In this document: in pieces, positions 1 to 64,000 of the stretch
Numbering within the stretch: position 1 is the stretch's first letter
How the letters are laid out: each line of letters begins with the position of its first letter
Origin: Sphaerochaeta associata
GTDB lineage: Bacteria > Spirochaetota > Spirochaetia > Sphaerochaetales > Sphaerochaetaceae
Direction: 5' to 3'
Assembly: GCF_022869165.1 (NCBI RefSeq)
Contig: NZ_CP094929.1
Location: forward strand, 124,001-188,000
DNA length: 64,000 nucleotides
Notes under the pieces: generated by a model
What the model was told of the DNA's origin: nothing
Databases searched by the model: none
What the model saw: only the letters and a program-made list of their open reading frames with translations
Program-made: the position numbers and the translations under genes

Positions 1-721
1 TCTTGTTTTCGATGACACAGTCACGCTTCACATTGCAAAAGAGGGCGATTTTGTCCTTGATGCTCTGCTCCAACGGCTCATCGGAGCGGGTGACGATGAT
101 ATCGGGGAAAATACCGGAAGCCATAAGTTCCTTGACCGAATGCTGGGTGGGCTTGCTCTTGTGCTCGGCGCTGCTCTTAAGGAAGGGAACCAAGGTAACG
201 TGGATGAAGAGGCAGTTCGTACGTCCGACTTCGTGGCCGATCTGCCTGATCGCCTCCAAAAACGGTTGGCTTTCGATGTCACCGGTGGTTCCTCCGATCT
301 CGGTTATCACCACATCGGCCTCTGTCTTCTTGGCCAATGAGTAGATGGCGTCCTTGATCTCACCGGTTACGTGCGGAATGATCTGCACCGTAGAGCCCAG
401 GTATGCACCGCTGCGCTCCTTGGTCAAGACATTCCAGTACACCCTGCCGCTGGTCAGGTTGGAGAACTTGTTCAAATCCTCATCGATGAACCGCTCGTAG
501 TGTCCCAAATCGAGGTCGGTCTCCGACCCGTCCTCGGTGACGAACACCTCCCCGTGCTGGTAGGGACTCATCGTTCCCGGGTCGATATTCATATAGGGAT
601 CGAGTTTCTGCGCCGCGATTTTCAGTCCCCTTGCCTTGAGCAGCCTTCCTAAGGATGCTGCCGTTATTCCCTTGCCAAGGCCCGAAACGACCCCGCCAGT
701 CACAAAAACATGTTTGGCCAT
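1..721 (-). CDS. pyrG: CTP synthase, N-terminal part (runs off the window)
   Basis: About 240 codons are visible before the gene leaves the left edge. The product makes CTP from UTP, ATP and glutamine in the cytoplasm. The start reads [18 protein letters not shown], the canonical amino-ligase opening with its ATP-binding loop, and GGTTGDIES near residue 150 is a family hallmark. The glutaminase half lies outside the window. The ATG at 721 follows a purine-rich stretch, 22 bases after the stop of the ANTAR gene, so it is probably the last visible gene of the glutamate/glutamine operon. That placement fits an enzyme that consumes glutamine. Identity is nearly certain; only operon membership is inferred. 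Confidence 0.95.
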
Positions 722-742
722 ATGCTCTCTCCTCATACTCTC

Positions 743-1312
743 TTACATCTGATACGTTTTCAAAATCAGGGAAGCGACATCATATCTGCTCTTGCGCAGA
801 TCCATCGCCTGCTTCTCAATGTGGCGGTGCGCCTGATTCTCATCCATTCCCAAGTTCTCGATCAAAGCCCATTTGGCGCGGTCGATGAGCTTGATCTCTT
901 CAATCTTGCGATGAAGCTTCTCGTTCTCGTTATGCATCGCAGAGATTCGTTTTCGCATTGACATGCCCAGGCTCAGGGCTTGGAAAAACATCTGGCGGAT
1001 GACCGGTTTGGAAACCACCAGAATTCCTTGGTCGCAGTACAGCGATTGTTCCTGTTCAAAATACTCGGCTTTCACCACCAGAATCGAGGTGGCGAGACTC
1101 TGCTGCGTTACCATGACGGCAAGCTCTTCACCCGACTCATCGAGCAGGGGTGCATTGACTATGACCAAGTCCAATTCAGAGTCAAGAATGATGCGCCTCG
1201 CCTGGGATGCACTCTGGCATTTGGTGATGTCGACCCGTCTCTCATGTTCTACGATGAGATTACACAGGGATTCACATCCCTTTTCGGTCGGCGAAACCAC
1301 CAGTACGCGCAT
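743..1312 (-). CDS. ANTAR-domain antitermination regulator with pseudo-receiver
   Basis: This 189-residue protein has a CheY-like N-terminal domain (about 1-115), a short coiled linker and a C-terminal three-helix ANTAR domain (about 125-187; motifs AKWALIENLGM and EKQAMDLRK). ANTAR proteins bind RNA hairpins and prevent formation of intrinsic terminators. In the receiver, the position where a phosphoacceptor Asp is expected reads VIVNAPL, so it is Asn53, while the conserved Lys102 remains. Control may therefore be by ligand or partner rather than phosphorylation. It sits 11 bases after glutamine synthetase. Leader hairpins of the ANTAR type precede this operon, glnN and asnB, which are its likely targets (inference). 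Start chosen at ATG 1312 after a GGGGG ribosome site; GTG 1315 is also possible. Confidence 0.88.
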   Translation of the reverse strand: MRVLVVSPTEKGCESLCNLIVEHERRVDITKCQSASQARRIILDSELDLVIVNAPLLDESGEELAVMVTQQSLATSILVVKAEYFEQEQSLYCDQGILVVSKPVIRQMFFQALSLGMSMRKRISAMHNENEKLHRKIEEIKLIDRAKWALIENLGMDENQAHRHIEKQAMDLRKSRYDVASLILKTYQM

Positions 1313-1323
1313 CACTGAACCCC

Positions 1324-2604
1324 CTAGGTAGTCAAGAAGAAGGGGAAGCGGCTGGCAAGGTTTTTGTCGCCGGCATCCTCGTAAGCACGCCAGTCGGCGA
1401 GCTTGGCCTCCAAGAAATACTCGAGCAGTCGCTTGGGAACAATCGAAGAGACAAACTCGCTGTTCTTTGCCAGTTCGATGGCATCGAACAGCGTCTCCGG
1501 CAGTGTTTTTCCACTCTGTTTCTGATAAGCCGAACCCACATACTCCTCAGAAGGAACCATATGGTTCTGAATCCCTTCCAACGCCGCATTGAGCAGCAAC
1601 GTGATGGCCAGATAGGGATTGCAGGCAGGGTCAGCCGAGCGGACCTCGATTCTCCGATATTCAGGACTTGATTGGGGAAGCCTGATCAGCAGTGAGCGGT
1701 TCGCCCTACCCCAGCCGATATAGCGTGGAGCCTCAAAGCAGCCCAGCCTCTCATATGAGTTGACCAGAGGATTGAGGAACAGGGAAATCTCATTGATGCG
1801 GTTCAGGATGCCGGCGGTCATCTGCTGCTCAAGGACCCTGCTTTGCTTTCCTTCCTGAGTGATGGAGAGATTGATATGCAGTCCGCTGCCGCTCTCTTGG
1901 GCGAGTGGTTTGGGCATGAACGAGGCAAACAACCCGCTTCGGTCGGCGATGGTTTTTACCACCGACTTGAAAGTGATGAAGTTGTCCGCCGCCTCCAAGG
2001 GCGAGCCGTACTTGAAGTCGATCTCATGCTGGCCCGGACCTGATTCATGGTGGCTTCGTTCGGTATAAAAGCCCATCTGCTCGAGGGTCAAACAGATTTC
2101 ACGCCTGACGTTCTCCCCCTTGTCCAGAGGTGCCACATCCAGGTAGGAGCCCCTGTCCATCGGTTGGAACGAAGGATGCCCCTCGTCGTCCAGCTTGAAC
2201 AGATAGAACTCGCACTCAGGCCCGACTCCAAACTGGTAGCCCTGGAGGGCGGCTTTCTGCACCGTCTCTGCAAGCAGGGACCTTCCATCCCCCTCGAAAG
2301 GAGTTCCATCGGGGCGCTTGATGGAGCAGAAGAAGCGTACAACCCGGCCCTGGGCCGGTCTCCAAGGGAGAATAGAGAGGGTGGAGGCGTCGGGAAAGAG
2401 CAGCAGGTCACTCTCATCCACCTGCAAAAATCCCTTTACAGCCGATGCATCGAAGGAGATGCCACTGGTAAAAGCCCGGTCCAATTCATCGGCGGAAATG
2501 GAAATATTCTTGATCTGACCAAAGATGTCACAGAACACAAGGCGCACGAAGCGTACATCCTGTTCCTTGATGAAGGTCATCACTTCGCTATGGGTATTGG
2601 TCAT
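1324..2604 (-). CDS. glnA: Glutamine synthetase, type I
   Basis: ATP-dependent ligation of ammonia to glutamate in the cytoplasm. The 426-residue product shows the GSI series: GPECEFYLF with metal-binding Glu near residue 134, HHESGPGQHEIDF, GSGLHINLS, an arginine-rich NRSLLIRLPQ segment and RRIEVRSADPACNPYLA. I do not see the NLYDLP-type loop carrying the adenylylated Tyr of enterobacterial enzymes, so covalent control is unlikely. The ATG at 2604 is preceded by GGGAGG; the frame is open further upstream but has no comparable site. It follows the GXGXG subunit of glutamate synthase by 16 bases, giving a GS-GOGAT transcription unit. Confident assignment. Confidence 0.96.
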   Translation of the reverse strand: MTNTHSEVMTFIKEQDVRFVRLVFCDIFGQIKNISISADELDRAFTSGISFDASAVKGFLQVDESDLLLFPDASTLSILPWRPAQGRVVRFFCSIKRPDGTPFEGDGRSLLAETVQKAALQGYQFGVGPECEFYLFKLDDEGHPSFQPMDRGSYLDVAPLDKGENVRREICLTLEQMGFYTERSHHESGPGQHEIDFKYGSPLEAADNFITFKSVVKTIADRSGLFASFMPKPLAQESGSGLHINLSITQEGKQSRVLEQQMTAGILNRINEISLFLNPLVNSYERLGCFEAPRYIGWGRANRSLLIRLPQSSPEYRRIEVRSADPACNPYLAITLLLNAALEGIQNHMVPSEEYVGSAYQKQSGKTLPETLFDAIELAKNSEFVSSIVPKRLLEYFLEAKLADWRAYEDAGDKNLASRFPFFLTT

Positions 2605-2620
2605 TTGTAACCTCCCTCTC

Positions 2621-3346
2621 TCAAACATGGGTGTATAACATCCTATAAGGTGTCGCAGAGTTCGCCTGCAGTATAAAAAAGTGGGACGCAAGCAGCTGCT
2701 GCTTGTCAAAGGAAAAAATCGCGCAATACTCATCCAGAAGTTCGCTCAGCACTTCCTTGTCGCCGTCCACCGCATCTCGGGCGGAAACCTGCTTGGGCAG
2801 GCTCACCGGAAGTGTATCACAGCGAAGATACATTATTCCACCGTGCATACCCGTTCCGCAGAAATATCCTACCGGAGGTTTTCCCTCCTGGTTACGTCCC
2901 AGTACAATAATCGTTCCCCCTGCCTGATATTCTCCCAGGAAGCTTCCCGCCCTGTCGCCGATGATCAGAAGCGGTTGTTTCTCCTGGTACGCTTTCATAT
3001 GGATGCCCGAACGATAGCCCGAGCTGTCGCGGATGTAGATGGCACCTCCGCGCATCGCATAGCCCGTTCCATCACCACAACTGCCATGGATGATGATTTT
3101 ACCATCATTCATGGTATCGCCGGTGGCATCCTGGCCATTCCCATGAACGGTGATCGTCCCCCCATCCAGAAAGCATCCCAGGGCGTTGCCGGCCGTTCCA
3201 TTGATGAACAGCTGCTTGTCAGCGAGGGCCGAGCCGATATACCGCTGCCCGGTCGCCCTTTCGATTGTTATCTGGTCATCATCCGTGTCTCTGATGGCCT
3301 TGTTCAAGGCTTCGTACTCCATGAAGCCTGCAGGTATGGTTGTCAT
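2621..3346 (-). CDS. Glutamate synthase, GXGXG (alpha-subunit C-terminal) protein
   Basis: A 241-residue stand-alone version of the C-terminal beta-helix domain of the large glutamate synthase subunit. Repeating turns such as GGTITVHGNG, DGKIIIHGSCGDGTGYAMRG and GGTIIVLG are visible between residues 45 and 165. In the fused enzyme this domain holds the channel wall between glutaminase and synthase sites. Here it is a separate gene, as in archaeal and some anaerobe glutamate synthases. ATG 3346 overlaps the upstream reductase stop (ATGA), after a GGGAGG site. The last 50 residues have no obvious motif. Confidence 0.9.
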   Translation of the reverse strand: MTTIPAGFMEYEALNKAIRDTDDDQITIERATGQRYIGSALADKQLFINGTAGNALGCFLDGGTITVHGNGQDATGDTMNDGKIIIHGSCGDGTGYAMRGGAIYIRDSSGYRSGIHMKAYQEKQPLLIIGDRAGSFLGEYQAGGTIIVLGRNQEGKPPVGYFCGTGMHGGIMYLRCDTLPVSLPKQVSARDAVDGDKEVLSELLDEYCAIFSFDKQQLLASHFFILQANSATPYRMLYTHV

Positions 3347-4575
3347 ACTGGCCCTCCCAAGTGCAGTTGCCGTACATTCTTTGCGAAAGCCATCAAGAGA
3401 GGCTCCTCGCAAATAAGGGTGAAATCGAGTGAATCAAGTTCGACTCTATTGCGGATCATCGCCGTGTAGATACCGGCTCTCTTGCATGCTTCCCCTATCA
3501 AGATGCACCCGACCAGATGATTGTCCTTGACGAACAAGCGCTTGTATCCTTCCTGGCAGGCAATCAAGTGGGACGTTCCCTCGTACCGTCCTACGGTGAT
3601 AAGGTGCAGACCCATAAGTGAAAGGGCATTCATGGCGACGGCCCTGTCAAAGGAAGCTTCGCCTCCGGCCATATTGGTTCCGGCAGTCTCTCCTTGGAGG
3701 TATGCATTGGGAAGCAGGGCAAGCACCGCCTTTTGGCCGCTTATCATCTCAGGCCCTTCGGTGCAGTCGCCTGCAGCAAAGACATCTGCATCGCTGGTTC
3801 TTCCCCCCTCGTCTACGAGAATGCCGCGATTGACATCGAGGCCTGCTTCTTTGGCCAGTTGGATGTTCGGCTTGACTCCCACGGCGATGACCAACAAGTC
3901 GAAACCAATGACGCTGCCGCTTTGCAGCAAGGCTTCGTTGGCGGTGCATTCACGGATGCTGTCGCCCAAAAAGAAGCGAAGACCCTGCTCTTGGAGGTGT
4001 TTTCGAACCTGCTCGGAGGCAGCATCATCGAGCACACTCATCAGAACCCTCGGTGCGAGATCCACCACACTGACCGAATGCACCTTGTCAATGATTGCCT
4101 CGGCACATTTAAGGCCGATGAGTCCTGCACCCAGAATGAGGACGCGGCTCTCTTTTCTCAAATGAGCCTGCAGGCGCTTGGCTTCATCAAGGGCGAGGAA
4201 GGTGAAGCAGTTCTTCACCTCCTCCAGTCCTTTGATCGGGGGGATGAAAGGAGAAGAGCCGGTTGCCAAGAGCAGTTTGTCATAGGCAAGGACTGCTTCG
4301 GAATCGAGAAGAACAGTCTTCTTCTCCTTGTCGATGCTTGTTGCACGAATACCCTGCAGTACCGTCACCGAGTTCTCTTCATAAAAGGCGGCGGCGCGAT
4401 AGGCCAAACGGGCTTCATCGGTCTTTCCCTGCAATAAGTAGGAGATCAGGGGCCGGCTGTAGCACGGGTGGTTCTCCTCTCCGATTACAGTGATCGGTCC
4501 CTCCGTATCAATGGTCCTGATAGCCTCGATGCAGGCGGTGCTTGCTATGGAATTCCCTATCATTACGTAGTGCAT
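3343..4575 (-). CDS. FAD-dependent NAD(P)H oxidoreductase of the glutamate synthase operon
   Basis: A 410-residue pyridine nucleotide-disulphide-type flavoprotein related to rubredoxin and nitrite reductase NADH modules. An N-terminal FAD site starts at VMIGNSIASTACIEAIR, a second Rossmann motif at VLILGAGLIGLKCAEAI (about 145-161) should bind NAD(P)H, and DVFAAGDCTEG is the typical FAD-ribityl motif. It probably passes electrons from NAD(P)H to the adjacent ferredoxin and on to the synthase subunit, replacing the usual GltD (inference from context). The stop overlaps the next start by four bases, and only one base separates it from the ferredoxin gene, so translation is probably coupled. Confidence 0.88.
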   Translation of the reverse strand: MHYVMIGNSIASTACIEAIRTIDTEGPITVIGEENHPCYSRPLISYLLQGKTDEARLAYRAAAFYEENSVTVLQGIRATSIDKEKKTVLLDSEAVLAYDKLLLATGSSPFIPPIKGLEEVKNCFTFLALDEAKRLQAHLRKESRVLILGAGLIGLKCAEAIIDKVHSVSVVDLAPRVLMSVLDDAASEQVRKHLQEQGLRFFLGDSIRECTANEALLQSGSVIGFDLLVIAVGVKPNIQLAKEAGLDVNRGILVDEGGRTSDADVFAAGDCTEGPEMISGQKAVLALLPNAYLQGETAGTNMAGGEASFDRAVAMNALSLMGLHLITVGRYEGTSHLIACQEGYKRLFVKDNHLVGCILIGEACKRAGIYTAMIRNRVELDSLDFTLICEEPLLMAFAKNVRQLHLGGPV

Positions 4576-4576
4576 A

Positions 4577-5005
4577 TCAACGCTCCTCGAAGACGATGGC
4601 CTTGTTGGGACAGCCTTGGATGCAGGCAGGCTGTCCTTGTGAATTGGTGGTGCAAAGTTCGCACTTTTGCATCACTCCCTCCACAGCCGGTGTCAAAGCC
4701 CCGTAGGGGCAGGCCATGATGCAGGAATAACACAGGACGCAACGACTTTGGTCGATGACGATCACCCCGTCCTTGCTCGTTATCGCCCCGCCGATGCAAC
4801 TTTTGACACACAGCGGCTCGGTGCAGTGACGGCAGTTGACGGCAAAGCTGATGGCCCCGCGTTGTTCGACGGTGATTCGGGCCTGGATTTGTTTGTCTTT
4901 CAATGCCTTGACCATATCCTTCACACCCGAATTGGCATACGCGCAGTAGTACTCGCACAGGTGGCAGCCCAGACACCACATTTCATTGACATAGATGCGT
5001 TTCAT
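4577..5005 (-). CDS. Multi-cluster 4Fe-4S ferredoxin of the glutamate synthase operon
   Basis: A 142-residue iron-sulphur protein of the HycB/DmsB electron-transfer type. Cysteine groups are visible at CLGCHLCEYYC, CRHCTEPLCVKSC, CVLCYSCIMACPYG and CELCTTNSQGQPACIQGCP, enough for about four clusters. It lies between the FMN synthase subunit and the FAD reductase, so it most likely carries electrons between them. Start at ATG 5005 with a perfect GGAGG site nine bases upstream. Confidence 0.9.
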   Translation of the reverse strand: MKRIYVNEMWCLGCHLCEYYCAYANSGVKDMVKALKDKQIQARITVEQRGAISFAVNCRHCTEPLCVKSCIGGAITSKDGVIVIDQSRCVLCYSCIMACPYGALTPAVEGVMQKCELCTTNSQGQPACIQGCPNKAIVFEER

Positions 5006-5015
5006 GGTTTGCCTC

Positions 5016-6521
5016 CTATTGGCCGGCATGTGCTATGCCGAGAATCTTCAGCTCGGTCTCGTTCAGGCCGATGCCTCTGAGCATCAGGCGATTGCCACGA
5101 AGCGCCTCGATGCTGTTGATGCCCATGCCTCCCATCATCTCCTTGATCTCATGGTTCCATGCGGTGAGGAGATTGACCAGATGATTGCTTCCCACCTCTG
5201 GGTTAAGTCGCTTCACCAGCTCGGGATTCTGCGTAGCGATACCCCAGTTGCACTTGCCGCTGTGGCACGTACGGCACAGATGGCAACCCAAGGCGATCAA
5301 GGCGCTGGTGGCGATGTAGATTGCATCGGCTCCCAGGGCGATGGCCTTGATGACATCGCTGCTGCTACGGATCGAGCCTCCCACGACCAAGCTGACGTTG
5401 CCCCTGATGCCCTCTTGGCGCAGTCTCTGGTCGACACTGGCCAGTGCCAATTCGATGGGGATGCCGACATTGTCACGAATCCGGGCCGGAGCAGCACCTG
5501 TGCCTCCGCGAAACCCATCGATGGCGATGATGTCCGCACCGCTGCGGGCGATGCCGCTGGCGATGGCCGAGATGTTATGCACCGCTGCTACTTTTACAAT
5601 GACCGGCTTGGTGTAACGGGTCGCTTCCTTGAGGGCGTAGACGAGCTGTCTCAGGTCCTCGATGGAGTAGATGTCGTGATGGGGTGCAGGACTTATGGCA
5701 TCGGCATGCAGGGGGATCATGCGGGTGGCGGAGATGTCCTCTCCAATCTTTGAACCCGGCAGGTGCCCTCCGATACCCGGCTTGGCTCCCTGTCCCATCT
5801 TGATCTCAATCGCCGCCCCGGCGTTCAGGTACTCGGGGTGTACACCGAAGCGGCCCGAGGCAACCTGGACGATGGTATTCTTTCCATAGTGATAGAAGTC
5901 CTTGTGCAGGCCCCCTTCGCCGGTGTTGTAGAAGGTGCCCAGTTCGCTGGCCGCCATGGCAAGACTCTTGTGGACGTTGTAGGAGATCGAGCCGTAGGAC
6001 ATGGCACTGAACATGATCGGGATATCGAGCTTCAATTGTCCTGACGAATTGGGTATGATTCGACCTTCTGCATCCCGGCTGATTTTGGAGCTCTTCCTTC
6101 CCAGGTAGGTCCGTGTTTCCATAGGTTCGCGCAGCGGGTCGATGGAAGGGTTGGTCACCTGACTCGCATTGATCAGCATCTTATCCCAGTACACCGGATA
6201 ATCCTTTGGTGTTCCCATGGAGGCCAGCAGTACTCCTCCGGTTCCTGCCTGACGGTAGATGTCCTCGATGACCTCCGTCTTCCAGTTTGCATTCTCCTTG
6301 AAGATGTGGTCGGTCTTTACAATCTTCAGGGCCCGGGTGGGGCAGAGGGAGACACAGCGATGGCAGTTGACGCAGAGGCTCTCATCGGCAGTCATGCGTT
6401 TCTTATCCTCGTCGTAGTGATGCACCAAATTGGCACACTGCCGCTCGCAGACCCGACAGGTGATGCACCTGTCCTGGTTGCGCATAATCTCAAAGGGCGG
6501 ATACAGGTAGTTGATGCCCAT
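5016..6521 (-). CDS. Glutamate synthase, ferredoxin-domain and FMN-binding synthase subunit
   Basis: A 501-residue synthase core that converts 2-oxoglutarate plus channelled ammonia to glutamate. The N terminus carries two 4Fe-4S motifs (CITCRVCERQC and CVNCHRCVSLCP, residues 18-60). The FMN barrel follows, with GAKPGIGGHLPG, the RGGTGAAPARIRDN phosphate-binding region and CHLCRTCHSGKCNWG, the motif that ligates the 3Fe-4S cluster in GltB proteins. ATG 6521 has an AAGGAG site and lies 32 bases inside the 3' end of the amidotransferase gene, implying coupled translation. An extra N-terminal ferredoxin module is typical of the archaeal-like split form. Confidence 0.93.
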   Translation of the reverse strand: MGINYLYPPFEIMRNQDRCITCRVCERQCANLVHHYDEDKKRMTADESLCVNCHRCVSLCPTRALKIVKTDHIFKENANWKTEVIEDIYRQAGTGGVLLASMGTPKDYPVYWDKMLINASQVTNPSIDPLREPMETRTYLGRKSSKISRDAEGRIIPNSSGQLKLDIPIMFSAMSYGSISYNVHKSLAMAASELGTFYNTGEGGLHKDFYHYGKNTIVQVASGRFGVHPEYLNAGAAIEIKMGQGAKPGIGGHLPGSKIGEDISATRMIPLHADAISPAPHHDIYSIEDLRQLVYALKEATRYTKPVIVKVAAVHNISAIASGIARSGADIIAIDGFRGGTGAAPARIRDNVGIPIELALASVDQRLRQEGIRGNVSLVVGGSIRSSSDVIKAIALGADAIYIATSALIALGCHLCRTCHSGKCNWGIATQNPELVKRLNPEVGSNHLVNLLTAWNHEIKEMMGGMGINSIEALRGNRLMLRGIGLNETELKILGIAHAGQ

Positions 6522-7641
6522 GTGCTTCTCCTTCTTGCATGCTGTCCAAGGTGACGATGACCGCTTTTCCTCCGCTGGGATACCAGAGTCGGTCGGGATC
6601 GGGTTCAATGACCCGGATTGCTGCTTCCTCACTGGCCAGGTAGACCCTGTCTCCCTTTTCGGCGGCCACCAGGCTGCGCAGCTTGAGTCGATCGTTGAGG
6701 GCCATGAGACCGCCGTTGAAACCAAGGATGATCGAGAAAGGCCCGGTGATGAGCATGCTGGCGAAAGTGTTGCGCAGGTATGAGTACTCTTCGCGCTCCT
6801 TGGGCTCCTTTTGTTCGATTGTCGACCAGAAGGGGGCGGCGAGTACGTGGGAGACCTCTTCGAGGGTGAGACCCATCCTGCGGTGAAGATAGTCGATCAT
6901 GTAGGTGATGACCTCGGTATCGGTCTGCAGCGTGCATGAATAGCCGTACATTTCTATATGTCGGCGGTTTGCATCGTAACTTGAGATCTCACCATTGTGC
7001 ACCACACTGTAGGAGAGCAGACTGAAAGGGTGGCTACCGCCCCACCAACCAGGAGTGTTGGTGGGGTAGCGGCCGTGAACTGTCCAACTATAGCCTTCGT
7101 ATTCGTCAAGCATGTAGAACTCGCCTACATCCTCGGGGAATCCGACGGCCTTGAAGACCCCCATGTCCTTGCCCGAGGAGAAGACATAGGCACCTTCGAT
7201 TTCCCGGTTTATACGGATGACGCACCGGGCGGTATACTCATCCTCGTCCAACTGGCTGAAGGAGAGCTTGGTGGGAAGTGCGGTTACAAAATACCGCCAA
7301 ATGAGGGGCACATCGGTGATGGCCGGATGCTTCTTGGTAGGAATCTTGGAGAGATTGATCAAGTCGAAGTGTTCTTCCAGGAACTCCTCGCATGTGCGTT
7401 TTGCCTCGGATGAGTAGTAAAAGATGTGCAAGGCCGTATAGTCCTTGTACTCGGGATAAATCCCATATCCTGCAAATCCTCCTCCCAGTCCGTTGCTTCT
7501 GTCGTGCATGACCGAGATGGAGGTGATGGCCTCTCGTGCCGAGAAGCGCTTGCCGCTGCGGTCGATGATGCCGCTGATGGCGCATCCGCTTGGTATACGG
7601 ACCTCTCCTTCCAAAGGCATTCGCTGGTGATAGCCGTCCAT
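6490..7641 (-). CDS. Glutamate synthase, class II glutamine amidotransferase subunit
   Basis: A 383-residue stand-alone glutaminase domain releasing ammonia from glutamine. The catalytic Cys is expected at Cys20 in PSGCAISGI; the first 19 residues would then be removed or simply precede it, as in other split GltB1 proteins. NGLGGGFAGYGIYP, the VVHNGEISSYDANR segment and the TDTEVITY segment match the Ntn-hydrolase amidotransferase fold. It is the first gene of the operon; a GGGGAG site precedes the ATG, and a leader terminator ends only 21 bases upstream (7663-7719). The start could be a few codons later but no better ribosome site is seen. Confidence 0.92.
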   Translation of the reverse strand: MDGYHQRMPLEGEVRIPSGCAISGIIDRSGKRFSAREAITSISVMHDRSNGLGGGFAGYGIYPEYKDYTALHIFYYSSEAKRTCEEFLEEHFDLINLSKIPTKKHPAITDVPLIWRYFVTALPTKLSFSQLDEDEYTARCVIRINREIEGAYVFSSGKDMGVFKAVGFPEDVGEFYMLDEYEGYSWTVHGRYPTNTPGWWGGSHPFSLLSYSVVHNGEISSYDANRRHIEMYGYSCTLQTDTEVITYMIDYLHRRMGLTLEEVSHVLAAPFWSTIEQKEPKEREEYSYLRNTFASMLITGPFSIILGFNGGLMALNDRLKLRSLVAAEKGDRVYLASEEAAIRVIEPDPDRLWYPSGGKAVIVTLDSMQEGEAHGHQLPVSAL

Positions 7642-7662
7642 GGTGTGTACTCCCCGGGAATG

Positions 7663-7723
7663 AAAAAGGCGTCCACCATCGATAGCTTGCTCATGAAGCT
7701 ACCGTTGGTGGACGCCTTTGTCC
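7663..7723 (-). terminator. Leader attenuator with hexaloop hairpin, glutamate synthase operon
   Basis: On the minus strand a 23-base stem with two mismatches (arms starting AAGGCGTCCACC and ending GGTGGACGCCTT) is followed by five T residues: an intrinsic terminator before the first gene. Its 5' arm overlaps a second hairpin at 7710-7723: stem GGAC/GTCC with loop AAAGGC. Loop positions 1 (A) and 4 (G) fit the known ANTAR-recognition rule. Forming the small hairpin uses the first bases of the terminator arm, so the two structures exclude each other. The same layout occurs before glnN and asnB. Confidence 0.85.
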
Positions 7724-7740
7724 CTGTGGTAATTTTGCAC

Positions 7741-7769
7741 AGTGTATCCAAGAAAAGGGAGTTTGTCAC
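7741..7769 (-). promoter_or_regulatory. Predicted sigma-70 promoter of the glutamate synthase operon
   Basis: Minus-strand GTGACA, 17-base spacer, TACACT. Transcription would begin near 7734, about 11 bases before the hexaloop hairpin and 93 bases before the first ATG. Confidence 0.6.
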
Positions 7770-7826
7770 GGGGGTGGGAGAAATTTGTCCGATTGCAAAG
7801 CTACAGTGATGTATGGAATGGGTTTC

Positions 7827-8138
7827 CTACCTCTTCGAAGCCCGCTTTCCTACAGGCAATGCAAGGTCCTGCAATTTCCTTCCCAGAATGTCGTCCTTTG
7901 CGATGAGAAGAATATCATCCACCATTCCGATGGCAAGCAGGACCTGCACATAGGCACCCATCGAAACCGATGGGGATCCTTTTTCTACAGCCCAGAGTGT
8001 CGCTCTGCTGATGCCGGCACGCTCGGCTACCAGTTCAACAGGCAGACTTCTTCTGAGGCGGGCAAGTTTAATTTGATATCCCATTGTTTCAAGCTTGGCC
8101 GCGACGCTTGGAAGCAGGACGACTGTTTTCTGTCCCAT
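7827..8138 (-). CDS. XRE-family helix-turn-helix regulator
   Basis: A 103-residue protein with a lambda-repressor-like HTH at about residues 22-75 (IKLARLRRSLPVELVAERAG then ISRATLWAVEKGSPSVS). It resembles HipB antitoxins, but no HipA kinase gene is adjacent, so it is an orphan. It lies between two glutamine/glutamate loci, reading toward the glutamate synthase operon, whose promoter starts about 58 bases after its stop. It may control either locus or itself; nothing in the sequence decides. Confidence 0.75.
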   Translation of the reverse strand: MGQKTVVLLPSVAAKLETMGYQIKLARLRRSLPVELVAERAGISRATLWAVEKGSPSVSMGAYVQVLLAIGMVDDILLIAKDDILGRKLQDLALPVGKRASKR

Positions 8139-8191
8139 GTGGGTAATATAGGGGTGATAGTATGTATACGCAAGTCTTATTGTTTATATTA

Positions 8192-8221
8192 TTGAACAAA
8201 ATAGTGAATAAGTCTTATAAT
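8192..8221 (+). promoter_or_regulatory. Predicted upstream promoter of glnN
   Basis: TTGAAC, 18-base spacer, TATAAT. It would give a leader of about 275 bases containing the attenuator at 8336-8384. The surrounding stretch is A+T-rich and repeats AGTCTTAT twice, near 8174 and 8211. Confidence 0.55.
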
Positions 8222-8298
8222 TTAAACATTATCAACTAACAATCTATAGCTGTTGTTACGAGTCCATCCTCTTGAGGTGAAAATCCGACGCACCCTAG

Positions 8299-8328
8299 TT
8301 GACAGCAATCGGCTCTTGGGTGTACAAA
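8299..8328 (+). promoter_or_regulatory. Predicted proximal promoter of glnN
   Basis: A perfect TTGACA, 18-base spacer, TACAAA. The start site would fall near 8335, placing the hexaloop hairpin at the extreme 5' end of the transcript, as also predicted for asnB. Confidence 0.6.
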
Positions 8329-8335
8329 GTGCCAT

Positions 8336-8384
8336 CAGCAAAGGCGCTGTAGTCCGTTATGGGCTACAGCGCCTTTCTCTTTTT
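8336..8384 (+). terminator. Leader attenuator with hexaloop hairpin, glnN
   Basis: A 16-base stem (AAAGGCGCTGTAGTCC with GGGCTACAGCGCCTTT, one G-T pair, loop GTTAT) followed by CTCTTTTT is a strong intrinsic terminator 117 bases before the glnN start. Its 5' arm overlaps a small hairpin at 8336-8349: stem CAGC/GCTG with loop AAAGGC, identical in loop but different in stem from the glutamate synthase leader. A terminator between promoter and gene implies regulated read-through. Confidence 0.85.
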
Positions 8385-8501
8385 CCGGCATATATGTCGG
8401 AATTGGGTTGGTGGGCACCTCCTTTTCTGGCGGCCGAACGGTGACAAGGCCAGGAGGGGAGTGTGCCGAGAACCCGTGAGAACCACCACAGGAGGCAGTA
8501 T

Positions 8502-10595
8502 ATGACAGAACGTGTTGATCAGTATTTCGGGAGCATGGTGTTCGGCGATAGAATGATGCGCGAATATCTGGCTAAAGATACCTATCGTGAGTTGAAACAG
8601 ACCATCCGCGAGGGCAAGGAGCTTGACATCACCATAGCCAACCAAGTCGCCCATGCCATGAAGGAGTGGGCATTGAGCAAAGGTGCAACCCATTTCACCC
8701 ATTGGTTCCAGCCCATGACGGGAATCACCGCTGAGAAACACGAGAGCTTCATCTCCCCTGCAAAGGACGGCTCGGCCCTGCTTGAGTTCAGCGGCAAGGA
8801 GCTCATCAAGGGTGAGCCCGATGCTTCCTCCTTCCCCTCCGGAGGGCTCAGGGCCACCTTCGAAGCACGGGGATATACCGCCTGGGACCCCTCAAGCTAT
8901 GCCTTCATCAAGGAAAACACCTTGTGCATCCCCACCGCCTTCTGTTCCTACAGCGGTGAAGTATTGGATAAGAAAACGCCGCTGTTGCGTTCCATGGAGG
9001 TCATCAGCACCCAGGCCTTGAGAATTCTCAAGCTTTTCGGAAAGACAGAAGTGAAACGGGTGGTGACCACCGTCGGACCCGAACAGGAGTACTTTCTCAT
9101 CGATAAGAGCCTGTACCTCAAGCGCAAGGACTTGATTCATACCGGTCGAACCCTCCTCGGCGCACGGCCTCCCAAAGGACAGGAGCTGGAAGACCACTAT
9201 TTCGGCAACCTCAAGAGCCGTGTTTCGGCCTTCATGCGTGAGTTGGATGAAGAACTGTGGAAGCTCGGCATCCTTGCAAAAACCGAGCATAACGAAGTCG
9301 CCCCCAGCCAGCATGAACTCGCCCCCATCTTCACCACCAGCAACCTCGCCGTCGACCACAACCAGCTGACCATGGAGATGATGAAAAAGACTGCCGACAA
9401 GCATGGCTTGGTCTGCCTGCTGCATGAAAAACCGTTTGCCGGGGTGAATGGATCAGGCAAGCACAACAACTGGTCCATCTCCACCGATACCGGGATCAAC
9501 CTGCTGGAACCCGGGGACAATCCTAAGGACAATGCCCAGTTCCTGCTCTTTTTGGTCGCTGTCATTGCAGCGGTTGATGAGTATCAGGATCTGCTGAGGG
9601 TTTCTGTTGCCAGTGCCGGCAACGATCACCGACTCGGTGCCAACGAAGCACCGCCTGCAATCGTCTCCATGTTCCTGGGTGAAGAGCTCACCAACATCCT
9701 GGACTCCTTGGCCGACGGCACCGACTGCCCCTGCAAGGCTCCCTCGTCGATGTTGCTGGGAGTGAACCTGCTGCCTCCACTGCCCAAGGATACCACCGAC
9801 CGAAACAGGACCAGCCCGTTCGCCTTTACCGGCAACAAGTTCGAGTTCAGGATGCTGGGCTCCTCCTTCTCCGTCAGCGGTCCGAACTTTGTGCTCAATA
9901 CCATCATCGCCGACAAGCTCTCCCTCTTCGCAGATCAACTGGAGAACGAGCAGGATTTCTCCTGCGCCCTTTCCAAGCTGGTCAAGGAGACCTATCAGAA
10001 GCACCGCAGGATTGTCTTCAACGGGAACAACTATGCCCAGGCTTGGGTGGAGGAAGCCCAGAAACGGGGCTTGTCGAACCTCAAGTCCACCGTTGACGCC
10101 CTTCCGGCCTTCATCTCCAGAAAAAGCATCGACCTTTTCTCCAAGTTCGGCGTACTCAACGAGACGGAGATCCACAGCCGCTATGAGATTGTGCTTGAGA
10201 ACTATTGCAAGACGATCAACATCGAGGCTCTTACCATGACCGACATGGTTCGCAAGCAGATTCTTCCCGCGCTCAGTTCCTTCAGCGGCAGTCTGGCCCG
10301 CTCTGCACAAGACAAACTGGCCCTGGTTCCTGCTCTCACCCTCTCGTACGAGAAGTCTACCGTTGCCTCTTTGAGCAGATTGGCCGACAGCCTCGACTCT
10401 GCTGTGGTTGAACTTGAGAAGCGGGTGGTCGATGCGCGTATGCTCAGTGAAGTACTGCAGGCCGCACGGTATTACCATGATGAAGTGCTGCCTGCCATGG
10501 CCGAAGTTCGGTCGCTCAGCGACTGTGCCGAGCTCTTAATGGGTGAAGCCTCCTATCCGATACCCACCTACGAACAACTGCTGTACTCCGTATAA
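8502..10595 (+). CDS. glnN: Glutamine synthetase, type III
   Basis: A 697-residue GSIII, the large dodecameric class found in Bacteroides, some cyanobacteria and spirochaetes. It makes glutamine from glutamate, ammonia and ATP. Visible family features include THFTHWFQPMTG and EKHESFISP near the N terminus, GPEQEYFLID (metal-binding Glu), HNEVAPSQHELAP, SGKHNNWSISTD and RTSPFAFTGNKFEFR. ATG 8502 follows AGGAGG with ideal spacing; the frame is open for 13 codons upstream without a better site. It is single-transcribed and ended by the hairpin at 10619. The genome thus carries two GS types with apparently shared leader control. Confidence 0.96.
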   Translation: MTERVDQYFGSMVFGDRMMREYLAKDTYRELKQTIREGKELDITIANQVAHAMKEWALSKGATHFTHWFQPMTGITAEKHESFISPAKDGSALLEFSGKELIKGEPDASSFPSGGLRATFEARGYTAWDPSSYAFIKENTLCIPTAFCSYSGEVLDKKTPLLRSMEVISTQALRILKLFGKTEVKRVVTTVGPEQEYFLIDKSLYLKRKDLIHTGRTLLGARPPKGQELEDHYFGNLKSRVSAFMRELDEELWKLGILAKTEHNEVAPSQHELAPIFTTSNLAVDHNQLTMEMMKKTADKHGLVCLLHEKPFAGVNGSGKHNNWSISTDTGINLLEPGDNPKDNAQFLLFLVAVIAAVDEYQDLLRVSVASAGNDHRLGANEAPPAIVSMFLGEELTNILDSLADGTDCPCKAPSSMLLGVNLLPPLPKDTTDRNRTSPFAFTGNKFEFRMLGSSFSVSGPNFVLNTIIADKLSLFADQLENEQDFSCALSKLVKETYQKHRRIVFNGNNYAQAWVEEAQKRGLSNLKSTVDALPAFISRKSIDLFSKFGVLNETEIHSRYEIVLENYCKTINIEALTMTDMVRKQILPALSSFSGSLARSAQDKLALVPALTLSYEKSTVASLSRLADSLDSAVVELEKRVVDARMLSEVLQAARYYHDEVLPAMAEVRSLSDCAELLMGEASYPIPTYEQLLYSV

Positions 10596-10618
10596 CCGAA
10601 AGGACTCCTCCTAGGTTT

Positions 10619-10648
10619 GGGAACCCCTCGCAAAATCGAGGGGTTCCC
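10619..10648 (+). terminator. Terminator of glnN
   Basis: Perfect 12-bp stem GGGAACCCCTCG/CGAGGGGTTCCC with loop CAAAAT, 23 bases after the glnN stop. The T-run is weak (TGTTGT). Confidence 0.75.
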
Positions 10649-10704
10649 TGTTGTCGATGGGCAAATTCATGGTAGAGTATGGGTGTTCCCACCTTGGAGG
10701 CAGG

Positions 10705-11625
10705 ATGTATCAGGAGAATCTTTCCGAGCTGCTTTACTCATTGTTCAACACCATTCCCGATCCATTTATGGTCATCGGCGAGGATGGTACGTACCTTGAG
10801 GTGTTCGGAGGAACCGAGCGAAGCCTTTATGATGATGGAAAACCGATGCAGGGTAAGAATATTTATGAGTTCATGCCCAAGGAGTTTGCCGATTTCTACA
10901 TGCAGCAGGTACACCATACCCTGGAAATGAACTGCCTCAACTCGTTCGATTATCAACTTGAGACAGACAAGGTAATCCTCCCTGAATTCAATGGACCGGG
11001 AGGAACCCAGTGGTTTGAAACCAGGATGTTTCCGCTTAAAACACCATATAAGGGTCAGCGTGCGGTTACTGCACAAATCATCAACATCACCGAGCGACGA
11101 AACCTGCATAAAAAATTGCGAGAGCTCTCCTACGTCGACCCGCTGACAGGTCTTTACAACCGTCGATATTTTCTTGAACGGGTGAGAATCCATCTGATGG
11201 AGAAGGGCAGGGCCCACATCATGCTCTGTGACATCGACCGGTTCAAGGGGGTGAATGACCGGTATGGCCACCTCGCCGGTGATGCCGTTTTGAAGGAATT
11301 TGCCAATATTACCAAGCAAGTGTTGAAGCACAACCATGCCATTGCCCGCTTGGGAGGTGATGAGTTTGTCATGGCCCTGACAGACCTGACCGACGAGGAG
11401 GCGGTTGCGATGGGCGAACAGTTGAGAAAACAGGTGGAAGCGACGCCGTTCCATTACCAGACCCAGGTGCTTTCGATTCAGATCAGCGTCGGCATAGCAA
11501 AGCTCAGCTATGAGGACCTTGAGAAAAGCGAATTGATCGCCGATGCCGACCGCGCCCTCTATCAAGCGAAGGCTGGTGGAAAAAATCGGGTCTGCTTGTT
11601 CAACGATGGAACAAGGGGGTTGTGA
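10705..11625 (+). CDS. PAS-GGDEF diguanylate cyclase
   Basis: A 306-residue soluble protein: a PAS sensor domain (about 8-130, beginning LLYSLFNTIPDPFMVI) and a GGDEF domain (about 140-300). The catalytic LGGDEFVMAL motif is intact, as is the DPLTGLYNRR entry motif, so cyclic-di-GMP synthesis is expected. The RxxD inhibitory site is absent (KHNH at that place), so product inhibition may be lacking. Start at ATG 10705 after TTGGAGG. The stop overlaps the next gene start by one base (TGATG), so the two are probably co-expressed. Confidence 0.9.
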   Translation: MYQENLSELLYSLFNTIPDPFMVIGEDGTYLEVFGGTERSLYDDGKPMQGKNIYEFMPKEFADFYMQQVHHTLEMNCLNSFDYQLETDKVILPEFNGPGGTQWFETRMFPLKTPYKGQRAVTAQIINITERRNLHKKLRELSYVDPLTGLYNRRYFLERVRIHLMEKGRAHIMLCDIDRFKGVNDRYGHLAGDAVLKEFANITKQVLKHNHAIARLGGDEFVMALTDLTDEEAVAMGEQLRKQVEATPFHYQTQVLSIQISVGIAKLSYEDLEKSELIADADRALYQAKAGGKNRVCLFNDGTRGL

Positions 11626-13631
11626 TGTTCAATATCCTGTTCAATATCGCCCTGCTTCTGGCTCTTACCATCTTCTTCGCAACCTATCCGTTTCGTGATC
11701 TGAAGCGCCTCACTTCCCATAAGGTATTGGTTGGTGTGACCATCGGCGTTGTTGGCATTCTGGTCATGCTCAATCCCCTTACGCTCTATGAAGGGGTTAT
11801 CTTTGATTCGAGAACCATTCTGCTGACCGTCTCGGGTATGGTGTTCGGCCTTCTGCCGACAGCCATCGGAGCGGCTATGATGGCAATCTATCGGCTGATG
11901 ATCGGCGGCGGGGGCATCTACACCGGCCTTACAACCATTCTTCTCAGTAGTGTGATAGGGGTGTGGTGGCACAAAAAGCGCTACCAGAAGGTACTGAAGA
12001 AGCATGAACACTTTGGGTTGGAGTACTATCTGATAGGTGTAATCACCCATGTGGGTATGCTGCTGGCCACGCTTCTCATGCCGTCTGATATACGCAGGAC
12101 GGTAGTCGCAGTCATGGCTTTTCCCGTCTTGGTAATCTATCCGGTGGGAACCTACCTGCTCAGCCTGTTGCTCTTCAGCCAAGCTAGGCGCGTTGTCTCC
12201 TTAACCGAGCTTGAAAAGAGTGAACGATTGTTCAAGACCATGTTCGAGGAAGCTCCGATCGGCATGTCCCTCACCGACCTTGAGACCGGCAGGATCGAGA
12301 ACATCAACCAAAGCTATTCCGATATGCTCGGATACACCAAAGAGGAGCTGCTGGGAAGAAAGTGGGAGGATTTCACCCATCCTGAAGATAAAGAACTCAG
12401 CAAAGCGGCTACTGCCAGTCTGCATGAGCAGACGAATGGTCCCCTTTCGCTGGACAAGCGATTCATCCGCAAGGATGGGCAGATACTCTGGGCCAACCTC
12501 TCCCTCTCAATTTTTACCACCAGGGATACGGAAAAGACCGAGTCCTTGTGTATGACCGTCGATATCACCGAACGCAAGCACTATGAGCAGAAGATTCTGT
12601 ATGCCTCAAACCACGATGCCCTGACCGGCTTATACAATCGTGTTCACTTTGAGGAGTATGTGCGTGATATGCGAATCCCTGACGATCAGGTCCTGACAAT
12701 TGCATTCGGGGATGTGAACGGACTGAGAATCCTCAACGAGGCGTTCGGCCGTGAAGAAGGCAACCGCCTGCTCGTTCGTATAGCACGGATTCTGCAGAGG
12801 CATCTGAGTCAGGACGACTACGTCAGCCGTGTGGGAGGCGATGAGTTCGCCTTGTTCTTCTTTCAACGCACTCCTGATCAGATTGAAACCATTCTTGGCA
12901 AGGTGGCCGTCGACATTGCCTCCCTTGAGATGATGGGGTCTGTCGTTCCCTCAATGAGCTTCGGGCTCTCTTCTTTGAGCGCCTCCCAGGGCAACATCAA
13001 CGAAGCGATCAAGCAGGCGGAGAAGGACCTGGCTACGCGAAAACTTGTCGACAGTCCTCATACCCAAGGCAAGGCCGTCTATGCAATCATCAACACCCTT
13101 CATGAGAAGAACAAACGGGAGGAGAATCACTCTCGACGCGTAAGCGAGTTGTGTGAACGCCTTGCCAAGGCCTACGGAATGGGTGATATGGCTGCCAGTG
13201 AACTCAGGCTCGTAGGCCTTTTGCATGACATCGGCAAAATCGCCATTCCTGAATCCATACTCAACAAGGAGGGCAGACTGACCGCCGAGGAATGGAAGGA
13301 GATGAAACGCCACGCAGAGATCGGATACCGCATTCTCAACTCCGTCGAGGATATGGCAGGTCTTGCCCAGTATGTGCTGGCCCATCACGAGCATTACGAC
13401 GGCAACGGCTATCCAAAGGGTCTCAAAGGAGAAGAGATTCCCCTGCAGTCGAGGATTATCTGCATAGCCGATGCATATGATGCCATGACGGCCTCCCGCC
13501 CGTACCGCAAGACGGTGACCGCCGAACAGGCGGCTTCTGAAATCAAGCGGTGCAGCCGGACCCAATTCGATCCAGCGCTTGTAAAGGTTTTCATCGAGGA
13601 TGTGTTGGCTTTAGACTACGAGGGCGTGTAG
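11625..13631 (+). CDS. Membrane 5TM-PAS-GGDEF-HD-GYP cyclic-di-GMP protein
   Basis: A 668-residue membrane protein. About six hydrophobic helices fill residues 1-185 and match the 5TM-LYT sensor module (FDSRTILL and IYRLMIGGGG are typical). A PAS domain follows (about 200-325), then a GGDEF domain with intact RVGGDEFALFF, then a C-terminal HD-GYP phosphodiesterase with HDIGKIAIP, HHEHYDGNGYPKGL and IADAYDAMT all present. It can therefore in principle both make and degrade cyclic-di-GMP; which dominates cannot be read. The RxxD site is absent from the GGDEF. ATG 11625 overlaps the upstream stop; GTG 11622 is an alternative. Confidence 0.92.
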   Translation: MFNILFNIALLLALTIFFATYPFRDLKRLTSHKVLVGVTIGVVGILVMLNPLTLYEGVIFDSRTILLTVSGMVFGLLPTAIGAAMMAIYRLMIGGGGIYTGLTTILLSSVIGVWWHKKRYQKVLKKHEHFGLEYYLIGVITHVGMLLATLLMPSDIRRTVVAVMAFPVLVIYPVGTYLLSLLLFSQARRVVSLTELEKSERLFKTMFEEAPIGMSLTDLETGRIENINQSYSDMLGYTKEELLGRKWEDFTHPEDKELSKAATASLHEQTNGPLSLDKRFIRKDGQILWANLSLSIFTTRDTEKTESLCMTVDITERKHYEQKILYASNHDALTGLYNRVHFEEYVRDMRIPDDQVLTIAFGDVNGLRILNEAFGREEGNRLLVRIARILQRHLSQDDYVSRVGGDEFALFFFQRTPDQIETILGKVAVDIASLEMMGSVVPSMSFGLSSLSASQGNINEAIKQAEKDLATRKLVDSPHTQGKAVYAIINTLHEKNKREENHSRRVSELCERLAKAYGMGDMAASELRLVGLLHDIGKIAIPESILNKEGRLTAEEWKEMKRHAEIGYRILNSVEDMAGLAQYVLAHHEHYDGNGYPKGLKGEEIPLQSRIICIADAYDAMTASRPYRKTVTAEQAASEIKRCSRTQFDPALVKVFIEDVLALDYEGV

Positions 13632-13640
13632 GCAGTTTCC

Positions 13641-13669
13641 TTGACAGCTGGTAATTTCAAGTATACCAT
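13641..13669 (+). promoter_or_regulatory. Predicted promoter of the cytidylate-kinase-like gene
   Basis: TTGACA, 17-base spacer, TACCAT, ending 23 bases before the ATG at 13693. Confidence 0.45.
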
Positions 13670-13692
13670 GAAAATACCAGAAGGGGGTGCCT

Positions 13693-14346
13693 ATGGGAGT
13701 CATTACTGTTTCCCGTCAGATTGGCAGTGAGGGAACCTTCATTGCCAAACGGGTTGCCGAACAACTGGGTTTGTCCTGTATTGACAAGGAGGACATCGAG
13801 AAGGTCATGCATGCCTACGGCTTCAGTGCCTTCGAAGAAGTGTACAACACACGTCCCGGTTTTTGGGAACGCTTTGATTTGCAACGTACAGCGACGATTG
13901 ACTTTCTTCTTACCGCCATGCGTGCCTTTGCAAAGGTTGGCAATGTGGTACTGCTCGGCCGCGGAGGATTCGGCCTGTTCCAGGGATATACCGACATTCT
14001 CAACATTCGCCTGAGGGCTCCGCTTGCAGTACGGCTTGAACGCAAGCAGAAGGAGTATGGATCAACCGACCAGGAGGCCCGAAAGGCTATGATCGAGCAA
14101 GAGCTGATCCGAACCAGCTTTGTGCAGACGGACCTGCAGTACAACCAGAATGATGCCGCACTTTTTGACCTTGTCATCGATACCTCCATCGTTCCTCCTG
14201 AAACTGCAAGCCTGTGGATTTGTGATGCCTATCGACAGTTGATGAAGAATCCCCGCATCGACGCAAAGCACACCCGTGCCGACCTGGTGGTGGACGATGT
14301 ACTGCTTAAACTGGTGACCACCATGCTGGGAAGGAACGAGACATGA
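13693..14346 (+). CDS. Cytidylate-kinase-like P-loop protein
   Basis: A 217-residue protein of the cytidylate-kinase-like family. The N terminus VITVSRQIGSEGTFIAKRVA is the family P-loop variant, and VVLLGRGGFGLF (about residues 86-97) is also characteristic. Members are poorly characterised; nucleoside monophosphate kinase activity is plausible but not shown by the sequence. ATG 13693 has a GGGGG ribosome site; a GTG two codons upstream is less well placed. The stop overlaps the next start (ATGA). Confidence 0.8.
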   Translation: MGVITVSRQIGSEGTFIAKRVAEQLGLSCIDKEDIEKVMHAYGFSAFEEVYNTRPGFWERFDLQRTATIDFLLTAMRAFAKVGNVVLLGRGGFGLFQGYTDILNIRLRAPLAVRLERKQKEYGSTDQEARKAMIEQELIRTSFVQTDLQYNQNDAALFDLVIDTSIVPPETASLWICDAYRQLMKNPRIDAKHTRADLVVDDVLLKLVTTMLGRNET

Positions 14347-14711
14347 AAACGCAAGGCGGGGCAAAAGCATTTCTGCTGATAGGAACGCTGCTCTTGGCGA
14401 TGGTCCGGCTTTCTCCCTTTGTATTCTCGGTGATATCGCTCATTGTCAATTCTGAACCCGTCTTCGATTACTTGATGACAGCAGAATTGGGCTTTGTCGC
14501 CATCATCGCCCTTTTGTTTCTCATGGTGGGAACCTTTTTGGCGAAAGGTCCTTTCATGCTCTTCGTCGTGAGTTCGGTTGTATCAGTCGTCTCATTGGTC
14601 ATACTCATGCTGCTCTCCGACCCTCCCATGTTCCTCGCGGTTTCTGTGTTGATTCTCTACAACCTGTCGTTGGTTTCGCTGTTGTTGCATGGAGTCCTCA
14701 GCTTGAAGTGA
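14343..14711 (+). CDS. Small four-helix membrane protein, function unknown
   Basis: A 122-residue, strongly hydrophobic protein with about four predicted transmembrane helices (roughly 10-32, 46-66, 70-92, 96-118) and no polar motif I recognise. Its ATG overlaps the stop of the cytidylate-kinase-like gene, so the two are translationally coupled and perhaps functionally linked. Confidence 0.7.
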   Translation: MKTQGGAKAFLLIGTLLLAMVRLSPFVFSVISLIVNSEPVFDYLMTAELGFVAIIALLFLMVGTFLAKGPFMLFVVSSVVSVVSLVILMLLSDPPMFLAVSVLILYNLSLVSLLLHGVLSLK

Positions 14712-14744
14712 CAATCCTTGCGTGATTGTTGTAAACTGTGGAGC

Positions 14745-15431
14745 ATGGATATCGTTTCATTCTTACAGGAAAAAGGGGAGATCACCTACATCGATCTCAT
14801 CGAGCCGCTGCGCGAGGGGACTGCCGAGGTGCTCCTTGCCTCCGAAGCGGGAGTGTTGATTCGCATCAATGGCAATACGCTCTGCTCTGCCTTGTTCGAC
14901 GAGTGCTCCCTCCCGGATTTTGCACGGCACATGATTGGCAGCAATCACGCCATCTGTGTGCATGATGGTCCTTTGGTTGGGTATCTGAAAGAGAAGGGCT
15001 TGGTCTATCACCTTGGCTGTGTCCAGGCGGTCTACACCAGCAAACAGAAATGTACGCTCTCCTCACAGTTCTCCATCCAGATAGTGGGGCCTGATGACCT
15101 GAACATTGTCCTTGAGCACTACAAGCATGCCGACAAAGAGTACATTACCGACCGGGTGGCCTCTGGTTGCATGAGAAAGGCGGTGGTCGACGGCCGGCTT
15201 GCCGCCTTCATCGGGCGGCATGCCGAAGGAACGATCGGCATGCTGCAGGTTTTGCCCGATTTCCGAAGAAGGCACATCGGAGAGGAGCTGGAAAAAGCCT
15301 ACATCAACCTGTTGCTTGAGGAAGGTCGTACTCCCTACTGTCATGTGGATACGAATAATGCAGCCTCCCTTGCATTGCAGAAAAAGCTTGGAATGAGCTT
15401 CTCACAAGAGATTGTTCATTGGTTTAATTAA
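14745..15431 (+). CDS. GNAT-family N-acetyltransferase upstream of the arg operon
   Basis: A 228-residue protein. The C-terminal half (about 105-228) is a GNAT domain: MLQVLPDFRRRHIGEELEKA is the acetyl-CoA pyrophosphate-binding loop, followed by HVDTNNAASLALQKKLGM, a typical terminal helix. The N-terminal 100 residues form a separate domain that I do not recognise. It is followed by argC after about 100 bases holding a separate promoter. No argA gene is seen in the window, so a role as N-acetylglutamate synthase is possible but unproven. ATG 14745 lacks a strong ribosome site. Confidence 0.7.
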   Translation: MDIVSFLQEKGEITYIDLIEPLREGTAEVLLASEAGVLIRINGNTLCSALFDECSLPDFARHMIGSNHAICVHDGPLVGYLKEKGLVYHLGCVQAVYTSKQKCTLSSQFSIQIVGPDDLNIVLEHYKHADKEYITDRVASGCMRKAVVDGRLAAFIGRHAEGTIGMLQVLPDFRRRHIGEELEKAYINLLLEEGRTPYCHVDTNNAASLALQKKLGMSFSQEIVHWFN

Positions 15432-15470
15432 TATTTATACATAATCTTCTGAAATTATATGCATAGATAC

Positions 15471-15504
15471 TGGTCAAGCAAGGGAATTTCTGTATAATTA
15501 TACC
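15471..15504 (+). promoter_or_regulatory. arg operon promoter with possible ArgR box
   Basis: TGGTCA, 16-base spacer, TATAAT. The -10 element sits in the palindrome TATAATTATA within TGTATAATTATACC, which resembles ARG boxes. A second A+T-rich candidate (ATATTTATACATAAT) lies near 15431. ArgR itself is not in the window. Confidence 0.5.
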
Positions 15505-15529
15505 ACTATTGTAAGAAGTGGAGGATGAT

Positions 15530-16570
15530 ATGCTGCAATGCGGAGTAATTGGTGCTACAGGATATGCAGGATCGGCCCTGGTGTCCCTGCTGGCCGCTCA
15601 CCCCAAGGTTGAGATCACCTACCTGGCTTCCCACTCGTATGCAGGCAAGCGTTTTTCCGATATCTATCCATCGCTGAAAGGTGCATGCGACCTGGTTCTG
15701 CAAGAGGAGGATGTGCAGGAGGCGAGCAAGCTCTGTTCGGTTCTCTTTCTTGCGCTTCCCCATGGACTGGCAAGCAGCAAGATCACCGAGGAGATTCTCA
15801 GCCGATGCATCATCATCGATCTGGGGGCGGACTACCGCCTCAAGGACAGCAGCGTCTATGAGTCATGGTACAAGACGGAGCACGGCAGCAAGTCTCTCTT
15901 GGAGCAGAGTGTCTACGGCTTGTGCGAGCTGCATCGTGATGCGATAGTGAATGCCAACCTGATCGCCAACCCCGGTTGCTATACCACGTGCTCCATCCTC
16001 ACCCTCGCCCCTCTTTTGGCTGAAGGCCTCGTCGATCCCACCAGCTTGATCATCGACAGTGCAAGTGGAGTAAGTGGAGCGGGACGCAGCGAAAAGATCG
16101 ATTCGCTGTTCTGTGAATGCAACGAATCCTACAAGGCCTACGGGGTGACCAATCACCGTCATACCCCTGAGATCGAGCAGGAGCTGAGCTTGATTCTCGG
16201 ATCCGATGTGTTGGTGCAGTTCACCCCCCACTTGGTTCCGATGAACCGAGGCATCCTGTCCACCTGTTATGCAAATCTCAAGGCCGGGGTGAGCGAAGCC
16301 GATATCGAATCTGCCTACCACAAGCACTATGGCAATGAGCCCTGCATCCGCCTCATGGGCTCCTCTCTTCCTGAGACCCGTTTTGTACGGGGGACCAACA
16401 TCTGTGCGATCGGATGGAAGTTCGATGCAAGAACGAGGCGCGTCATCGCCATCGGATCGATTGACAATTTGATCAAGGGCGCCGCAGGTCAGGCGGTGCA
16501 GAACATGAATATTCGGTGTAATTTTGAGGAGACCCTCGGTCTTCCGCTCTTTGTGAGCAACCCCCTCTAG
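15530..16570 (+). CDS. argC: N-acetyl-gamma-glutamyl-phosphate reductase
   Basis: A 346-residue NADPH-dependent enzyme for the third step of ornithine synthesis. The N-terminal CGVIGATGYAGSALVSLL is the NADP-binding motif; IANPGCYTTCSILTLAPLL contains the catalytic Cys (about residue 147), and HRHTPEIEQE the conserved His. The ATG at 15530 lies six bases after GTGGAGG; an earlier GTG is inside that site. First gene of argC-argJ-argB-argD. Confidence 0.95.
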   Translation: MLQCGVIGATGYAGSALVSLLAAHPKVEITYLASHSYAGKRFSDIYPSLKGACDLVLQEEDVQEASKLCSVLFLALPHGLASSKITEEILSRCIIIDLGADYRLKDSSVYESWYKTEHGSKSLLEQSVYGLCELHRDAIVNANLIANPGCYTTCSILTLAPLLAEGLVDPTSLIIDSASGVSGAGRSEKIDSLFCECNESYKAYGVTNHRHTPEIEQELSLILGSDVLVQFTPHLVPMNRGILSTCYANLKAGVSEADIESAYHKHYGNEPCIRLMGSSLPETRFVRGTNICAIGWKFDARTRRVIAIGSIDNLIKGAAGQAVQNMNIRCNFEETLGLPLFVSNPL

Positions 16571-16579
16571 GAGGCGTGT

Positions 16580-17800
16580 ATGCAGATTATCGACGGTTCG
16601 GTTACCGTAAGCAAGGGATTTTCAGCCAATGGCGTAGCCTGCGGCATCAAGAAGCGGAAGAAAGACATGGCCCTGGTGGTCAGTGAGGTTCAGTGCTCGT
16701 TTGCAGGTTCGTTCACCACCAATCTGGTGAAAGCCGCACCTGTGCTCTGGGACCAGAAACTGGTGGCAAGCCAGGACCACGTAAAGGCCATTGTCATCAA
16801 CAGCGGCAATGCGAACGCCTGTACAGCCGAGCAAGGCCTGAAGGACACCGAGGCCACTGCAGCCTATGCAGGCTCTGTGTTGGGTTGCAAGGCCGAAGAG
16901 GTGTTGGTCTGCTCCACCGGTGTCATCGGCGTACCGCTTCCCATGGACAAGGTGAAGGAGGGCATCGAGCTGTGCAGCAAGGAGCTCTCCACAAGCCGTG
17001 AGGCTTCAGGCGAGGCTGCCTTGGCCATCTGTACAACCGACACCTTCAAGAAGGAAGTTGCGGTCAGTGTACAAATCGAGGGCAGGACGGTGCACATCGG
17101 AGGCATGGCCAAGGGTTCGGGTATGATTCATCCCAACATGGCCACCATGCTCAGCTTCATCACCACCGATGCAGCCATAGGCAAGCAGACGCTTCAAGCT
17201 CTTCTGGGCTCTTCAATCGTCGATACCTACAACATGATCAGTGTCGACGGCGATACATCGACCAATGACACGGTTCTGGTTCTTGCCAACGGCATGAGCG
17301 GGACAACGATGCTCGGTCCCGATCATCCTGAGTGGGAAACGTTCACCCAAGCCTTTCTCTATGTCCATACCGAGCTGGCCAAGGCAATCGTACGCGACGG
17401 CGAAGGTGCGGGTAAATTCCTCGAGGTGAAGGTGACCGGGGCCAAAGACAAGCAGACCGCCCAAACACTTGCACGCAGCGTCATCACCAGCAACCTGGTG
17501 AAGACCGCTTTTTTCGGCAGTGATGCCAACTGGGGAAGGATTCTCTGCGCCATGGGCTACAGCGGGGCCGATTTCAATCCATCCGCCCTGAATTTGTCCT
17601 TCTCCTCGGCAAAGGGAACCATCCAAGTGGTGGAGAATGGAGTGCCGCTTGCCTTTGACGAGCACCTTGCCAAGGGTATTCTTATGGAGCGGGAAATTAC
17701 AACGCTGGCTCAACTCAAGGATGGCAACGGCGAAGGCACCGCCTGGGGTTGCGACCTCTCCTACGAGTATGTCAGGATCAATGGAGATTATAGAAGCTGA
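16580..17800 (+). CDS. argJ: Glutamate N-acetyltransferase / ornithine acetyltransferase
   Basis: A 406-residue ArgJ that recycles the acetyl group from acetylornithine to glutamate; in bifunctional forms it also makes N-acetylglutamate from acetyl-CoA. The autocleavage motif KGSGMIHPNMATMLSF lies at about 175-190, with cleavage expected before the Thr of ATML. NSGNANACTAEQG and SVDGDTSTNDTV are family signatures. Start ATG 16580 has GGAGG upstream. The stop overlaps argB by one base (TGATG). Whether it is bifunctional cannot be read. Confidence 0.94.
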   Translation: MQIIDGSVTVSKGFSANGVACGIKKRKKDMALVVSEVQCSFAGSFTTNLVKAAPVLWDQKLVASQDHVKAIVINSGNANACTAEQGLKDTEATAAYAGSVLGCKAEEVLVCSTGVIGVPLPMDKVKEGIELCSKELSTSREASGEAALAICTTDTFKKEVAVSVQIEGRTVHIGGMAKGSGMIHPNMATMLSFITTDAAIGKQTLQALLGSSIVDTYNMISVDGDTSTNDTVLVLANGMSGTTMLGPDHPEWETFTQAFLYVHTELAKAIVRDGEGAGKFLEVKVTGAKDKQTAQTLARSVITSNLVKTAFFGSDANWGRILCAMGYSGADFNPSALNLSFSSAKGTIQVVENGVPLAFDEHLAKGILMEREITTLAQLKDGNGEGTAWGCDLSYEYVRINGDYRS

Positions 17801-18687
17801 TGAAACACCAAATGCAAACAGAAATACTCAAGGCCGAGGTGCTTATAGAGGCGATTCCCTATATCCGGCGCTTTGCCGGCAGCATCGTGGTAGTCAAGTA
17901 CGGCGGTTCGGCCATGGTCGACGAGAACCTGAAGAAGTCCGTAATTCAGGACATCGCCATGCTCAAGTACATCGGGCTCAAGCCGGTGGTGGTACATGGC
18001 GGGGGCAAGGAGATCACCAGCCTGCTCGACCGCCTGGGCAAGAAAAGCGAGTTTCTCGACGGGCTTCGGGTCACCGACGAAGAGACAGCCCAAGTGGCTG
18101 AGATGGTCCTTTCCGGTTCCATCGCCAAGGCGTTGGTTGATGAACTGGAGGGTGTGGGCATCAAGGCTGTGGGCATCAGCGGCAAGGACGGCAGAACGAT
18201 GCTTTGCAGCAGGAAGCTCGATGAGAAGGGCAGGGACCTTGGCTTTGTCGGCCAAATCGACAAGGTCGACACCTCCTTGCTCGACACCCTGCTTGCCAAC
18301 AACTTCGTCCCGGTTGTATCACCGGTTGGAGTCGATGGAAAAGGAAACACCTATAACATCAATGCCGACTATGCAGCCAGCGCAGTCGCCGGAGCCCTCT
18401 CGGCCCAAAAACTGATGTTCCTCACCGATGTGGAGGGCATTCTCAAGGACAAGGACGACCCCTCTTCCATTCTCAGGACCCTCAGCAAAGCACAGGCGCT
18501 TTCCTACATCGCCGATGGGACGGTCAAGGGGGGTATGATCCCCAAGGTGCAATGCTGCATCGACGGACTTGAGAAAGGAGTGGAAAGTGTCCACGTCCTG
18601 GATGGACGGGTGAGCCACGCTATTCTGCTGGAAATCTTTACCACCAAGGGTATCGGTACCATGGTGACCGACAAGGAGATCGTATGA
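17800..18687 (+). CDS. argB: Acetylglutamate kinase
   Basis: A 295-residue amino-acid kinase that phosphorylates N-acetylglutamate. VVVKYGGSAMVDE is the nucleotide-binding N-terminal motif, VVVHGGGKEIT binds the substrate phosphate region, and YNINADYAASAVAGAL the conserved C-terminal ATP region. ATG 17800 overlaps the argJ stop and the gene end overlaps argD (ATGA). The length and N-terminal extension resemble arginine-sensitive forms, so feedback inhibition is possible. Confidence 0.95.
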   Translation: MKHQMQTEILKAEVLIEAIPYIRRFAGSIVVVKYGGSAMVDENLKKSVIQDIAMLKYIGLKPVVVHGGGKEITSLLDRLGKKSEFLDGLRVTDEETAQVAEMVLSGSIAKALVDELEGVGIKAVGISGKDGRTMLCSRKLDEKGRDLGFVGQIDKVDTSLLDTLLANNFVPVVSPVGVDGKGNTYNINADYAASAVAGALSAQKLMFLTDVEGILKDKDDPSSILRTLSKAQALSYIADGTVKGGMIPKVQCCIDGLEKGVESVHVLDGRVSHAILLEIFTTKGIGTMVTDKEIV

Positions 18688-19880
18688 GTATGCAGTCAAG
18701 CATTGCAGTAGGCAGGCAGTACCTTCTGGATACCTATGCACAGGTGCCGGTGGTCTTCTCCGGCGGCCAGGGCATGTACCTGATCGACGAAGAGGGCAAA
18801 AGATACTTGGACTTTGTCGGAGGCATTGCCGTCAACGCACTTGGGTATCATGATGCAGGTCTCTCTCTGGCCATCACAGAAGTGGTCGACAAGGGTCTGC
18901 TCCACTGCTCCAATCTCTATTACAACACCCAGGCTGTAGCGGCAGCCAAGGCTCTGTGCACCCTTGCAGGGATGGACCGGGCTTTTTTCTGCAACAGCGG
19001 AGCCGAGGCGAATGAGGCGGCCCTCAAGCTGGCACGCAAGTTCGGGCACAGGAGCAGCCCGGCGCGCACCGACATCATTTCGATGGTCCACTCCTTCCAC
19101 GGGCGCACCTACGGCGCCATCACAGCCACCGGACAGGACAAGTACCATGTGAACTTCGACCCGCTTCCCCAGGGATTCAGCTATGCACAGTTCAATGATT
19201 TGGAGAGTGTGAAAGCCTTGGTGAGTGAAAAGACATGTGCCATCATCGTCGAGCCCATTCAGGGAGAGGGCGGCATCATACCTGCGACATCCGCCTTCCT
19301 CCAGGGCTTGCGTGAATTGTGCGACCAGCAGGACTTGCTGCTCATCTACGATGAGGTGCAGTGCGGCATGGGTCGAAGCGGAAAGCCGTTCGCCTATCAG
19401 GTCTATGGCGTAAAGCCCGATATTCTGACTACAGCCAAGGCTCTTGCCGGAGGAATCCCGGCCGGTGCCATGCTTACCTGTGATAAGGCGAATGATGTGT
19501 TCACCCCCGGCGATCACGCCTCCACCTTCGGCGGCAATGCCCTGGCCATGGCCGGTGTCAATGAGATGGTCCGCCGCCTTATGGACAGTGAGTTCACCGA
19601 CCATGTACAGCAGATGGGCTCCTACCTGCGCGAGAAGCTTGTACAATTGGCCTCACATTATCCCTCGTTGTGCGGTGAGGTGCGGGGTCTTGGCTTGATC
19701 AACGGCATGGTGTTGACCATCCCTCCGCGCAAGGTCGTCGATGCATGTTTTGAGCGCGGCCTGTTGGTTGCAAGCGCCGGCTACGATGTGCTTCGCTTCG
19801 TCCCGCCTCTGGTGGTACAGGAAAAAGACATCGACAAGGCACTATCAATTGTTGAACAGGCTCTTGCATCTTTGCTCTGA
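18684..19880 (+). CDS. argD: Acetylornithine aminotransferase
   Basis: A 398-residue PLP-dependent class III aminotransferase. FFCNSGAEANEAALKLARK is the PLP-phosphate region, SFHGRTYGAITATGQ, LIYDEVQCGMGRSG and TTAKALAGGIPAGAM, which contains the Schiff-base Lys (about residue 252), are all present. Closes the argCJBD cluster. The end of the gene carries the predicted asnB promoter (19864-19892), so the two units overlap at DNA level. Confidence 0.94.
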   Translation: MSMQSSIAVGRQYLLDTYAQVPVVFSGGQGMYLIDEEGKRYLDFVGGIAVNALGYHDAGLSLAITEVVDKGLLHCSNLYYNTQAVAAAKALCTLAGMDRAFFCNSGAEANEAALKLARKFGHRSSPARTDIISMVHSFHGRTYGAITATGQDKYHVNFDPLPQGFSYAQFNDLESVKALVSEKTCAIIVEPIQGEGGIIPATSAFLQGLRELCDQQDLLLIYDEVQCGMGRSGKPFAYQVYGVKPDILTTAKALAGGIPAGAMLTCDKANDVFTPGDHASTFGGNALAMAGVNEMVRRLMDSEFTDHVQQMGSYLREKLVQLASHYPSLCGEVRGLGLINGMVLTIPPRKVVDACFERGLLVASAGYDVLRFVPPLVVQEKDIDKALSIVEQALASLL

Positions 19881-19892
19881 AGCGTCTAGTAT
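19864..19892 (+). promoter_or_regulatory. Predicted asnB promoter inside the end of argD
   Basis: TTGCAT, 17-base spacer, TAGTAT. The -35 lies in the argD coding sequence. The predicted start, near 19899, is immediately before the hexaloop hairpin. Confidence 0.6.
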
Positions 19893-19900
19893 CGACCCAA

Positions 19901-19948
19901 GAACAAAGACGTTCCTACCCTTGAAGGGATAGGCGCGTCTTTTTTTTT
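19901..19948 (+). terminator. Leader attenuator with hexaloop hairpin, asnB
   Basis: Outer arms AAAGACG and CGTCTTT enclose a second paired segment (CCTACCC with GGGATAGG), followed by a run of ten T residues that abuts the asnB ribosome site. The terminator 5' arm overlaps a small hairpin at 19901-19914: stem GAAC/GTTC with loop AAAGAC. Only 11 bases separate the T-run from the ATG, so asnB has no room for its own promoter downstream and must be transcribed through this structure. Confidence 0.85.
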
Positions 19949-19959
19949 GGAGGTATAGG

Positions 19960-21636
19960 ATGTGTGGATTTGTAGGTATGTTTGACATTCGCTCGTATAC
20001 ACCCCAGTTGCGCTCCCAAGTTCTGGCGATGTCCCGAAAGATTCGCCACCGGGGTCCGGACTGGTCCGGAGTGTTTGCATCTGAGAAGGCGGTCATCAGT
20101 CACGAACGACTGGCCATCGTCGACCCGTTGTCGGGAGGTCAACCGCTGTACAGCAAAGACAGGAATATCGTGTTGGCCGTGAACGGGGAGATTTACAATC
20201 ATCAGCAGATCCGGAGGCGCTATGCCGATACCTATGAATTCCAGACACAGAGTGACTGCGAAGTCATCCTTGCACTGTATCAGGACAAGGGTCCAGATTT
20301 TCTGGAGGATTTGAACGGCATTTTCGCCTTTGCACTCTATGACCAAACAAAGGATGTGTTTCTCATCGCACGCGACCATATCGGCATCATCCCCCTCTAT
20401 CAGGGGTGGGACGATGAGGGTCGCTACTACGTTGCCAGCGAATTGAAAGCCCTTGAAGGGGTTTGCTCCTCCATCGAGCTCTTTCTGCCCGGTCAGTATT
20501 TCTATAGTCCCGATGGAAAGCCCAAGCAGTGGTACTCACGTACGTGGACCAGTTACGATGTGGTCAAGGAGCATGGCGGCACCATCGAGGAGGTCAAGCA
20601 TGCACTGGAGGCGGCGGTGAAACGACAGCTGATGAGCGACGTACCCTACGGGGTGTTGCTCTCAGGAGGGTTGGACAGCTCGATCATCGCCGCCGTAACC
20701 GCCAAGTACGCCCAAAAACGTGTGGAGAGCGATGACCAGGAGACTGCATGGTGGCCGAGGCTTCACTCATTCGCCATCGGTCTTGAGGGCTCGCCCGACT
20801 TGAAAGCCGCACGTATTGCAGCCGATTATCTGGGTACGGTGCATCATGAGGTGCACTTTACCATCCAGGAGGCCCTCGATGCCCTCTCCGATGTAATCTA
20901 TCACTTGGAAACCAGCGACATCACCACCGTCAGGGCTGCCACCCCGATGTATCTCCTGGGGCGGGTGATAAAGTCGATGGGAATCAAGATGGTGCTCAGC
21001 GGCGAGGGAAGCGATGAGATTTTCGGCGGGTACCTGTACTTCCACAAGGCACCCAATGCGCGGGAGTTCCATGAGGAGACGGTGCGAAAGCTCTCCAAGC
21101 TCCACCTCTATGACTGCCTGAGGGCGAACAAGTCGCTTGCCGCCTGGGGTGTTGAAGGCAGGGTTCCCTTCCTGGACAAGGATTTCATGGACGTTGCAAT
21201 GAACCTCAATCCCGACCTCAAGCTCTGTCCTATTGCAGGTGAGCATAAGAGGATCGAGAAATGGCTGCTCAGGGAGGCTTTCAAGGAGTATCTGCCGCCG
21301 GAAATCACCTGGAGGCAGAAGGAACAGTTCAGTGACGGTGTCGGGTACAACTGGATTGATACGCTCAAGCGTATGACCGCCGACCTTGTCACCGATGAGC
21401 AGTTCGCCCTGGCCGCCAAGCGCTTTCCCATTCATACCCCTGCCACCAAGGAGGAGTACTACTACCGATGCTTGTTCGCCTCACATTTTCCCAGTGAGAG
21501 TGCTGCACGTTGTGTACCCCGTGAGGACTCGGTCGCCTGTTCAACAGCGAAGGCGTTGGAGTGGGACGAGGCTTTCAGGAAGATGAACGAGCCCAGTGGA
21601 AGAGCGGTGAGCGGGGTGCATGAGTCTGCGTACTAA
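19960..21636 (+). CDS. asnB: Asparagine synthetase (glutamine-hydrolysing)
   Basis: A 558-residue enzyme, close to the 554 residues of E. coli AsnB. MCGFVGMF exposes the catalytic Cys2 of the class II glutaminase domain; VNGEIYNHQQIRRR and TQSDCEVI complete that half. LLSGGLDSSIIAAV (about residue 230) is the PP-loop that adenylates aspartate, and LSGEGSDEIFGGYLYFHKAP is conserved in the synthetase half. The GGAGG site directly follows the leader terminator. Another glutamine-dependent enzyme under the same kind of leader as the two glutamine synthesis loci. Confidence 0.95.
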   Translation: MCGFVGMFDIRSYTPQLRSQVLAMSRKIRHRGPDWSGVFASEKAVISHERLAIVDPLSGGQPLYSKDRNIVLAVNGEIYNHQQIRRRYADTYEFQTQSDCEVILALYQDKGPDFLEDLNGIFAFALYDQTKDVFLIARDHIGIIPLYQGWDDEGRYYVASELKALEGVCSSIELFLPGQYFYSPDGKPKQWYSRTWTSYDVVKEHGGTIEEVKHALEAAVKRQLMSDVPYGVLLSGGLDSSIIAAVTAKYAQKRVESDDQETAWWPRLHSFAIGLEGSPDLKAARIAADYLGTVHHEVHFTIQEALDALSDVIYHLETSDITTVRAATPMYLLGRVIKSMGIKMVLSGEGSDEIFGGYLYFHKAPNAREFHEETVRKLSKLHLYDCLRANKSLAAWGVEGRVPFLDKDFMDVAMNLNPDLKLCPIAGEHKRIEKWLLREAFKEYLPPEITWRQKEQFSDGVGYNWIDTLKRMTADLVTDEQFALAAKRFPIHTPATKEEYYYRCLFASHFPSESAARCVPREDSVACSTAKALEWDEAFRKMNEPSGRAVSGVHESAY

Positions 21637-21787
21637 ATAGTGGTCTGTACATCATCTTTCTTTCATTTTCTTCGGCACAAACGTCGCGTAGCTTTGTTCT
21701 CGTCGAATCGGATATCGGTGATATCTTTTCCTCCTCGGTCTTGTTACTCACCGTTTTTGCTCGAAGCTGATATGTTAGAAATAGTCT

Positions 21788-22399
21788 TTACTGCCCACTT
21801 AGGCTTGCCAGCTTTGCGAAGGTACCGTTTTCGCTGAGGATTACAAGTCCGAGCAGCAGAAAGACTACCGGAACAAGCACCGCTGAAAAGCGGGAAAGCA
21901 GGTTTTTTATGTGGCTCTGGTTGGCCAAGAGGTAGCCCAGGGCCCAGAAGAGCAGGATGAGGACCAGAAAGACAAGCATGGTGATAAGAAGGGATGATTC
22001 ATCGAGGGTTGCAAACCAGGGTATGTAGATACCCAGGTTGTCCCCTCCGCTTGCAATCGTCACCAAGGTGACGGTTGCAAGCAGGCCCTTTCTTCCCTCG
22101 CCGACGGATTCGTTCTTCTCCTCATCCTTGCTCATCATCGCTTTGATGCCCAAAGCGATGGGAATGAATCCCAACAGGCCGATTACCCACCCTTCAAGCA
22201 TCCTGCTCGCAAGGTATGAGCCAAGCAGGCTGATGCCCACCAATATCCCGATACCCCCGATTTGGCCTGCAAGAATCGATAGCCGTTGGGCGCGAGTCCT
22301 TGCTTGGCTGTGAAAGAGGATGAGAAGCACCAGATCGTCGATGCTGGTGGAGACGAAAACCACAATTGCTGAGAGAAGCACTGATTGCATGCCCATCAT
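21788..22399 (-). CDS. CadD-family membrane transporter
   Basis: A 203-residue protein with five or six hydrophobic helices. SAIVVFVSTSIDDLVLLILF at the N terminus and VTIASGGDNLGIYIPWF in the middle match the cadmium-resistance transporter (CadD) family. The substrate could be cadmium or another cation; it cannot be read. It is divergent from the MarR gene with about 90 bases between them, a common arrangement for a regulated resistance gene. The start is uncertain: three closely spaced ATGs and no good ribosome site. The 150 bases between asnB and this gene show no gene. Confidence 0.82.
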   Translation of the reverse strand: MMGMQSVLLSAIVVFVSTSIDDLVLLILFHSQARTRAQRLSILAGQIGGIGILVGISLLGSYLASRMLEGWVIGLLGFIPIALGIKAMMSKDEEKNESVGEGRKGLLATVTLVTIASGGDNLGIYIPWFATLDESSLLITMLVFLVLILLFWALGYLLANQSHIKNLLSRFSAVLVPVVFLLLGLVILSENGTFAKLASLSGQ

Positions 22400-22432
22400 A
22401 GTCGAGAATTTTGAGGAGGAAAGTCAAGAGCC

Positions 22433-22469
22433 TTGACAAAAGGTAACCAATTACTTAATATAGGTAACC
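22433..22469 (+). promoter_or_regulatory. Promoter and probable operator of the MarR-family gene
   Basis: A perfect TTGACA, 17-base spacer, TAATAT. GGTAACC occurs twice, at 22442 and 22463, once between -35 and -10 and once just after -10. These are likely binding sites for the MarR protein itself. Confidence 0.65.
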
Positions 22470-22491
22470 GGTTGCATAAAGGGGTGAATCC

Positions 22492-22950
22492 ATGGATATC
22501 GATCAATTGAAAGCAGAGCTTTTTGGAACCTTGTTCGTGCTCGCAAACCGATTGCAGGTGCTGGGTGACCAGATGGACGACCAGATTACCACCAAGCAGT
22601 GGCTGCTGTTGGCCGTACTCTTCAAGGAGGGAGGGCGTGAGTGCACCCTCAGCCGGCTGGCGGAACTGACTGGATCGAGCAGGCAGAATGTGAAAAAAAT
22701 GGCACAGATTCTCCAATCCAAAGGCTTTCTCACGCTTCGAAAGCCTGAAGAGGACAAACGATCCCTGCTCGTCTCTCCCACCAAGGCGTGCTTGGAACAC
22801 CTGAGGACCCGGGAAGGAAAGGAAGAGGATTTTTTACGAAGGTTTTATCAAGGTTTTACAACTGAAGAACTGCTTGTGATGCGCAGAGGATTACTGCAGT
22901 GGATGCAGAACCTGCAGGATATGGAGCGCTTCTATGAAAAGGAAAACTAA
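22492..22950 (+). CDS. MarR-family transcriptional regulator
   Basis: A 152-residue winged-helix regulator. CTLSRLAELTGSSRQNVKKMAQILQSKGFL is the recognition-helix region (about 58-87) and RKPEEDKRSLLVSPT the wing. MarR proteins repress by binding short palindromes and are released by small molecules. The repeated GGTAACC in its promoter suggests autoregulation; the divergent CadD-like gene or the downstream DUF6544-like gene may also be controlled. Its last 17 bases overlap the next gene. Confidence 0.87.
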   Translation: MDIDQLKAELFGTLFVLANRLQVLGDQMDDQITTKQWLLLAVLFKEGGRECTLSRLAELTGSSRQNVKKMAQILQSKGFLTLRKPEEDKRSLLVSPTKACLEHLRTREGKEEDFLRRFYQGFTTEELLVMRRGLLQWMQNLQDMERFYEKEN

Positions 22951-23779
22951 GATGACGATTTTGATTCTTCTCTCGGTGGTGCTTGTCGCCTTTCTTGCCT
23001 TTCTGCTTGTTCCTTCTCGGGTGAAAGCCCGATTCGCTGCAATTGAGCGCACCTTCCTGGAAACAGTGCACCCATCGGATGCGGTGTTCACCGCCGAGGA
23101 ACTGCAAGGCTATCCTCAGGCGGTTCGGAACTTCTATATCCAGGGCGGGTATATTGGAAAGCAGAAAATGAGCGGATTGAAAGCATATTTCCCTGACACC
23201 CCATTTTCGCTGGGAGTTGGAAAACCCATGGTCACCATTGATTACACCCAGCTCAACCGCGCCGACCGGCCTGAGCGTTATGCCAGGATCAGCAGCAGGA
23301 TCTACGGTCTGCCGTTTGAGGGGTTGGACGCTTTTTCCGAGGGAAAGGGATCCATGGAAGGCTACCTTGCCAAGTTTTTCAGGTTGTTCAACCAACGAGG
23401 GGACTATATGGATAAGGCAAGTCTTGTCACCTATCTTGCCGAAGCCTTCTTCCTTCCTTCGGTCGCCTTGAGCGGGGCCGTCACCTATGAGGAGATTGAT
23501 GAACTGCATGTGAAGGCAACCATGAAAGCGTATGGGATGGAGGTAAGCGGGATTTTTACTTTCCTCGAGAACGGGGAGATGGTTAGCTTCACCACCGACG
23601 ACCGCATGGCGGCATCCTTCGATGGCAGGCTGGAACAAATACCTTGGACTGCACAGTGTAGTGATTACACCACAGTCGGGGGCATACGTCTTCCCGGAAG
23701 GTTGAAGGCCACCTGGCACTATCCAGAGGGGGATCTGCTCTATTTCGATGGAAAGGATGTTGAGATCACCCTTTTCTAG
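22934..23779 (+). CDS. DUF6544-like membrane-anchored protein
   Basis: A 281-residue protein with an N-terminal hydrophobic helix (about 8-26) and a long extracytoplasmic or soluble remainder. The order of motifs (YPQAVRNFY near residue 55, RISSRIYGLPFEGLDAF near 120, and a final WHYPEGDLLYFDG) looks like the DUF6544/DUF6920 group; I am only moderately sure of the family. It overlaps the MarR gene and is likely in its operon. Its stop codon overlaps the stop of the convergent LacI gene. Confidence 0.65.
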   Translation: MKRKTKMTILILLSVVLVAFLAFLLVPSRVKARFAAIERTFLETVHPSDAVFTAEELQGYPQAVRNFYIQGGYIGKQKMSGLKAYFPDTPFSLGVGKPMVTIDYTQLNRADRPERYARISSRIYGLPFEGLDAFSEGKGSMEGYLAKFFRLFNQRGDYMDKASLVTYLAEAFFLPSVALSGAVTYEEIDELHVKATMKAYGMEVSGIFTFLENGEMVSFTTDDRMAASFDGRLEQIPWTAQCSDYTTVGGIRLPGRLKATWHYPEGDLLYFDGKDVEITLF

Positions 23780-24867
23780 GACATGAGTCTTGCGGCAGAC
23801 AGCCCGTGGATGAGATTCCTGTTTTCAGTGAGCACCAGGTTGTGGTCGATCCGGATGATGGGCAGGTCGACCTGTTGTTTTGACTCAAGGATTTTCTCCA
23901 AGCTCATTACGGTGTAATAGCCTTGCAGGGTCGGGCTCTGGTCGATGACAGCCGAGAGCAGCCGGGTCTTGAGATGGTAGAGGGCGGTGCTGTCCAAGTC
24001 ATGGAGCACGGTGATGGTTTCGTGCACACCCACTGTCTCCAAGGCCTGGAGAAAGTCGGTGTTGAAGGCGGGAATAAGGTACATCGCCTGTACCTTGCCA
24101 CGATACTCCCGGACCAGGTTGAGAATTTGGTTGTCCTTCTCCTCTGCCTGCAACTTGGTATCGAAATACTTTACATGGACCGTGATGGCCTCGAACGATT
24201 GATTCATCAGGTCCAAGAAGCCTTCAAGGCGCATGTTGTTGATATTCGGACCCTTTGCCTGGGTGAGGTCCTGCTCGGTGCACTGCAGGACCAAGACTTC
24301 TTTCTTCTCTGATAACTGGAGGGTCCTGGCAATGAAGTCGGCCGCCAGCCTGCCGCCGGCACTGTAGTCCGATCCTATGTAGGTACACCTCTTGGACTCC
24401 GGTGCATCAATGTTGAAGGTGACGTAGGGTAGGCCGGCCTGCTCGATTCTCCGTATGACGGCATCGATGTCGTACATTCGTTGGTTGACCAGGGCGACAG
24501 CCTCGACACCCTGTTCGATCTCCTGTTCAAGGAGGGCCAGATAGGCTTGTGTGTCGAGCTCGGGAACCCGGTGGTAGTGTACTTCGTAGTCGAAGGCTTT
24601 CAGCTGTTGGGCTGCAACCTGCACACCCTTGTTGATCTCATCCCAGAAGTAACGGGGAAGGGTGGACGAGAACAGGGCCAGCTTCCTGGTGCTGTTGCGC
24701 ACGAGTACCTGGCTCGCCCGATGGGGTTCATACCCCATCTCCTTTGCATACTTCAGAATCTTTTGTTTCAATACATCGGAGACATATCCGTTGCTGTTCA
24801 GTGCACGGTTTACGGTCATGTACGAGATTCCCAGATTCTTTGCAATTTCTTTCTGTGTAATGCCCAT
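23776..24867 (-). CDS. LacI-family repressor of the sugar/alpha-xylosidase operon
   Basis: A 363-residue regulator: HTH at residues 4-24 (TQKEIAKNLGISYMTVNRAL) with the LacI hinge, then a periplasmic-binding-protein-like sensor domain of the type that senses a sugar. It is divergent from the ABC transporter operon, with 132 bases between. The perfect palindrome at 24941-24956 overlapping the operon promoter is its probable operator. Effector unknown; an alpha-xyloside such as isoprimeverose is plausible from the neighbours. Confidence 0.88.
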   Translation of the reverse strand: MGITQKEIAKNLGISYMTVNRALNSNGYVSDVLKQKILKYAKEMGYEPHRASQVLVRNSTRKLALFSSTLPRYFWDEINKGVQVAAQQLKAFDYEVHYHRVPELDTQAYLALLEQEIEQGVEAVALVNQRMYDIDAVIRRIEQAGLPYVTFNIDAPESKRCTYIGSDYSAGGRLAADFIARTLQLSEKKEVLVLQCTEQDLTQAKGPNINNMRLEGFLDLMNQSFEAITVHVKYFDTKLQAEEKDNQILNLVREYRGKVQAMYLIPAFNTDFLQALETVGVHETITVLHDLDSTALYHLKTRLLSAVIDQSPTLQGYYTVMSLEKILESKQQVDLPIIRIDHNLVLTENRNLIHGLSAARLMS

Positions 24868-24920
24868 ACGCCCTCAACTCTGACAACAATATCGATTATC
24901 TTCTCATGAAAAGTATTTTG

Positions 24921-24956
24921 TTGACAACCGAATACCCATGTGTTATACGTATAACA
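24921..24956 (+). promoter_or_regulatory. Promoter with LacI-type operator
   Basis: TTGACA at 24921 with a TATACG -10 after 17 bases. A perfect 16-base palindrome, TGTTATACGTATAACA (24941-24956), covers the -10. This is the expected position for repression by the divergent LacI protein. Confidence 0.75.
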
Positions 24957-24999
24957 TACCATAGTATTTGCATAATGGCACAAAAAAAAGGAGAAATGT

Positions 25000-26259
25000 A
25001 TGAAAAAAATGCTGTTCGTATTGTTGGCTCTTCTCATAGTTGCAAGCCCGCTTTTCGCAGCAGGACAACAGGAGAAGAAGGATGAACCCGTCACCCTTAA
25101 TGTGTTGTTCTACAGCCCCGAGCTTGCAGAGCAGTATAACGACATGGTCGCCGAGTATAAGAAAGCAACCGGTGTCACCCTGGACATTACTGTATTGCAG
25201 ACCGATTACCGCTCTGTATTGACCAGCCGCCTTAACTCCGGTGATGTCCCCGACATCTTCATGAGCAGCGCCTATGCAGACAACTCCACCTACAAGGACT
25301 ATGTCTACGACCTGAGCAATGAGGATTTCATCAAGCAGATTGAACCCGGTGCCCTTCAGGGTGTCATCAGCGATGGAAAAGTGACCGGCTACCCGTTCCT
25401 GGTCCAGTCCCACTCCTTCATCTACAACAAGAAGGTATTCAGGGACAACGGGATTACCACGCTGCCCAAGACCCTTGCCGAGTTTGAGGCTGTTGCAAAG
25501 AAACTGCAGGCCAATGGTGTCCAACCCTTCGCCACCGGCTTCAAGGAGTTCTGGGTTCTTCCCCAGACTGCATGGCAGGCCATCGCCAACGTTCCGACTG
25601 AGAACTACGGCGGCTATGAGAAGTTCACAGGCATGCTCAACAGCGGCACCCTCAAGTTCAAGGATATTCCCCAGATGAGCCAGTTGTTCGACCTGCTGGA
25701 CCTGATCAAGAAATACGGTGGACCGAAGCCGAATGAATCAGACTTCAACGACCAGACTTCCTCTTTGGCAACCGGCAAGGTTGCAATGATTCACCAGGGC
25801 AATTGGGCCGAGGACTCCATCCGCAAGACCAATCCTGAAGTCGAGATCGGCTTCCTCGCCGGTCCGACGGGAAACAATGCAGCAACCGCCGGTATCATGT
25901 TCGACTCCAACCAGACCATCCGCATTGCCAAGGACGGCAAGAATCGTCAGGCTGCCCTCGATTGGCTCAGATGGCTGACCACCAGCGAATATGGCAGGAA
26001 TTGGATTCCCGGCAAGGTGAAGCAACTCTCTCCGATCATCGGCGCAGCAGCTCCAGACTCCTATATCGCCAAAGAGACCTCTGCCTTGCTTGCAAGCGGA
26101 GCCCCCGGCTATCCTTGGTTCTACCAGATGTTCCCCACCGGAACCGAGCAGCAGCTTGGTGCAATCCTGCAGGGTTATTGTGCAGGCCTCACCGACCGTG
26201 CTCAGACCCTCGAGGCCCTCGATGCAGCCTATGCAAAGATCGCCAAGGCGGCTCAGTAA
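25000..26259 (+). CDS. Sugar ABC transporter substrate-binding protein
   Basis: A 419-residue family 1 extracellular solute-binding protein. The N terminus is a signal peptide ending near LFAAGQQEKK; there is no lipobox Cys, so it is probably released to the periplasm rather than lipidated. The mature region has the expected layout, including GDVPDIFMSSAY and a Trp-rich ligand region (GNWAEDSIRK). The GGAG ribosome site is strong. A stable intergenic hairpin after it (26278-26301) may keep its message more abundant than those of the permeases. Confidence 0.9.
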   Translation: MKKMLFVLLALLIVASPLFAAGQQEKKDEPVTLNVLFYSPELAEQYNDMVAEYKKATGVTLDITVLQTDYRSVLTSRLNSGDVPDIFMSSAYADNSTYKDYVYDLSNEDFIKQIEPGALQGVISDGKVTGYPFLVQSHSFIYNKKVFRDNGITTLPKTLAEFEAVAKKLQANGVQPFATGFKEFWVLPQTAWQAIANVPTENYGGYEKFTGMLNSGTLKFKDIPQMSQLFDLLDLIKKYGGPKPNESDFNDQTSSLATGKVAMIHQGNWAEDSIRKTNPEVEIGFLAGPTGNNAATAGIMFDSNQTIRIAKDGKNRQAALDWLRWLTTSEYGRNWIPGKVKQLSPIIGAAAPDSYIAKETSALLASGAPGYPWFYQMFPTGTEQQLGAILQGYCAGLTDRAQTLEALDAAYAKIAKAAQ

Positions 26260-26277
26260 CTTGTATCACCTTCGATT

Positions 26278-26301
26278 GCGGCCGGAAACAATTCCGGCCG
26301 C
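26278..26301 (+). promoter_or_regulatory. Intergenic hairpin between binding protein and permease
   Basis: Perfect 10-bp stem GCGGCCGGAA/TTCCGGCCGC with loop ACAA and no T-run. Hairpins at this place in sugar ABC operons often protect the upstream message from 3' decay. Confidence 0.6.
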
Positions 26302-26313
26302 CAGGGAAGCAAC

Positions 26314-27204
26314 ATGACTCAACTACGACGAAAACAACGGGATAGAGTGTTGGTTTTCCTGCTCTTCACGTTGCCGGCCTTTGCCGCCATCCTTGTCTCG
26401 GTTGAAATTCCCTTTCTGATGAGTGTGTTCTCCTCCTTCACCAAATGGAATGGTTTGGACAAGGCGCAGACGTTCATCGGGCTGGAGAATTACAAGGAAC
26501 TCTTTCTCGACGACTTGGATATGTGGAAGGCCTTCGGCTTTACCTTGCGCTTGACGCTGGGTAGTGTGCTGGCGGTCAACCTTTGTGCCTTGCTGCTCGC
26601 CGTTCTCCTGGACAGCGACATCAAGGGAAAGAACGTCCTGCGTGCCGCCTTTTATGTTCCCAACATCATCAGCTTGATCATCATCGGCTACATCTGGCGG
26701 TTTATATTCTCTGCCGGCTTTGAGTCGTTTTATCAGAAGACCGGATGGGGAGTTTTCATGCTCAGCTGGCTGGGCGATGTGAAGATCATCTATTTCAGTG
26801 TGCTCATGGTATCGCTGTGGCACTCGCTGGGATTCTATCTGGTTGTCTACATTGCAGGCTTGCAGACTGTTCCGCGTGACCTGATCGAGGCCTCCATGAT
26901 CGACGGCGCCAGCCGTGTACGGCAGTTTTTCAGCATCACGCTTCCTTTGATCATGCCTTCCATAACAGTCTGTGTCTTCCATTCTCTCTCCAATGGCCTC
27001 AAGGCCTTTGATGTTATCTTCAGCCTCACCAATGGAGGGCCGGGCAATACCACCACGACCATCGCCTTGGATATCTACCGCACCGCCTTTGTGATCAACC
27101 GGTTCGGCTATGGAACCGCAAAATCGGTTGTGCTCTTTCTTATGATTCTCATTCTCTCGATCATTCAGGTCAGAGTCTTCAAGCAACGGGAGGTGGAAGT
27201 ATGA
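26314..27204 (+). CDS. Sugar ABC transporter permease (MalF/UgpA type)
   Basis: A 296-residue inner-membrane permease with six predicted helices. The EAA loop that contacts the ATPase is visible at DLIEASMIDGASRVRQFFSITLPLI (about 190-214). Partner of the next gene, which it overlaps by four bases (ATGA). No ATPase gene is in this operon, so a shared MsmK-like ATPase elsewhere must energise it, as is usual for such spirochaete and Gram-positive operons. Confidence 0.9.
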   Translation: MTQLRRKQRDRVLVFLLFTLPAFAAILVSVEIPFLMSVFSSFTKWNGLDKAQTFIGLENYKELFLDDLDMWKAFGFTLRLTLGSVLAVNLCALLLAVLLDSDIKGKNVLRAAFYVPNIISLIIIGYIWRFIFSAGFESFYQKTGWGVFMLSWLGDVKIIYFSVLMVSLWHSLGFYLVVYIAGLQTVPRDLIEASMIDGASRVRQFFSITLPLIMPSITVCVFHSLSNGLKAFDVIFSLTNGGPGNTTTTIALDIYRTAFVINRFGYGTAKSVVLFLMILILSIIQVRVFKQREVEV

Positions 27205-28031
27205 AAAAGCATTCTCTCCCTGCAACCATGGCGACAATCATTCTCTTCATACTTGCCATCGGGTACCTCTATCCGCTCTTTTTGGTGGTCATCAACTCTT
27301 TCAAGACCTTCAGTGAGATCACCAGTGATGTAATCGCCTTTCCCAAAAGACTGGTGTGGGAGAACTTTCAGAATGCATTCAAGATCATGAACTACCCCAG
27401 GTATTTTATGAACACCCTGCTTGCAACAACGGTGGGAGTCTGTGGTGTGGTGCTTGTCAGCTCCTTGGCCGGATACAAGCTCTCAAGGACCAAGACCCGG
27501 TACAGCTTCATTATGTTCATGATTCTCATCGCCCCGATGATGATTCCCTTCCACTCCTTCATGATTTCGTTGGTGAAGGTGGCCAAGGAACTACGCCTTA
27601 TCGGCTCGCCGTTGGGTCTGGGTGTCCTGTATTGGGGATTGGGGGCTTCTCTTGCCCTCTTCATGTACCATGGTGCAGTCAAGTCGGTGCCCCAGGAACT
27701 CGATGACTGCGCCCTTATCGATGGTGCATCCCCGCTTCGAGCGTTTTTTCAGATTATTTTCCCACTCTTGCAGCCGGTGACCGTCTCGGTCGTCGTCATC
27801 AATACCATGTGGATGTGGAATGACTTTTTGCTGCCCCTGTTGGTGCTCAGCGGTTCGAAAAAATCCCTGACCCTCCAGCTGGCAGCCTACAACTTCTTTG
27901 GACTCTACAAGGTCGAATGGAACTTTGCCATGGCAGGGGTCCTGTTGACCATCCTCCCGGCGATTCTCTTCTACTTGAGCCTGCAACGCTACATCATCAA
28001 GGGAATGGTCGCCGGAGCGGTGAAAACATAA
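27201..28031 (+). CDS. Sugar ABC transporter permease (MalG/UgpE type)
   Basis: A 276-residue permease with six predicted helices and an EAA loop at DDCALIDGASPLRAFFQIIFPLL (about 177-199). Forms the heterodimeric channel with the preceding protein. It is followed by the alpha-xylosidase gene after 13 bases, so transport and hydrolysis of the substrate are co-expressed. Confidence 0.9.
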   Translation: MKKHSLPATMATIILFILAIGYLYPLFLVVINSFKTFSEITSDVIAFPKRLVWENFQNAFKIMNYPRYFMNTLLATTVGVCGVVLVSSLAGYKLSRTKTRYSFIMFMILIAPMMIPFHSFMISLVKVAKELRLIGSPLGLGVLYWGLGASLALFMYHGAVKSVPQELDDCALIDGASPLRAFFQIIFPLLQPVTVSVVVINTMWMWNDFLLPLLVLSGSKKSLTLQLAAYNFFGLYKVEWNFAMAGVLLTILPAILFYLSLQRYIIKGMVAGAVKT

Positions 28032-28044
28032 TGGGAGAGAGATT

Positions 28045-30369
28045 ATGAAATTCAGAGACGGCTATTGGAACATTCATAAGCATGTTCGTCATTTGCCGAA
28101 GGTTGACATCGTCGATGTGCACAAGGGAGAGGGAAAGCTCTCCATGTTCGCAGCTACCAAGAAAATCGTGCATCGCGGGTCGACGCTCAACACCCCGACG
28201 ATTACCATGGAGATCACCTCTCCACTTGCCGATGTCCTGCATGTTCGATCCTATCATTTCAAGGGATCATTGAAGAGGGGACCATTTTTTGAATTGGCAG
28301 AGGATAAGCCGGAGCAGTTGTCTGTAACCAATACCCAGAACGGCTATACAGCCCAGTCCAAGGACTTGTGTGCACGGATGGTCGCCAGTGGGCCTGGGGA
28401 TGTCCAGTTCTTTTACAAGGGCAAAAGCCTGACATCTTCGGCAGGGTTGCTCGGTGGCCATGCCATCGTCAATGACATGGAGCCCTACCAGGTGGAGTAC
28501 CTGAACCTGGGCGTAGGGGAGACTATTTACGGCCTCGGCGAACGCTTCACTCCCTATGTGAAGAACGGGCAGGTGGTGGATATCTGGAACGAGGACGGCG
28601 GGACCAGCAGTGAGCAGGCTTACAAGAACATTCCGTTCTACCTCTCCTCCAAGGGATACGGAGTGCTCGTCGCCAATGCAGGCAGGGTCTCCTTCGAGGT
28701 GTGCTCGGAGGTGGTCACCGCGGTGCAGTTCTCCGTCCCGGGCCAGTGCCTGGACTATTACATCATCGGCGGTGACGACCTGAAGGCGGTGATGAGAAAC
28801 TATGCACTGCTTACCGCCAAGCCCGCCTTGGTTCCCCCGTGGTCCTTCGGCTTGTGGCTTTCCACCTCCTTTGTAACCAACTATGACGAGAAGACGGTCA
28901 ACAGTTTCATCGACGGGATGCAGGAGCATGAGATTCCTCTTCACGTCTTCCATTTCGACTGCTTTTGGATGCGTGAATTCCAGTGGGTCGACTTTTTGTG
29001 GGATCAGCGCCAGTTCCCCGATCCCAAGGCGATGTTGAAGCGGCTGCACGATCGTGGACTGAAAGTCTGTGTCTGGATCAACCCCTATGTTGCGCAGAAG
29101 TCGTACCTGTTCGACGAAGGTATGGAAAAGGGTTATCTGGTAAAGAATCCCGACGGCAGCATCTGGCAATGGGACCGCTGGCAGGCCGGCATGGGTCTGG
29201 TCGACTTCACCAATCCGGAGGCGGTGAAATGGTATCAGAGTAAGCTGGCTCTTCTGCTGGATATGGGTGTCGATACCTTCAAGACGGACTTCGGTGAGAG
29301 AATTCCCACCCAGGTCGAGTATTTCGACCACTCTGACCCGATGTTGATGCACAACTACTACACATACCTCTACAACCAGGCGGTGTTCACCCTGCTTGAG
29401 GAAAAAAGAGGCAGGGGCGAGGCGTTGGTCTTCGCCCGTTCTGCAACGGTAGGCGGGCAGAAGTTTCCCGTGCACTGGGGTGGCGACTGTTCGGCTACCT
29501 ATGAGTCGATGGCCGAGAGCATCCGTGGCGGACTTTCGCTGTCCATGTGCGGATTCGGCTACTGGAGTCACGACATCGGAGGCTTTGAGAAGCTTGCGAC
29601 ACCGGACTTGTTCAAGCGATGGGTGGCCTTCGGCATGCTCTCCTCCCACAGCCGCCTGCACGGCAATGAGTCCTATCGTGTTCCCTGGGACTTCGATGAA
29701 GAGGCGTGCCGGGTACTGAGGGCCTTTGTCGAGCTTAAGTGCGCCCTGATGCCCTACCTGTTCGCCCAGGCGTGCAGGACCCATGAGACGGGCTTGCCGA
29801 TGATGCGCTCCATGGTGCTTGAATTTCCTTCAGACCCGGTCTGTGCATATCTGGACAGGCAGTACCTGTTGGGTGAGAGCCTCTTGGTCGCCCCGATCTT
29901 CCAAGATGATGGAAAGGCCGTGTATTACCTGCCCAAAGGCAGGTGGACACATCTGCTTTCCAACAAGGAAGTGGAAGGCTGTTCCTATCAAGAGGAGGTG
30001 TATGACTACTTCAGTCTTCCGCTCTTTGTGAAGCCGAACACGCTTCTTCCGATCGGCAGCAACACGCAAAAACCTGATTATGCATACAACGACAAGACAA
30101 CCTTCCACCTGTTCGCCCTGGATGACGCCAAGGAGGCGGAGGCGGCAGTGCATGCCCATGATGGTACGGTCGTTGCCGTCTGCAAGATCAGAAGAGAGGG
30201 AACCGTATACGAGGTGGAGTTGAAGGGAGAAATGAAGAGCTGGGCTGTGTGTCTGAGAAACATCGACAAAGTTGTCTCTGTCTCCAGCGGCTCACTTTCT
30301 GATTCACCCGAGGGTGCGATGATCACTTTCAGTGCACAAGAGAAGGGGTGCAGGATTGTGACTGCTTAA
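28045..30369 (+). CDS. Alpha-xylosidase, glycoside hydrolase family 31 (YicI-like)
   Basis: A 774-residue GH31 enzyme, nearly the same length as E. coli YicI (772). It probably releases alpha-linked xylose from xyloglucan fragments such as isoprimeverose. The catalytic nucleophile is the Asp in DTFKTDFGERIP (about residue 415) and the acid/base the Asp in HWGGDCSATYESM (about 481). No signal peptide, so it acts on imported sugar. Last gene of the ABC operon. An alpha-glucosidase role cannot be excluded, but length and KTDFGE context favour xylosidase. Confidence 0.88.
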   Translation: MKFRDGYWNIHKHVRHLPKVDIVDVHKGEGKLSMFAATKKIVHRGSTLNTPTITMEITSPLADVLHVRSYHFKGSLKRGPFFELAEDKPEQLSVTNTQNGYTAQSKDLCARMVASGPGDVQFFYKGKSLTSSAGLLGGHAIVNDMEPYQVEYLNLGVGETIYGLGERFTPYVKNGQVVDIWNEDGGTSSEQAYKNIPFYLSSKGYGVLVANAGRVSFEVCSEVVTAVQFSVPGQCLDYYIIGGDDLKAVMRNYALLTAKPALVPPWSFGLWLSTSFVTNYDEKTVNSFIDGMQEHEIPLHVFHFDCFWMREFQWVDFLWDQRQFPDPKAMLKRLHDRGLKVCVWINPYVAQKSYLFDEGMEKGYLVKNPDGSIWQWDRWQAGMGLVDFTNPEAVKWYQSKLALLLDMGVDTFKTDFGERIPTQVEYFDHSDPMLMHNYYTYLYNQAVFTLLEEKRGRGEALVFARSATVGGQKFPVHWGGDCSATYESMAESIRGGLSLSMCGFGYWSHDIGGFEKLATPDLFKRWVAFGMLSSHSRLHGNESYRVPWDFDEEACRVLRAFVELKCALMPYLFAQACRTHETGLPMMRSMVLEFPSDPVCAYLDRQYLLGESLLVAPIFQDDGKAVYYLPKGRWTHLLSNKEVEGCSYQEEVYDYFSLPLFVKPNTLLPIGSNTQKPDYAYNDKTTFHLFALDDAKEAEAAVHAHDGTVVAVCKIRREGTVYEVELKGEMKSWAVCLRNIDKVVSVSSGSLSDSPEGAMITFSAQEKGCRIVTA

Positions 30370-30390
30370 ATCAAAGAGAATCTTCCATCA

Positions 30391-30411
30391 GGGCCTTCAA
30401 TGTGAGGGCCC
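30391..30411 (+). terminator. Possible terminator after the alpha-xylosidase gene
   Basis: Stem GGGCCTTC/GAGGGCCC (one G-T pair) with loop AATGT, 22 bases after the stop. It has no T-run, so termination efficiency is uncertain. Confidence 0.4.
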
Positions 30412-30470
30412 CTCAAGGATTTCCTGCTTAGCCGATTGTATTCTTCAATACTCCCGGACCTTCGATGATG
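30409..30470. repeat. 62-base direct repeat, copy 1
   Basis: Matches 32103-32164 at 59 of 62 positions. It begins CCCCTCAAGGATTTCCTGC and spans the end of the FAH-family gene and of its remnant. The two copies bracket the first AAA/DUF4143 gene. Confidence 0.85.
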
Positions 30471-30578
30471 GGAACAAACTTCGTTTTCTTGCTAATTGCA
30501 ATGGCAAGTTCGGCCTCATAGTCAAGGTACTTGTAAATCGCCGGATTTTGGATGGCTTCATCGTAGGCCATGAAAGCG
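30428..30578 (-). pseudogene. Decayed copy of the FAH-family gene at 32122-32874
   Basis: The first 43 bases match the 3' end of the intact gene (3 substitutions in the 62-base repeat that spans it). The match then jumps about 340 bases to the internal segment around 32506-32580, with more substitutions. What remains is a C-terminal tail joined to a middle piece, so an internal deletion removed most of the gene. It has no usable reading frame. It lies on the same strand as the intact gene, so this was a direct duplication. Confidence 0.8.
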
Positions 30579-30603
30579 GCTGAGCCTGTTCATAGACTCT
30601 TTT

Positions 30604-30690
30604 TGTGTTTATACACATAAAAAGTACAAATACGCTTTACAAAGGTATGTACTTTATGATTGACTTGAACTGAAAGTGTGTGGATACACA
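30604..30690 (+). promoter_or_regulatory. Promoter and twin palindromes of the first AAA/DUF4143 gene
   Basis: TTGACT at 30660, 17-base spacer, GATACA. Two 14-base sites of the form TGTGTnnATACACA occur at 30604 and 30677; the second overlaps the -10. An inverted pair AAAGTAC/GTACTTT lies between them. The layout suggests autoregulation by a dimeric protein. Confidence 0.6.
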
Positions 30691-30706
30691 AAAACGGAGT
30701 GTGTTT

Positions 30707-32008
30707 ATGATAATACAAAGAGACAGATATCTGAAGAAGCTGATCGAAAGAAAAGAGAATGGACTCGTAAAGGTCATTACTGGCATACGCCGTTGTGGAA
30801 AAAGCGTTCTTCTGAATACTATCTATCATGACTATCTGTTGGACTCCGGGGTAAAAGAGTCCCAAATGATAATGCTGGCTTTGGATCAGGACATAAACGC
30901 CAAATACAGAAATCCACTTATACTAGGTGAGTATATAAGGAAGATGGCTTCACAATCAGATGAAATGCATTATGTTTTTCTTGATGAGATACAAAAAGTT
31001 GCTGAAATCAAAAACCCGTATCTTGAGTCCAATGAAGAAAAAATAACGTTCGTCGATACACTTCTAGGTCTTATGGCAATTAAAAACATCGACCTTTATG
31101 TTACTGGAAGCAATTCGAAAATGCTTTCTAGTGATATTCTGACAGCATTCCGTGGCAGAGGGGATGAGATACGCATGAATCCTCTGTCATACAGTGAGTT
31201 CTATTCTCAATATGGCGAAGACAAAAGGCATGCATGGAGGGACTATTTCACATATGGTGGCATGCCTTTTGTCCTTAGCAGAAGAAGCCATGAGGATAAA
31301 GCAAAATATCTCAGTGATCTGTTTTCAAAGATATATATAACTGATGTTGTTGAAGGGAACAGGATTTTGAATGACAGGGAGACACTGGAAGATCTTCTGG
31401 ATTTTACTGCATCGGCAATTGGTTCCTTGACAAATCCAACCAGACTGGAGCATACGTTTCTTTCACTGAAAAAACAGAAAATTTCCCATGTAACAATCTC
31501 AAGGTATCTTGAGTACTTGGAAGATGCATTCATCTTGTCCAAAGCAAAAAGGTTTGACATCAAAGGTAAAAAATATATAGGCTCGCCTATGAAGTATTAT
31601 TTCACGGATATCGGGCTCCGAAACGCCAGGTTGGGATTTCGTCAGATGGAAGAGTCACATATCATGGAGAATGTTATATACAACGAGCTTATGCATCGGG
31701 GATATAGTGTAGACGTGGGAAACATTGAGGTCTTTGAAAAGGATGCAGAAAATAAGACTCTAAGGAAGCAGCTTGAAGTTGATTTTGTCGCAAACGACGG
31801 ATCACGTGTATATTACATCCAGTCTTCATTGTCGATTGATGACGAAAAGAAGAGAATCCAAGAGACAAGACCGTTTAGAAATATAAAGGATTCATTTAAA
31901 AAGATTGTCATTACCAAGGATGATGTTATTCCTTGGTATGACAATGCAGGGGTCTTGTATCTGGGGATAGAACAGTTTCTTTTGGATGAAAATTCAATCG
32001 GATTGTAG
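30707..32008 (+). CDS. AAA-family ATPase with DUF4143 domain
   Basis: A 433-residue protein of the AAA_14/DUF4143 family. Walker A is GIRRCGKSVLLN (about residue 29), Walker B YVFLDEIQ (about 91), sensor region YVTGSNSKML; the C-terminal DUF4143 domain ends in a PD-(D/E)XK-like LEVDFVANDG...YYIQSS segment. The role of this widespread family is not established. The gene is A+T-richer than its neighbours and lies between two direct repeats, suggesting recent arrival. ATG 30707 is preferred over GTG 30680 because GGAG lies eight bases upstream. Confidence 0.85.
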   Translation: MIIQRDRYLKKLIERKENGLVKVITGIRRCGKSVLLNTIYHDYLLDSGVKESQMIMLALDQDINAKYRNPLILGEYIRKMASQSDEMHYVFLDEIQKVAEIKNPYLESNEEKITFVDTLLGLMAIKNIDLYVTGSNSKMLSSDILTAFRGRGDEIRMNPLSYSEFYSQYGEDKRHAWRDYFTYGGMPFVLSRRSHEDKAKYLSDLFSKIYITDVVEGNRILNDRETLEDLLDFTASAIGSLTNPTRLEHTFLSLKKQKISHVTISRYLEYLEDAFILSKAKRFDIKGKKYIGSPMKYYFTDIGLRNARLGFRQMEESHIMENVIYNELMHRGYSVDVGNIEVFEKDAENKTLRKQLEVDFVANDGSRVYYIQSSLSIDDEKKRIQETRPFRNIKDSFKKIVITKDDVIPWYDNAGVLYLGIEQFLLDENSIGL

Positions 32009-32023
32009 TACAGAATAAGAAAT

Positions 32024-32125
32024 ATGAGTGTTCCTTATGATGTCGAACAAGAGATCGCCAGTCTCTTGGCTGTCAAGGATCACCACCCGAAACTGGTAGT
32101 GACCCCTCAAGGATTTCCTGCTTAA
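32024..32125 (+). pseudogene. C-terminal remnant of another DUF4143 ATPase
   Basis: An open stretch of 33 codons ending at TAA reads YDVEQEIASLLAVKDHHPKL, which resembles the end of DUF4143 proteins (compare the final strand and helix of the gene at 34515-35711, YDISEPSTLERELSPLRQIKDNYPK). The stretch does not resemble the end of the adjacent 30707-32008 protein, so it is the tail of a different family member. The ATPase part is missing. Confidence 0.6.
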
Positions 32126-32164
32126 CCGATCGTATTCTTCAATACTCCCAGACCTTCGATGATG
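32103..32164. repeat. 62-base direct repeat, copy 2
   Basis: Partner of 30409-30470, 59 of 62 identical. This copy covers the 3' end of the intact FAH-family gene. Confidence 0.85.
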
Positions 32165-32874
32165 ATCTCAACCGTATCCCCATGGTGCATTCCGCTGATG
32201 CCTCCCGGCGTTCCGGTAAGGATGATGTCCCCGGGCAGGAGCGTCATGACCTGTGAGAGGTAGCTCACCAGGAAAGGAACTGAAAAGATGAGGTTGCTGG
32301 AGTTTGACTTCTGCATGGTCCTGCCGTTCACCCGGCTTTCGATGGCCAGGTTGGAGGGATCGACCTCGTCGCTGATGAACGGTCCGAAGGGACAGAAGGT
32401 GTCAAAGCTCTTGGAAATGGTCCACTGGCCCTGCTTGGGCTGCAGATCGCGGGCGGTTACGTCGTTTGCACAGGTGTAACCGAGGATGTACTTGTTCACC
32501 TCGGTGATGGGGACGAACCTCGCTTTCTTGCCGATTACGATGGCAAGCTCGGCTTCATAGTCAAGGCGTTTGCACATCGCAGGGTATTGGATGACTCCTC
32601 CTTGGGCAAGGGCAGCGGTGGATGGCTTGATGAATACCACCGGTTCGGTGGGGATGGGAAGCTGGAACTCTTGGGCATGGTCCTTGTAGTTGAGGCCGAT
32701 GCAGATGGCTTTGGAGTAGTCGCAGGGAGTGAGTACAGATACCTGTGCCAATGCGAGCTTTGTATCGGTAATCGTATATGATTCGAATGGCGAACCCTCG
32801 AGTACGCGTATAGTGTCGCCCTCGAGAAGCCCGTAGCTGATCGTGTCCTGATGTTTGAAGCGTAGGTATTTCAT
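32122..32874 (-). CDS. Fumarylacetoacetate hydrolase family protein
   Basis: A 250-residue enzyme of the FAH / 2-oxo-hept-3-ene-dioate hydratase superfamily. EPVVFIKPSTA, RLDYEAELAIVIGK (metal-binding Glu), GYTCANDVTARDLQ and GDIILTGTPGG are family motifs. Such proteins cleave or hydrate 2-oxo acids (acylpyruvase, oxaloacetate decarboxylase or hydratase); the precise substrate cannot be read. ATG 32874 begins MKYLRFKHQD, the usual family start, but has no clear ribosome site. A truncated duplicate lies 1.7 kb away. Confidence 0.87.
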   Translation of the reverse strand: MKYLRFKHQDTISYGLLEGDTIRVLEGSPFESYTITDTKLALAQVSVLTPCDYSKAICIGLNYKDHAQEFQLPIPTEPVVFIKPSTAALAQGGVIQYPAMCKRLDYEAELAIVIGKKARFVPITEVNKYILGYTCANDVTARDLQPKQGQWTISKSFDTFCPFGPFISDEVDPSNLAIESRVNGRTMQKSNSSNLIFSVPFLVSYLSQVMTLLPGDIILTGTPGGISGMHHGDTVEIIIEGLGVLKNTIG

Positions 32875-32945
32875 AGCACAAGCATAGCAAAGAGAGGTAG
32901 GAAAGACAATTGACAAAGCCTGCGTTTCCCACCACCGTGTAAGCT

Positions 32946-34103
32946 ATGAAACGTTATGCAAAATGTCCCTTGGCCCGCACCTGCGGAGCCTGTCAATTGA
33001 TGGATTACTCCTACCCTAACCAATTGGAGATGAAAATGCGCTATGTGGATGAGCTGCTCGGGCAGCTGGGTCCCATCGCTCCCATACAAGGTATGGATGA
33101 TCCAACGCTGTATCGCACCAAAGTACAGGCAACCTTCGGCTATGACTGGAAAGGAAGTCTGGTAAGCGGCATCTATCAGGAGGGTACCCATCTGTTGGTG
33201 CCCATCCGTTCGTGCATGGTCCAGCATCCACTGGCTGATGAGATTCTCAAGAGTATCCGAAATCTGGCAACTCGCTTTCAGATAACCGCCTATGATGAGG
33301 ATGAGGGGTATGGCCACCTTCGCCATGTTTTGATCAAGATCAGCCGCAAGACAGGTGAGGCCATCGTGGTGCTTGTCTGCGGTCAGTGGCCGATACCGTC
33401 ATCGGACAACTTCATCGCTGCCCTGAAGCAGAAGCATCCCGAGATCACCACCATCGCATTGAACATGAACCGCGAGCACACCAGCATGGTGCTCAGCGAA
33501 ATCCCCATCAAGGTACTCTGGGGCAAGGGCTATATTGAGGAGGAACTCTGCTCCCTCACCTTCCGCATCTCTCCTTCCTCCTTCTTCCAGGTCAATGTCG
33601 AGCAGGCCCAAGTGCTGTATTCGTTGGCCATGCGTATGGCCCGGATTGGTAAGGAAGACGTGGTTATCGATGCCTACTGCGGGACCGGAACGATTGCCTT
33701 GATAGCCGCCAAGGAGGGTGCAAGGTATGTTCTTGGTATTGAATCCAATGAACAGGCTGTCGAGGATGCCAAGCTGAATGCCGAGCGGAACAACCTGACC
33801 AATGCAGAGTTCATCTGTGCCGATGCCTCGGTGGAGTTGAAGGAGATGGCAAAAGCCAAGCGCGTTTGTGATGTATTGTTCCTCGATCCCCCGCGCAGCG
33901 GCAGTGACGAGCGCTTTCTGGCAGCGGCTATCAAGCTCGCTCCCAAGCGCATCGTCTACATCTCCTGCAACCCCAGGACGCTCGACCGGGACCTTCGCTA
34001 CCTGCTCAGGTTCAGCGACTACCAAGTACGGGGAATACAGCCGGTGGATATGTTCCCGCATACCGAGCACCTTGAGACGGTGGTGCTTCTGACTAGTGAG
34101 TAA
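32946..34103 (+). CDS. RNA (uracil-5-)-methyltransferase, RlmD/TrmA family
   Basis: A 385-residue SAM-dependent enzyme methylating uridine in rRNA or tRNA. The N terminus has Fe-S-type cysteines (CPLARTCGACQLMDYSYPNQ). DAYCGTGTIALIAA is the SAM motif, DPPRSGSDE carries the conserved Asp, and YISCNPRTLDRDL contains the catalytic Cys near residue 342. It lacks an N-terminal TRAM domain, so it is a compact form; whether it acts on 23S rRNA or tRNA is open. Divergent from the FAH gene. Confidence 0.9.
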   Translation: MKRYAKCPLARTCGACQLMDYSYPNQLEMKMRYVDELLGQLGPIAPIQGMDDPTLYRTKVQATFGYDWKGSLVSGIYQEGTHLLVPIRSCMVQHPLADEILKSIRNLATRFQITAYDEDEGYGHLRHVLIKISRKTGEAIVVLVCGQWPIPSSDNFIAALKQKHPEITTIALNMNREHTSMVLSEIPIKVLWGKGYIEEELCSLTFRISPSSFFQVNVEQAQVLYSLAMRMARIGKEDVVIDAYCGTGTIALIAAKEGARYVLGIESNEQAVEDAKLNAERNNLTNAEFICADASVELKEMAKAKRVCDVLFLDPPRSGSDERFLAAAIKLAPKRIVYISCNPRTLDRDLRYLLRFSDYQVRGIQPVDMFPHTEHLETVVLLTSE

Positions 34104-34196
34104 GTGAATAGTCCTGTCAGTGTGTGTTTCAATGGTAAGAATTTTCATGCTCGATGAAGTGAACCAAACAAGAATCTTTTGGTACATATTGTAATA

Positions 34197-34230
34197 ACGT
34201 GTCCCATTTGTACGGAATAATGGGACATGT
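34197..34230. repeat. Palindrome GTCCCATT/AATGGGAC
   Basis: Inverted repeat with 12-base arms (ACGTGTCCCATT and AATGGGACATGT, one mismatch), about 310 bases before the second AAA/DUF4143 gene. The 34231-34440 stretch contains only a short hydrophobic open frame that I could not support. Confidence 0.65.
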
Positions 34231-34443
34231 CTGAACTCCGGCTTTTTACACTTGCGGGCGCTCCTGTTGCAGTTGATTATACTTTGGATGCTGGATTATT
34301 GATTATCTTGATGCTTGCAATCGGGCTGACAACCTATATGGTTTCGATATTCATAACGCCACCACTTCGAGTAATTGGGATAGCTGTACTGGCACACAGC
34401 ACCATGTCGGAGTAGATGCTGATACAATACTGCCATTTTAGTT

Positions 34444-34484
34444 TTATTCCCCAAAAATAAAAAATTATGGATTTTGGGGAATAA
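34444..34484. repeat. Palindrome upstream of the second AAA/DUF4143 gene
   Basis: Perfect 13-base arms TTATTCCCCAAAA and TTTTGGGGAATAA separated by 15 A+T-rich bases. A TATAAT sequence follows at 34490, so the palindrome sits where an operator would act. Confidence 0.75.
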
Positions 34485-34514
34485 GATGTGTATAATGCAT
34501 TAAGGATACTTGGT

Positions 34515-35711
34515 ATGAAGCTGATTGAACGAGACGAATATCTAAAAGAAATGCGTGAAGTTGAAGGTACTCCCGATATAAAAGTTCTGACTGGGGTCCG
34601 GAGATCTGGTAAATCCAAACTAATGGATCGATTTGCTGAAGATTTGAAGAATCGTCACGAAAATGCCAACGTGATTCATATCAATTTCAACCTAATTGAT
34701 TTTGAGGATCTGCAGGAATACCATAGACTTGAAGCGTATGTTGAAGACCACTATCAGGAGTCTTGCGATAATTTTGTATTGATTGATGAAATCCAAATGT
34801 GCAAAGGTTTTGAGAAAGCCATCAATAGTCTGCATGCAAGGGGAAAGTATGATATCTATGTGACTGGCTCAAATGCATTTCTGCAAAGCAGTGATTTGGC
34901 GACTCTATTCGTAGGAAGAACATATAGAATTGATGTTTTCCCATTTTCCTTCAGGGAGTACTCGACGTACTACGCTATTGATAATCCCTATAAAGGTTTG
35001 ACACAATACCTGACAGAAGGTGGAATGGCTGGTTCCTACCTTTATCGAGCTCCGGAACAGAAGTATAAGTACATTAATGATGAAGTGCTTAAGGCCCTGA
35101 TTGTACGTGATATAGTCAGAAAACAGAAAATCAGAAATGTTCAGCTTCTTGATAAGCTGATCGACTATTTAATGGACAATGTCGGCACTATCACCTCAGT
35201 TCGTTCAATCACTGATACATTGGAATCAAACAGGACAAAGGCAGATCACAAAACTATCGGCAAATATATCGATTATCTCTGTAATTCTTTTGCATTCTAC
35301 AAAATCAGACGCTATGACATCAGGGGGAAAAAGTATCTGAGGTCAGATGACAAGTATTATCTATCTGACCAAAGCTTCCGATATGCACGTCTTGGAATTA
35401 AGAATATGGACTACGGGCATATTTTGGAAAACATTGTTGCTATAGAGTTGCTTCGCAGAGGATTTGAGACCTATATAGGGGTTCTCTATAAGAAAGAAGT
35501 TGATTTTATGACAATCCGTAACGGGAAAACAAACTACATCCAGGTTGCCTATGATATCTCTGAACCATCGACTCTTGAACGTGAATTATCACCTCTCAGG
35601 CAAATCAAAGATAATTATCCGAAAATTCTGCTTGCGCGAACCTATCAGCCGGAGTATGAGATAGATGGTGTATGTGTAATTGATGTGGCGGATTGGTTGC
35701 TTGGTAAGTGA
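34515..35711 (+). CDS. AAA-family ATPase with DUF4143 domain, second copy
   Basis: A 398-residue AAA_14/DUF4143 protein. Walker A GVRRSGKSKLMD, Walker B FVLIDEIQMC and sensor YVTGSNAFLQ are present; the C-terminal domain ends in KKEVDFMTIRNGKTNYIQV, a PD-(D/E)XK-like core. It is only distantly similar to the first copy, so this is not a recent duplication. Palindromes sharing ATTCCCCA lie just before and just after it. A+T-rich. ATG 34515 is chosen because it aligns with the usual family start; its ribosome site is poor. Confidence 0.85.
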   Translation: MKLIERDEYLKEMREVEGTPDIKVLTGVRRSGKSKLMDRFAEDLKNRHENANVIHINFNLIDFEDLQEYHRLEAYVEDHYQESCDNFVLIDEIQMCKGFEKAINSLHARGKYDIYVTGSNAFLQSSDLATLFVGRTYRIDVFPFSFREYSTYYAIDNPYKGLTQYLTEGGMAGSYLYRAPEQKYKYINDEVLKALIVRDIVRKQKIRNVQLLDKLIDYLMDNVGTITSVRSITDTLESNRTKADHKTIGKYIDYLCNSFAFYKIRRYDIRGKKYLRSDDKYYLSDQSFRYARLGIKNMDYGHILENIVAIELLRRGFETYIGVLYKKEVDFMTIRNGKTNYIQVAYDISEPSTLERELSPLRQIKDNYPKILLARTYQPEYEIDGVCVIDVADWLLGK

Positions 35712-35717
35712 AAACGA

Positions 35718-35754
35718 ATTCCCCAATTTTCCTTGAAGTGTGAAAATGGGGAAT
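35718..35754. repeat. Palindrome downstream of the second AAA/DUF4143 gene
   Basis: Arms ATTCCCCAATTTTC and GAAAATGGGGAAT pair with one bulge, loop of ten bases. It shares the ATTCCCCA core with the upstream palindrome. No T-run follows, so it is not a standard terminator. Confidence 0.7.
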
Positions 35755-36427
35755 AGCAAAACAGTGGTTTTCATTCAGTTGCATAACAAAACTATTGCTG
35801 GGACTGTGGTTCTTTTAGGTGGTGAATAAGTCGATGGGCATATCAATATTGATTTGGTGTTATCGAGAAGTTTGAAACCAAGTCAGTAAAGGCTGCATCT
35901 TCCCGATCAAATCTATAATAGTCTTTTCTACATCATGCAGAGGAATTTTATTCCTTACGTAGTGTTGGGATGTCTGCCACGGGTAACGTAACAAGGGACT
36001 GCCAAGACCTTGAAACTGCATTATGAAACGGCAAAAATGATACATAATTGCCGAAACATAAGAATGGAAGGTGTGCTTATGTTTGTCTAAAGTACTTATT
36101 CAGAACTCGCCTATGCTCCTTATCCTCGGTGAATAGAAGAATGAAGAAACCGTATCGTACCGAATGCCCGTTTTTCTCTGTATCGCTTAGTCTCTCATAC
36201 TCTTCTTCATGATTCGGCCACCAAGCCTCGGATGGAAGAACAACCAGCGCGGATAGTTTTATGACCTTTCCCAAGCGCTCACGAGCCCGGTGGCGGCACT
36301 TTCCTCTGTAGGAGCTGTCATACTCAGTATGTTGATGCAATTGTATATTGTCGTCAGGAATATCGCTTTGACTAATGTTCATAAAATCAGGCCTCTGATT
36401 TATTGCAACCCATTGAGGAGGTGACGT
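35755..36427. other. No supported gene; A+T-rich spacer
   Basis: Two minus-strand open frames (35860-36045 and 36077-36442) are present. The second has a protein-like composition near its end, but neither has a convincing ribosome site or a family I recognise, and the second runs over the ribosome site of the PhzF gene. Probably decayed material. Confidence 0.5.
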
Positions 36428-37279
36428 ACGCAATACTACCATGTTGATGTATTTTCAAAAGGTCCGCTTACAGGAAATGGATTGACCGTCTTGATTTGCA
36501 ATCGATTTCCCACAACTGGGACAATGCTCAAGATTACCCAGGAAATGAAGCAGTATGAGACGATTTTCCTGAGAAAGACGGGGGACTGTGAATACAGGGC
36601 AAGAATTTTCACCAAGGATGAGGAACTGGACTTTGCCGGCCATCCAATCCTTGGCGCTGCTGCTGTAGTGCAGATGATGAGTGGGCGTGCCCGTCGGACT
36701 GAAATCCGGTTCCATCTGAATTGCAAGGATGTCATCGTTTGCAGTACTACCATCAATGACCGACGCGAGTATGTGTGCAGTATGAATCAGGGAAGCGCGC
36801 AGTCAATCGGACGTATCGCTCCATCCGACTACCCGAAGTTGATCGCTCCGCTTGGATTACATATGGGTGATCTTGCTTCATCATATCCATTGCAGGTTGT
36901 GACCACCGGGTTGCCATACCTGATCGTTCCCATCCGTAGCGGACTTGAACGGGCAGGAATAGTTTCAAATGATTACGAATCGCTGCTCCTCTCCTATGGT
37001 GCAAAGTTTGCCTATGTGTTTGATATTGCTGCAATGGAAGGGAGAACCTGGGATTTCAGCGGATTGGAAGACGTTGCTACCGGCAGTGCCGCCGGACCTG
37101 TGGGAGCCTATCTGTGCGAACACAGCGTCTGCCCTGAAGGCCAAGAGATGATCATCCATCAGGGGCGGTTCCTGGGAAGACCCAGTGAACTCCGTGTGCT
37201 GAAAGAGAAAGAGACAGGAAACATCTTTGTCAGCGGGAATGTATCCATCGTTGCCAAGGGAACATTCTATGACCGGTGA
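36428..37279 (+). CDS. PhzF-family isomerase/epimerase with apparent ACG start
   Basis: A PhzF-like protein of about 283 residues. Reading upstream from the open frame gives YYHVDVFSKGPLTGNGLTV, the normal PhzF N terminus, then ACG, then a stop two codons earlier. An AGGAGG site ends six bases before this ACG, exactly where ATG is expected. The active-site Glu lies in KQYETIFL, and GLEDVATGSAAGPVGAYL is the conserved second-lobe motif. Full length otherwise. Expression from ACG would be weak, so this is a barely translated gene or a fresh pseudogene; TTG 36482 would give a truncated protein lacking the first strand. Confidence 0.75.
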   Translation, partial: TQYYHVDVFSKGPLTGNGLTVLICNRFPTTGTMLKITQEMKQYETIFLRKTGDCEYRARIFTKDEELDFAGHPILGAAAVVQMMSGRARRTEIRFHLNCKDVIVCSTTINDRREYVCSMNQGSAQSIGRIAPSDYPKLIAPLGLHMGDLASSYPLQVVTTGLPYLIVPIRSGLERAGIVSNDYESLLLSYGAKFAYVFDIAAMEGRTWDFSGLEDVATGSAAGPVGAYLCEHSVCPEGQEMIIHQGRFLGRPSELRVLKEKETGNIFVSGNVSIVAKGTFYDR

Positions 37280-37666
37280 AATTGGGAAAAAGTGTCAACT
37301 GGAGTGCATGGGTAGCCGCAATCACAGTGCCTGATAGGATGTCTTGTGTGTAATACAGGACAGAAAAATGTATAAGGACGCAAAAATCATTCCTGAATGT
37401 ATAAATCCAATGCTCTTCATCACCTGCATGCCTTTGCTATCTTTCTCATCTCCAGGATGCACCATCTCAAGAACGGAGTTCTGTTGACCTTTTTATATGG
37501 AGTGATGGTGTCGAGATACCGTATGCCAAGCGGACTGTTTACAGCCGGTACGACGGCATGGTTTTATCCGTAGGTCGTGACAGTGTACAGGACAGTGTTT
37601 TGCTGATTGCCCGCAATGGCAACTACATGGTTGTTTGCACCAATTCTGTTCCGGTGGTAAAAATGC
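37280..37666. other. Intergenic stretch with an unassigned open frame
   Basis: From 37405 a plus-strand frame stays open for about 100 codons and runs into the antitoxin frame. It reads plausibly as protein (for example VDLFIWSDGVEIPYAKR and DSVLLIARNGNYMVVC) but has no start with a ribosome site. It may be the tail of a lost gene. I recognise no family. Confidence 0.35.
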
Positions 37667-37702
37667 TTGATGCAATCCAGTATGTACGCTATTATGTACA
37701 TA
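37667..37702 (+). promoter_or_regulatory. Toxin-antitoxin promoter and operator
   Basis: TTGATG, 17-base spacer, TATTAT. TATGTAC at 37681 and the palindrome TATGTACATA at 37693 flank or overlap the -10; these are probable Phd-type operator sites. Confidence 0.6.
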
Positions 37703-37713
37703 TGGAGATGTAT

Positions 37714-37962
37714 ATGTATACAATCAACGCAACTACATTCAGAAAGGACCTTTTCAATCTCATAGATAAAACTATCAAGTTCAACGAAGTCCTGATTATA
37801 AGTACGAAAGAGGGAAATGCAATACTTTTGAGCGAGGAAGAATATAACGGCCTCTTGGCAACTGCTGAGATTCTGTCGAATCGCGAGCTCTATACCAAGA
37901 TCAGGGAAGGTCTTGATGAAGATCTTGAAGCCTGTGTTGCTGAAAATGAGGTAACCTGGTGA
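37714..37962 (+). CDS. Phd/YefM-family antitoxin
   Basis: An 82-residue antitoxin. The start MYTINATTFRKDLFNLIDK is the typical Phd/YefM DNA-binding N terminus, and ILLSEEEYNGLLATAEIL marks the end of the folded domain; the rest would wrap the toxin. GGAG lies six bases before ATG 37714. The stop overlaps the toxin start (GTGA), the usual coupling for this family. Confidence 0.87.
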   Translation: MYTINATTFRKDLFNLIDKTIKFNEVLIISTKEGNAILLSEEEYNGLLATAEILSNRELYTKIREGLDEDLEACVAENEVTW

Positions 37963-38225
37963 GGTATGCCATTGTCTATACAAAGGCAGCAAAGAAGGAT
38001 ATCCCAAAACTAAAAGCAGCAGGCCTTGATCAGAAGGCTCGTAATCTGGTTGCTCTGTTGATGGAGAATCCATTCCAGACGCCCCCCACCTATGAGAAAC
38101 TTGTTGGAAACCTGAGTGAAGCATATGCAAGGAGAATAAGTATTCAGCATAGATTGGTGTATCAGGTCTATGAGGACGTCAAGACCGTGAAAATTGTCAG
38201 TATGTGGTCACACTATGAGTTCTGA
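37959..38225 (+). CDS. YoeB/Txe-family mRNA interferase toxin
   Basis: An 88-residue RelE-superfamily toxin that cuts mRNA on the ribosome. YTKAAKKDIPKLKAAG at the N terminus and RRISIQHRLVYQV with SMWSHYEF at the C terminus match YoeB/Txe; the terminal His-Tyr-Glu/Phe cluster is catalytic in the family. GTG start overlapping the antitoxin stop. Confidence 0.88.
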   Translation: MRYAIVYTKAAKKDIPKLKAAGLDQKARNLVALLMENPFQTPPTYEKLVGNLSEAYARRISIQHRLVYQVYEDVKTVKIVSMWSHYEF

Positions 38226-38296
38226 TTTGTTTCCAAAACTGAATTGTTTGTACTAGTCATGTAAGGTGTTATGGAGTCTTTTCATTTGGAAACCAA

Positions 38297-39091
38297 TCAG
38301 TGCAATATCCAACGGATGATACTCGTCTGCCAGGAGTGCGGGAGAAGATTGAGGAGCCTGAGCAATGGATTGCGGTTGATGTTGTACACATATCGTGGTC
38401 GCTTGGCCTTCAGAATACGCAGGGCAAGCTCTCCGATCTTCTGTGGCGGTATGCTCTTGGCCTCCACCTTATCAACGATGGCTCGAAACCGAACGGCATT
38501 GCAGGTATACAGCTGGGTTGTCGCACAGAAAGTCTCCAAGCATTTGGTGGAAACTCCCAGAAGTCTGGTTTGTACGGCACCAGGACGGATGACTGATACG
38601 CTATATCCCAGAAGTTGGACTTCCATCCGAAGCGAATACGCATAGCTCTCAAGAGCAGTTTTTGTGGCTGCGTAGTGGCCGGTGAACGGAAGCGGGTCAA
38701 GCGGCGCCAACTCACTGGTCGTGATGATGATCCTTCCCTGCTTTTCCAACAGAGGGAGAAAGAGACGGTTGACTCGGTACACCCCGAAGAGATTGATATC
38801 GAATACACGAACAAACTCTTGTTCGGCGATCTCAACCAACGAGTTCAGGTCATACACCCCTGCAACGTGAAGAATGGCTTTGAGGGAACCCGCTTCCTCC
38901 TTGATGGTTTGGAAAGCAGCCTCCAATTGGGTGCCGTCTGTTACGTCGGCTGCAAGAAAACGGAAGGAAAACGGACCTTCTGGTTGCCGAACGTCCAGAC
39001 CATACACTGTGTACCCACCCGCTGCCAGCACCTGACAGGTTGCAAATCCAATGCCTCCGCTTGCTCCGGTAACAAGAACGTTCATACTCAT
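38297..39091 (-). CDS. Short-chain dehydrogenase/reductase
   Basis: A 264-residue SDR. TGASGGIG (about 8-15) binds NAD(P); HVAGV is the NNAG-equivalent; the Ser is in ITTSELAPL and the catalytic pair in GHYAATK. No basic residue right after the first strand marks NADP preference clearly. Substrate unknown. Start chosen at the MSMNVLVTG methionine; the next Met two codons later is equally possible. Confidence 0.87.
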   Translation of the reverse strand: MSMNVLVTGASGGIGFATCQVLAAGGYTVYGLDVRQPEGPFSFRFLAADVTDGTQLEAAFQTIKEEAGSLKAILHVAGVYDLNSLVEIAEQEFVRVFDINLFGVYRVNRLFLPLLEKQGRIIITTSELAPLDPLPFTGHYAATKTALESYAYSLRMEVQLLGYSVSVIRPGAVQTRLLGVSTKCLETFCATTQLYTCNAVRFRAIVDKVEAKSIPPQKIGELALRILKAKRPRYVYNINRNPLLRLLNLLPHSWQTSIIRWILH

Positions 39092-39214
39092 ATGCCAATC
39101 AATATACTTGAACGTGAAGTACAAATCCACCTTGGTTCGTACTTGTACAATCCATCAATCCAATCCATGGACAGAGTAATGCATACCGGTCATAGTGAGG
39201 GAAAGGTGGGGGAC

Positions 39215-39751
39215 ATGGGGAAGGGCGCAATAACACTTGTTCCGGTTGTAAGAGAGTCCACACATGAGCACGGTGTGTTGAGAAATCTGCTGAAGATGTC
39301 CTGCTATGAATGGTCCCGGTATAATCAGCTTGAAGTGGATGCAGCCGGAACGTATGCACTTGAAGGACATGCGTCAGCGTATTGGACCAAAGAGGGGTAT
39401 TACGCCTTTCTTATTTCGGTGGACGAGCAGTGGGCGGGCTTTGTCTTCTTTGACACCCACGATTTCATCGTGCATATAGACTATGATTATTCCATGGCTG
39501 AATTTTTTGTCATGCATGCATATCGACATCGCGGCATTGGAAGGTATGTCGCCACCCGCCTGTTTGAAAGGTTCGGGGGTGTATGGGAGATCGGATGCCA
39601 TCCGAACGATCTGAGCTCCGTTCGTTTCTGGGAGAAGGTGGTTGGTGACTATACACTTGGGAACTGTGAGCTGATGTTCTCATGCCCCGAATTGAAGTAC
39701 CATGACGGGACATTAGGAAACGTCATCTCCTTTCATACTGATACGCGTTAA
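39215..39751 (+). CDS. GNAT-family N-acetyltransferase
   Basis: A 178-residue protein with the GNAT core at about 80-160: FFVMHAYRHRGIGRYVATRLFERF is the acetyl-CoA loop and helix, and VRFWEKVVGDY the terminal segment. ATG 39215 has GGTGGGGG close upstream; earlier Met codons at 39167 and 39179 lack a site. Divergent from the SDR gene, 18 bases before the hydrolase gene. Substrate unknown. Confidence 0.78.
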   Translation: MGKGAITLVPVVRESTHEHGVLRNLLKMSCYEWSRYNQLEVDAAGTYALEGHASAYWTKEGYYAFLISVDEQWAGFVFFDTHDFIVHIDYDYSMAEFFVMHAYRHRGIGRYVATRLFERFGGVWEIGCHPNDLSSVRFWEKVVGDYTLGNCELMFSCPELKYHDGTLGNVISFHTDTR

Positions 39752-39769
39752 TTATCGTGGGAGTCGAGT

Positions 39770-40504
39770 ATGCAAAAAAAGTTGAGAACGGTTCACAAGA
39801 TTCTCTTGGGTATATTGGTGGTTGCAATCCTTTTGGTTGGAGCCTTTTTGCTCTATGTTTCCGACTATTATCATGCAGCAGTGGATTCCCAGGAGCGGGC
39901 CATGTTCTCAGATATCCGTGTGCTTGATGCAAACGATGCCCTCATCGCTGATCCAGGCAATGCAATAACCGCCCTGATTCTCTATCCGGGTGGAAAGGTC
40001 GACCATCGTGCCTATGAGATGTTGGCTCTTCGGATCGCTGATGAAGGCATCCTGTGCATTGTACCAAAAATGCCCTTCAACCTGGCGGTATTCGGCATCG
40101 ATCGGGCCGAACGCTTCATCACAGCTCATCCTGAGATCGAGCACTGGTATGTGGGAGGGCATTCACTGGGAGGCAGCATGGCTGCCGGCTTTGCTGCAAA
40201 GCAGAAGCCCATGGTGGAAGGCTTGGTCCTGCTTGCCTCTTATTCCGTTGATGATCTTTCAACTCACATGCTGCGTATATTGAGCATCACGGCAGGCAAC
40301 GACACCGTCCTGAGCAGGGAGTCCTATGAGAAGTACAAGACGAATCTGCCAGAAGGAGTCACAGAGCTTGTGATTGAAGGTGGGAATCATGCAGGATTTG
40401 CTTCGTACGGGACTCAGAAAGGTGACGGAATCGCCACGCTTTCTGCAGCTGAGCAGCAAGCAGCTGCTGCTGAGGCGATAGCTGAATTTTGTCTGACCCA
40501 ATGA
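39770..40504 (+). CDS. Alpha/beta hydrolase, membrane-anchored
   Basis: A 244-residue protein with an N-terminal hydrophobic helix (about 10-30) and an alpha/beta-hydrolase domain. The nucleophile elbow is GGHSLGGSMAAGFA (Ser about 130), an Asp candidate lies in SITAGNDTVL, and the His in EGGNHAGFASYG. Resembles the dienelactone-hydrolase-like Abhydrolase_5 group. Likely acts outside the membrane. Substrate unknown. Confidence 0.83.
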   Translation: MQKKLRTVHKILLGILVVAILLVGAFLLYVSDYYHAAVDSQERAMFSDIRVLDANDALIADPGNAITALILYPGGKVDHRAYEMLALRIADEGILCIVPKMPFNLAVFGIDRAERFITAHPEIEHWYVGGHSLGGSMAAGFAAKQKPMVEGLVLLASYSVDDLSTHMLRILSITAGNDTVLSRESYEKYKTNLPEGVTELVIEGGNHAGFASYGTQKGDGIATLSAAEQQAAAAEAIAEFCLTQ

Positions 40505-40548
40505 TACAGCTATCGTATGTAAGGTGTACCGCGTTCAAAAAAAACTGC

Positions 40549-40917
40549 TTAGGAATTGCTGTATGGATGCTCCTTCTCGGCTGCAGACAGATGATTTTCA
40601 TCAGGAGGAATCTGAGGTTGCCCATATTCTCGGAGCATGGCCTCTCTTGTAATCACCCACTGTTTGCCGTATTTACAGCAATCACGTCCTGGAATCAACT
40701 TCCCATATGAGATGGCTTTTCTCAGCGTACTTTCACTGAGCCCCCATTGGGATGTTGCAGTTCCGAATGAGAGTAGATTGTTGCATGGAGAATTTTCAGT
40801 TTGACCGTTGTACCATAGTTCGTTGGAATCCAAATCAAGCTCAGTATTCCATACAATCCCGTAACCCCCTGTGTCCACATGGGCAGAAAAGAATACCTCA
40901 GGCTTGGTTTCGAACAC
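40549..40917 (-). CDS. DUF2442-like protein with C-terminal HTH, probably degraded
   Basis: A 122-residue frame. Residues about 8-38 (FFSAHVDTGGYGIVWNTELD) look like the end of a DUF2442 domain, and WGLSESTLRKAISYGKLIPG to WVITREAMLREYG is an excisionase-type HTH. The start is a GTG without a ribosome site, and homologous-looking coding continues upstream through a TGA at 40942-40944, so the N terminus seems lost to a nonsense change. Possibly once an antitoxin-like regulator. Confidence 0.5.
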   Translation of the reverse strand: MFETKPEVFFSAHVDTGGYGIVWNTELDLDSNELWYNGQTENSPCNNLLSFGTATSQWGLSESTLRKAISYGKLIPGRDCCKYGKQWVITREAMLREYGQPQIPPDENHLSAAEKEHPYSNS

Positions 40918-41055
40918 ACAGAAGGCTCTTGCTATCTCTCTTCAAACCGGCATACTGTCAATGCACATTGCAAAATGTATGGTTTGAACGGTGTCTTACT
41001 GTACATAGTGACTATGTATTGTGTTGAAGTTTGATACACACCCAGGAGCACGTGA

Positions 41056-42162
41056 GTGAATATGAAGAAATCCAGGAGTCGGAGAAAAACCATCATACTC
41101 GGTCTTGTAATAGGGCTTCTTGTTGTAGTGGTAGCTCTCATTGCATTGTCATTCTACGGCAAGACAATGATGAAAAAGATACCGGCTCTGAGTTTCGCTG
41201 AGGCCCTGGACTATACGCTCAAGGATAATCCAGAAGCAATTATTACCGTAGGGTTTGTGAAAGACGGGCAAGCCTCATATACCGTCTACGGCAACAACAG
41301 TGCCCTTCTGGCCCCTGTGCCTCACACCTATGAGATCGGCTCGCTGACTAAAACCATTACATCCGCCATGGTGGCCAAAGCGGTCCAGGAAGGCAAAGTA
41401 AGGTTGGATGACACTATCGATGCGTATATTGCCTTGCCGTCGGGCAACACCTATCCAACCATTGGTGAGTTGGTAACCCACACTTCCTCCTACAAGCCCC
41501 ATTACTTCGAATGGCCTATGGTAGGTAACTTCTTTAGCAGAGATAACGACTTCTACGGTATAACAACCGCCATGCTGGCAAGGCGATTGTCTTCTCTCTC
41601 TGTTTCCAGCAAGCGAGGAACGTATGAATACTCAAACTTCGGGTATGCTGTGTTGGGTCTTGTACTTCAAGAGATCTATGATACGGAGTATGCAACACTG
41701 GTTGATGCATTCGTGCGTGATGATTTCTCTCTGCGACATACCTACATCTCCACTATGAGCGGAGACTTGGATAACGCTTGGGATTGGAAGAGAGGCGATG
41801 CATACCTGAGTGCAGGCGGCTTGGTGTCGAATATCGAGGACATGCTGGCCTATGCCCAGCTACAGCTCGCTGGACAAGGCTTCATTGGGGCAAGCCAGGA
41901 AAGCCTGAAGCAAATTGATGCTGCAACACAACAGTTTGAGCTGTTGGACATTCATCCGGACGCTATAGCCATGGCTTGGATGTGGGATGAACAGAACGGT
42001 ATGTTCTGGCACAACGGTGCCACCTCGCACTACAACAGCTACCTGGCTTTCGATCCTGTACGTCAGATGGCGGTTGTGATTCTTTCAAACTTATCCCCGA
42101 ATTCCCGCATTCCTGCAACGGTGCTTGGCATTAAGCTGATGAAAGAACTGCAATTGTTTTGA
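41056..42162 (+). CDS. Serine hydrolase, class C beta-lactamase-like
   Basis: A 368-residue protein with an N-terminal membrane helix or signal anchor (about 10-32) followed by a beta-lactamase-fold domain. The SxxK motif is in YEIGSLTKTITSAM (Ser about 98), the YxN motif in YEYSNFGYAVLG, and a late HNGATSHYN replaces KTG. Such proteins include esterases and D-amino-acid peptidases; true beta-lactamase activity is unlikely. GTG 41056 has AGGAG seven bases upstream; ATG 41062 is the alternative. Confidence 0.85.
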   Translation: MNMKKSRSRRKTIILGLVIGLLVVVVALIALSFYGKTMMKKIPALSFAEALDYTLKDNPEAIITVGFVKDGQASYTVYGNNSALLAPVPHTYEIGSLTKTITSAMVAKAVQEGKVRLDDTIDAYIALPSGNTYPTIGELVTHTSSYKPHYFEWPMVGNFFSRDNDFYGITTAMLARRLSSLSVSSKRGTYEYSNFGYAVLGLVLQEIYDTEYATLVDAFVRDDFSLRHTYISTMSGDLDNAWDWKRGDAYLSAGGLVSNIEDMLAYAQLQLAGQGFIGASQESLKQIDAATQQFELLDIHPDAIAMAWMWDEQNGMFWHNGATSHYNSYLAFDPVRQMAVVILSNLSPNSRIPATVLGIKLMKELQLF

Positions 42163-42220
42163 TATTCTTAGACAATTGAACTTCTATGTCTATGCAAAAT
42201 ACTCGAAGTAAGATAGATTA

Positions 42221-42243
42221 GACTCAGAGTCCAATATATTGGA
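42221..42243 (+). promoter_or_regulatory. Two adjacent palindromes before the TetR-type gene
   Basis: GACTCAGAGTC (42221-42231) and TCCAATATATTGGA (42230-42243), both perfect, share two bases and end 10 bases before the ATG. Likely operators for autoregulation. Confidence 0.6.
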
Positions 42244-42253
42244 AGGTGAGTCT

Positions 42254-42898
42254 ATGACGAAGTCCATTCGGAAACAAAAAGACATTGAAAACAGGCGAAA
42301 TGAGATATTGGATGCTGTAGAACGCATCTATGAAAAGAGCTTCTTTGACAGTGTAACGATGGATGACATCGCCAAGGAAGCGGAGTTTACCAAGCAGACA
42401 CTCTATGCCTACTTCAAGGGTAAAGATGAGATAATGGCTTCAATCTATGTCCGTGCCGCCAATCGGATCAATTCCATGATCAAGAGCAAGCTCGATGAGA
42501 AAGAGGGTATGACCGGCTATGAGAAACTCGATCTGATGCGCATTGTTTTCACCGAGATAGCCATAAGCAAGCCATTCTATACCAAGATGATGTCGATTTA
42601 TCAGCTGAAAGATTTGCGCGAGTTCAAGGATCTGGGAATCTATGACGAAATACTTGCCAAGAATGCAAACCTGACCAACTATATGACCGATTGCATCCTC
42701 CGCGGCAAGCAGGACGGTAGTATCGCTCTTACGGTCGATGCCCAAAGCGGGGTCCTGTTTCTCAAGGCTTTGATTTTGGGGACGGTCTCGATGGTGGTCT
42801 ACAACGAGCAGTATATACGCCAGGAACTGGGCCTTTCGCCGTTTGAATCGCTGAAAACCATATTTGAGTTCAGTATGCGAGCTTTTACAGCGAAGTAA
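42254..42898 (+). CDS. TetR-family transcriptional regulator
   Basis: A 214-residue regulator. The HTH is TMDDIAKEAEFTKQTLYAYF-like at about 29-48; the helical C-terminal two thirds would bind a ligand. It precedes an FtsX-type permease and ATPase gene pair by 100 bases, so it probably controls that exporter. ATG 42254 has AAGGTGAG upstream. Confidence 0.88.
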   Translation: MTKSIRKQKDIENRRNEILDAVERIYEKSFFDSVTMDDIAKEAEFTKQTLYAYFKGKDEIMASIYVRAANRINSMIKSKLDEKEGMTGYEKLDLMRIVFTEIAISKPFYTKMMSIYQLKDLREFKDLGIYDEILAKNANLTNYMTDCILRGKQDGSIALTVDAQSGVLFLKALILGTVSMVVYNEQYIRQELGLSPFESLKTIFEFSMRAFTAK

Positions 42899-42998
42899 CA
42901 GAATACTCAATACACCCTATCCGTTTGTATGCAACCAGGCTGTAAAGCTGGTAAAGATTCGTGTGCTCCACGTATGCCGTAAGGAAAGAGAAAACAGT

Positions 42999-45353
42999 AT
43001 GTTTTGGAAAATTGTCATCAATGATTTCAAGAGAAAGAAAGCGATCACCCTGACTGTGTTCATCCTGCTGACCATGGCTGTTGTATTGGGCGGCAGTGCG
43101 ACAACCATTGTTGCAAACCTGATGCAGTCTATGGCGGACCTGAAAGAACAAGCAGTTCCCGCCGACATTGCGCAGATGCATGCAGGAGCGTATTCGCAGG
43201 CTGATATCGATGCGTTTACCGCACGACAGCAGCAACACATCGCCGCGCAAGAGACAATGGTCCTTCTTCCTGTAGAGCCGGCCAATGTCGGCTATGGTGA
43301 GGGTAAAACCTTGGCTGGAACGATACAGGACATTTTCTTTGTGGTGCAAAACAAGAAATTCGATTTCCTGTTGGATCTCAGCAATGAGAAACTTGCTGTC
43401 AAGCAAGGGGAGGTCGCCGTTCCCATCCACTTCATGGTGGAGCATGACCTGCATATCGGCGATACCCTTACCGTGACAACCGAAGGGTATACGAAAGCCT
43501 TCACTATTTCTGACTATGTGCGTGACTATGAGATGAATGCAGCCATTGCCTCCTCCAAGCGTTTTGTCGTCAACCAAGCTGACTTTGATGCCATGCTTGA
43601 GAAGCAAACCGGTGAATTGGAATACATCATTGAATTCAGGCTGACCGAGGGCGGCAGTGCCCAGGCAGTACAGACTGCCTACATCGAGTCAGGGCTTCCT
43701 TCGAACGGCCCAACTGTCACTTCCATGGTCTTCATGCTGTTCAACGCGATGAGCGATGCAGCCATAGCCATGGTGGTTGTCTTGATCGGAGCCTTGCTCA
43801 TCGTCATAGCGGCTCTCAGCATCAAACTTACCTTCCTGGCAACCATGGATGAGGACTTGAGGGAAATCGGGGTGATGAAGGCGATGGGGCTGTCGAAAAA
43901 GGATATCAAGAACGTCTACCTTACCAAATATAGAGTGATGTCACTGGCTGCAGGCCTGCTCGGCTATGGGCTCTCGTTTGGAGCAGTACAGCTTTTCAGC
44001 GGCAATATGCGGCTGTTTCTCTCCTCTGAACTGAATGGGAGCCTCAAATATCTTCTGTCTTTGATCGCGCCCATCTTTGTCTATCTCATGATCATCCTGT
44101 ACTGCAAGAAAGTGCTGAGAAGCATAGACTCCATCTCAGCCGTCCAGGCATTGCGCCTTGAGAGTGTGGATGCAAGAGAGGGCCGAAGAAATAGATTCCC
44201 CTTGATGCGAAACACATACTTGAACACCAAAATCTATTTGGCGCTTCGGGATGTCGCTCTGCGTTTCAGGTTGTACCGGTTGCTGCTGGTAATATTCGTG
44301 GTAAGCACGTTCATCGTGATTCTTCCGCTGAACGTGTACAACACGATGAACTCCCCTGATTTCTCCACCTACATGGGAATCGGGAAATCGGATATGAGAA
44401 TCGACCTGAGAAAAACAAGCACCATCGATTATGATTTTCAGAGATTGCAGGAAAAGCTCTCCAGCGATCCTGACATTGCAAGGTATGCAGCCTACATAAC
44501 CTGTTACTACCAAATTCAGAATGCCGAGGGCTCCTGGGATTATGTCTCGCTTGAGACCGGCGATTTCTCTGCCTTCCCTTTGCACTATCTTGAGGGAAGA
44601 GCACCAGTGGGGAGCGGAGAAATAGCGCTTTCCTACGCAAATGCCGCTGCTGATGGGTTGAACAAGCAAATCGGGGACGAGGTTGTGGTCAAGGTCAATG
44701 GAAGCGATACAACACTGAAGGTATCAGGCATCTATCAGGACATAACCAACGGTGGAAAAACGGCAAAAGCAGACACAAGCCTTGGATTGAACGAAGACGC
44801 CATCCTTTGGTACATCGTAAATATCGATGTACTGCCGCACATCAATGTCAGCGAGAAGATGGAGTACTATCAGCGTGCGTTTCCAACGGCTCAGGTAAAC
44901 GACATCCGAGAGTACACAAGGCAGACCCTCGGAAACCTCATCGATCAGATGAAGGTGGTGGTAATCGGCGGGGGCGCTGTGGCAATTCTCATCGTAGTAC
45001 TTATCACCGCTCTATTTCTGAAGATGCTACTCTCAAAAGACATGTCCCAGATTGCAATTATGAGAAGTGTCGGGATGAACTGTAGACACATCAGAGACCA
45101 CTATATGACGGGAACCATAGCGATTCTGATCCTTGGCATCATCGCCGGTGTCGTAGCATCCCATTACCTTGGGAGCATGATCGTAAGCATGGCAATGTCA
45201 TCAATGGGCATCGCTCGGATAGAGCTCATCGAGGTTGCCTGGCAGACCTGGCTTATCTGCCCGCTCATTCTGATGGTGGTGGTCGGCTTTACCGTATCGG
45301 TGAGCTGCAACGCAACCATCGATGATGACATCTCAGTGGTCCTGAGAAGCTAG
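42999..45353 (+). CDS. FtsX-type ABC transporter permease
   Basis: A 784-residue permease with two FtsX modules. An N-terminal helix (about 15-40) and an extracytoplasmic domain are followed by helices near 250-275, 305-330 and 345-365; a second extracytoplasmic domain lies between about 440 and 655, followed by three final helices (about 660-765). This MacB/LolC-like architecture usually exports lipoproteins, peptides or drugs. Paired with the ATPase 27 bases downstream. ATG 42999 has AAGGAAAG upstream. Confidence 0.87.
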   Translation: MFWKIVINDFKRKKAITLTVFILLTMAVVLGGSATTIVANLMQSMADLKEQAVPADIAQMHAGAYSQADIDAFTARQQQHIAAQETMVLLPVEPANVGYGEGKTLAGTIQDIFFVVQNKKFDFLLDLSNEKLAVKQGEVAVPIHFMVEHDLHIGDTLTVTTEGYTKAFTISDYVRDYEMNAAIASSKRFVVNQADFDAMLEKQTGELEYIIEFRLTEGGSAQAVQTAYIESGLPSNGPTVTSMVFMLFNAMSDAAIAMVVVLIGALLIVIAALSIKLTFLATMDEDLREIGVMKAMGLSKKDIKNVYLTKYRVMSLAAGLLGYGLSFGAVQLFSGNMRLFLSSELNGSLKYLLSLIAPIFVYLMIILYCKKVLRSIDSISAVQALRLESVDAREGRRNRFPLMRNTYLNTKIYLALRDVALRFRLYRLLLVIFVVSTFIVILPLNVYNTMNSPDFSTYMGIGKSDMRIDLRKTSTIDYDFQRLQEKLSSDPDIARYAAYITCYYQIQNAEGSWDYVSLETGDFSAFPLHYLEGRAPVGSGEIALSYANAAADGLNKQIGDEVVVKVNGSDTTLKVSGIYQDITNGGKTAKADTSLGLNEDAILWYIVNIDVLPHINVSEKMEYYQRAFPTAQVNDIREYTRQTLGNLIDQMKVVVIGGGAVAILIVVLITALFLKMLLSKDMSQIAIMRSVGMNCRHIRDHYMTGTIAILILGIIAGVVASHYLGSMIVSMAMSSMGIARIELIEVAWQTWLICPLILMVVVGFTVSVSCNATIDDDISVVLRS

Positions 45354-45380
45354 TACTGTGAATAATCGGAGGAAGAACTG

Positions 45381-46148
45381 ATGCAAGCAATAGTGGAAGC
45401 AAAAAACCTGAATAAGAAGGTTCTGTTGGGCAAACAGAATGAACTTCACATTCTCAAGGGAGTCAACTTGGCCGTTGAAGAGGGCGAGTTCGTATCGGTC
45501 ATGGGACCGTCGGGGAGCGGAAAGTCTACGCTTCTGTACACCCTGAGCGGGATGGATGGAATTAGCAGTGGAAGTGTCACCATACAAGGTCGGGAGATCG
45601 GGGGCCTCAAGGAGGAGGATTTGGCGAAAATCCGACTCACTACCATGGGCTTCATTTTTCAGGATATCAATCTCTTGAAGAACCTCTCTGTGATCGACAA
45701 TGTAATGTTCCCAGCTCTTGTAGCAAAGGGTGCAGATACCCATGCGGTTCATGAGAAGGCAAAAAAGCTTTTACAAATGACCGGCATTGAGTCTCTTGCA
45801 GATAATGCAATCACCCAGGCATCCGGGGGGCAGCTGCAACGGGCGGGTATCTGCCGGGCCTTGATCAACGATCCTGCCATTATCTTCGGTGATGAACCGA
45901 CAGGGGCTTTGGATTCAAAATCGGCAGCCGAGATTATGGCCCTTCTAGCAGACATCAACCAGAAAGGAACGACTGTAGTGCTTGTCACCCATGACGCAAA
46001 GGTGGCTGCGAAAACCGAGCGGATTGTGTATATGCTCGACGGCCGTATTGTTGCACAAAAGCACATGGGGCCATTCGATGCACATCGAGACACTATCAAG
46101 GAACGAGAAGAACAGGTGATGAAGTGGTTGGTGGAGAACGGAATGTAG
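45381..46148 (+). CDS. ABC transporter ATP-binding protein (LolD/MacB type)
   Basis: A 255-residue ATPase. Walker A is GPSGSGKST, the signature ASGGQLQRAGICRAL and Walker B IIFGDEPTGALD; the H-loop is VTHDAKVA. This matches the ATPases that serve FtsX-like permeases. Strong coupling to the preceding permease by proximity and probably regulated by the TetR gene. Confidence 0.92.
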   Translation: MQAIVEAKNLNKKVLLGKQNELHILKGVNLAVEEGEFVSVMGPSGSGKSTLLYTLSGMDGISSGSVTIQGREIGGLKEEDLAKIRLTTMGFIFQDINLLKNLSVIDNVMFPALVAKGADTHAVHEKAKKLLQMTGIESLADNAITQASGGQLQRAGICRALINDPAIIFGDEPTGALDSKSAAEIMALLADINQKGTTVVLVTHDAKVAAKTERIVYMLDGRIVAQKHMGPFDAHRDTIKEREEQVMKWLVENGM

Positions 46149-46179
46149 GTTTGAGTGTATAAAGAAAGGATGCTGTGAA

Positions 46180-46659
46180 ATGAAACACGTGGTTGTACGA
46201 GAGTGTGGTGACTTCGACTTTCCTTGCGGGTATGAACTTGATTTGAACAAGACGGAGCTTAAGGATTGCCTTGGATGCTGGTCCTGCTGGTTGAAAACCC
46301 CGGGGCGATGTGTCCATTCCGATTTGAATGAGTTCTATAAGGCCTATCTGGCTGCCGACAAGGTAGTGATTTTTTCAAAGGTGTCGCATGGGTTTGTCAG
46401 CGGTAATCTGAAAACGCTGTTTGACCGGATAATCCCGCTCTACCTTCCGTACTTGACCTTCAAGAGCGGGGAGTCGATGCACGTTCCGCGCTATGAATCG
46501 TATCCTGAGGTGGAGGTGTACTATGAGGGGGAGTTTTCCACCCCGGAGGACCAAACCCTCTATGTGGAGTACATCCATAGGGTTTTTTATCAGTTTTATA
46601 GCACCTGCAAGGTCGTGAAACCCCTATCCGAATTTCCTGTAGAAGAGAGGCTGGGATGA
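46180..46659 (+). CDS. Flavodoxin-fold protein lacking the FMN phosphate loop
   Basis: A 159-residue protein related to NADPH-dependent FMN reductases. DCLGCWSCWLKTPGRC (about 29-44) and the VIFSKVSHGFVSGNLKTLFDR segment are typical, but the usual N-terminal GSPR-x-GNT loop that binds the FMN phosphate is missing: the protein begins one strand later. The start overlaps nothing; the stop overlaps the next gene (ATGA), which has that loop. Confidence 0.7.
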   Translation: MKHVVVRECGDFDFPCGYELDLNKTELKDCLGCWSCWLKTPGRCVHSDLNEFYKAYLAADKVVIFSKVSHGFVSGNLKTLFDRIIPLYLPYLTFKSGESMHVPRYESYPEVEVYYEGEFSTPEDQTLYVEYIHRVFYQFYSTCKVVKPLSEFPVEERLG

Positions 46660-47300
46660 AAACAATCATTATCAACGGCTCACCGAAGGCGGCCCATGGG
46701 AATACCGAAGTCTTCATCACACAGTTCTTGAAGGGGATGACCAATCAGAGCGAAGTTGCCTACGTTGCGAAGACCGACCGTCATCAGCTTGCCCGATACA
46801 TCCGAAGCTTTGACACCGTCCTGTTTGTCATGCCCCTCTACATTCATGCAATGCCCGGCATTGTGATGAAGCTGATCGAGTGCATGGAAAGCGCAACAGG
46901 GCCTGGAAAGTCTATGGGCTTTCTGGTGCAATCGGGATTCATGGAGTCGGCGCAGTCCCAATACCTTGAGCGCTATCTTCGCGCAATCACCAAGGATTTG
47001 AACTACACCTACCTTGGAACGGTGATTCGAGGAGGATCTGCCGGTATTTCCATGATGCCGGAGTCGATGAACAAGAAGCTGTTCAAGCAACTGAATCAGC
47101 TGGGAGCCTGCTTTGAGTGCAATGGTACGTTTGATCGGGACATAGTCAAAGCCCTTGGCTCTGTCCAATCGCTTTCCAAAGGCAGGTGCTTCCTCTTTGA
47201 AGCATTGGGAAAAGTCGGCCTCTCGGATGCAATTTTCTGGAATGGCATGCTCAAAAACAACAAGGCCTTCGAGAGGAGATTCGATAGGCCCTTTGTCTAG
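46656..47300 (+). CDS. Flavodoxin-family / NADPH-dependent FMN reductase-like protein
   Basis: A 214-residue flavodoxin-fold protein. IIINGSPKAAHGNTEVFI is the FMN phosphate loop and VLFVMPLYIHAMPGIVMKLIE the second flavin-contact strand. It lacks the CxGCxxC motif found in the preceding gene. The two overlap by four bases and could form one functional unit. Confidence 0.75.
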   Translation: MKTIIINGSPKAAHGNTEVFITQFLKGMTNQSEVAYVAKTDRHQLARYIRSFDTVLFVMPLYIHAMPGIVMKLIECMESATGPGKSMGFLVQSGFMESAQSQYLERYLRAITKDLNYTYLGTVIRGGSAGISMMPESMNKKLFKQLNQLGACFECNGTFDRDIVKALGSVQSLSKGRCFLFEALGKVGLSDAIFWNGMLKNNKAFERRFDRPFV

Positions 47301-47423
47301 GCTTGGATGCCTGAGAGCACCGGTTTCAGTGGCCGCTTGCTTTTGCCAACCGAATATGCAACAACTCGAGATAAGAAACCATTGTTTGGATGGCAACATA
47401 CCTGCAAGTGAGGAGCATAGACG

Positions 47424-48287
47424 ATGAAGCACATCACCATCACCAACTTTACCGATCCTGTATGCATTTGGTGCTGGGGAACCGAGCCAATATTCAGAGC
47501 TTTGGAAACCCACTACCCGGACCTTGTCGAATTTCGGTATGTCATGGGCGGCTTGGTCGATGACATCAACAACTTTGCCGACCCGGGCAACGGCATCGAT
47601 GCCGGAGCAGAGGGCGCGAATGAGCAGATCGTCGAGCATTGGATCGAGGCGGTAGAAGTTCATGGAATGCCGGTCAAGCCGGAAGGCTTTCACTTGTTTT
47701 CCAACGAGTTTCCCTCGACATATCCCCAAAATATTGCCTATAAAGCCGCCCAAATCGTGGACCCGGGTAAAGCGGATGCGTATCTGCGTAGAATCCGGGA
47801 AGCCACCCTCACCGAAGCCAAGGTTACCGGCGATGTGGATGTGTTGATCGAGCTTGCCTGTGAGGTTGGTCTTGAGCGTGCTGTTTTCAGCAAGGCTCTG
47901 AAGAGCAAAAAAGCCGAGCAAGCATTCCATGCGGACCTGAGACTAAACCATGAGGCCGGGGTGGAGGTGTTTCCAAGCTTTCTTGTAGAAGCTGATGGAG
48001 AGGGGGAGCCGGTGCTTTTACGGGGATTTATCACTTATGAAGAGTTCAAGGATGTTATCAGGAGCCTGACTCAAGGGACTCTGCTTCCGACTGCAGCATC
48101 CCCCTCGATGGAAGCGATTCATGCACTTTTGGCCAAGCATCAAAAACTTGCATTCGAAGAAGTGTACAAGGCTTTTGATTTTGCCTCCCGAGAGCAAGCG
48201 CATCACTTTCTGGAGGACTTGATCGGCAAACAGATTCTGATAAAGGAAGAGGTCGGACCCAGCTATTTTGTCAGAATGGGGCTGTGA
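47424..48287 (+). CDS. DsbA-family thioredoxin-like protein
   Basis: A 287-residue cytoplasmic protein (no signal peptide). Active-site-like CIWCWG at residue 13 after a first beta strand, a long helical insertion, and EVFPSFLVEADGEGEP carrying the cis-Pro loop match the FrnE/DsbA-like group. The C-terminal 70 residues form an extra winged-helix-like extension. Possible redox or 2-hydroxychromene-isomerase-like role. Confidence 0.8.
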   Translation: MKHITITNFTDPVCIWCWGTEPIFRALETHYPDLVEFRYVMGGLVDDINNFADPGNGIDAGAEGANEQIVEHWIEAVEVHGMPVKPEGFHLFSNEFPSTYPQNIAYKAAQIVDPGKADAYLRRIREATLTEAKVTGDVDVLIELACEVGLERAVFSKALKSKKAEQAFHADLRLNHEAGVEVFPSFLVEADGEGEPVLLRGFITYEEFKDVIRSLTQGTLLPTAASPSMEAIHALLAKHQKLAFEEVYKAFDFASREQAHHFLEDLIGKQILIKEEVGPSYFVRMGL

Positions 48288-48308
48288 CACTGCTTGAAGG
48301 TGCATGAT

Positions 48309-48348
48309 GAGAGGGAATTATTGTTCGAAGGAGCAATGATTTCCTCTC
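48309..48348. repeat. 40-base hairpin repeat, copy 1
   Basis: GAGAGGGAATTATTGTTC pairs with GAGCAATGATTTCCTCTC in RNA (18 pairs including three G-U), loop GAAG. It is 38/40 identical to the copy at 49186 and begins 21 bases after the DsbA-like gene. Confidence 0.85.
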
Positions 48349-48361
48349 TTCAATTTCCAGC

Positions 48362-48409
48362 TTGACAGAAGCAAATGTAATCAATATACTACAAATGTAG
48401 TCATTTGTA
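48362..48409 (+). promoter_or_regulatory. RelB/PIN cassette promoter and operator
   Basis: Perfect TTGACA, 17-base spacer, TATACT. A palindrome TACAAATG/CATTTGTA (four-base spacer) starts at the last base of the -10. Likely RelB-type operator. Confidence 0.75.
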
Positions 48410-48444
48410 TTTATTGGTAGTTATTTGTATATAAGGAGGAGATA

Positions 48445-48729
48445 ATGGCAAACTCATTGATTCAACTTCGAGTTGATGAAAACCTTCGATTGGAGGCAGT
48501 AGAAATTTTCGATAAGCTAGGCATTGATCTTCCTACTGCGATTCGAATGTTCCTCGTTCGTTCAGTTCTCGAGAAAGGAATTCCGTTTCCAATGAAGCTG
48601 GAAGATGATTCCATTACCCGCAATGCAATCTTTGCCATGAAGGAAGCAAGTCGTCTGGCAAAGGAACATGGGATTTCTGAAATGACGCTGGAAGAGATCA
48701 ATGCAGAGATTTCCGACGCTAGAAAGTAA
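48445..48729 (+). CDS. RelB/DinJ-family antitoxin
   Basis: A 94-residue antitoxin. LIQLRVDENLRLEAVEIFDK is the ribbon-helix-helix DNA-binding start, followed by the LGIDLPTAIRMFL helix typical of RelB/DinJ, and an acidic tail. AGGAGG precedes the ATG. It is 12 bases before the PIN-domain gene. Confidence 0.85.
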   Translation: MANSLIQLRVDENLRLEAVEIFDKLGIDLPTAIRMFLVRSVLEKGIPFPMKLEDDSITRNAIFAMKEASRLAKEHGISEMTLEEINAEISDARK

Positions 48730-48741
48730 GTGGTGTAAAAC

Positions 48742-49158
48742 GTGAGAAGACTCTTTGTGGTTATTGATACAAGTGTCTTGGTCTCTGCAATGATTAAATA
48801 CGATTCAAACCCAGGTCAAGTTATTGAATTTGCATTCAAGGGAGAATTCATACCTGTTCTCAATGAGCAAATCTTTTCCGAATATAAAGAAGTGCTGGCT
48901 CGTCCGAAGTTTAAGCTCACAGAAGAACTGATATCCTTCATTATTGATGGAATCGTGGATAAAGCTGTGATGATTGAGGCAGAAGAAATCAAGGTTGACT
49001 TGCCTGATCCTAAGGATGTGATTTTCTATGCAGTTACTATGGAAGCGAAGAAGCTGACTGATATATATCTTGTAACAGGAAATTTGAAACATTTTCCAAG
49101 CAGGTCTTTTATTGTTACTCCAAAGCAACTACTCGAAGTGCTTTCGCTCCGACGATAG
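48742..49158 (+). CDS. PIN-domain ribonuclease toxin
   Basis: A 138-residue PIN protein of the COG1569-type. VVIDTSVLVSAM supplies the first acidic residue, VLNEQIFSEYKEVLAR a second Glu, and LPDPKDVIFYAVTMEA the others; four acidic residues coordinate metal for RNA cleavage. GTG start. Toxin partner of the RelB-type protein, an uncommon but known pairing. A+T-rich relative to its neighbours. Confidence 0.82.
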   Translation: MRRLFVVIDTSVLVSAMIKYDSNPGQVIEFAFKGEFIPVLNEQIFSEYKEVLARPKFKLTEELISFIIDGIVDKAVMIEAEEIKVDLPDPKDVIFYAVTMEAKKLTDIYLVTGNLKHFPSRSFIVTPKQLLEVLSLRR

Positions 49159-49185
49159 AATCCAAGGCAGTGTAGATGGAAGAAA

Positions 49186-49225
49186 GAGAGGGAATTCTTG
49201 TTCGAAAGAGCAATGATTTCCTCTC
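49186..49225. repeat. 40-base hairpin repeat, copy 2
   Basis: Differs from copy 1 at two positions (12 and 22). It starts 27 bases after the PIN gene. The two copies bracket the toxin-antitoxin cassette; they could serve as terminators or mark its insertion. Confidence 0.85.
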
Positions 49226-49293
49226 CTGTTAGGCTGGGTCTGGATTGCCTCTCTGCCGCGGTGTAGAATCTTCGATAAGGAGAGGGTTCCTTC

Positions 49294-49713
49294 ATGACCG
49301 CAGATGAACAGAAAGACAGGATACGGTACTTCTATGAAGTAGTGGTTTCACAAAATCAGTTGGATAGGTTGTACGACTATGTTGCTGATGACTGTACGGT
49401 ACGGGTGGGAGAAACAGAGTATGCCTGTGGAATTGCCGGAATGAGAGAACACCTCCAGGCAATCAGGGTTACGTACCCCGACTACTCTATGCGCATCATC
49501 CGTCAACACTGTGACGGGGAGTATGTAATCTCTGAATTCATTATGCAGGGGAAGCATGAGGGGCAATGGATCGGCATCAAGCCGACGGGGCGAACCTTGA
49601 GTTTCAATGGAGTCGACATCGACCGGATGGTTGATGGAAAAATCGTTGAACATGGCGGTGCGGTCAATACATTTGAGACGCTTTTGGAGAATCGGTTGAT
49701 ACAGCCGGTGTGA
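49294..49713 (+). CDS. SnoaL-like ester-cyclase-fold protein
   Basis: A 139-residue protein of the NTF2-like SnoaL group. YFYEVVVSQNQLDRLYDYVA at the N terminus, GIAGMREHLQAIR, and the late GVDIDRMVDGKIVEHGG are typical. Such proteins act on small hydrophobic ligands or have no known substrate. First of a run of small plus-strand genes. Confidence 0.8.
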   Translation: MTADEQKDRIRYFYEVVVSQNQLDRLYDYVADDCTVRVGETEYACGIAGMREHLQAIRVTYPDYSMRIIRQHCDGEYVISEFIMQGKHEGQWIGIKPTGRTLSFNGVDIDRMVDGKIVEHGGAVNTFETLLENRLIQPV

Positions 49714-49732
49714 TTGATAAGGAAATACGAGC

Positions 49733-50011
49733 ATGTACAGCTTTGATGCAATCATAGAGAAGGTGCCCGATCAGGATGGAGCCTATTTAGCAGTTCCAAT
49801 CGATATCAAGCAGGTGTTCGGAAAGGGAAGGCTTAAGGTGCATGCCACCTTCGATGGGCATCCGTATGACGGTAGCGTAGTGAACATGGGCCTTGCAAAT
49901 GCCGATGGCAGCATCCGCTACATCATCGGTGTCCGTAAGGACATCCGGAAAAGCATTGGAAAAGAACCGGGAGACATGATAAAGGTGACGCTCCAACAAA
50001 GGGAGGTCTGA
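49733..50011 (+). CDS. DUF1905 protein
   Basis: A 92-residue protein with the DUF1905 pattern: FDAIIEKVPDQDGAYLAVPI, VFGKGRLKVHATFDGHPY and the final IGKEPGDMIKVTLQ. These small beta-rich proteins often travel with YdeI/YdhG-type proteins, as here. Function unknown. Confidence 0.85.
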   Translation: MYSFDAIIEKVPDQDGAYLAVPIDIKQVFGKGRLKVHATFDGHPYDGSVVNMGLANADGSIRYIIGVRKDIRKSIGKEPGDMIKVTLQQREV

Positions 50012-50012
50012 G

Positions 50013-50426
50013 ATGTGGACGTGTGAAAAATGTGGCCGTAGTTTTCAGAAAACCAATCAGAGTCATAGCTGCGGGAAAAGCGAGCCTACCATTGAGGCCT
50101 ATATAGCATCCCAGCCAGAATCAATCAGGCTTTTGCTTTCCGAACTGCATCAGGCCATCGGTTCATCAATTCCCGAAGCAGAGCACCGTATGTCCTGGGG
50201 TATGCCCACTTACTGGAAAGGGGGCAACATTATTCACTTCTACGGTCATGCCAAGCATGTGGGAATCCATATCGGATTGGATGTACTTGTCCATTTTCAG
50301 GCTCGGTTGAGTGCATACAAGACCGGCAAGGGCTCGGTACAGTTTCCCTACGACAAGCCCATCCCCTATGCCTTGATCGCCGAAATGGCAAGGTGGAGTT
50401 ATGAGACACTGCAAGCTCGACATTGA
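50013..50426 (+). CDS. DUF1801 protein with N-terminal zinc-finger-like motif
   Basis: A 137-residue protein. Residues 3-20 (CEKCGRSFQKTNQSHSC) contain two CxxC-like and His-Cys pairs that could bind zinc. The rest is a DUF1801/YdhG domain (YIASQPESIRLLLSELHQAI and MSWGMPTYWKGGNIIHFYGH). Starts two bases after the DUF1905 gene and overlaps the methyltransferase gene by 26 bases. Confidence 0.82.
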   Translation: MWTCEKCGRSFQKTNQSHSCGKSEPTIEAYIASQPESIRLLLSELHQAIGSSIPEAEHRMSWGMPTYWKGGNIIHFYGHAKHVGIHIGLDVLVHFQARLSAYKTGKGSVQFPYDKPIPYALIAEMARWSYETLQARH

Positions 50427-51240
50427 AGCATTGATACAGCAAACCGAGCATCCCAAACCGTACGACAGGGGAAAGGACAGTATGTGGACCGATCCCTATA
50501 TCTCGGAAAAGCTGCTTGCAATACACTTGGACCCCTCTGTAGAGGCGGCAAGTCGTTCCCCGAAGGCCATCGAGGCGACGCTCGATTATATCCAGAAACT
50601 CGTGCCTCGGGGTGCATCCATCCTCGATCTGGGCTGCGGGCCCGGCCTCTATACCCATCAGCTTGCAAAGCGGGGCTATGAAGTGACCGGCGTGGACTTC
50701 TCTTCGGTCTCCTTGGACTATGCAAGACAAAGACGTGATGAGGAAGGTCTTTGCATCACCTACCTGAAGCAGGACTATCGGAGCCTGAAACTCGATCAAA
50801 CGTATGACTTGATCATGATGATTTATTGCGACTTTGGAGCTTTGGTGCCTGAAGAGCAACACCACTTGGCCTCACTGATCAAGCAGCATCTGAAAGAGGG
50901 TGGCCTATTCCTCTTCGACTCCATCACCGAAGTAGGAATAAAGCAGATGCACTTCAATGCTTCCTACAGCTTCTCCAAAGGTGAAGGGTTTTACAGTCCC
51001 GAGCCCTACCTATGCCTGGACAGGAATTTCCATTTCCCTGACCAGTGTGCAGTGCTGGAGCAACACTTCATTATCTTCGAGGATGGCGAAACCAAGCTCT
51101 ATCGCTTCTGGAACCATTACTTCTCAAACGACCAAATCAAAGCGCTGGGCTTTTCACGCATATCCAGGCAAGCAGGCTTGCTCTATGGACATGGACCGTA
51201 CAACAACGAAGAGGTAGTTTTTTATGCAGTACAACCTTAG
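50401..51240 (+). CDS. SAM-dependent methyltransferase
   Basis: A 279-residue class I methyltransferase. Motif I is SILDLGCGPGLYTHQLAKRG (about 77-96), motif II VTGVDFSSVSLDYA, and motif IV LIMMIYCDFGAL. Target unknown; small-molecule methylation is usual for this type. The 3' end overlaps the next GNAT gene by 17 bases. Confidence 0.87.
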   Translation: MRHCKLDIEALIQQTEHPKPYDRGKDSMWTDPYISEKLLAIHLDPSVEAASRSPKAIEATLDYIQKLVPRGASILDLGCGPGLYTHQLAKRGYEVTGVDFSSVSLDYARQRRDEEGLCITYLKQDYRSLKLDQTYDLIMMIYCDFGALVPEEQHHLASLIKQHLKEGGLFLFDSITEVGIKQMHFNASYSFSKGEGFYSPEPYLCLDRNFHFPDQCAVLEQHFIIFEDGETKLYRFWNHYFSNDQIKALGFSRISRQAGLLYGHGPYNNEEVVFYAVQP

Positions 51241-51712
51241 GCCGCTCAAACAAGAAGAGTATTCTTTGCTTGAGGACTTTCTCTACGACGCCATCTTTGT
51301 TCCTGTCGGGGAGGAAGTTCTGCCTCGGTCGGTCCTGCTTGAACCCTCCATCCAAAATTACTATCAGGATTTTGGAAGGGCGCATGACTACTGCCTTGTT
51401 GCAGAGCAGGAGGGTAAACTTCTAGGAGCCGTCTGGGCAAGAGTGCTGTCGGGGCCTGTGAAAGGGTACGGCTATGTGGATGAGCATACCCCTGAACTTG
51501 CCATTTCTGTACAGAATGAATTTCGCGGGATGGGCATAGGTACTGCATTGCTTCGTGCAATGCTCGATTTGCTTCAAAGGGCGGGGTACGGACAAACCTC
51601 CCTCTCGGTTCAGAAGGAAAATCCTGCAGCGGACCTCTACAAACGCCTTGGATTCACCACCCTTGAGGAAAAGGATGAGGATTATCTGATGCTGTATGCC
51701 TTTGCTCGGTAG
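51224..51712 (+). CDS. GNAT-family N-acetyltransferase
   Basis: A 162-residue acetyltransferase. SVQNEFRGMGIGTALLRAML is the acetyl-CoA loop and AADLYKRLGFTTLEEKDEDY the final segment. Overlaps the methyltransferase gene, so likely co-translated. Substrate unknown. Confidence 0.87.
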   Translation: MQYNLRPLKQEEYSLLEDFLYDAIFVPVGEEVLPRSVLLEPSIQNYYQDFGRAHDYCLVAEQEGKLLGAVWARVLSGPVKGYGYVDEHTPELAISVQNEFRGMGIGTALLRAMLDLLQRAGYGQTSLSVQKENPAADLYKRLGFTTLEEKDEDYLMLYAFAR

Positions 51713-51769
51713 GCAGAACACTTCTCATACTCGAAGTGACACGGTATTGTATGGAAAAAGGATGCCGAT

Positions 51770-52633
51770 ATGTTTCTTTACAGGCTCTCTGTGTTCAGCA
51801 AATGGGCCAAGTATATAGGCCTTCTTTCTTACCTGCTCTCCTTGTTCAGTGACTATGCCCTGTTCTCCTACCTTACGCTGTTTGCCTTGTTTGTGGTGGT
51901 GGAGATAGCCCTCAATGCATCGGTGTTCTTTGGGTCGATTGCACTGCTGTGGGGCATGCTTGTGATCAAGAGGCGGTACCGGAACAAGCTACCTTCGGTG
52001 GAGACTTTTCGCAGTAGTGTAATCTACAGCCTTCCCTTCGAAGGGCATTGGGCCGTTGTCAACGGTGGCTTTACCCAGGAGTACTCACACTCATGGAATA
52101 TTCCCGTCCAGCGCTATGCCTACGACTTTTTGCAAATGGAGAGCGGACGTTCCTATTCAGGGAATGAACGGGAGGTAGGAAGCTATTACTGCTACGACAA
52201 GGCGATTCTGTCTCCTGCAGACGGGGTGGTGGTGAAGGTGAACAACCGCTCAAACGATAGCCTAATATTGGGAAAGGGTAGGTATTTCAACCGGTCAAAC
52301 CACATTGCAGGCAACTATGTGATAATAAAGCATGCAGAGGATCAATACAGTCTTTTGGCCCATTTGAAGAAGGACAGCATAGTGGTCAAGGCCGGTGAAA
52401 AGGTTGTTCGAGCTCAGACGTTGGCACGATGCGGGAATAGTGGAAACTCCACTGAACCGCATCTGCATTTTCATCTGCAGAACGGACCGAATTTCTATAC
52501 CAGCGTCGGCCTTCCCATTCGTTTCTCCGACATAACAATCCAACCCTGCCAGTTGGATGGCCGGCCTGTCATGCCTCTGCCCTCGATTCCAGACGGGTTC
52601 ATCAGCAGAGGCTATATCGTGCAAAATGGATGA
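51770..52633 (+). CDS. Membrane M23-family (LytM) peptidase
   Basis: A 287-residue protein with two or three N-terminal hydrophobic helices (about 15-70), then a LytM zinc-peptidase domain. The motif AILSPADGVVVKV precedes a GNYVIIKH strand, and HLHFHLQNGP holds the HxH ligands. It may cut cell-wall peptides, or be a signalling relative, since the first-His/Asp pair is not obvious to me. Confidence 0.8.
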   Translation: MFLYRLSVFSKWAKYIGLLSYLLSLFSDYALFSYLTLFALFVVVEIALNASVFFGSIALLWGMLVIKRRYRNKLPSVETFRSSVIYSLPFEGHWAVVNGGFTQEYSHSWNIPVQRYAYDFLQMESGRSYSGNEREVGSYYCYDKAILSPADGVVVKVNNRSNDSLILGKGRYFNRSNHIAGNYVIIKHAEDQYSLLAHLKKDSIVVKAGEKVVRAQTLARCGNSGNSTEPHLHFHLQNGPNFYTSVGLPIRFSDITIQPCQLDGRPVMPLPSIPDGFISRGYIVQNG

Positions 52634-52643
52634 GGAGGGTGTC

Positions 52644-53006
52644 ATGAACATACAGGTGATCCAGCATACGAGTGTCCCAATCGCCCGGGTGACAAGTAAT
52701 TCGATTCTCATCTTCGATGTAGACTCGGCCTTGGACCTCATGGCCAGTGTCCACTATCAGAGTGGGGTGCGTAGGCTCATTCTCGACAGCAGTGCCATTG
52801 ACGAGCGGTTCTTCGACTTGAAGACTCGTCTGGCCGGCGATATTCTGCAAAAGTTCGTCACCTATCAGACGAAGCTGGCCATTATCGGGGACTTTTCAGT
52901 GTATACGAGCAAGAGCCTGAGAGACTTCATCCGAGAGAGCAACAGAGGTAGCGATATCTTCTTTGTCGGCAGTGAAGAGGAGGCGATTGCAAGACTCTCG
53001 TTCTGA
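52644..53006 (+). CDS. DUF4180 protein
   Basis: A 120-residue protein with the DUF4180 pattern: STAS-like alternating strands with LILDSSAIDERFFDLKTRLA and the end FFVGSEEEAIARL. Function unknown. A GGAGGGTG site precedes ATG 52644, 10 bases after the M23 peptidase stop. A hairpin GAGCAGG/CCTGCTC overlaps its stop (53005-53029) and may terminate the unit. Confidence 0.82.
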   Translation: MNIQVIQHTSVPIARVTSNSILIFDVDSALDLMASVHYQSGVRRLILDSSAIDERFFDLKTRLAGDILQKFVTYQTKLAIIGDFSVYTSKSLRDFIRESNRGSDIFFVGSEEEAIARLSF

Positions 53007-53099
53007 GCAGGTCTTTACAGGTCCTGCTCTTCTCGCTACAGTGAGGACGTCGGTAGGAGCTCTGTTGCATCTCCTTATTCACCCTTACGTTGAGAATAT

Positions 53100-54347
53100 A
53101 TGCAAGACACCTTACAACAGAAGGCACCCCCATTGTTTTCCAAGCGGGTGGTCCTCTTTCTTCTCAGTCAGAATCTCTCCATCTTCGGCTCTTCTGTAGT
53201 CGGATTTGCCATCATCTGGTACATCACCTTGGAAACCTCCTCGGGTATCTATCTCATGCTGGCAACCCTTGCGCAGATGGTGCCCCACCTGGTCATCAGC
53301 CTCTACAGCGGGGTATGGGCCGATCGTCACAGCCGCAAGGTCCTGATCATGCTCAGCGACAGCTTCATTGCAGTCGCCACCCTTGTTTTAGCCCTTGTCT
53401 TTTCCTTAGGCTGGGAGTCGATCGGGGCCATTCTCGCCGTTTCGGTGATCCGCTCCATAGGTAGCGGAATCCAGAGCCCGGCTGTGAATGCAATCATCCC
53501 CCAATTGGTGAGTGAGGAACACTTGGTGCGTATCCAAGGAATCAACCAGAGCATCAGTTCGGCTCTTATGCTGCTCTCTCCTGCAGTAGGGGGCATGATG
53601 CTCGGCCTCTTTGGCTTGGTCTCCACCTTTTATCTGGATGTGGTAACAGCAACGCTTGCAGTCGTGGTTTTCAGCTTCATCAAGGTTGCCAAGCCAAAAC
53701 GGGCGGAAGAGACGCACTCGGTCGCAGCAGATATGAAGGTGGGTATTTCCTACACCTTCTCCAACCCCATCCTTCGTAACCTTCTGATCTGTTATGGCTT
53801 TTCGTTCTTTCTCATCACCCCCGCGGCCATTCTTACACCCCTGCTCGTTGAGCGCACCTTCGGCGGTGAAGTATGGCGTTTGACTCTCAACGAGATGGTG
53901 TGGACCGGCGGAGCGCTGCTCGGCGGGCTGCTGGTCTCGCTGAAGGGAAATTTCAAGAATAAAGTCACAGCGATATCACTCTCCTTGGTGGCCTTCGGCT
54001 CCTGTTTCGCCCTGCTCGGTGTTGCCCCCACCTTTGTCATCTATCTCATCGTCATGGGGTTGGGTGGAATTTTTGTTCCCTTCCTCAATACAGCCGAGAT
54101 AGTCATGATCCAGGAGATAAGCGATGAGGATAAGCTGGGAAGAGTCTTTTCCATCGTGCAGATACTCAGCGGAAGTGCCATCCCCCTGGGAATTCTGGTT
54201 TTCGGACCTCTCGCAGACCGGATTTCAATCCAGATTCTTCTGGTGGTCAGCGGTATTCTCTTGGTTGCAGTGGGCCTGATCTACGGGCGCACTGCGTCAA
54301 AGCAGCAGGTGGTCAAGCAGGCTGAGGTACCCACCCAGGGCCAGTGA
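53100..54347 (+). CDS. MFS transporter
   Basis: A 415-residue major facilitator of the 12-helix drug-exporter type. GVWADRHSRKVLIMLSD (after helix 2) is the MFS signature loop, and FGPLADRISIQ (about residue 370) its counterpart near the C terminus. The last 51 bases overlap the convergent M20 peptidase gene. The ATG has no strong ribosome site, so an alternative start a few codons later is possible. Confidence 0.87.
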   Translation: MQDTLQQKAPPLFSKRVVLFLLSQNLSIFGSSVVGFAIIWYITLETSSGIYLMLATLAQMVPHLVISLYSGVWADRHSRKVLIMLSDSFIAVATLVLALVFSLGWESIGAILAVSVIRSIGSGIQSPAVNAIIPQLVSEEHLVRIQGINQSISSALMLLSPAVGGMMLGLFGLVSTFYLDVVTATLAVVVFSFIKVAKPKRAEETHSVAADMKVGISYTFSNPILRNLLICYGFSFFLITPAAILTPLLVERTFGGEVWRLTLNEMVWTGGALLGGLLVSLKGNFKNKVTAISLSLVAFGSCFALLGVAPTFVIYLIVMGLGGIFVPFLNTAEIVMIQEISDEDKLGRVFSIVQILSGSAIPLGILVFGPLADRISIQILLVVSGILLVAVGLIYGRTASKQQVVKQAEVPTQGQ

Positions 54348-55448
54348 GAGCTGCTCTACACTGATGTACTCGTCAACCGTATGGGCGAGCTTCTCATCCG
54401 ATGGCCCGTAGCCTATGGTCGGAATGCCGGCCTCGGCGCAGAAGTGGCTTGCATTGGTGCAAAAACTGTAGTGCGATAGCGTGCTGGAAGGCAGTGCCTT
54501 TTTGGCAGTCTGTACCAACGGGTGGTCCTCATCAAGAAGCCAGGCAGGGAAGAATCGCTTAGCACTCATCCCAATACCGGTATAGCAGCAGAGACTGTCC
54601 TCGGCCACCGATACGCTTGCCTCGATCGCAGGGTGCTTGTCCAGGACCTGCTGGATCGGAACGAGGATCGATGCTTCCGTTTCTCCGGGGAGCAGGCGCC
54701 TGTCGAAGGTGACCTTGCACGATTCGGGTACTACCGACAAACCCGGATAGGGTGAGGAGATTATGTCGGTCAAGACCAGAATCCCGTCCCCAAGCACACT
54801 ATGGTGCGGTGGTTCGAGGGCAAGAATCTCAGGCAGCAGAGTCAGCATCGCGCCAACTGCATTCACCCCTTCCTGAGGATTGGATGAGTGACAGCTCTTT
54901 CCAAACGTTTGCAGCACTATCTCGGCCCGTCCCCGCTGTCCGCGCTTGATGGATAGGGAGGAAGCTTCTCCCACAATGACGATATCGGGCTTTATCCGCG
55001 CTGTCACCAGACGGGATGAGACGCCTTCGAAGCACTCTTCAAACACGGTACCCGAGACATGGATTGAACCGTGAAAATTGCCTCCAGTCCTCTTCTTGAA
55101 AGTCGCTGCCGAGACGATCATGGCACTCAGGGCGCCCTTCATATCGCTGCTGCCCCTGCCGTAGATGCGTCCATCAACCAAACGGCCTTCAAAGGGACCA
55201 TATGTCCACAGCTGGGGATTCTCAACTCCCACTGTATCGATATGACCGTCCATGAGGATGGCCGGCCCCTCTGCTTTGCCGTGGATGCTGCCGATCACAC
55301 TACCATGGGCGTCGATAGAGACTTCATCAAAACTAAGTTTCTGCATGGTTTGCTGGATATAGGAGGCTACGTCGCCCTCGGATCCTGAAAGGCTGGGTCG
55401 CTTGATGAGCTCCTGACAAAGAGTGATGAGTTGTTCGTTGGTTTGCAT
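54297..55448 (-). CDS. M20-family metallopeptidase (ArgE/DapE type)
   Basis: A 383-residue zinc hydrolase. ILMDGHIDTVGV provides the first His and Asp; GRGSSDMKGALSAMI the bridging Asp; GTVFEECFEGV the catalytic Glu pair, and the last His lies near FCTNASHFCAEAGIPTIGYG. Substrate may be an N-acyl amino acid or a dipeptide. With argJ recycling acetyl groups, an acetylornithinase role would be redundant, so another substrate is likely. Confidence 0.88.
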   Translation of the reverse strand: MQTNEQLITLCQELIKRPSLSGSEGDVASYIQQTMQKLSFDEVSIDAHGSVIGSIHGKAEGPAILMDGHIDTVGVENPQLWTYGPFEGRLVDGRIYGRGSSDMKGALSAMIVSAATFKKRTGGNFHGSIHVSGTVFEECFEGVSSRLVTARIKPDIVIVGEASSLSIKRGQRGRAEIVLQTFGKSCHSSNPQEGVNAVGAMLTLLPEILALEPPHHSVLGDGILVLTDIISSPYPGLSVVPESCKVTFDRRLLPGETEASILVPIQQVLDKHPAIEASVSVAEDSLCCYTGIGMSAKRFFPAWLLDEDHPLVQTAKKALPSSTLSHYSFCTNASHFCAEAGIPTIGYGPSDEKLAHTVDEYISVEQLSLALGGYLSLLDHLLL

Positions 55449-55478
55449 GACCCTATCGTAGGCCGGATAGAGAGAAAG

Positions 55479-58382
55479 TCAAGCTTTGTTGAGGACCTTG
55501 GTGATGAAAGTTTCAATCAAAACAGGATTGAACTGGGTATTCTTGCGTTCTCGCAAGAGGGTGACAGCCTCTTCTTCGCTGACAGAAGTACCATGCAGCC
55601 TGGGACCGACAAGGTCGGCATAGATGTTTGCAATGGCAAGAATCTGGGCTTCCTGGGGAATATCCTCGTGCTTCAGGCCTTGCGGATAGCCATTGCCGTC
55701 CCACCGTTCGTGGTGATGCAGCACCGCCTCGGAGAAGGGGGCATACTCACCGACAGAACGTAGGATATTGTACCCGATCTCAGCATGGCGTTTGAACTCA
55801 AGTAACTCGCTTCGGGTCATTTCTTTGCTTGACTTGTTGATGATCGCCGGTGAGATGGCGATTTTGCCCAGGTCGTGATAGGTGCCTGCAAGGCGCATTT
55901 CCTGGATCTGATGCTCCTGGTATCCAAGCACATGGGCAAAGGAGGCAGCGAGTTCGGCAACCTTGCGGCTATGTTCCTCAAGGGTGGGATCCTGGCTGAA
56001 GAGCCGTTCAAGCAGTGAGGAAATAACCTGTTTCTTGAATGACAGGCTGCTGGCGAGCTTGTTCTGGTACATGACATCCTCGGCCATCTTGAAAGTGTCC
56101 TCGAAGTGGTCGCCGTCCTCTTCCTTTACTGCATAGCCAAAGGAGACCGAGACCTGGATGCCCTTGATGTGTTCTCTCTGGAGTGCCGCATTAAGGCGTT
56201 TTACTATGGTCTGGGCATGAAGGGCGTCGGTTTGGGGGAGAAGCAGGACAAACTCATCACCACCGATGCGGCTGATGATGTCGTCCTCACGACAAGTCTT
56301 GCGCATCACCTCGGCGACCTTGCGCAGCAACTCATCCCCGGCCTCATGACCGAAGGCGTCGTTGGTAAGCTTCAAGCCATTCACATCGGCGACAACCAAG
56401 GTGAGGGGATAGTACGGCTCGGTGTCGAGCTCCTGCTTGACTTGGTCGTAATAGCGGCGGTTGTTCAGCCTCGTCAGGGGATCGGTGAAGCTCAGTGAAA
56501 GTATTTCACGTTGTTTCTTGCGCTGCTCGGTGCTGTCCCGGAATACAAGCACTACTCCGGTGATCTGCATTCTGGCATCGAGGATGGGGGCCGCACTGTC
56601 GTTGATGTACCGTTCAAAACCGTCACGGGCGATGAGAATGGTATCATCGGCAAGTTCAATGGCCCTCTTTTGCTCAAGCACCTGTCGTACGGGATCGGGA
56701 CATGCCTGACGGTCCTTGCCGCAGAGAATTTTGAAAACTTCTTCGAACCGCCTGCCTTTCGCTTCCTCCGCATTCCAGCCGGTAAGCGTTTCGGCAGCCT
56801 TGTTCATGAATTGAACATTACCTTGGGCATCGGTGGAGATCACCCCGTCACCGACGGACAGCAGGGTGGTCTCAAAGAGGTTTTTCTCGTAGATGAGCTG
56901 AGCTTCCGTCTCTTTTTGCTGGGTGATATCGTCGATGATCATCACAAAATAGCCGTGCTCAGGACTGAAGGAGGATATTCTGAAGAGCCTGTGCAGGCCG
57001 GCATTGTACGCTTCGAAGGTCATCGACTCTCCGGTTAGGGCGACCTTGCCGTTGTTTTCGAACCATATCGGTTCCACCACATCGATGAGCTCGGTGATGC
57101 GCTTGCCGACCGAGTTCTTGTTCTCAAGGCCTGTCTGTGCCTCGAAGTTCTGGTTGACCCTGAGGATGCGGTAGTCGTTGGGAACCCCGTTCTCGTCAAG
57201 CAGGATCTGGCTGTAGGCGAAACCTTGGTTCATGCTCTCAAAAATCTTGCGGTTTTCCTCCTCGCTGCGGGCAAGGGCCTGGGCGTCGGCAACACGCTTT
57301 GATATATCGGCATGGGTGCCGGTCATGATGAGCGGGTTGTGTTGCTCGTCCCACGTAATGACCTGCCCGCGGTCGAGAATCCAAACCCAGTGGCCGTCCT
57401 TGTGTTGCATGCGTACATCGCAGGAGTAGAAGTCCATTTCTCCGCGAAAGTGTTGCTCCAAGAGAGCAATGGAGCGGGCAAAATCCTCAGGTTCCGTCAG
57501 CCGCTTGAACGTCTCAATGGTAACCGGTTCGAGCTCCTCTTTTGTATAGCCGAGCAGGGAGGCCCAGCTGTCGTTGACCTGCACCGTACCCGTTACGATG
57601 TTCCACTCCCAGGTTCCCAGATTCGAGCCCTTGATCACCGATGCAAACCGGTCGCGGGCAGAACGCAGCTCACGTTGGTCTCGTTCCTGTTGGCGTCGGT
57701 ATCGGTCCAGACGGACTACTGCTCCGCGGCCCGCAAAGAACGTAATAAGGATAATGAAGATAGGACCGAGGAAGGTGATAATGCGGTCGAGCAAATACCA
57801 GAAGTCAACCTCCTGCTGCCGGATCGCCAACAACTCATATTCGGTTGTTTCGATTTGGTCGAGAATCGATTCCAACTCAAGAGAGAGGGATTTGGAGATT
57901 TCCATCAACTGATTGAGTTCTTCCTCTTCGATGTGAACGGTAACTTCCCCGGTTAGCGTATCGCGGAAGGCGAGCATTGGTTGTACCGCCTGGACGATCA
58001 ATTCATTAAAAGTGTCTTTCAGATCCTTGAGGCGTTGCTGCTGCACTTCGTCACCGCGGGTGAGTATGCTGAGCTTGATGTGGTGCTGGTCGAAGGAGTA
58101 GGAACTGACACCGATTTCCTGCAAATAGCGCCGATCCCCGGTGAGCAGGTAGCCGCGCTCTGCAATGCGGATGTTGAGGAACGTGCGCATCAGGCTTTTG
58201 GTTTCAGTGATTACCTCATAGGTATGGCTAAGCTTGCGGTTGGTTTCAATCGCACGGGTGGTCAAGCTCATCTTGATATACCCTATGACTAAGAGGGCGG
58301 CAAGAATGAGCACTAAACCGATGATGAATCGTCGGGTGATGCTATGCTCTTTAATAGAGAATTCTCCTTCCTTATTTTCCAT
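55479..58382 (-). CDS. Membrane sensor with PAS, GGDEF and altered HD-GYP domains
   Basis: A 967-residue protein. A CHASE3-like sensor lies between two helices (about 20-40 and 200-225), then three PAS domains (about 250-370, 380-500, 510-635), a GGDEF domain with intact RIGGDEFVLLL and an REDD inhibitory site, and an HD-GYP domain. The latter keeps YHDLGKIAI and HHHERWDGNGYPQGL, but the usual ADxxDA motif reads ANIYADLVG, so the Asp normally contributing a metal ligand is Asn. Diguanylate cyclase function is likely; phosphodiesterase function is doubtful. Confidence 0.9.
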   Translation of the reverse strand: MENKEGEFSIKEHSITRRFIIGLVLILAALLVIGYIKMSLTTRAIETNRKLSHTYEVITETKSLMRTFLNIRIAERGYLLTGDRRYLQEIGVSSYSFDQHHIKLSILTRGDEVQQQRLKDLKDTFNELIVQAVQPMLAFRDTLTGEVTVHIEEEELNQLMEISKSLSLELESILDQIETTEYELLAIRQQEVDFWYLLDRIITFLGPIFIILITFFAGRGAVVRLDRYRRQQERDQRELRSARDRFASVIKGSNLGTWEWNIVTGTVQVNDSWASLLGYTKEELEPVTIETFKRLTEPEDFARSIALLEQHFRGEMDFYSCDVRMQHKDGHWVWILDRGQVITWDEQHNPLIMTGTHADISKRVADAQALARSEEENRKIFESMNQGFAYSQILLDENGVPNDYRILRVNQNFEAQTGLENKNSVGKRITELIDVVEPIWFENNGKVALTGESMTFEAYNAGLHRLFRISSFSPEHGYFVMIIDDITQQKETEAQLIYEKNLFETTLLSVGDGVISTDAQGNVQFMNKAAETLTGWNAEEAKGRRFEEVFKILCGKDRQACPDPVRQVLEQKRAIELADDTILIARDGFERYINDSAAPILDARMQITGVVLVFRDSTEQRKKQREILSLSFTDPLTRLNNRRYYDQVKQELDTEPYYPLTLVVADVNGLKLTNDAFGHEAGDELLRKVAEVMRKTCREDDIISRIGGDEFVLLLPQTDALHAQTIVKRLNAALQREHIKGIQVSVSFGYAVKEEDGDHFEDTFKMAEDVMYQNKLASSLSFKKQVISSLLERLFSQDPTLEEHSRKVAELAASFAHVLGYQEHQIQEMRLAGTYHDLGKIAISPAIINKSSKEMTRSELLEFKRHAEIGYNILRSVGEYAPFSEAVLHHHERWDGNGYPQGLKHEDIPQEAQILAIANIYADLVGPRLHGTSVSEEEAVTLLRERKNTQFNPVLIETFITKVLNKA

Positions 58383-58522
58383 ATCATACTCATATAAAGT
58401 ACGGCATAACAAGAGTTTTGTACTCCATTCAAATTGCTTTGGCCCACAAAGAGGGATAAAGCTCTATCTTGTTTGATTTTCAGCGGAATAGGTAAGACAA
58501 AGAAGCTTAATAGTAAAATATA

Positions 58523-58567
58523 CTAATAAGTACTTGATATTATTAATAGGATTGATTACTATTAGTC
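58523..58567 (+). promoter_or_regulatory. Peroxiredoxin promoter with inverted repeat
   Basis: TTGATA, 17-base spacer, TACTAT. Arms ACTAATAAGTA (58523) and TACTATTAGT (58558) pair with one bulge; the second overlaps the -10. A peroxide-responsive repressor is a natural candidate, but the site is not a standard PerR box. Confidence 0.6.
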
Positions 58568-58603
58568 CATCAGAAAATCACCATAATTAAGGAGACTTAC
58601 ACC

Positions 58604-59284
58604 ATGGACGAAATGCAGAACACCCCAGCCGGCATGCCCCTGATCGGAGACAAGGCCCCCGCTTTCAAGGCGGTTACCACCCAGGGCCCGATGAACTTTC
58701 CCGAGGACTACAAAGGCAAGTGGGTTATTCTTTTCAGCCACCCCGCCGACTTCACCCCTGTCTGTACCACCGAATTCATGACTTTCGCATCGATGGCCGA
58801 TGAGTTCAGATCCCTGAACACCGAGCTGGTGGGTCTTTCCATCGACTCCCTGTACGCCCACATTGCATGGCTGAGAAAAATCCAGGAACTTGAATGGAAC
58901 GGCATGAAGAACATTGAAGTGAAGTTCCCGGTCATCGAGGACATCAAGATGGATGTGGCCCGAAAGTACGGCATGGTCCAGTCCCAGTCCTCCACCCAGG
59001 CGGTCCGTGCAGTCTTTGTCATCGACCCCAACGCAGTAGTGAGAACCATTCTCTTCTATCCTGCTTCCACCGGTCGCAACTTCGATGAGATCAAGCGCGT
59101 CGTGCTTGCCCTTCAGAAAGCCGACAAGGATCAGATCGCCACTCCTGCCAACTGGAGACCAGGCCAGGATGTCATCATCCCCACCCCCGGCAGCTGCGGT
59201 ACGGCAAAGGAACGCATGGAGAGCAAGGACGAGAATCAATACTGCCTCGACTGGTTCCTCTGCTTCCGAAAGGAAAAAAAGTAA
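58604..59284 (+). CDS. Peroxiredoxin (Prx6-type AhpC/TSA)
   Basis: A 226-residue peroxidase. HPADFTPVCTTEF holds the peroxidatic Cys (about residue 50) with its conserved Pro and Thr. The C-terminal arm is that of the Prx6/archaeal type, with further Cys in TPGSCGTAKERM and NQYCLDWFLC, which could resolve the disulphide. Detoxifies peroxides, important in an anaerobe. AAGGAG site before the ATG, single-gene unit ended by the hairpin at 59316. Confidence 0.93.
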   Translation: MDEMQNTPAGMPLIGDKAPAFKAVTTQGPMNFPEDYKGKWVILFSHPADFTPVCTTEFMTFASMADEFRSLNTELVGLSIDSLYAHIAWLRKIQELEWNGMKNIEVKFPVIEDIKMDVARKYGMVQSQSSTQAVRAVFVIDPNAVVRTILFYPASTGRNFDEIKRVVLALQKADKDQIATPANWRPGQDVIIPTPGSCGTAKERMESKDENQYCLDWFLCFRKEKK

Positions 59285-59315
59285 CCATACCGGTGCCAAT
59301 CAGTATAAAACCAAG

Positions 59316-59345
59316 GAGGGAGAGTCGCCGCTCTCCCTCTTTCTG
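59316..59345 (+). terminator. Terminator of the peroxiredoxin gene
   Basis: Stem GAGGGAGAG/CTCTCCCTC, loop TCGCCG, followed by TTTCT. A clear intrinsic terminator; it also lies just after the convergent ferredoxin gene end. Confidence 0.8.
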
Positions 59346-59371
59346 GTACGTGTACATCCTTCGTTGTTTCG

Positions 59372-59983
59372 TTACTTGTAAGAAATTGCACCCTTGGTGC
59401 AGACACGCTCGCACTCGTGGCACACAAGGCACTCGCCCTTGATGATCCGGTGCTTCTCTTCCTTCACAATGGCTCCACTCGGACAGGCCTTTGCGCAGCG
59501 GGTGCAGTTGGAGCACAGTGATGGATCGATGACCATGGCCTTTCTGGCAACTCTGCCCGGCAGCGAGAGGATGGTCCCATAGGGACAGAGCCAATGATGC
59601 CACAGCTCCTCCTCAAAGAAGAGGGAGAGTAAAACCCCAACCAGGACAAGTGCAGGAAGAACGGGAAGCTTTTTTCCGGTTCTGAATACGACGACCATCA
59701 CAGCCAAGAAAGCAAGGAGCATGATAATCCTGAACACTCCATTCTTAAAGAAGGCAGGGGTTTTGAGGCTCTTAATCTTCAGCTTCTTTTTCAGATGGCT
59801 CATCGGTCTTAGGATGGTGTTGATCGGACAGAGCCAACCGCAGTAGAAGCGGGAAAAGAGGATGGCGAGGAGGGCCGAAGCGACGAAGATTACCATCCAT
59901 ACCTGTATTTTGCCGCTGATGAGCAGGAAGACGAACAGGGCAAGGGATAGGACCTGAATGGTTCGCTGCAATACTTTTTTCAT
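59372..59983 (-). CDS. Membrane 4Fe-4S protein (NapH/NosR-like)
   Basis: A 203-residue membrane protein with four hydrophobic helices. YCGWLCPINTILRP and HHWLCPYGTILSLPG are the two CxxxCP motifs of this family; the C terminus carries two 4Fe-4S motifs (CSNCTRCAKACPSG and CLVCHECERVCTKG). It is likely to pass electrons between the quinone or cytoplasmic pool and an unknown acceptor. Overlaps the cupin gene by four bases. Confidence 0.87.
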   Translation of the reverse strand: MKKVLQRTIQVLSLALFVFLLISGKIQVWMVIFVASALLAILFSRFYCGWLCPINTILRPMSHLKKKLKIKSLKTPAFFKNGVFRIIMLLAFLAVMVVVFRTGKKLPVLPALVLVGVLLSLFFEEELWHHWLCPYGTILSLPGRVARKAMVIDPSLCSNCTRCAKACPSGAIVKEEKHRIIKGECLVCHECERVCTKGAISYK

Positions 59984-60309
59984 ACCTTCTCCGCCTTATA
60001 TGCCCGTGGGTGAGGTGCTTTGACAATGAAGAATTCAAGAGCTTCCTTGCCGGTGTTGGAAATGTTCATCTTTGTATGGAACGGCACGTTCACCACCGAT
60101 GCCTGATAGTAATTCGCCTCCTGCTCATCCAGCTGAATCGTCAGGCTTCCGCGTACGACAACGAGGTAGACGTTCGAGTCTGAATAGTGTTCAGGCAGAG
60201 CATCGCCTGTTGCCAACACTACGTGGTTGATCATCGCCACATCGTCACCGACCAGTTTTTCAATGACTTTCTCATGGGTTTGCGTATAGGTATACTGCTT
60301 TTCAATCAT
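59980..60309 (-). CDS. Cupin-domain protein
   Basis: A 109-residue single cupin: residues about 28-95 include VLATGDALPEHYSDSNVYLV and VVNVPFHTKMNISN. Metal ligands are not all classical. AAGGAG site before ATG 60309. Transcribed with the membrane ferredoxin and divergent from the Crp/Fnr gene, so probably its target. Confidence 0.8.
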   Translation of the reverse strand: MIEKQYTYTQTHEKVIEKLVGDDVAMINHVVLATGDALPEHYSDSNVYLVVVRGSLTIQLDEQEANYYQASVVNVPFHTKMNISNTGKEALEFFIVKAPHPRAYKAEKV

Positions 60310-60360
60310 GGTTGACTCCTTCTTGCTGAAGTCTAGTATAGAAGCCAAGAGAGCGATAGA

Positions 60361-60378
60361 GTGTTACATATGCTACAC
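60361..60378. promoter_or_regulatory. Imperfect palindrome between cupin and Crp/Fnr genes
   Basis: GTGTTACATATGCTACAC, an 18-base palindrome with two mismatched positions per arm pair. It lies 15 bases before the Crp/Fnr start and could bind that protein to control both directions. Confidence 0.55.
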
Positions 60379-60392
60379 TTTTGGAGGATGGC

Positions 60393-61052
60393 ATGGATAT
60401 CGTACACTCCCTGGGCAAGGTTGCCCTGTTTCAGTGCTTTTCGGATGAGGAGCTGGCTCGTTACCTCAAGCAAGGCGGTATGAATCTCATGCACTTTGAG
60501 AAAGACCAGCTGGTAGCCCTGCAGGGCGACGCATGTGCCTCCCTCGATGTAATCATACAAGGCAGCCTCTCGCTGCAGAGCATCGACGAGCAGGGGACCG
60601 TCTTCAAGGCCAGGGTGCTTGAGGCGGGGGATGTTTGGGGTGCGACTTTGCTGTTCAGCAGGTACAACCACTACCCGATGCAGGTTGTGTGCGACCGTGC
60701 AAGCTCGGTCGTACGCTTGAAGAAGGGTCTGGTTCTTACACTGTGCACTGAAAAGCGGGAGTTCTTGGTGGGTCTTCTTCAGATTATCAGTGACAGGGCT
60801 CATGAGCTGGGGCTGACGGTGACCAAGCTCAATGAGCAGACGCTCAGGCAAAGTCTGCTTGAATACCTGCACCAGCTCTGTCGGCAACAGGGCGGCAATA
60901 CCGTGATGTTGCCCATGAGCAAGACCGAGCTTGCAAACCGCCTGGGGTTTGCCCGGACTTCCCTCAGTCGGGAGTTTACCTTACTGCAACATGAAGGTCT
61001 GCTCACCTTCAACGGCCGAAAGGTTTGTCTTCATATTTCTTCAAACAGTTAA
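60393..61052 (+). CDS. Crp/Fnr-family transcriptional regulator
   Basis: A 219-residue regulator: an N-terminal cyclic-nucleotide-like beta-roll (about 10-120), a dimer helix, and a winged HTH at LANRLGFARTSLSREFTLLQ (about 175-194). I do not see the Fnr N-terminal Cys cluster, so the signal is unknown. ATG 60393 has GGAGG nine bases upstream. Divergent from cupin and ferredoxin genes, suggesting a redox or nitrosative role. Confidence 0.88.
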   Translation: MDIVHSLGKVALFQCFSDEELARYLKQGGMNLMHFEKDQLVALQGDACASLDVIIQGSLSLQSIDEQGTVFKARVLEAGDVWGATLLFSRYNHYPMQVVCDRASSVVRLKKGLVLTLCTEKREFLVGLLQIISDRAHELGLTVTKLNEQTLRQSLLEYLHQLCRQQGGNTVMLPMSKTELANRLGFARTSLSREFTLLQHEGLLTFNGRKVCLHISSNS

Positions 61053-61141
61053 AGAGTGTGTGAAGATATACCTGTGCATGTTGCCTTCCTCTTTCTCTGT
61101 TGCTATAGAGTTAAGTAACAAGAGATGAAGGAGAATTGTCT

Positions 61142-62359
61142 ATGAAGCGAACACGTATACTCTTGATGATCAGTTTTGTCGTATTAATCGGGATGGTTGC
61201 CGTAACGGCTGCCCCGACTGCTGAGAAACAGTATGCAACTCTTCAGACTTCCGATATTACTACCATGAGTCTTGAGGAGCTGAAGAAGTCCATCGATACC
61301 CTCAAGGATGCGGTGGTGCGCGAACAGGATGAAGCGTACAAGAACCTGTCCCAAGCCCGCTCCAAGGGCGATAGAACTGCTTATTTCGAAGCATGGGAGA
61401 GTCTGAACAGGCTTGCAGACTATCGGATGACCAGTTCACAGACTGAAGCGTTGCTAGAGAGGATTTTGGCACTTGATGAGCCCAAGCGAAGCGAGTATGC
61501 AGCATGGCTTTATCAGATCAGCGCCTACTACAAGCCCTCTGTGACGCTCGACTTCTCTTCCGAGGGGGAGAATTACCGATACAGCTACCGTCAGCAGATC
61601 AGGCGAGAACCGGGTTCACAGATTACCCTTCCCGATAGTTCCCAGATCAGGTTCAATTCCACTCACCTCGGTGTGCTCGCCGGATGGGGTTTGACACCTG
61701 ATGAAGTGACGTATCAACCGGGTGAGACGATTACGATGAGCTATACCGATCAGACGCTCTATGCCATCTATCAGAGCGGGGTGCGGTTCGTCGATGACCT
61801 GAACAAGACCGATGTCTTCTTTGAGGAAGGGAAGGTCGAGGTCCCCACTCCCGCTTCGGGTGATGCTTCTGCGATTTTTTCCGGCTGGTATGACCAAACG
61901 ACAGGAAAGCTCATCACCGACCCTGTTTCTTATACCACCGAAGGAAAGGGGGCTTTCTTTGAGGCTTTATGGAAGCGCCTCGCCATCGAGGATGTCACGG
62001 TTCTCTACTACGACCAGACAAAGCTTCCGACCAATACCCAGATCGGTATCGGCTTCTCTTACAGCAATACAGGTAATGTGAACCTTTCCGGCTTGAAGGC
62101 TGTGCTCTCTACACAAAGTGATTATGTTCGGATTCTAAGGGATGAACTGCAGTTGGGAAGATTGTCCGCAGGACTGTCCAGTACGAACAACAGTCGCTTT
62201 GCAACGAAGAGCAAGCAACAGGTACGTGGTGAAGCCAATACCTTCCGCTTCATTGTAAGCGATTCGGCTCCAGCAGGTTCTGTTATTCCGTTCACCCTGA
62301 CGATCACCAACGACAAGGGTGACAGTTGGTCCCATTCCTTTGAGGTGACGGTGCGTTAG
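61142..62359 (+). CDS. Exported protein with coiled N-terminal region, function unknown
   Basis: A 405-residue protein with a signal peptide (about 1-25, cleavage near TAAPTAEKQ). Residues 40-115 are helical and charged. The middle part includes an InlB-repeat-like strand pattern (GVLAGWGLTPDEVTYQPGET and TLYAIYQSGVRF) and the last 120 residues look like an Ig-like or NEW3-type beta domain. Likely periplasmic or surface located. AAGGAG before ATG 61142. Confidence 0.65.
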   Translation: MKRTRILLMISFVVLIGMVAVTAAPTAEKQYATLQTSDITTMSLEELKKSIDTLKDAVVREQDEAYKNLSQARSKGDRTAYFEAWESLNRLADYRMTSSQTEALLERILALDEPKRSEYAAWLYQISAYYKPSVTLDFSSEGENYRYSYRQQIRREPGSQITLPDSSQIRFNSTHLGVLAGWGLTPDEVTYQPGETITMSYTDQTLYAIYQSGVRFVDDLNKTDVFFEEGKVEVPTPASGDASAIFSGWYDQTTGKLITDPVSYTTEGKGAFFEALWKRLAIEDVTVLYYDQTKLPTNTQIGIGFSYSNTGNVNLSGLKAVLSTQSDYVRILRDELQLGRLSAGLSSTNNSRFATKSKQQVRGEANTFRFIVSDSAPAGSVIPFTLTITNDKGDSWSHSFEVTVR

Positions 62360-62362
62360 CAA

Positions 62363-63139
62363 TCAGTATTGTTCAGCAATGTAGACGCCCTGCATTGATG
62401 TGTCAGTGCTCATCCCCATCGGGATGGGCACTGCTTTCTTCCTGTCCAGCAGACGGGTCAGGAAGGAGTTTTCCAGGGTGTGCACCTCTGTAACAGCATT
62501 GGATGCAAGCAAAGCCAGCAGCTCTTTGGCTGCGGTTTCGTCACTGGCACAGGTTTCAACGGCTTTGCCTCCACTGATGAACGCATAACCGTTTTGAACA
62601 CAGAGCGTTTGATAGCCTTCGGTCAGGAAGTCCCAGGCTTTCCTGTCACGAAGCAGGCATCCATGAAGAGCGTGTTCGGTTCGGTAGAGGCTGTCCAAGT
62701 GCTCGATATCCATGGGAATCGAAGCAGCTGATGAGGCCTCAATACCCTCCAAGGGGAAGGCGAGTACCGAGGAGGTGGTGTAGTATCCGTTTGCTTCGTA
62801 GAAGGGGCGTACCGCTGGAAAGAGCGTGATGGGGTGGTTGTATGCCTGCTTAACGGCGGCAAGCAAGGCTCCCATGATGCCCTGCTTGCGATGAGAAGCA
62901 TAGGTTGCTGCACCTACGATGAAGGAACATTCCTTGATGGTCCCCCCTTGTAGATACTGAGCAGGCAGTGCGTGCAGGGCGCTTACGATGATCCCATCCT
63001 TGCGGGCGACAAAGATGTGTTCGCTGGCAAACCGAACAGTAAAGAAGTGTTCAAGGAAGACCGGGTCTTCAGAAAATACTTCCGACCAAAGGCTCTTCAA
63101 TGAAGAGAAATCTTCTTGGTTTGCCCGTTCGATGATCAC
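62363..63139 (-). CDS. GNAT-family N-acetyltransferase
   Basis: A 258-residue protein with an N-terminal GNAT domain: IVGAATYASHRKQGIMGALL is the acetyl-CoA loop and FPAVRPFYEANGYY the closing segment. The C-terminal half is a sterol-carrier-like or second domain, similar in arrangement to Eis-type proteins. Its start overlaps the stop of the DUF2156 gene (ATGA), so the two are co-translated. Confidence 0.82.
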   Translation of the reverse strand: MIIERANQEDFSSLKSLWSEVFSEDPVFLEHFFTVRFASEHIFVARKDGIIVSALHALPAQYLQGGTIKECSFIVGAATYASHRKQGIMGALLAAVKQAYNHPITLFPAVRPFYEANGYYTTSSVLAFPLEGIEASSAASIPMDIEHLDSLYRTEHALHGCLLRDRKAWDFLTEGYQTLCVQNGYAFISGGKAVETCASDETAAKELLALLASNAVTEVHTLENSFLTRLLDRKKAVPIPMGMSTDTSMQGVYIAEQY

Positions 63140-63999
63140 TGCTTGGTAACCCTGTACTTTTCGACCATGAGGTCGGGTTTGTAGGAGAGTTTGGCTTTTC
63201 TCAGGCCTTCAACTCCCGCGTCTTCCTGCCTGTTTACGTATTTGACATCGGAGAGGTACTGGGAACAGAAAAGCTGGTTGATAACCGAATAGATGCCGAT
63301 GTAGGAGGTGTCACCCTTCTCAAAGTGAACGATGGCCAGTTGGTCGTCGATGATTTCTCCTACCGTAAAGGCTGTCAGGTGATGGTCCACACAGACCAGC
63401 ATTCCCACGAGGCCGAGGGTGTCCCAGTTGTCGAAAGCAAGGCGCAACGCCCTCAACTCGTCCTGGATTTCCTTCGTGTCGCAATCCTTGGTTTCCAGCC
63501 AGGTGGTGGAGGCCATTTTATAGCACTCGTCACGCATCTCCTTGGTGGAGAGCGAGCGGACTGAGTAGGTGTAGTTCCGCTCGAATTGGGAGATGTGGTT
63601 TCGTTTGGCCTGCAGCTTCCTTCCACTGAGGTGGATCAGTTTCTGGCTTTCATAGATGTAGTCATCCAGCGCACGCACATGCTCGATGGTGTAGCCGAGT
63701 TTCTGTAGTTCCAAGGCTTGTTCGGAGGGGACGCATTCCAGATGGAAGCGTTGTCCGCTTTCGTTGCAGTGGGCCTCTAGCTCTGCCATGGCTTTGGGCA
63801 GATCGTCGGTGATGGGCAGCAAAAAGCAGTCATCCACATCCAGATGCATGTACAGAGCCGTATCTGTTTTACAAATGGTCAATCCGATGGCTTCTTTCCA
63901 GAGAACCGAATAGGAAAAAAAATACTCGTAGGCAAAGTACTTGCTGTACGAGGGGAATAGGGCTTTGTCCGCAAAGGACGGTGTATAAAAATGTAACAT
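63136..63999 (-). CDS. DUF2156 (LPG-synthase C-terminal-like) protein
   Basis: A 287-residue protein resembling the DUF2156 domain found at the C terminus of lysyl-phosphatidylglycerol synthases, here without membrane helices. GRKLQAKRNHISQFERNY and LGLVGMLVCVDHHLTAFTVG, VHFEKGDTSYIGIYSVINQLF are typical. Its ATG is only one base from the window edge, so a longer form cannot be excluded. Acyl- or aminoacyl-transfer is plausible. Confidence 0.8.
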   Translation of the reverse strand: MLHFYTPSFADKALFPSYSKYFAYEYFFSYSVLWKEAIGLTICKTDTALYMHLDVDDCFLLPITDDLPKAMAELEAHCNESGQRFHLECVPSEQALELQKLGYTIEHVRALDDYIYESQKLIHLSGRKLQAKRNHISQFERNYTYSVRSLSTKEMRDECYKMASTTWLETKDCDTKEIQDELRALRLAFDNWDTLGLVGMLVCVDHHLTAFTVGEIIDDQLAIVHFEKGDTSYIGIYSVINQLFCSQYLSDVKYVNRQEDAGVEGLRKAKLSYKPDLMVEKYRVTKQ

Positions 64000-64000
64000 G

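Follow-up and report, generated by a model that had tools for sequence, protein, structure and literature searches.

The leader of glnN, the gene for a type III glutamine synthetase in a Sphaerochaeta-like spirochaete (51% G+C), raises the question of whether an ANTAR-type antitermination site can consist of a single hairpin at the very 5' end of the RNA. A sequence-only reading of the window (the whole 64,000-nt stretch of DNA analyzed here) had proposed such a site, and had left two options: a first hairpin that deviates from the usual form, or a one-hairpin variant bound at the nascent 5' end. The features of the window that bear on this question are the following:

743..1315, minus strand: the genome's sole ANTAR protein, with an Asp-less receiver, a coiled coil and an ANTAR domain (Pfam, structural model)
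743..7641, minus strand: operon of amidotransferase, glutamate synthase, ferredoxin, NAD(P)H oxidoreductase, GXGXG, GSI glnA and ANTAR protein genes (Pfam)
7710..7723, minus strand: gltB single hairpin GGAC[AAAGGC]GTCC, loop 7719-7714; terminator 5' arm from 7719
7741..7769, minus strand: promoter GTGACA-N17-TACACT of the glutamate synthase-like (gltB) operon (sequence)
8299..8304, plus strand: -35 box TTGACA of the glnN unit, invariant in the glnN leaders of the genus
8323..8328, plus strand: -10 box TACAAA of the glnN unit, 18-nt spacer; position relative to the hairpin conserved
8334..8335, plus strand: predicted +1 region of the glnN transcript (seventh nt past the -10 box, where A is enriched)
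8336..8349, plus strand: putative ANTAR-type single hairpin CAGC[AAAGGC]GCTG, antiterminator (sequence, fold; pairing-preserving stem changes among relatives)
8340..8376, plus strand: intrinsic terminator stem-loop, then CTCTTTTT; the hexaloop opens its 5' arm (sequence, fold)
8502..10595, plus strand: glnN, type III glutamine synthetase (Pfam GSIII_N, 4.5e-81)
19864..19892, plus strand: asnB promoter TTGCAT-N17-TAGTAT (sequence)
19901..19914, plus strand: asnB single hairpin GAAC[AAAGAC]GTTC; terminator 5' arm from 19905
19960..21636, plus strand: asnB, asparagine synthase B (NCBIfam NF006949, above cut-off)

In the glnN leader (8228-8400), the sole hexaloop hairpin with A and G at loop positions 1 and 4 (A1/G4) is the one at 8336-8349, with its loop at 8340-8345. 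All three window leaders share the form N4[AAAGRC]N4, their stems differing from one another while remaining self-complementary, and in each the terminator begins at the loop, the hexaloop and the 3' arm of the hairpin being the beginning of the terminator 5' arm. In computed folds, the glnN hairpin by itself has an energy of -4.4 kcal/mol and the terminator prevails in the full leader (-30.1 kcal/mol, z -7.9); the asnB and gltB leaders fold likewise (z -4.9 and -9.0, respectively). Two features of classical ANTAR RNAs are found in the element, namely an A1/G4 hexaloop on a stem of at least three pairs and a last hairpin that overlaps and excludes an intrinsic terminator. Further downstream of glnN, at 10651-13631, a GGDEF gene overlaps a second gene with PAS, GGDEF and HD domains.

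The predicted starts place the hairpin at about +2 in glnN and about +3 in asnB (boxes at 19864-19869 and 19887-19892, +1 near A19899), so the earlier estimate of one to two bases between start and hairpin was about right for both units. In gltB (minus strand, boxes at 7769-7764 and 7746-7741, +1 near A7734) the hairpin begins at about +12 and is preceded by a tail of about 11 nt, which could not accommodate a first hairpin of 12 nt. Taken singly, the window's -10 boxes for glnN and asnB are weak, and the predicted start sites become convincing through the relatives, not through the window alone.

An exhaustive A1/G4 hexaloop scan of 8150-8400, accepting stems of at least two pairs, returned besides the loop at 8340 only the weak GTG[ATAGTA]TGT at 8157, upstream of 8228, which agrees with the original claim that 8228-8335 holds no A1/G4 hairpin. 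Upstream in the asnB and gltB leaders, no A1/G4 hexaloop on a stem of at least three pairs turned up. A classical two-hairpin site could nevertheless be assembled if transcription began further upstream, around 8228, and the RNA then included a degenerate first hairpin (lacking A1/G4, or not a hexaloop). A good promoter-like sequence, TTGAAC-N18-TATAAT at 8192-8221, would suit such a start, and related two-hairpin sites do occur in gltB leaders of a sister genus. However, when glnN leaders of the genus were aligned with those of two sister genera, conservation on the upstream side set in at the TTGACA -35 box; this box and the -10 box are conserved, whereas the 8192-8221 boxes and the 8228-8298 stretch are unconserved in congeners. 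That stretch, A+T-rich and then G+C-rich between the two promoter sequences, was examined and no function was found for it. Together with the absence of a hexaloop hairpin from 8228-8335 and the recurrence in Clostridia of the same hairpin position behind near-consensus TTGACA/TATAAT promoters, this makes the upstream start unlikely.

The genome was then surveyed for other copies of the single-hairpin element. Among 116 candidate matches genome-wide, the three window sites were the only confident, intergenic copies, and after the flanks had been read they alone showed the hairpin plus terminator between genes. A loose loop-terminator pattern gave no excess in this genome (50 per strand versus 57 in the reversed control). 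Other candidates were rejected, two having stems of three pairs and one a stem of four in sequence with no U-run following the match. No copy was found in this genome before an ammonium transporter gene. Rfam scans of the window and eight named loci gave no family above its gathering score over the element; a weak match to ncS01 (E 0.097) corresponded to the terminator.

For comparison, glnN, asnB and gltB leaders were gathered from ANTAR-bearing relatives of the same family, and a family pattern was defined as TTGAC, CAAAGRCG and YGYCTTT in this order, separated by free gaps. Across 119 family genomes it matched 76 times, versus 5 for the reversed control. Although the pattern fixes just the closing C-G pair of the stem, stems of at least four pairs were present in 52 of the 62 distinct matches, where random pairing at the next three positions would give about 5%. 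The stems paired in many versions (CAGC/GCTG, GAAC/GTTC, CATC/GATG, AAAC/GTTT, AGGC/GTCT, TAAC/GTTA and others), and the distance from TTGAC to the loop was 40-47 nt in 51 of the 52 matches with such stems, 33-53 nt being allowed. Four matches with unpaired stems, including both matches of one genome, were counted as chance. In seven leaders of sister genera, AAGGAC replaces AAAGRC as the loop, A1 and G4 being kept.

The genes downstream of pattern matches were glnN, gltB, asnB, amtB, glnA, and those for CTP synthase, an amino-acid-binding protein and an ATP-grasp-like protein. The element was read directly ahead of ammonium transporter genes at three loci, with stems of the CATC/GATG type, and matches of this type occurred in five genomes of the family. 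Single loci carried it ahead of ATP-grasp-like, CTP synthase and amino-acid-binding protein genes, which suggests a regulon wider than ammonium assimilation. The strict element was found together with an ANTAR gene in 18 of 26 genomes that have one, versus 1 of 35 other genomes (Fisher 2e-8, kinship ignored).

A scan of the named genomes with a 9-sequence ANTAR protein alignment returned Sphaerochaeta, Treponema and many Clostridia (Sedimentibacter, Niameybacter, Ruminococcaceae, Christensenellaceae, Peptococcaceae and others). In the clostridial leaders the same hairpin lies directly behind near-consensus TTGACA/TATAAT promoters, as in TTGACA...TATACTATAATGTGTAGAGATGAAC[AAAGGC]GTTCATT. Clostridial NitR/GlnR ANTAR regulators are reportedly the subject of earlier papers, in which such sites may already have been described.

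The position of the hairpin relative to the promoter was quantified in 99 non-redundant elements, which came from relatives of Sphaerochaeta and from Clostridia and had been picked by hairpin and terminator with no use of promoter sequence. The best sigma-70-like promoter ended 10-18 nt before the loop in 78 of the 99 elements, versus 12.7% of shuffles, and promoter scores of at least 10 of 12 were reached by 74% of elements versus 3.9% of shuffles. The end of the -10 box was usually 6-12 nt from the stem (median 8 nt in spirochaetes, 10 nt in Clostridia). The seventh base past the -10 box was A in 51% of elements, and the base just before it C in 42%, an initiator-like signal of the kind expected for +1. 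Given this spacing, the hairpin would begin at about +1 to +6 in most elements, and a first hairpin, which needs at least 12 nt plus a linker, could not fit before it. The gltB leaders of this genus have a later hairpin, at about +9 to +13 from the predicted start.

Hidden first hairpins were also sought in the 99 elements. Upstream A1/G4 hexaloops with stems of at least three pairs occurred at chance level (18 seen, 16.8 expected), as did second hexaloops downstream of the first hairpin. With stems of at least four pairs, upstream hexaloops were slightly above chance (12 seen versus 6.8 expected, s.d. 2.4), and the excess consisted mostly of three two-hairpin gltB leaders of one genus and of sites within or upstream of the promoter. 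These three leaders, from one sister genus, carry as first hairpins AAGAC[AATGGT]GTCTT, TGAC[AAAGAA]GTCA and AGAC[AAAGAA]GTCT, each behind its own promoter-like sequence, and a second loop AAAGAC or AAGGAC about 30-35 nt apart; judged by sequence, they look like true two-hairpin ANTAR sites. The glnN leaders of the same genus have one hairpin.

Classical leaders drawn from PLSDB records served as controls. In the same kind of scan, Listeria eut leaders showed three clear pairs, ACGGTAC[AAAGGC]GTACTGT and AGC[AAAGAA]GCT, GCAC[AAAGAC]GTGT and GAGC[AACGGG]GCTC, and GCTAC[AAAGAA]GTAGC and GCTT[AAAGCC]AAGT, and a Rhodobacter NasT leader showed GGGTGC[AACGGC]GCATCC and CCCGC[AAGGAC]GCGGG, in keeping with the premise that classical ANTAR targets have two hairpins. 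A Phyllobacterium NasT leader contained weak hexaloops only and was ambiguous. Immediately ahead of eutV, Listeria has a site whose first hairpin lies behind a TTGACA-N17-TATAAT-N8 promoter, so placement of the first hairpin at +1 may be more widespread. Two of the PLSDB records, NZ_CP030101.1 (2.9 Mb) and NZ_CP154629.1 (2.6 Mb), are chromosome-sized sequences filed as plasmids, with hardly any genes listed.

Two tandem hexaloops with a linker of about 2-25 nt were thus absent from the glnN, asnB and gltB leaders and near chance in the 99 elements, and the element is therefore assigned to a new variant of ANTAR antitermination and not to the classical dual-hairpin RNAs. The hairpin's lock to the promoter, the onset of conservation at the -35 box and the near-chance frequency of upstream hairpins support the single-hairpin site at the RNA 5' end, and the comparison favors the second of the two options left by the earlier reading, the one-hairpin variant, over a deviant first hairpin.

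The candidate regulator is encoded nearby. The genome's sole ANTAR protein has an ANTAR domain scoring 57.5 bits (PF03861, cut-off 27.3), and its gene lies directly after glnA in the gltB operon, so that the regulator sits within its own presumed target operon. Its structural model (pLDDT 94.7) best matched EutV, free and RNA-bound, followed by Rv1626 and AmiR. The RNA-contact residues K143, K147 and M172 of EutV are conserved or K/R in this clade, Y164 is replaced by His and R142 by Ile. The phospho-acceptor position is Asn54 (N in 32 of 38 relatives), which makes phosphorylation an unlikely route of activation. Control by a partner protein, as AmiC controls AmiR, is plausible by analogy; that this partner is the co-encoded glutamine synthetase would be a guess.

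The hairpin, its exact overlap with the terminator, its place behind the promoter, its conservation and breadth, its co-occurrence with ANTAR genes and the single ANTAR protein of this genome are features read from the sequences; beyond these, we infer a start site, protein binding, antitermination, a direction of regulation and a nitrogen signal that would fit together in the following way. Transcription would start within a few bases of the hairpin. When no ANTAR protein is active, the hexaloop and the 3' arm would pair with the downstream arm to form the terminator, and polymerase would stop about 45 nt past the start. An ANTAR dimer activated probably by shortage of ammonium or glutamine would bind the A1/G4 hexaloop upon its emergence from RNA polymerase, stabilize the small hairpin and keep AAAGRC and the 3' arm away from the terminator, and polymerase would then read into glnN, asnB or the glutamate synthase-glnA-ANTAR operon. 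A single hairpin would thereby take on the tasks that classical sites divide between a recruitment hairpin (P1) and an antiterminator hairpin (P2). We consider it probable that each of the three leaders carries, at the 5' terminus of its transcript, a one-hairpin site for ANTAR antitermination, with binding and start site as predictions. The best reading of the comparative data is that this 5'-end variant, serving ammonium assimilation, spans Spirochaetota and Clostridia.

The closest known systems are the EutV sites of Enterococcus and Listeria eut genes. These share with the present element an A1/G4 hexaloop, a short stem and an antiterminator hairpin over the terminator 5' arm, and EutV likewise combines the ANTAR domain with receiver-like and coiled-coil parts. 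By contrast, EutV sites have two hairpins, whereas here the antiterminator is the only hairpin and also comes first in the RNA; EutW phosphorylates EutV, whereas the receiver here has no phospho-Asp (N54); and the targets are eut genes there and ammonium assimilation genes here. AmiR and NasR/NasT also antiterminate nitrogen genes through ANTAR domains, and AmiR has a receiver lacking a phospho-acceptor, hence the possibility of partner-protein control here; their leaders, however, have two hairpins. The RAT antiterminators of SacY/BglG resemble the element as one small, protein-stabilized hairpin over a terminator arm, but belong to an unrelated protein family and a different RNA, and as a rule they lie away from +1.

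Experimental work on EutV bears on the one-hairpin reading from both sides. In the eutP leader of E. faecalis, induction is lost or much reduced when P1 is deleted or the linker changed, and ANTARcc binds a single stem-loop less well than two (Ramesh et al. 2012, PMC3369931); both results count against that reading. On the other hand, the crystal structure shows an EutV dimer contacting one hexaloop at a time (Walshe et al. 2022, PMC8934654), and P1 and P2 hexaloops, each on its own, have similar affinities for EutV, although both loops are thought to be required in turn for antitermination (PMC8934654). The same study redefined the minimal ANTAR motif as a single hexaloop, posed the extent of single-hexaloop use as a question, and anticipated single-loop sites in settings free of the time limit that a transcribing polymerase imposes (PMC8934654). 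The predicted site has the sequence of this minimal motif, one hexaloop with G4, and it overlaps the terminator. In Desulfotomaculum, ANTAR sites were reported near glutamate/glutamine synthase genes (PMC3369931), that is, with the same target pathway and in a related phylum; the search model used there demanded two hairpins, so that one-hairpin sites could not be reported as such.

An agent other than the ANTAR protein could also be considered, either a different RNA-binding protein or a ligand to which the hairpin states would answer, or protection of the mRNA as the main task of the 5' hairpin, since a 5'-terminal stem-loop can stabilize an mRNA. Protection would need neither the loop sequence nor the exact terminator overlap, no matching Rfam family was present, and the A1/G4 hexaloop, the autogenous location with the only ANTAR gene and the co-occurrence with ANTAR genes all point to the ANTAR protein; another agent or a mainly protective task is accordingly judged improbable. 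A DNA operator for a repressor, with the terminator incidental, is very improbable: the inverted repeat, with its 6-nt spacer, spans +1 as repressor sites typically do, but the half-sites vary within the genome (CAGC, GAAC, GGAC), whereas the spacer AAAGRC stays the same and always opens a terminator arm, as a loop-reading RNA binder and not an operator would predict, and the element tracks the ANTAR gene.

Under the one-hairpin ANTAR reading, the 5'-terminal position may itself be part of the mechanism: the dimer would load on the first RNA to leave a just-escaped polymerase, the recruitment hairpin would be replaced by pausing early in elongation or by both domains of the dimer on a single loop, and +1-anchored single hairpins would be the standard for ammonium assimilation in Spirochaetota and Clostridia. 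We put this forward tentatively, as a possibility somewhat short of even. If true, two-hairpin forms would be found where extra capture time is needed.

The element offers a natural set of putative single-hexaloop sites on elongating polymerases, with leaders of about 45 nt and many orthologues. What the first hairpin contributes is directly testable with it, since sister genomes combine a one-hairpin glnN leader with a two-hairpin gltB leader and have one ANTAR protein for both. Search models that demand two hairpins would miss a predicted ammonium-assimilation regulon (glnN, gltB, asnB, amtB, glnA and others) that the present comparison traced in Spirochaetota and Clostridia.
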